DNA from: Gallionellaceae bacterium
GTDB lineage: Bacteria; Pseudomonadota; Gammaproteobacteria; Burkholderiales; Gallionellaceae
NCBI GenBank assembly: GCA_030646595.1
Contig: JAUSKS010000305.1
Coordinates: forward strand, 1-13,203
Reading direction: 5' to 3'
DNA length: 13,203 nucleotides
Below, piece after piece: positions 1 through 13,203 of this stretch; the first letter of the stretch is position 1; the number at the start of each line of letters is the position of its first letter. Under the pieces are notes generated by a model, which saw only the letters and a list, made by a program, of their open reading frames with translations, made no database searches and had not been told where the DNA came from. Both the position numbers and the translations under genes were made by a program.

Positions 1-2395
1 TGCTACCCATCATATTGGTAGATGAAGGCCCTCCGGATCCCAGTGGAATGTTGTAGCGCGCATGCAAGGAAATGCTTCCTGCGTCCGGATAACTCAGGGT
101 GAACAAGGCCTGAGAGTTCGCACCAAAGCGCAGGCTGCGAGCGGTATAACTAACAACACCGCTATTCGGGTTGCTGGCAATGTTGGCAGTAACCGCATTG
201 TTGGTAATCGCTACATTCTGCCCGACAATGCAGGTAATGGGATTGTTACATTGCGAAGCCAGGTCAACGGTCACATCCGTGCCGCTGGCAAACGCACCCA
301 CGCAAGCACCGGTGCTGGTATCGGTACGTATCGCTTGCAAGCCGTAGGTGACAGAAGTAACGCCCGCTGTTTGCGGGGCAATGCTGGCCGCCGCAGGGGG
401 TGCGCCACCGTCAGTAATGCGAAACCCCGATGCCGCAAAAACAAGAATGGCATCTTCCGCTGCGGTTGCGGTGCCGGAGGCTTCCGTTATTGTGCCGTTG
501 GTTATGTTGATGTTAACTGTTTCCGCTACCGTATCTTTCAGCCCCAACACCACATCGCCATTATCCGCCGCGACAAAAGTGTACGTCGCCGCGCCATCAT
601 CAGCCGTGCCGTTGACCAATGTTCCCGACCCGGTCACGACAGACCAATCGCCCTTGCCAGTGCTGGTAGAAAGTGTGATGGTGCCGGTATAAGAGGTCGC
701 GATGGCATGTGTGACATCATGCACAGCGACGGTGATGTCCTCGGCCTGGCAATTCACCGCGCTGCCACTGTGGGAAATGGCGAAATGATTAAAGCAAGTG
801 GCTGCAGTATAACCCAGCACGAACTCACCAAAGCCCTGAGCATTGGTAATGCCGGTTGCCTGTGTGCTGGTCGCAGTGCGCGTACCCATGGTCGGCAATA
901 TCCAGGTACCCGCATTTTTTTTGCTTACGATGAAATTGGTGCTGGTCGGATCAACCCCGCTATCCAGATCGCCCGGATTGACGAAGGTAAAAGTCGGGCT
1001 ATAAGTGCTGACGACCATGGTTGCCGGGGTGAGCGTCCAGTAGCGATTGACGCTGCAACTGCCGCCGATGCCAGATGCGGTGTCGGTATGATCTCCGTCA
1101 TCCGTGCGTACTGTCAAAGTACCAGCAGTCGTAACCGAAGCAAATGTGTTGGTCACTGGTGCGTAATTTGTTGTGCCGCCAACCTCCCAGGTACAGGTGA
1201 TAGGCGTACCGGTGGGTACTGGTTTTCTCAAGTTGCCAAACACATGGCCGCCGCCGATGCCGCGCACTACTGCACCGGCGGTATTGCAATTGGGGGTCAT
1301 GATGAGGATGTTGGTACCGGTAGTGATGTTGCCGCTGGTCAGGTTAAGCACACTGGAAACGGTGACGTTATTATTGATGGTCAAGCCGGTGGCGTTATTC
1401 ATCGTCATGTTGGTGAAGGTGGTTGCACCAGTGAGGCTCTGTGCAGTGGTGCCGTTGAAAGTGAAAACCCCGGTGCCGGAATTGAAGGTGCCGCTATTGG
1501 AAAAATTTTCCTTGAGGTTGATCACCGGATTGTTGGTCGTGCCGTTGTAGGTGACACCGGCACCGACCACCGTGAGATTGCCATTTATTGTCAGCGTACC
1601 CGCCAGTAAAGTCTTGGCACCGCTGCCGCTCAGGGTCAGATGGTGATAGGTAGGCGTACCAGCAGATACACTAGGTAACTTTACAGTCTGCGCAGCACCA
1701 TTGTAGTTGACGGTATTTCCTGCTGCCGAAGCATTCAAGATTCCGGTCGTCAATAAATCCCGGCTTATGTTCAGCGTGGAATTGGCAGCGTTGGTCCAGG
1801 TCGAGGCGGCGTTGCCACCTGTCATCTGTGCCACCGTCACCGTGCCATTGTTGGTCACCACGATCCCATTGGAGATGCTGATACGGCTATTCGTGGTATC
1901 GGTAAAGGTGAGGTTGGTGCCGGCCAGTACTGTGGTAGTGTTGCGCAATTCGAAACGGACGTTACCTACCACGTTGCCCACACCGCTTAGGGTTCCGATG
2001 CCGTCTTTGCGTAGAGTCCCCGATCCGTTCCACGTTCCATTGATAACGACGTTGCCATTGTTGTTAATCGTCAGCCTTCTATTATCGTCGTCAAGCTGGC
2101 CAGTGGCGGCAATGGTAAAGCTGCGTGAGTCACGATTACCGCCGTTCAGGCTGACTGTGTGACCAGCAGAGATGATGACATCATCGTTCGCATCGGGAAT
2201 ACCGCCTGGTGCGCCTACACATCCGGTAGCGGCAGTACCCCAAGTATCTTTCGCGTTCCAGTTGCCGCTGGAATCAGAGGTACAAACCGCCGCAAACACG
2301 CCCCCACTCCAGATACTCAGGACAACCAGCAAAATCAATGGGGTCAGACTCAGAAGGGGCAGGTCACGTTTTTCACCACTCAAAATACCGTTCAT
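1..2395 (-). CDS. MshQ-like secreted surface protein (DUF6701), C-terminus outside window
   Basis: An uninterrupted minus-strand frame runs from ATG at 2395 to the window edge (798 codons, no stop). AGGAGA lies just upstream of the ATG. Residues 12-35 form a signal peptide ending VFA before AVC. Residues 36-85 carry a W-rich start and a PDANDDVIISAGHTV motif, as seen at the head of beta-helix surface proteins. A long Asn/Thr/Gly-rich region of probable beta-solenoid repeats follows to about residue 520. From residue 533 (CFNHFAISHSG, NCQAEDITV, TGTITLSTSTGKGDW, then GFRITDGG near 657 and SLHARYNIP near 780) it matches my memory of MshQ-type proteins of MSHA-like type IV pilus loci. The protein is probably exported and cell-surface or pilus associated. 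Usual msh neighbours are not upstream; a toxin-antitoxin-like cassette is. Family assignment is fairly firm; the exact role is unknown. Confidence 0.85.
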   Translation of the reverse strand, partial: MNGILSGEKRDLPLLSLTPLILLVVLSIWSGGVFAAVCTSDSSGNWNAKDTWGTAATGCVGAPGGIPDANDDVIISAGHTVSLNGGNRDSRSFTIAATGQLDDDNRRLTINNNGNVVINGTWNGSGTLRKDGIGTLSGVGNVVGNVRFELRNTTTVLAGTNLTFTDTTNSRISISNGIVVTNNGTVTVAQMTGGNAASTWTNAANSTLNISRDLLTTGILNASAAGNTVNYNGAAQTVKLPSVSAGTPTYHHLTLSGSGAKTLLAGTLTINGNLTVVGAGVTYNGTTNNPVINLKENFSNSGTFNSGTGVFTFNGTTAQSLTGATTFTNMTMNNATGLTINNNVTVSSVLNLTSGNITTGTNILIMTPNCNTAGAVVRGIGGGHVFGNLRKPVPTGTPITCTWEVGGTTNYAPVTNTFASVTTAGTLTVRTDDGDHTDTASGIGGSCSVNRYWTLTPATMVVSTYSPTFTFVNPGDLDSGVDPTSTNFIVSKKNAGTWILPTMGTRTATSTQATGITNAQGFGEFVLGYTAATCFNHFAISHSGSAVNCQAEDITVAVHDVTHAIATSYTGTITLSTSTGKGDWSVVTGSGTLVNGTADDGAATYTFVAADNGDVVLGLKDTVAETVNINITNGTITEASGTATAAEDAILVFAASGFRITDGGAPPAAASIAPQTAGVTSVTYGLQAIRTDTSTGACVGAFASGTDVTVDLASQCNNPITCIVGQNVAITNNAVTANIASNPNSGVVSYTARSLRFGANSQALFTLSYPDAGSISLHARYNIPLGSGGPSSTNMMGS

Positions 2396-2723
2396 TGTTC
2401 ATCTCCTCATGAAGCATAAAACCGCAGGGACGGTTACCGCACACTAGTCTGCACTGAAACCAACTGTCTATAAAAGTCATTTCCGAAGTATCTGCTTCCA
2501 TTGCTTCAACTATCAGTGGGATAAGCCGCCGACCCATGCCATCCTGGATTTTTATAAAACGGAAAATCATCTGGTCTATATGTTCGACCACATCTCGATC
2601 ATTCAGGTGAACGGCAGTGATAGGCAGATAAGGCTTGAGTTTCTCCAGCGCGTTGTGAATGTGAATAAAATTTCCATCCTGCTCGGATAGCGCCGATTTT
2701 ATTTTTTCATGAAGCTCATTCAT
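2373..2723 (-). CDS. HEPN-like partner of MntA-type nucleotidyltransferase, apparently C-terminally truncated
   Basis: The 116-residue frame starts at an ATG that overlaps the stop of the nucleotidyltransferase gene by four bases (ATGA), the usual translational coupling of MNT-HEPN pairs. Residues 1-86 are helical and resemble HEPN partners: LEKLKPYLP, then HIDQMIFRFIKIQDGMG, then a FIDSW segment. In such families I expect about 50-70 more residues with an RX4-6H ribonuclease motif. Here similarity stops at about residue 88 (position 2460) and the tail is an unrelated Cys-rich read-through. It crosses the ribosome binding site and start codon of the MshQ-like gene and ends at 2373. An internal R-x4-H (RDVVEH) exists but sits in the wrong place. 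I infer a broken toxin or partner. Assignment to HEPN rests on recalled motif patterns and context. Confidence 0.6.
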   Translation of the reverse strand: MNELHEKIKSALSEQDGNFIHIHNALEKLKPYLPITAVHLNDRDVVEHIDQMIFRFIKIQDGMGRRLIPLIVEAMEADTSEMTFIDSWFQCRLVCGNRPCGFMLHEEMNNERYFEW

Positions 2724-3017
2724 AACCTGATCCCTTTGGTTTTTGCAACATCATGGATGGGCAGATGCGGGGATACGCCTGTTTTATTAATGACGATGTC
2801 TATCTTTTGGTCACCGAGGCGGTTAACCAGTTCACACCAGAAACGCACTTTTTTCGCATAACTATAGTCTTCCGGCGGCAACTCGACATAGAGATCGATG
2901 TCCCCCCCTTTTTTGGCATCATCTGCGCGCGACCCAAACAGCCACACTGCGACGCGCTTGCCAAAAACAGTGCGCAGTTTCCCTGATTGCCTGCGCTTCA
3001 GCGGTGGCGATTCTCAT
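2720..3017 (-). pseudogene. MntA-type minimal nucleotidyltransferase, frameshifted near the N-terminus
   Basis: The readable core begins at GTG 2947 and gives VWLFGSRADDAKKGGDIDLY, the GS-x9-DxD active-site signature of minimal nucleotidyltransferases that pair with HEPN toxins. The family normally has about 24 residues before this core. An ATG at 3017, overlapping the upstream stop as ATGA, opens MRIATAEAQAIRET in another frame. Dropping one base near 2975 joins it to RTVFGKRVAVWLFGSR and yields a normal 98-residue protein. So the start is 3017 and the gene carries a +1 (or -2) indel. No ATG, GTG or TTG exists in the core frame between the stop at 3014 and GTG 2947, so only a truncated product could be made. 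Family function is AMP-ylation of, or antitoxin action on, the HEPN partner. The indel is not in a homopolymer, which favours a real mutation over a read error. Confidence 0.75.
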
Positions 3018-3193
3018 GGTATCTCAATATGCGACAGCAACTTCTGCACTGTTCCCCCGCCTTGCTTGGCCAAGGCGGGATTTTGCAGCCACATCTGGAT
3101 AAAGAATTCCCGCATTTGTTCGGACTGTGCCAAACGGCTAAGCATCAGATGCTCTGGGATCACGGCACGTACAGAGTGGGCAGGTTCAAACAT
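3014..3193 (-). CDS. Small unknown protein (59 aa) within nucleotidyltransferase cassette
   Basis: I do not recognise this family. The start at 3193 is chosen because GTGGAGAAG lies just upstream. It also overlaps the end of the upstream nucleotidyltransferase by 8 nt (ATGTTTGA), and its own stop overlaps the next ATG as ATGA. A longer reading from 3238 is possible, but its first 15 residues are only the out-of-frame end of the upstream gene. The product is soluble and mainly helical (RLAQSEQMREFFIQMWLQ) with a Gly-rich turn (KQGGG) and no signal peptide. Tight overlap on both sides suggests it belongs functionally to one or both nucleotidyltransferases, for example as a partner of the AbiEii-like one. 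That is inference only. Confidence 0.6.
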   Translation of the reverse strand: MFEPAHSVRAVIPEHLMLSRLAQSEQMREFFIQMWLQNPALAKQGGGTVQKLLSHIEIP

Positions 3194-3687
3194 TCGGGTC
3201 TTCTCCACGTTTGATCTTCTCCAGTGCCACAATATCAAGCTGATCCTTGGGGCGATTCGCGCTACGTTTCATGGTCAGCAAATCTTCAATGGAAGCGATC
3301 CACACTTGCCGGGCAAACAATTGACCTGCAACTGCATTGGCCATAAGTCTATCAAATGGCACTTCCGGACGGACCAGAACGTCCACTACACTACCGCCGA
3401 TGTTCGGTTCTCTCAGCGCAAATGCCAACATGCCTTTTTCACGATGCCACTGGTCAATCTGGCTGGCGTTTCTGAGTGTATCAATCGGCACCGGAATCGC
3501 AGGGACCAAACCGTATTGCTTGGCTACTGCAATAAACCGGAGGAGGTTCTCGTCATGCATTGCTACAACCAGATCAATGTCAAAAGTGGCGCGTAGGAAT
3601 CCATGCAACTGCACTGCCAGTGCCACCGACCAGCACATACTGAACCTGCTCGTCTGACAGTGATTGCAGTAGATCAGCAGTTTTCAT
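3186..3687 (-). pseudogene. AbiEii-like (DUF6036-type) nucleotidyltransferase, frameshifted at the active-site Gly motif
   Basis: Reading from ATG 3687 gives MKTADLLQSL, QVQYVLVGG, then the frame breaks. In the next frame the protein continues LAVQLHGFLRATFDIDLVV and runs to the stop at 3186. Omitting one base (A near 3621) restores VGGLAVQLHG..RATFDID, the standard GG...DxD start of AbiEii/DUF6036-like nucleotidyltransferases, and a 166-residue protein. The rest looks intact: VVDVLVRPEVPFD, then SIEDLLTMKRSANRPKDQLDI (R-x-K-D-x-x-D), typical of the family. The break falls exactly in the Gly motif, so a restart at an internal ATG (3638) would lack the catalytic loop. Such proteins are toxin components or toxin-like enzymes of abortive-infection systems. 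No clear Shine-Dalgarno precedes 3687. The gene leads a four-gene overlapping cassette. Confidence 0.75.
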
Positions 3688-3719
3688 AAGAGGCGTTTAT
3701 GCCAGGAGCAGCAATACCA

Positions 3720-3986
3720 TTACTGCGGCACATAACCCGACGGCATATCTGCCCCACCGCCAAAAAAATAATTCTCCATTTGCGCCGCTAGATATTTGCG
3801 CGCTTGCAGATCGGCCAGACTGAGGCGGTTTTCATTAACCAGCATGGTTTGGTGGCGTATCCATGCCTGCCATGCTTCTTTTGATACGTGTTCGAAAATC
3901 CGTTGCCCCAGCGGGCCGGGATAAGGCATACGTTCCAGCCCTTCCGCTTCTCGTCCCAGTTTTACGCATTGCACCATTCTTGCCAT
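3720..3986 (-). CDS. yggX: YggX, Fe(II)-trafficking / oxidative damage protection protein
   Basis: The 88-residue product has the full YggX pattern: [21 protein letters not shown] at the start with the conserved Cys7, then [38 protein letters not shown] and a short C-terminal tail ending SGYVPQ. Length matches the usual 85-91 residues. YggX is cytosolic and protects iron-sulfur enzymes from oxidative damage, probably through iron handling. GGAGAA lies about 7 bases upstream of the ATG. It is the last gene of the argA-diguanylate cyclase-yggX run, 34 bases after the cyclase stop. No convincing terminator follows before the next gene 32 bases downstream. Confidence 0.95.
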
Positions 3987-4020
3987 TGCTGTTCTCCGTT
4001 TAAATCATTGTGAGCCAAAA

Positions 4021-5679
4021 TCATTGCAGTGTTAACTTACCTTGTCCTGGAGGCGGCGGGGTATATACATACAGGGTATTTTTTCCAGCATGCTTGGCCT
4101 GATACATTGCCCGGTCAGCATGTTGCATCAAGGTAGCCGCAGTGTCGGCATGGTCTGGGTAAAACGCAATGCCAGCACTGCAACACAGATGTACTTCCTG
4201 TCCGTCAAAATAAAAAGTAGCCTGACTGATGGTTTCAATAATCCGTTGCGCCAGCGTTTCAATTTCATGTTGCGCGGCATCGGGTATCAGCATGGCAAAC
4301 TCATCTCCACCCAAACGGCAGACTATTTCAGAGCGCCGTACTTGCCCAGCCAATATTTTGCCGACTTCTTTCAGCACGATATCTCCGGCAGCGTGGCCGA
4401 AGCTGTCATTGACCGGCTTAAAGTCATCCAGATCAAAAAACAGCAAGGTCAGACGCGTGCTATTGCGGTGGGCCTGGGCAAACAAACGCGTCAGTTCATC
4501 TTCAAAGCGACGGCGATTGTATAGCCCGGTGAGTGCATCGCGTTCAGAAAGAAACTGAAAGTACTGCAAATGCTGATGTTCATCGGTGACATCTTCGCAT
4601 AACCATACGCGGCCAATATGGCGCTTGCCGGTTTCATCCGGCACCGGGCAGGAGCGGGCGCGGATGGTGCCGCCACTTTTAAGTTCGATGTCGAATGGCT
4701 GGCTGGCAACATGCATTTCGATGGATTTATTAACCGAATGCAGCGCCACTTCTGCCTGCACCACCTGGCTGTGCAGCCGTGACAGCAGCTCGGTATCAAT
4801 GCAACCGACTACTTTTTCATTCTCATCCAGTTTCCACAAACGGCGGAATTGGTTGTTGCAATATTGAATACGATGCGCGCCATCAGCAAATAACACGCCC
4901 ACTGGCATGATGGATAACAATGCATCCAGACGGGCACGTTCGGAAAACAACTGATGGGCATAAATATTCTGGTGCTCAATGCGACTGCGCAGCATATTGA
5001 CCATGCTGCGGAAGGCATTGTTCAACTGACCCACCTCGTCCACTGAGCGGATATTGGGCAAGTCCACATCCAGGTTGCCCAAGGCAATTAAATTACTGGC
5101 CTCGGTCAGCTTGCGCAGCGGCTTGGTTAACCAGCGCAACAAGAAATACAAGACAACGGCAAACAGGCACAACCACAACAAGGAGGTCCACAGCAATTGC
5201 TGAATAATTTGCTGCGTAAGATTATCGCGCTCACCCACCGGAACACCAAAGCGCAATGACCCGAATGGCTGACCATTTTTAGTCAGCGGCAATACGCTGT
5301 CAAAACAGCTATTATCATCACTTTCGGTAATATCTGTATCCAGTGGCGGCAAGGGTTGATCACGCGCAATGCCCGCTGCCGCCAGCGTTTCTACCTGAGT
5401 ATTTTGAATGGCCAAATAACAGAAGTTATGTTTGGTGTAAGCGTCGTCCAGCAGTTTTTGCAGCGGGCCATATTCCCCGACTATCAAACCCTTGCTGATC
5501 GCCAGGTCCAGCAACATGGCATATTGCCGGGTGTTTTTTTCGGTCTGTTGCAGCATGTCGCGCTTGAATACATGCAGGCCGTTGAAAACCAGCAGCAACA
5601 AGCTGAGCGCAGTCACCAACAGGATGCCGACAAAAAACTTGAGTTGCAGCGAGCGGCTGCGCGGCCATTTAATCGTCAT
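4021..5679 (-). CDS. Membrane-bound diguanylate cyclase (sensor region, HAMP, PAS, GGDEF)
   Basis: The 552-residue protein would make cyclic di-GMP from two GTP. Transmembrane helix 1 is at about 14-34, a periplasmic sensor region at 35-160, helix 2 at 162-184, HAMP at about 181-235 (TKPLRKLTEASN, DEVGQLNNAF), and a PAS-like domain at about 252-375 (LSIMPVGVLFADGAHRIQYCN). The GGDEF domain spans about 385-545 with SERDALTGLYNRRRFED, FFDLDDFKPVNDSFGH and an intact RLGGDEF (GGDEF at 457-461). The product-inhibition site, normally RxxD, reads RRSE (448-451), so feedback may be weak. There is no EAL domain. The periplasmic part has Cys at 87 and 125, perhaps a redox pair. Its ATG overlaps the argA stop by four bases, so the two are translationally coupled. 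The signal sensed is unknown. Confidence 0.93.
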   Translation of the reverse strand: MTIKWPRSRSLQLKFFVGILLVTALSLLLLVFNGLHVFKRDMLQQTEKNTRQYAMLLDLAISKGLIVGEYGPLQKLLDDAYTKHNFCYLAIQNTQVETLAAAGIARDQPLPPLDTDITESDDNSCFDSVLPLTKNGQPFGSLRFGVPVGERDNLTQQIIQQLLWTSLLWLCLFAVVLYFLLRWLTKPLRKLTEASNLIALGNLDVDLPNIRSVDEVGQLNNAFRSMVNMLRSRIEHQNIYAHQLFSERARLDALLSIMPVGVLFADGAHRIQYCNNQFRRLWKLDENEKVVGCIDTELLSRLHSQVVQAEVALHSVNKSIEMHVASQPFDIELKSGGTIRARSCPVPDETGKRHIGRVWLCEDVTDEHQHLQYFQFLSERDALTGLYNRRRFEDELTRLFAQAHRNSTRLTLLFFDLDDFKPVNDSFGHAAGDIVLKEVGKILAGQVRRSEIVCRLGGDEFAMLIPDAAQHEIETLAQRIIETISQATFYFDGQEVHLCCSAGIAFYPDHADTAATLMQHADRAMYQAKHAGKNTLYVYTPPPPGQGKLTLQ

Positions 5680-7094
5680 TGCAGTTTCCGCATGAAAATT
5701 TTGGAACGGCGCTGATAGTTATAAAGCCTTTTCTTCTGCGCTGGCAATTGCCCCACATCGGTTTCCTTAAAACCACGCTCGATAAACCAGTGCGCCGTGC
5801 GCGTAGTCAGTACAAACAGCGTGTGCAAACCTTGCGCCTGGGCTTGCGCAATAATGTGTTTGAGCAGCGCATCGCCGTAGCCCTGGTTGCGGTAGTTGGC
5901 CTGCACCGCAAGACAAGCCAGTTCAGCCGTCTGCTCTTCGGCAAACACATACAATGCCGCGCAGCCGATGATGCGATGGTCATGCTCCAGCACCACAAAG
6001 TGGTCCATCTCACGTTCCAGCAATTCGCGCCCGCGCCGTACCAGCACACCGGCCTCTTCCAGTGGCCGTAGTAATTGCAAAACGCCGCCGACATCGGCGA
6101 TGGTTGCACTGCGCAAAATATTCAGCGTACTTTCCACCAGCATAGTGCCAATGCCGATATCGCTGAATAATTCTTGCAGTATGGCCCCATCCACATGACG
6201 GCTGATCAAATGCGTGCGTGCCACGCCAGCCTCACAGGCGCGCACCGCACATGGCAGAAACAAGGCCACATCCTGTGGCAGCTTGCGCTTGCTGGACAAT
6301 ATCTGGCTGGCGTCAGCCACAGTCAGCTCTCTTAACAACTCACCTTGCTTGTCTTGCACACCATCCGTGTCCATCAGAAAAATCAGCTTGTCCGCATCCA
6401 GCGCAATAGCCGTTTGTGTGGCCACATCTTCCAGCGTGAGATTGAACACCTCACCCGTAGGCGAATATCCCAGCGGGGATAACAACACCACCTCATTGTG
6501 TGCCAGCCGGTCTTTGATCGCGGTGACGTCTACCTTGCGCACACTACCGGTATGCAATAAATCTACTCCGTGAATGACGCCTATAGGCTGGGCCGTGATG
6601 AAATTGCCACCTGCCACCCGAATATCGGCATTGGCCATGGGCGAATTGGCCAAACCCATGGACAGCAGTGCCTCAATCTCCATGCGCACCCGCCCCACCG
6701 CTTCCTTGACACACTGCAAGGTAGCTGCATCGGTCAGACGTATGCCGTGATGATAGTGCCCCTCAAGATTATTGCCGGACAAATGCTGCTCGATTTGCGG
6801 ACGTGCACCATGTACCAGCACCAGGCGCACACCCAGACTGGCCAACAGATTAAAGTCGTGGGTTAACTCGACGAAGCGGCCATCCGCAACCACTTCGCCA
6901 CCAAATGCCACGACGAAGGTGCGCCCACGAAAGGCATTAATGTAAGGAGCAACCGAGCGGAACCAGGCAACGAACTCGGCAGATAGTGCAGAATTGTCGG
7001 CAGACCCCGTATTACCGAGAGGTCGCGAATTATCGGTATCCCGGGGATTATCGAGAACCCGGGGGCTATCCGAAGATATGGAACTGTTGGCCAT
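5676..7094 (-). CDS. argA: N-acetylglutamate synthase (amino-acid N-acetyltransferase)
   Basis: ArgA transfers acetyl from acetyl-CoA to glutamate, the first step of arginine synthesis, and is usually feedback-inhibited by arginine. The 472-residue protein has an amino-acid-kinase-like domain at about 41-310 (FVAWFRSVAPYI, VVAFGGEVVADGRF, LVLVHGARPQIEQHL, LLSPLGYSPTGEVFNL, DADKLIFLMDTDGV). A GNAT domain covers about 325-465 (LACLAVQANYRNQGYGDALL with the acetyl-CoA loop NQGYG, then RTAHWFIERGFKE). The C-terminus YNYQRRSKIFMRKL is typical. It is about 30 residues longer than the classical enzyme because of a low-complexity N-terminus. No in-frame ATG, GTG or TTG lies between 7094 and the conserved EFVAWF, so the long start is forced. 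AAGGAT lies about 12 bases upstream. It heads an operon with the diguanylate cyclase and yggX. Confidence 0.95.
   Translation of the reverse strand: MANSSISSDSPRVLDNPRDTDNSRPLGNTGSADNSALSAEFVAWFRSVAPYINAFRGRTFVVAFGGEVVADGRFVELTHDFNLLASLGVRLVLVHGARPQIEQHLSGNNLEGHYHHGIRLTDAATLQCVKEAVGRVRMEIEALLSMGLANSPMANADIRVAGGNFITAQPIGVIHGVDLLHTGSVRKVDVTAIKDRLAHNEVVLLSPLGYSPTGEVFNLTLEDVATQTAIALDADKLIFLMDTDGVQDKQGELLRELTVADASQILSSKRKLPQDVALFLPCAVRACEAGVARTHLISRHVDGAILQELFSDIGIGTMLVESTLNILRSATIADVGGVLQLLRPLEEAGVLVRRGRELLEREMDHFVVLEHDHRIIGCAALYVFAEEQTAELACLAVQANYRNQGYGDALLKHIIAQAQAQGLHTLFVLTTRTAHWFIERGFKETDVGQLPAQKKRLYNYQRRSKIFMRKLQ
6981..7070 (-). repeat. Five degenerate 18-bp tandem repeats in the 5' end of argA
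   Basis: Read on the minus strand from 7070, five 18-base units start GATAGC, GATAAT, GATAAT, GGTAAT and GACAAT. They encode hexapeptides with consensus D-N-x-R-x-L (for example DSPRVL and DNSRPL). The units are diverged at the DNA level, so the array is not very recent. It makes up residues 9-38 of ArgA, a Ser/Asp/Asn/Pro-rich and probably disordered tail before the kinase-like fold. Confidence 0.75.
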
Positions 7095-7133
7095 ATTTTT
7101 GTCTATATCCTTGCTGGTTTAGGTATAGGTGAA

Positions 7134-7282
7134 TATACATAGTGACATAAATCTACTACGCGAACGAAGGGTTGCGTTGCGCGGTACTCGGAATCCTCAT
7201 GTATGAATCTATACATTCCGGTTCCTGCGTTCCGTGCGCCTTACCCTTCATCCGCTCGCTACGATTTCTGTCGCTATGTATA
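7134..7282. mobile_element. MITE-like palindromic element, about 149 bp
   Basis: The ends are inverted repeats: 7134-7153 matches the reverse complement of 7263-7282 at 18 of 20 positions (outer part TATACATAG). Similarity continues inward more loosely, with GAAGGGT in both arms. The centre is a hairpin, ATGTAT (7199-7204) and ATACAT (7211-7216), flanked by CGGAAT (7189-7194) and ATTCCG (7215-7220). The outermost TA on each side could be a TA target duplication, as made by IS630/mariner-type transposases. No gene lies inside. It occupies half of the argA to copper-operon gap and may affect the argA leader. Its mobile nature is inferred from structure alone. Confidence 0.55.
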
Positions 7283-7311
7283 ATAATGTTAAATCATGCC
7301 ATGAATGTCGG

Positions 7312-7340
7312 TTGTATACTATTGTGGCATCGTTTATAGT
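7312..7340 (+). promoter_or_regulatory. Probable sigma-70 promoter of the copper efflux operon
   Basis: TTGTAT (7312-7317), 17 bases, then TATAGT (7335-7340). The -10 box matches consensus at 5 of 6; the -35 is weak, which would suit an activator-dependent copper-responsive promoter. A short inverted pair ATGCCA (7296-7301) and TGGCAT (7325-7330) overlaps the -35 region and could be part of an operator. The start codon at 7381 lies about 40 bases downstream. Confidence 0.45.
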
Positions 7341-7380
7341 GCTTGGACACGGTTTGTTACTTGGGATTCCTTGACTGATC

Positions 7381-7764
7381 ATGAAATTAGCACCCCGCAA
7401 AATTAAATGGCTGGCCCGGTTGATGCTGGGGTTGGTGCTATTCACGCAAGGAATAGTAGGTGCCAGCGCCTGCCTGACTGCGGGTGCCAGCCCGGCGCAA
7501 GCTTATGCAGCCCATCCCAATACTACAGCCATGCCGTGCCATGCTGTGGCCCAGCCTAATACCAATGCCTGTCTACAGCAGTGTACCCAAGCTGACCAAG
7601 TCAGCTTGGATCATAGTATTTCAACCGTAGCCCCAGTAGCGGTTGCCATATTGACTCTGCCACTATCCACTACGCCTATTAATCACCTCCAGGTTTACCC
7701 ATCGCATGTTGCGCTCAATACCGGCCCGCCCTTATCCATCCGTTTCTGCTCCTTTCTGATTTAA
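7381..7764 (+). CDS. Small secreted Cys/Met/His protein at head of copper efflux operon
   Basis: The 127-residue product has a basic N-terminus and hydrophobic signal segment (residues 9-29, LARLMLGLVLFTQGIVGASAC), so it is exported or membrane-anchored. The middle holds likely metal ligands (AMPCHAV and NACLQQCTQ). The C-terminus reads GPPLSIRFCSFLI, resembling the tails of small hypothetical proteins that precede czc/cus operons in Betaproteobacteria. I recall those as CopL-like, but cannot assign a named family firmly. It is separated from the cusC-like gene by about 90 bases and probably shares its promoter. A periplasmic copper-binding or sensing role is inference. No clear Shine-Dalgarno is visible before the ATG. 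Confidence 0.7.
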   Translation: MKLAPRKIKWLARLMLGLVLFTQGIVGASACLTAGASPAQAYAAHPNTTAMPCHAVAQPNTNACLQQCTQADQVSLDHSISTVAPVAVAILTLPLSTTPINHLQVYPSHVALNTGPPLSIRFCSFLI

Positions 7765-7785
7765 CTTTTCCCCGCGCCTGACCTG

Positions 7786-7802
7786 TTCCGCCTGCTGCGG
7801 AA
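7786..7802 (+). other. Short hairpin between small copper protein gene and cusC-like gene
   Basis: TTCCGC, a five-base loop CTGCT, then GCGGAA form a perfect 6-bp stem in the 91-base gap. No T-run follows, so it is not a classical terminator. It may be an mRNA processing or stability element. Confidence 0.3.
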
Positions 7803-7855
7803 TATCTGGTTATGCGCTGATGTTCTCGTTTTTTACCCGCATTTGGAGAATCATC

Positions 7856-9106
7856 ATGGGACGTTTATCAAGAAATATTTATTCGCTGGTGTGCTTGCTC
7901 AGTTATGTGGCATGCAGTTACTCAGCCTGGGGCGCAGACTCTGCGCCCGGCGCTGACGTGACTAAACTCCTGCAACTGGCGCGGCAGCAGAATCCGGAAT
8001 TCGCTGCCACGCGTCTGGAAGCAGACGCAGCAGCAGAACGGATCGCATCTGCCGCTGCCTTGCCTGATCCGGTGTTGCGCACCGAATTGCGTGACTTTAC
8101 CAACCAGAGCGGGAATCCCTCTGTTTATTATCGCGTCATGCAAACCCTGCCCTGGCCTGGCAAGCGCGGCTTGCAACAGGAAGTGGCTGAGGCTGAAAGC
8201 AAACAGGCGCAGGGACGGAGCGCGTTAAGCTGGGCCGAGCTGGCAGCCAGAATCAAGATTAATTTTGCACAATATTATGTGCTGGTGCGCAGCGAAAAAT
8301 TGACACAAGAGATATTCGATCTGGTTACCCGCCTGGAACATATCGCCCAGGCGCGCTATGCCACCGGGCTGGCTCCGCAACAGGATGTAATCCGTGCGCA
8401 GATGGAGCAGACCGAATTGCGTCGCGATCTGGTCATGCTGAACACCGATCAGCATCACGCCATGACCCGTCTCAACACATTATTGCAACGCGAGCCTTAT
8501 GCACCCCTGGCAGAGCCCCAGCACCTGCGCCCATTACCTGCTGCAGACAAGCTGACCCTGGCAGCACTGGAAGAAAGATTGCGCATACACAATCCACAAC
8601 TCTTCACCCTGAATGCGCAGTTGGCGACGGCAGAAAAAAGCCGCGCTTTGACTTTAAAAAATCGCTATCCAGATATCACGGTCGGCCTGGCACCAACTCA
8701 AATTAGAGGGAAAATCACAGAATGGGAATTGATGTTCGAGCTGAATATCCCGCTGCAACAACAATCTCGCCGCTCACGCGAGCGCGAGGCAGATACCCTG
8801 TTGGCCGCAGCGCGTAGCCGCAAGGAGGCAGCAGCTAATCAATTACTGGGGGATTTAGTCGAGAACGTGCTGGCGCTCGATGCGGCGCAACGGCTGGTTA
8901 CCCTTAACGCAAACAGCTTGCAGCCGCAGGCAGAAGCCAGCTTGCAGGCAGCGCTGGCGGGCTACCAGAATGGCAAGGTGGATTTCGCCACCTTGCTCGA
9001 CGCGCAGCGGCAAATTCTCAAGGCCAAGCTGGATGTATTAAATGCCCAGGCAGAAGCGCAAACACGCTTGGCCGAAATTGAAAAATTAGTAGGAGAAGAA
9101 TTATGA
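7856..9106 (+). CDS. cusC: CusC/CzcC-like outer-membrane efflux channel (TolC family)
   Basis: This is the outer-membrane factor of the tripartite pump. I prefer ATG 7856 over 7820 because TTGGAGAA sits 7-8 bases before it and a clean signal peptide then begins (MGRLSRNIYSLVCLL, cleavage near AWGA before DSAPG). The 416-residue product shows the TolC-family outer membrane efflux layout: VTKLLQLARQQNPEFAATRLEA, then ALPDPVLRTELRDF, then two long alpha-helical halves (QARYATGLAPQQDVIRAQMEQTELRRDL and GYQNGKVDFATLLDAQRQIL). The lipoprotein Cys seen in E. coli CusC is not convincing here. The stop overlaps the next start as ATGA, so it is coupled to the adaptor. The gene name follows from the operon rather than from sequence alone. 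Confidence 0.88.
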   Translation: MGRLSRNIYSLVCLLSYVACSYSAWGADSAPGADVTKLLQLARQQNPEFAATRLEADAAAERIASAAALPDPVLRTELRDFTNQSGNPSVYYRVMQTLPWPGKRGLQQEVAEAESKQAQGRSALSWAELAARIKINFAQYYVLVRSEKLTQEIFDLVTRLEHIAQARYATGLAPQQDVIRAQMEQTELRRDLVMLNTDQHHAMTRLNTLLQREPYAPLAEPQHLRPLPAADKLTLAALEERLRIHNPQLFTLNAQLATAEKSRALTLKNRYPDITVGLAPTQIRGKITEWELMFELNIPLQQQSRRSREREADTLLAAARSRKEAAANQLLGDLVENVLALDAAQRLVTLNANSLQPQAEASLQAALAGYQNGKVDFATLLDAQRQILKAKLDVLNAQAEAQTRLAEIEKLVGEEL

Positions 9107-10347
9107 AACGTAGCGTGGGATGGATATTGGTGTTGCTTGTCGCAGTGGCACTAGGCTACTGGGCAAGCGCACAGAAGACAGAAAAAACAACGCCTGAGAC
9201 GCCGCGCAAAATTCTCTATTACCGCAATCCGATGGGGCTACCTGATACCTCACTCGTGCCCAAGAAAGATGCGATGGATATGGACTACATCCCTGTGTAT
9301 GAGGGGGAAGAAAATGCCATGGGTAACCAAATCCAGATTAGCGTGGAAAAAATACAAAAGCTGGGCGTGAAAACCGAGGTTGCTGCTTTGCGCAAATTGA
9401 CGCAAACCGTACGTGCCGTCGGGCGCATCGAACCGAACGAGCGCCGTGTCTACAGCATTGCGCCGAAATTTGAAGGCTGGGTAGAAAAGCTGCACGTCAA
9501 TGCAGTCGGTGATGTGGTCAAACTCGGGCAGCCCTTGTTCGAAATTTACAGTCCGGAACTGGTTTCTGCGCAGCGCGAATATCTGATTGCGGCCAATGGA
9601 GTAACCGCCATGCAGACAGCCGCGTCAGAGGCGCAGAATGGAATGCAGACCCTGGCCGATTCCAGCCTGACGCGACTGCAAAGTTGGGACATCAATGACA
9701 GTGAATTGCAGCAGTTGCGCAAAACGGGCGAGGTCAAACGCACCTTGGTTTATCGCTCGCCAGTGCTCGGTGTTGTCCTGGAAAAACCGGCGGTGCAGGG
9801 CATGCGCTTCATGCCAGGCGAGATGATGTACAAGATCGCCGATCTGTCCACAGTATGGATCATGGCCGATGTGTTTGAGCAAGACATTGGGCTGATCAAG
9901 GTCGGGCAAGCGGCGCAGGTGTGGCTGGATGCTTTTCCCGGGCGCGAATTTAAAACACGCGTGGCCTATATTTATCCAACGCTAAACGAACAGACACGAA
10001 CCATCCCGGTGCGTCTGGAAATGGCCAATGGCGAGGCGCTGCTGCGCCCCGGTATGTATGCCCAGGTCGAACTGCTCGCAGCCAGCGACAAGGCCGCGAC
10101 AGTCACCGTGCCCGATTCGGCAGTAATACACAGCGGTCAGCGCACCTTGGTGCTGGTGGAATTGGGTGCAGGTCGCTATGAAGCGCGCGAGGTGAAGCTG
10201 GGCAGACATGCGGACGATTACATTGAAGTGACAGAGGGAATTTCCCAAGACGAAAAAGTGGTGGTCAGCGCCAACTTTTTGATTGACGCCGAGAGCAATC
10301 TTAAAGCGGTGATTGGTGGCTTGGGCAGCGCACATACGGGGCATTAA
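9103..10347 (+). CDS. cusB: CusB-like periplasmic adaptor (membrane fusion protein) for Cu(I)/Ag(I) efflux
   Basis: The 414-residue adaptor has an N-terminal anchor at residues 5-22. A heavy-metal-binding segment follows at about 38-69 (YYRNPMGLPDTS, then KKDAMDMDYIPVYEGE). Met44, Met58 and Met60 mirror the three methionines that bind Cu(I)/Ag(I) in E. coli CusB (an M, about 14 residues, then MDM). After it come the usual HlyD-type parts: a beta-barrel start (VRAVGRIEPNERRVYSIAPKFEGWVEKL), a helical hairpin (PLFEIYSPELVSAQREYL), and a C-terminal barrel and membrane-proximal region (IYPTLNEQTRTIPVRLEM, LRPGMYAQVEL). GGAGAAG precedes the ATG. The next operon gene, cusA, would normally follow at once, but 653 bases with a DUF559 module intervene. 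Confidence 0.92.
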   Translation: MKRSVGWILVLLVAVALGYWASAQKTEKTTPETPRKILYYRNPMGLPDTSLVPKKDAMDMDYIPVYEGEENAMGNQIQISVEKIQKLGVKTEVAALRKLTQTVRAVGRIEPNERRVYSIAPKFEGWVEKLHVNAVGDVVKLGQPLFEIYSPELVSAQREYLIAANGVTAMQTAASEAQNGMQTLADSSLTRLQSWDINDSELQQLRKTGEVKRTLVYRSPVLGVVLEKPAVQGMRFMPGEMMYKIADLSTVWIMADVFEQDIGLIKVGQAAQVWLDAFPGREFKTRVAYIYPTLNEQTRTIPVRLEMANGEALLRPGMYAQVELLAASDKAATVTVPDSAVIHSGQRTLVLVELGAGRYEAREVKLGRHADDYIEVTEGISQDEKVVVSANFLIDAESNLKAVIGGLGSAHTGH

Positions 10348-10362
10348 AATTTTCTCTGTAAA

Positions 10363-10503
10363 CCCCATTCCCACCCCAGCCCCTCCCCTTGCACCCGCTA
10401 GGGGTAGGCCGTGGTTGTAAAGCCGCTAAAGCGGCAACAGCCACGCTCAAGGGGAGGGAGCGGTTCCTTCCCCTTCAAGGGGAAGGCTAGGATGGGGATG
10501 GGG
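10363..10503 (+). repeat. Left terminal inverted repeat of the DUF559 module
   Basis: It holds an outer palindrome, CCCCTCCCCTTG (10380-10391) against CAAGGGGAGGGAG (10448-10460), whose loop has been filled by a 56-base insert. It also holds an inner perfect palindrome at 10466-10486 (arms CCTTCCCCTT and AAGGGGAAGG around one C), then GCTAGGATGGGGATGGGG. Compared with the right repeat it lacks about 13 bases in the linker after GGGAGCG. Confidence 0.75.
10392..10447. repeat. Nested hairpin inserted in the loop of the left palindrome
   Basis: Inside the outer palindrome loop is a second structured unit. CGTGG (10410-10414) pairs with CCACG (10441-10445), TTGT with ACAG or wobble partners, and the inner stem is GCCGCT (10422-10427) with AGCGGC (10430-10435). 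The right terminal repeat has no such insert, so this is either a second palindromic element nested in the first or a spacer lost elsewhere. Confidence 0.55.
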
Positions 10504-10528
10504 TAAATAAGCCACAGAAAGAAAAATC

Positions 10529-10900
10529 ATGAAAGGTCAAACCAACCAACATATCCTCGCCAACAAATTGCAGCGCAAGCTGCGTAAAACGATGACGGAT
10601 GCCGAAAAAAAACTTTGGCAACAATTGCGCGGCAAACAATTCGATGGCTACAAATTTCGCAGGCAACACCCATTCGACGATTTCATATTGGATTTTGTTT
10701 GCCTGGAAGCAAAGCTGGTGGTGGAGGTAGATGGTGGGCAACATTTTGAATCCAGCCGCGATAAAACACGTGACGGGGTGCTGACTCAAGCAGGTTTTCG
10801 AGTGGTTCGGTTTTGGAATAATCAGGTTTTGAATGAGATGGAATCGGTTGTCGAATTTATTTGGCTGGAGCTTAAGAGGCCGAACCCATCCCCATCCTAG
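10529..10900 (+). CDS. DUF559 family endonuclease-like protein (Vsr/PD-(D/E)XK fold)
   Basis: The 123-residue protein has the DUF559 signature throughout: NKLQRKLRKTMTDAEKKLWQ at 12-31, GYKFRRQHPFDDFILDFVC at 40-58, then the nuclease core KLVVEVDGGQHFE at 62-74, and RVVRFWNNQVL at 91-101. Likely catalytic residues are D55, E66, D68 and H72, by analogy with Vsr-like nucleases. The last residues (PNPSPS) and the stop TAG are encoded by the right terminal repeat, so gene and repeat are physically one unit. Upstream AGAAAGAAAAA is a weak ribosome binding site. Family members are uncharacterised but are predicted DNA nucleases. Lying between two copper pump genes, it has no evident role in copper export. 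I infer that it is the mobility or homing-like enzyme of the flanking repeats. Confidence 0.88.
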   Translation: MKGQTNQHILANKLQRKLRKTMTDAEKKLWQQLRGKQFDGYKFRRQHPFDDFILDFVCLEAKLVVEVDGGQHFESSRDKTRDGVLTQAGFRVVRFWNNQVLNEMESVVEFIWLELKRPNPSPS

Positions 10901-10979
10901 CCTTCCCCTTGAAGGGGAAGGAACTGGCTCCTCGCTACGCTCCCTCCCCTTCAAGGGGAAGGCTGGGGTGGGGATGGGG
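10885..10979 (-). repeat. Right terminal inverted repeat of the DUF559 module
   Basis: Two palindromes lie back to back: a perfect one at 10901-10921 (CCTTCCCCTT, G, AAGGGGAAGG), directly after the DUF559 stop codon, and one at 10943-10962 with one arm mismatch. The reverse complement aligns with the left repeat, apart from the left nested insert and a short linker gap. The first hairpin could also act as a terminator or mRNA-stabilising structure, though no T-run follows. Confidence 0.75.
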
Positions 10980-11000
10980 TAAAAGCAAATGGAGAATTAA

Positions 11001-13203
11001 ATGTTAACCAAAATCATCACATGGTCTGCCCGCAATATTTTTCTGGTGTTGCTGGCGGCGTTGTTCATTATCGCCGCTGGCGTGTATGCAGTCATCAAAA
11101 CACCACTGGATGCTATTCCTGACTTATCAGATGTACAGGTCATTGTGTACACCGAATACCCCGGCCAGGCACCACAGGTAGTGGAAGACCAGGTCACTTA
11201 TCCGCTCACCACTGCCATGTTGTCAGTGCCGAAATCTAAAGTGGTACGCGGTTTTTCTTTTTTTGGCGCGTCTTTCGTATATGTGATTTTTGAAGATGGC
11301 ACAGACATTTACTGGGCGCGCTCGCGCGTTCTGGAATATCTCAACTTTGCTGCCGGACGTTTACCGCGCGGCGTCATTCCGGCGCTGGGCCCGGACGCTA
11401 CCGGCGTGGGTTGGGTTTATCAATACGTGATCATAGGCGCGCAACGTACCCTAGCCGAATTGCGCACCATACAGGATTGGTTTGTGCGCTATCAATTGAC
11501 CAAAGCGCATGGCGTAGCTGAAGTCGCCAGCATAGGCGGCTTCGTCAAGCAATATCAGGTGGTGGTAGACCCGCGCAAGCTACAGGCTTACGGCATTCCC
11601 TTGAGTAAAGTGTCCCAGGTTATACGCGACAGCAATCGCGATGTGGGCGGGCGGGTTATCGAAATGGCCGAGGCCGAATACATGGTGCGCGGCAAAGGCT
11701 ATTTGCGCGGCATTGCTGATCTGGAACAACTGGTGGTAAAAAGTGATCGCGGTGTGCCAGTACTGCTGCGCGACGTGGCTCGTATCGAACTGGGCCCGGA
11801 TGAACGGCGCGGCTTGACTGAATTGAATGGCGAGGGCGAAGTGGTATCCGGCATCGTCATGGCGCGCTATGGCCAGAATGCGCTGGAAGTCATCCATAAC
11901 ATCAAGGAAAAAATCAGCGACATCACCAGCGGCTTGCCGTCAGGCGTAGAGATCAAGGCAGTGTATGACCGCTCGGATTTGATTCATCGTGCGATTGATA
12001 ATCTGAAACGTACCCTGCTGGAAGAAAGCATCATTGTCGCCTTGGTGTGTATGTTGTTTCTGCTCCATGTGCGTAGTGCGCTGGTGGCGATCGTAATGTT
12101 GCCGGTGGGCGTATTAATGGCATTTATCCTGATGCGTGTGCTGGGCATGAGCTCGAACATCATGAGCCTGGGTGGCATCGCCATCGCCATCGGGGCAATG
12201 GTGGATGCGGCGATTGTGATGATAGAGAATGCGCATAAACATCTGGAGCGTTTGCAACTCCCTCCCCTTCAAGGGGAGGGCTGGGGAGGGGATGGGGGTA
12301 ATGAAAGGCAGAGAACCCATCCCCATCCTAACCTTCCCCTTGAAGGGGAAGGGACAATGGCGCAACGCGCCCAGGCCATCATCGCCGCCTGCAAAGAAGT
12401 CGGCCCCTCATTATTTTTCAGCCTGCTCATCATCACTGTTTCCTTCTTGCCCGTGTTCACACTGGAAGCACAAGAAGGGCGGCTATTCTCGCCGCTGGCC
12501 TTTACCAAAACTTTCTCCATGGCGGGTGCCGCTTTGTTGTCGGTAACCTTGGTGCCGGTGCTGATGCTGCTATTCATACGCGGCAAGATCATGCCGGAGA
12601 ACAAAAATCCGGTGAACCGTATTCTGATTCAACTCTATCGCCCCATCATAGTATGGGTCATGCGCTATAAAAAATTGACCCTCGCTGTGGCTGTGATGGT
12701 CATGGCCATTACCATTTATCCAGCCATGAAGCTGGGCAGCGAATTCATGCCGGCGCTCAATGAAGGTACGCTGATGTATATGCCCTCCTCCTTGCCCGGC
12801 ATGTCGGTGACCAAGGCCGCAGAACTGATGCAGACGCAGAACAAGATTATTAAAAGTTTTCCTGAAGTGGAGTCTGTGTTCGGCAAGGCCGGGCGCGCGC
12901 AAACAGCTACCGATCCGGCACCGCTGGAAATGTTTGAGACCGTCATTAATCTCAAGCCGCAATCGGAATGGCCTGTCGGCATGACCACAGACAAGCTGAT
13001 CAAGGAAATGGATCAGGCCCTGCAATTTCCCGGCGTAGCCAATGCCTGGACCATGCCCATCAAAGCGCGCATAGACATGCTCTCCACCGGCATCCGCACA
13101 CCTATCGGCATTAAAGTGTTCGGCAAAAATCTGCAAGGAATCGAGGAAATCGCACGGCAAGTGGAGGCGGTAGTCAAACAAGTTCCCGGCACCACCAGCG
13201 CCT
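11001..13203 (+). CDS. cusA: CusA-like Cu(I)/Ag(I) RND efflux pump, C-terminus outside window
   Basis: The frame from ATG 11001 (GGAG six bases upstream) is open to the window edge (734 codons). The inner-membrane proton-driven pump is recognised by AIPDLSDVQVIV, GVAEVASIGGFVKQYQVVVDP, and the transmembrane segment with the proton-relay Asp402 (GAMVDAAIVMIENAHKH; D405 in E. coli). The three substrate methionines are at 594 (YMPSSLPGMS), 644 (APLEMFET) and 693 (RIDMLSTGI), with the same 50- and 49-residue spacing as M573, M623 and M672 of E. coli CusA. This supports Cu(I)/Ag(I) rather than Zn/Co/Cd. Asp402 is 3 residues earlier than in E. coli while Met594 is 21 later. The difference comes from an in-frame repeat insertion in the loop after HKHLE. 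The pump is probably still functional, since no stop or frameshift appears. Confidence 0.93.
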   Translation, partial: MLTKIITWSARNIFLVLLAALFIIAAGVYAVIKTPLDAIPDLSDVQVIVYTEYPGQAPQVVEDQVTYPLTTAMLSVPKSKVVRGFSFFGASFVYVIFEDGTDIYWARSRVLEYLNFAAGRLPRGVIPALGPDATGVGWVYQYVIIGAQRTLAELRTIQDWFVRYQLTKAHGVAEVASIGGFVKQYQVVVDPRKLQAYGIPLSKVSQVIRDSNRDVGGRVIEMAEAEYMVRGKGYLRGIADLEQLVVKSDRGVPVLLRDVARIELGPDERRGLTELNGEGEVVSGIVMARYGQNALEVIHNIKEKISDITSGLPSGVEIKAVYDRSDLIHRAIDNLKRTLLEESIIVALVCMLFLLHVRSALVAIVMLPVGVLMAFILMRVLGMSSNIMSLGGIAIAIGAMVDAAIVMIENAHKHLERLQLPPLQGEGWGGDGGNERQRTHPHPNLPLEGEGTMAQRAQAIIAACKEVGPSLFFSLLIITVSFLPVFTLEAQEGRLFSPLAFTKTFSMAGAALLSVTLVPVLMLLFIRGKIMPENKNPVNRILIQLYRPIIVWVMRYKKLTLAVAVMVMAITIYPAMKLGSEFMPALNEGTLMYMPSSLPGMSVTKAAELMQTQNKIIKSFPEVESVFGKAGRAQTATDPAPLEMFETVINLKPQSEWPVGMTTDKLIKEMDQALQFPGVANAWTMPIKARIDMLSTGIRTPIGIKVFGKNLQGIEEIARQVEAVVKQVPGTTSA
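12258..12356. repeat. In-frame copy of the DUF559-module repeats, gene-less derivative, inside cusA
   Basis: Two perfect palindromes sit at 12260-12280 (CCCTCCCCTT, C, AAGGGGAGGG) and 12332-12352 (CCTTCCCCTT, G, AAGGGGAAGG), oriented as on either side of the DUF559 gene. Bases 12313-12352 match 10882-10921 at 39 of 40. Between the repeats only TAATGAAAGGCAGA remains; ATGAAAGG equals the first bases of the DUF559 gene. The 99 bases encode a Gly/Pro-rich stretch (LPPLQGEGWGG, then PHPNLPLEGEG) in the cytoplasmic loop between transmembrane helices 4 and 5. Exact ends are uncertain by a few bases. Confidence 0.8.

Follow-up and report, generated by a model that had tools for sequence, protein, structure and literature searches.

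Rickettsia palindromic elements (RPEs), repeats of about 150 bp, are read in frame within unrelated genes as extra peptides (PMC10969869), and dimers or groups of intragenic REPs encode 20–30 residues, also outside Rickettsia (PMC3733652). REPINs are built from two inverted palindromic half-elements and a spacer, fold into one hairpin and occur in many copies (PMC3116915). Palindrome arrays are also known insertion sites for mobile DNA, with ISPpu9 inserting in REPs (PMC8450116). A DUF559 protein is stated to be a PD-(D/E)XK relative of Vsr; in Caulobacter lacking a cytosine methylase, a DUF559-domain protein is needed for a DNA-damage response, a role that its authors interpret as mismatch repair, and the word stem 'palindrom' is absent from that text (PMC12907096). 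Among the papers listed in searches of the open-licence literature, none links DUF559 to palindromic repeats in its title or abstract, and no agent for untagged G/C-rich repeats was named in the literature searched. Since RPEs and intragenic REP dimers are in print, in-frame palindrome insertion is already a known kind of event; the new point here is the tie between such palindromes and DUF559 genes.

The stretch of DNA analysed here (the window, 13,203 nucleotides) carries an outer-membrane efflux gene, cusB, a DUF559 gene and cusA. Its features are as follows:

11001..13202, + strand: cusA, for a heavy-metal RND pump of the CusA/CzcA type (TIGR00914); the frame is still open where the contig stops, and the insert lies in the TM4–TM5 loop
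12258..12355, + strand: inverted palindromic doublet, REPIN-like, in frame in cusA, 98 bases, reading LPPLQGEGWGGDGGNERQRTHPHPNLPLEGEG
12260..12280, no strand: left perfect 21-bp palindrome, CCCTCCCCTTCAAGGGGAGGG
12281..12298, + strand: left G-rich tail, directed inwards (by-eye comparison)
12299..12313, no strand: variable 15-base spacer separating the half-elements (by-eye comparison)
12314..12331, − strand: right tail, inverted (by-eye comparison)
12332..12352, no strand: right perfect 21-bp palindrome, CCTTCCCCTTGAAGGGGAAGG
10362..10460, no strand: outer half-element upstream of DUF559, with a palindrome that seems to be interrupted by some 50 bases (by eye)
10464..10502, + strand: half-element (palindrome and tail) upstream of DUF559
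10529..10900, + strand: DUF559 (PF04480), a gene of the Vsr-like endonuclease family and the repeat's candidate partner (profile score 132.2 bits against a cut-off of 20.6)
10882..10924, − strand: half-element (tail and palindrome) downstream of DUF559, inverted relative to the upstream copy
10940..10979, + strand: outer half-element between DUF559 and cusA

The repeat in cusA is a C/T-rich palindrome with the consensus CCYTCCCC...GGGGARGG, followed by a G-rich tail. As a single strand, the doublet forms one long hairpin (z −5.5 as DNA and −7.5 as RNA), which none of 200 shuffled sequences equalled. It thus shares with REPINs the inverted doublet with spacer, the single hairpin and the multicopy occurrence. 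Unlike in the REPIN/RAYT system, no RAYT link was found, and DUF559 holds the bracketed place that RAYT has in the REPtron. The GTAG/CGTC intragenic REP dimers differ likewise: GTAG, CTAC, CGTC and GACG each occur zero times in 12258–12355, so that the element does not carry the GTAG/CGTC tag of REPs, and the linked gene is DUF559 rather than RAYT. The comparison of 9000–13203 with Rfam gave no match, and no clear target-site duplication, as a classical MITE would have, was seen by eye at the edges of the insert.

Within the window, the cusA frame runs without a stop or frame change; the C-terminus of CusA is outside view because the contig stops at 13203. The first-pass annotation, which had described two perfect 21-base palindromes in an otherwise normal cusA, was correct in this respect. 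It had also estimated about 24 net extra residues relative to E. coli CusA, and alignment to the solved E. coli protein gives exactly this value (query 411 = 421, query 734 = 720). Compared with CusA orthologues, the doublet insert adds 29–32 residues. Measured between anchors, the loop comprises 39 residues in the window; of 80 named loci, 75 have a loop of 7 or 10 residues (21 or 30 nt). Short loops in relatives represent the empty site. The others are L086, with 39 nt, and L068, L071, L073 and L078, with 69–156 nt of repeat-like sequence; a fairer frequency of the long loop is 5/80 named loci above 30 nt, four of them repeat-like. As a side observation, a GGGGTCAGATCCC-type repeat fills the loop of L078. 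We take the TM4–TM5 and TM10–TM11 loops of CusA to be cytoplasmic, from established RND topology. Judging from the open frame, the doublet would be translated as a Pro/Gly-rich linker of CusA, and the insert appears to be tolerated rather than beneficial.

The source genome (2.3 Mb, 333 contigs, 84% complete) gave 65 blastn matches to the doublet, a number that exceeds that of distinct places because the doublet matches on both strands. At least 80 bases were matched at 20 places, 19 of which were read. By eye, 17 of these 19 doublets consist of a CCCTCC-type half and, across a spacer that varies, an inverted CCTTCC-type half; L010 and L014 deviate. At six of the 21 places examined (the 19 doublets and two halves), the repeat falls where a frame stays open for 120 codons or more, and five of the six, all except L003, were compared with Pfam. 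A conserved protein lies on both sides of the repeat in two cases, CusA and, at L007, NirB, whose TIGR02374 match is split around the insert; at L006, a known domain starts 3' of the repeat, and no Pfam family was found at L010 or L016. The CusA and NirB copies share one reading frame, LPPLQGEGxGGDG...NLPxEGEG. We also looked for a special freedom from stops in the doublets and found none, with 2.16 open frames of six versus 2.35 in local control DNA. The repeat is thus present elsewhere in the genome and in frame in another gene, nirB.

In seven of the 19 doublets of this genome, the doublet lies midway in a separate element of 189–203 bp with 20-bp terminal inverted repeats, CTCATGGCACTCGGTTAAGC (L002, L004, L005, L011, L012, L015 and L020, with L012 lacking the right end). 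Of the six complete copies, five (L002, L005, L011, L015 and L020) have short direct repeats on their flanks, as judged by eye. Since these seven doublets ride in the element of about 190 bp, part of the doublet amplification is hitch-hiking.

Long CusA loops were also found in relatives. Among nine relatives (of 40) with a match at 74% identity or higher, four have short CusA loops (G038, G021, G039 and G009) and five have long ones, which hold other C/T-rich palindromes (G022, G023 and G011), a degenerate one (G004) or another sequence (G019). The G022 and G023 inserts, most of each of which was searched, recur at scattered places of the respective genomes, with 30 and 17 matches on the two strands together. 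A more distant CusA homologue in G024 (L058) has a ATTCCCGCGAAAGCGGGAAT-type repeat in the same loop, which we take to resemble the Neisseria dRS3. All of 120 CusA homologues, among them P0127 of Sulfurimicrobium lacus, had a TM4–TM5 loop of 29–185 residues, which is no frequency, as the search query included the insert. Ten loop-peptide classes took in 111 of the 120, with 9 unclassified and 28 of the window's type in two frames; the classes are peptide patterns that we wrote ourselves, and a single DNA repeat, read in different frames, may underlie more than one of them. Loop DNA was read for the loci of the compared relatives and the 80 named loci, and the remaining loops as peptides.

In an alignment of 192 CusA sequences (the window's own, the 120 homologues and 71 named loci, the other nine of the 80 being dropped as their frames lack the motif used), insertions of at least 12 residues occur at the TM4–TM5 loop, at TM10–TM11 in seven sequences and in two further single cases. 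The pseudo-symmetric TM10–TM11 loop carries in-frame repeat peptides in 7 of 100 parsed sequences (P0122, P0144, P0145, P0148, P0149, P0151 and P0184). For NirB, one hairpin site has long inserts in 8 of 110 parsed sequences (of 120), five of them of the window's type, in a set that is biased in that the inserted NirB protein was the query. The TM4–TM5 and TM10–TM11 loops and the NirB hairpin would gather repeat peptides repeatedly because such peptides are tolerated. From the loop sequences, the CusA TM4–TM5 loop is a recurrent landing site for different repeats across species.

A similar insert, spacer peptide included, is present at the window's site in P0122 (a Sideroxydans MAG) and P0123, suggesting that the cusA insertion was probably inherited from an ancestor shared with close relatives. 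The proposal that the insert had a probable parent copy about 1.3 kb away is not supported, since relatives that share the insert at this site argue against a recent hop from there. The likeness to RPEs that had been drawn holds in part: the repeat lies in frame in conserved protein genes, cusA and nirB, and behaves alike as a dispersed in-frame insert, a likeness of placement and reading frame. Differences from RPEs are that the host, probably one of the Gallionellaceae, is not Rickettsia, that several repeats enter one and the same loop across species, and that the repeat is linked to DUF559. The interpretation was too narrow: in many species different repeats have inserted in frame at this loop, and in-frame REP dimers outside Rickettsia were already in print (PMC3733652). 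Overall, the reading of an in-frame, dispersed palindromic element stands, while the recent hop does not, and the tie to DUF559 genes had been missed.

The DUF559 gene of the window lies between inverted half-elements, and the other two DUF559 genes of the genome have different palindrome subtypes nearby. We counted palindromes that are C/T-rich, have arms of 8 bases or more and lie no more than 200 nt from the domain, reading, among more places listed, one locus per genome and all three of the source genome. In the family, palindromes were near 24 of 32 DUF559 loci and on both sides of 14; in the phylum, near 26 of 29 and on both sides of 17. Control genes gave 1/30 (ParE) and 1/31 (Y1_Tnp), neither with palindromes on both sides (DUF559 versus ParE, Fisher p 2e-9). 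The ratio of near to far palindrome density was 36 and 46 for DUF559 versus 3 for ParE (1 against 2 palindromes). Palindromes are missing at 8/32 family loci, and on one or both sides at 18/32; in two of the eight misses (L170 and L174), the DUF559 domain lies within ORFs of more than 1,000 codons.

The left and right flanks of DUF559 also match each other as inverted pairs. At 31 two-sided loci the score was 24.6 versus 14.7 for pairs with flanks of other genes, a value reached by 0 of 2,000 permutations (p ≤ 0.0005). The inverted fit exceeded the direct fit in 24 of the 31 loci, and the direct fit was better in 7. Compared with the PDB, the DUF559 profile matched 3hrl, 'Endonuclease-Like Protein' (E 2e-32), and had a weak match to 3r3p, 'Mobile intron protein' (E 0.012), presumably a Vsr-like homing endonuclease; further matches to bacterial toxin B subunits (E 0.07–0.42) were taken as chance. 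The NCBIfam vsr match to the DUF559 protein was under its cut-off. Unlike Vsr and the Vsr-like homing endonucleases, the DUF559 gene of the window is bracketed by palindromes, and no intron or intein was seen.

Two side observations concern the position of DUF559 genes. The cusB–cusA junction (10348–11000) holds the DUF559 cassette in the window; in relatives and paralogues, 0–649 nt, often about 300 nt, separate the end of the cusB match from cusA, too variable a stretch to read as an empty site for the cassette, so that named Deinococcus plasmids were compared instead. In addition, ten long-loop CusA homologues lie on contigs as long as that of a DUF559 homologue (for example, 6,436, 12,520, 19,568 and 22,231 nt; by eye), which hints that DUF559 is often near cusA.

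Across 60 family genomes, we counted the palindromes CCCTCTCCC...GGGAGAGGG and CCCTCCCC...GGGGAGGG, for which reversed-pattern controls gave 0 or 1. Palindrome and DUF559 counts were correlated (Spearman 0.77), also within four genera (0.90, 0.79, 0.82 and 0.82; for the fourth genus, n = 5 and p 0.09). The median was 27 palindromes in genomes with a strong DUF559 match (n = 41) versus 1 in those without (range 0–8, n = 19), and 17 versus 1 after removal of four palindromes per DUF559 gene; G008, G015 and G064, with weak partial matches only, were counted as zero. Palindrome number did not follow Y1_Tnp (−0.12) and was weakly correlated with ParE (0.37, p 0.004). Exceptions occur in both directions: G007, G003, G010, G045 and G057 have DUF559 and at most 3 palindromes, and G064, G081 and G082 have 6–8 palindromes and no strong DUF559 match. 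The 3.3-Mb genome G078 has 14 DUF559 matches, several of them fragments, and 96 palindromes.

A DUF559 match was present in 44 plasmid records, ten of which we read. Palindromes accompany the DUF559 gene in six of these: Deinococcus proteolyticus, D. psychrotolerans, D. aetherius and S. parapaucimobilis have them on both sides, Deinococcus NW-56 and A. lipoferum 4B on a single side. The D. proteolyticus plasmid pDEIPR03 encodes the DUF559 protein WP_041223130.1. In Synechocystis B12, a palindrome lies within the annotated DUF559 gene, and no palindrome of this type was found at the A. brasilense, PCC 7002 and Pseudanabaena DUF559 loci (3/10). Specifically, the hpaB/oxidoreductase junction of D. 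proteolyticus contains a DUF559 cassette whose palindromes are exact reverse complements, with outer inverted arms GGGCCAGCGTTGCTG/CAGCAACGCTGGCCC. The same junction has a shorter DUF559 frame in D. wulumuqiensis and no cassette in D. radiodurans, D. deserti and D. ficus; in NW-56, a cassette lies on the other side of the oxidoreductase gene. From this presence and absence at Deinococcus operon junctions, the cassette was probably gained as one unit.

A tie thus links DUF559 to this class of repeat: the genes lie between inverted copies, and gene number tracks copy number. We give a probability of about 0.68 to the following explanation as a whole. A C/T-rich, REPIN-like doublet, dispersed in the genome, landed in the TM4–TM5 loop of CusA, probably in an ancestor shared with the close relatives; being of suitable length and frame, it left the pump gene open, and the repeat would be read as a Pro/Gly-rich linker. 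The DUF559 nuclease may make breaks that copy and spread the repeat, the doublet being the putative non-autonomous form, and such a homing-like break-and-copy route would move the palindrome without a transposase. Mobilisation of the repeat by the DUF559 nuclease is the most likely reading of the tie. Against it speak the seven doublets that ride in a separate element, the DUF559 loci and plasmids that lack the palindromes, the loci with a better direct fit, the genomes in which the two counts diverge and the weak correlation with ParE. More tentatively, at somewhat under even odds, DUF559 proteins could be dedicated mobilisers of a large, hitherto unlinked class of REP-like palindromes of the CCCTCTCCC/CCCTCCCC type in Pseudomonadota and Deinococcota, a nuclease-based, transposase-free counterpart of RAYT/REPIN whose insertions would be read in frame and repeatedly remodel permissive pump and enzyme loops.

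DUF559 genes might instead be passengers, with palindromes that spread by other means and serve as preferred landing or recombination sites, so that the association would reflect target choice rather than mobilisation. ISPpu9 sets a precedent for such insertion (PMC8450116), and some genomes contain palindromes without a strong DUF559 match; yet the median in genomes of that kind is a single palindrome, left and right flanks match each other in inverted orientation, as random neighbours would not, and ParE and Y1_Tnp genes are seldom among palindromes, which together make this reading rather unlikely. If the repeat were an ordinary REP/REPIN that a REP-associated tyrosine transposase (RAYT, Y1_Tnp) moves, this would account for the REPIN-like hairpin (PMC3116915), and the source genome does have two Y1_Tnp genes. 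These two, one of them at a contig end, lack palindromes in the flanks examined, however, and the missing GTAG/CGTC tag further argues against this route; on flanks and counts we rejected RAYT as the mobiliser, which is very improbable.

The remaining two readings concern the loop itself. Were it a native, selected feature of the CusA lineage, such as a metal-binding or regulatory linker, retention of a similar insert in frame in P0122 and P0123 and the long loops of many Betaproteobacteria would be expected. This is nevertheless improbable, given that 7 or 10 residues are the rule among the named loci, that the peptides vary among relatives and match dispersed repeats of their own genome where tested (G000, G022 and G023), and that the insert peptide contains just two His residues and lacks Cys. 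The fragmented, incomplete metagenome bin could raise the suspicion of an assembly chimera, but orthologues are collinear with the sequence on either side, the reading frame is preserved and the two relatives hold a similar insert at the same site, which makes a chimera scarcely credible.

The preferred reading, a REPIN-like doublet spread by a DUF559 nuclease, directs attention to a family of DNA-cutting enzymes that has been little studied and may be responsible for spreading the repeat. With a bracketed nuclease gene that tracks repeat number, the spread is testable in culturable bacteria, for example Deinococcus. The CusA and NirB loops, from no insert to many different inserts, form a natural series in which to test how proteins absorb selfish DNA.
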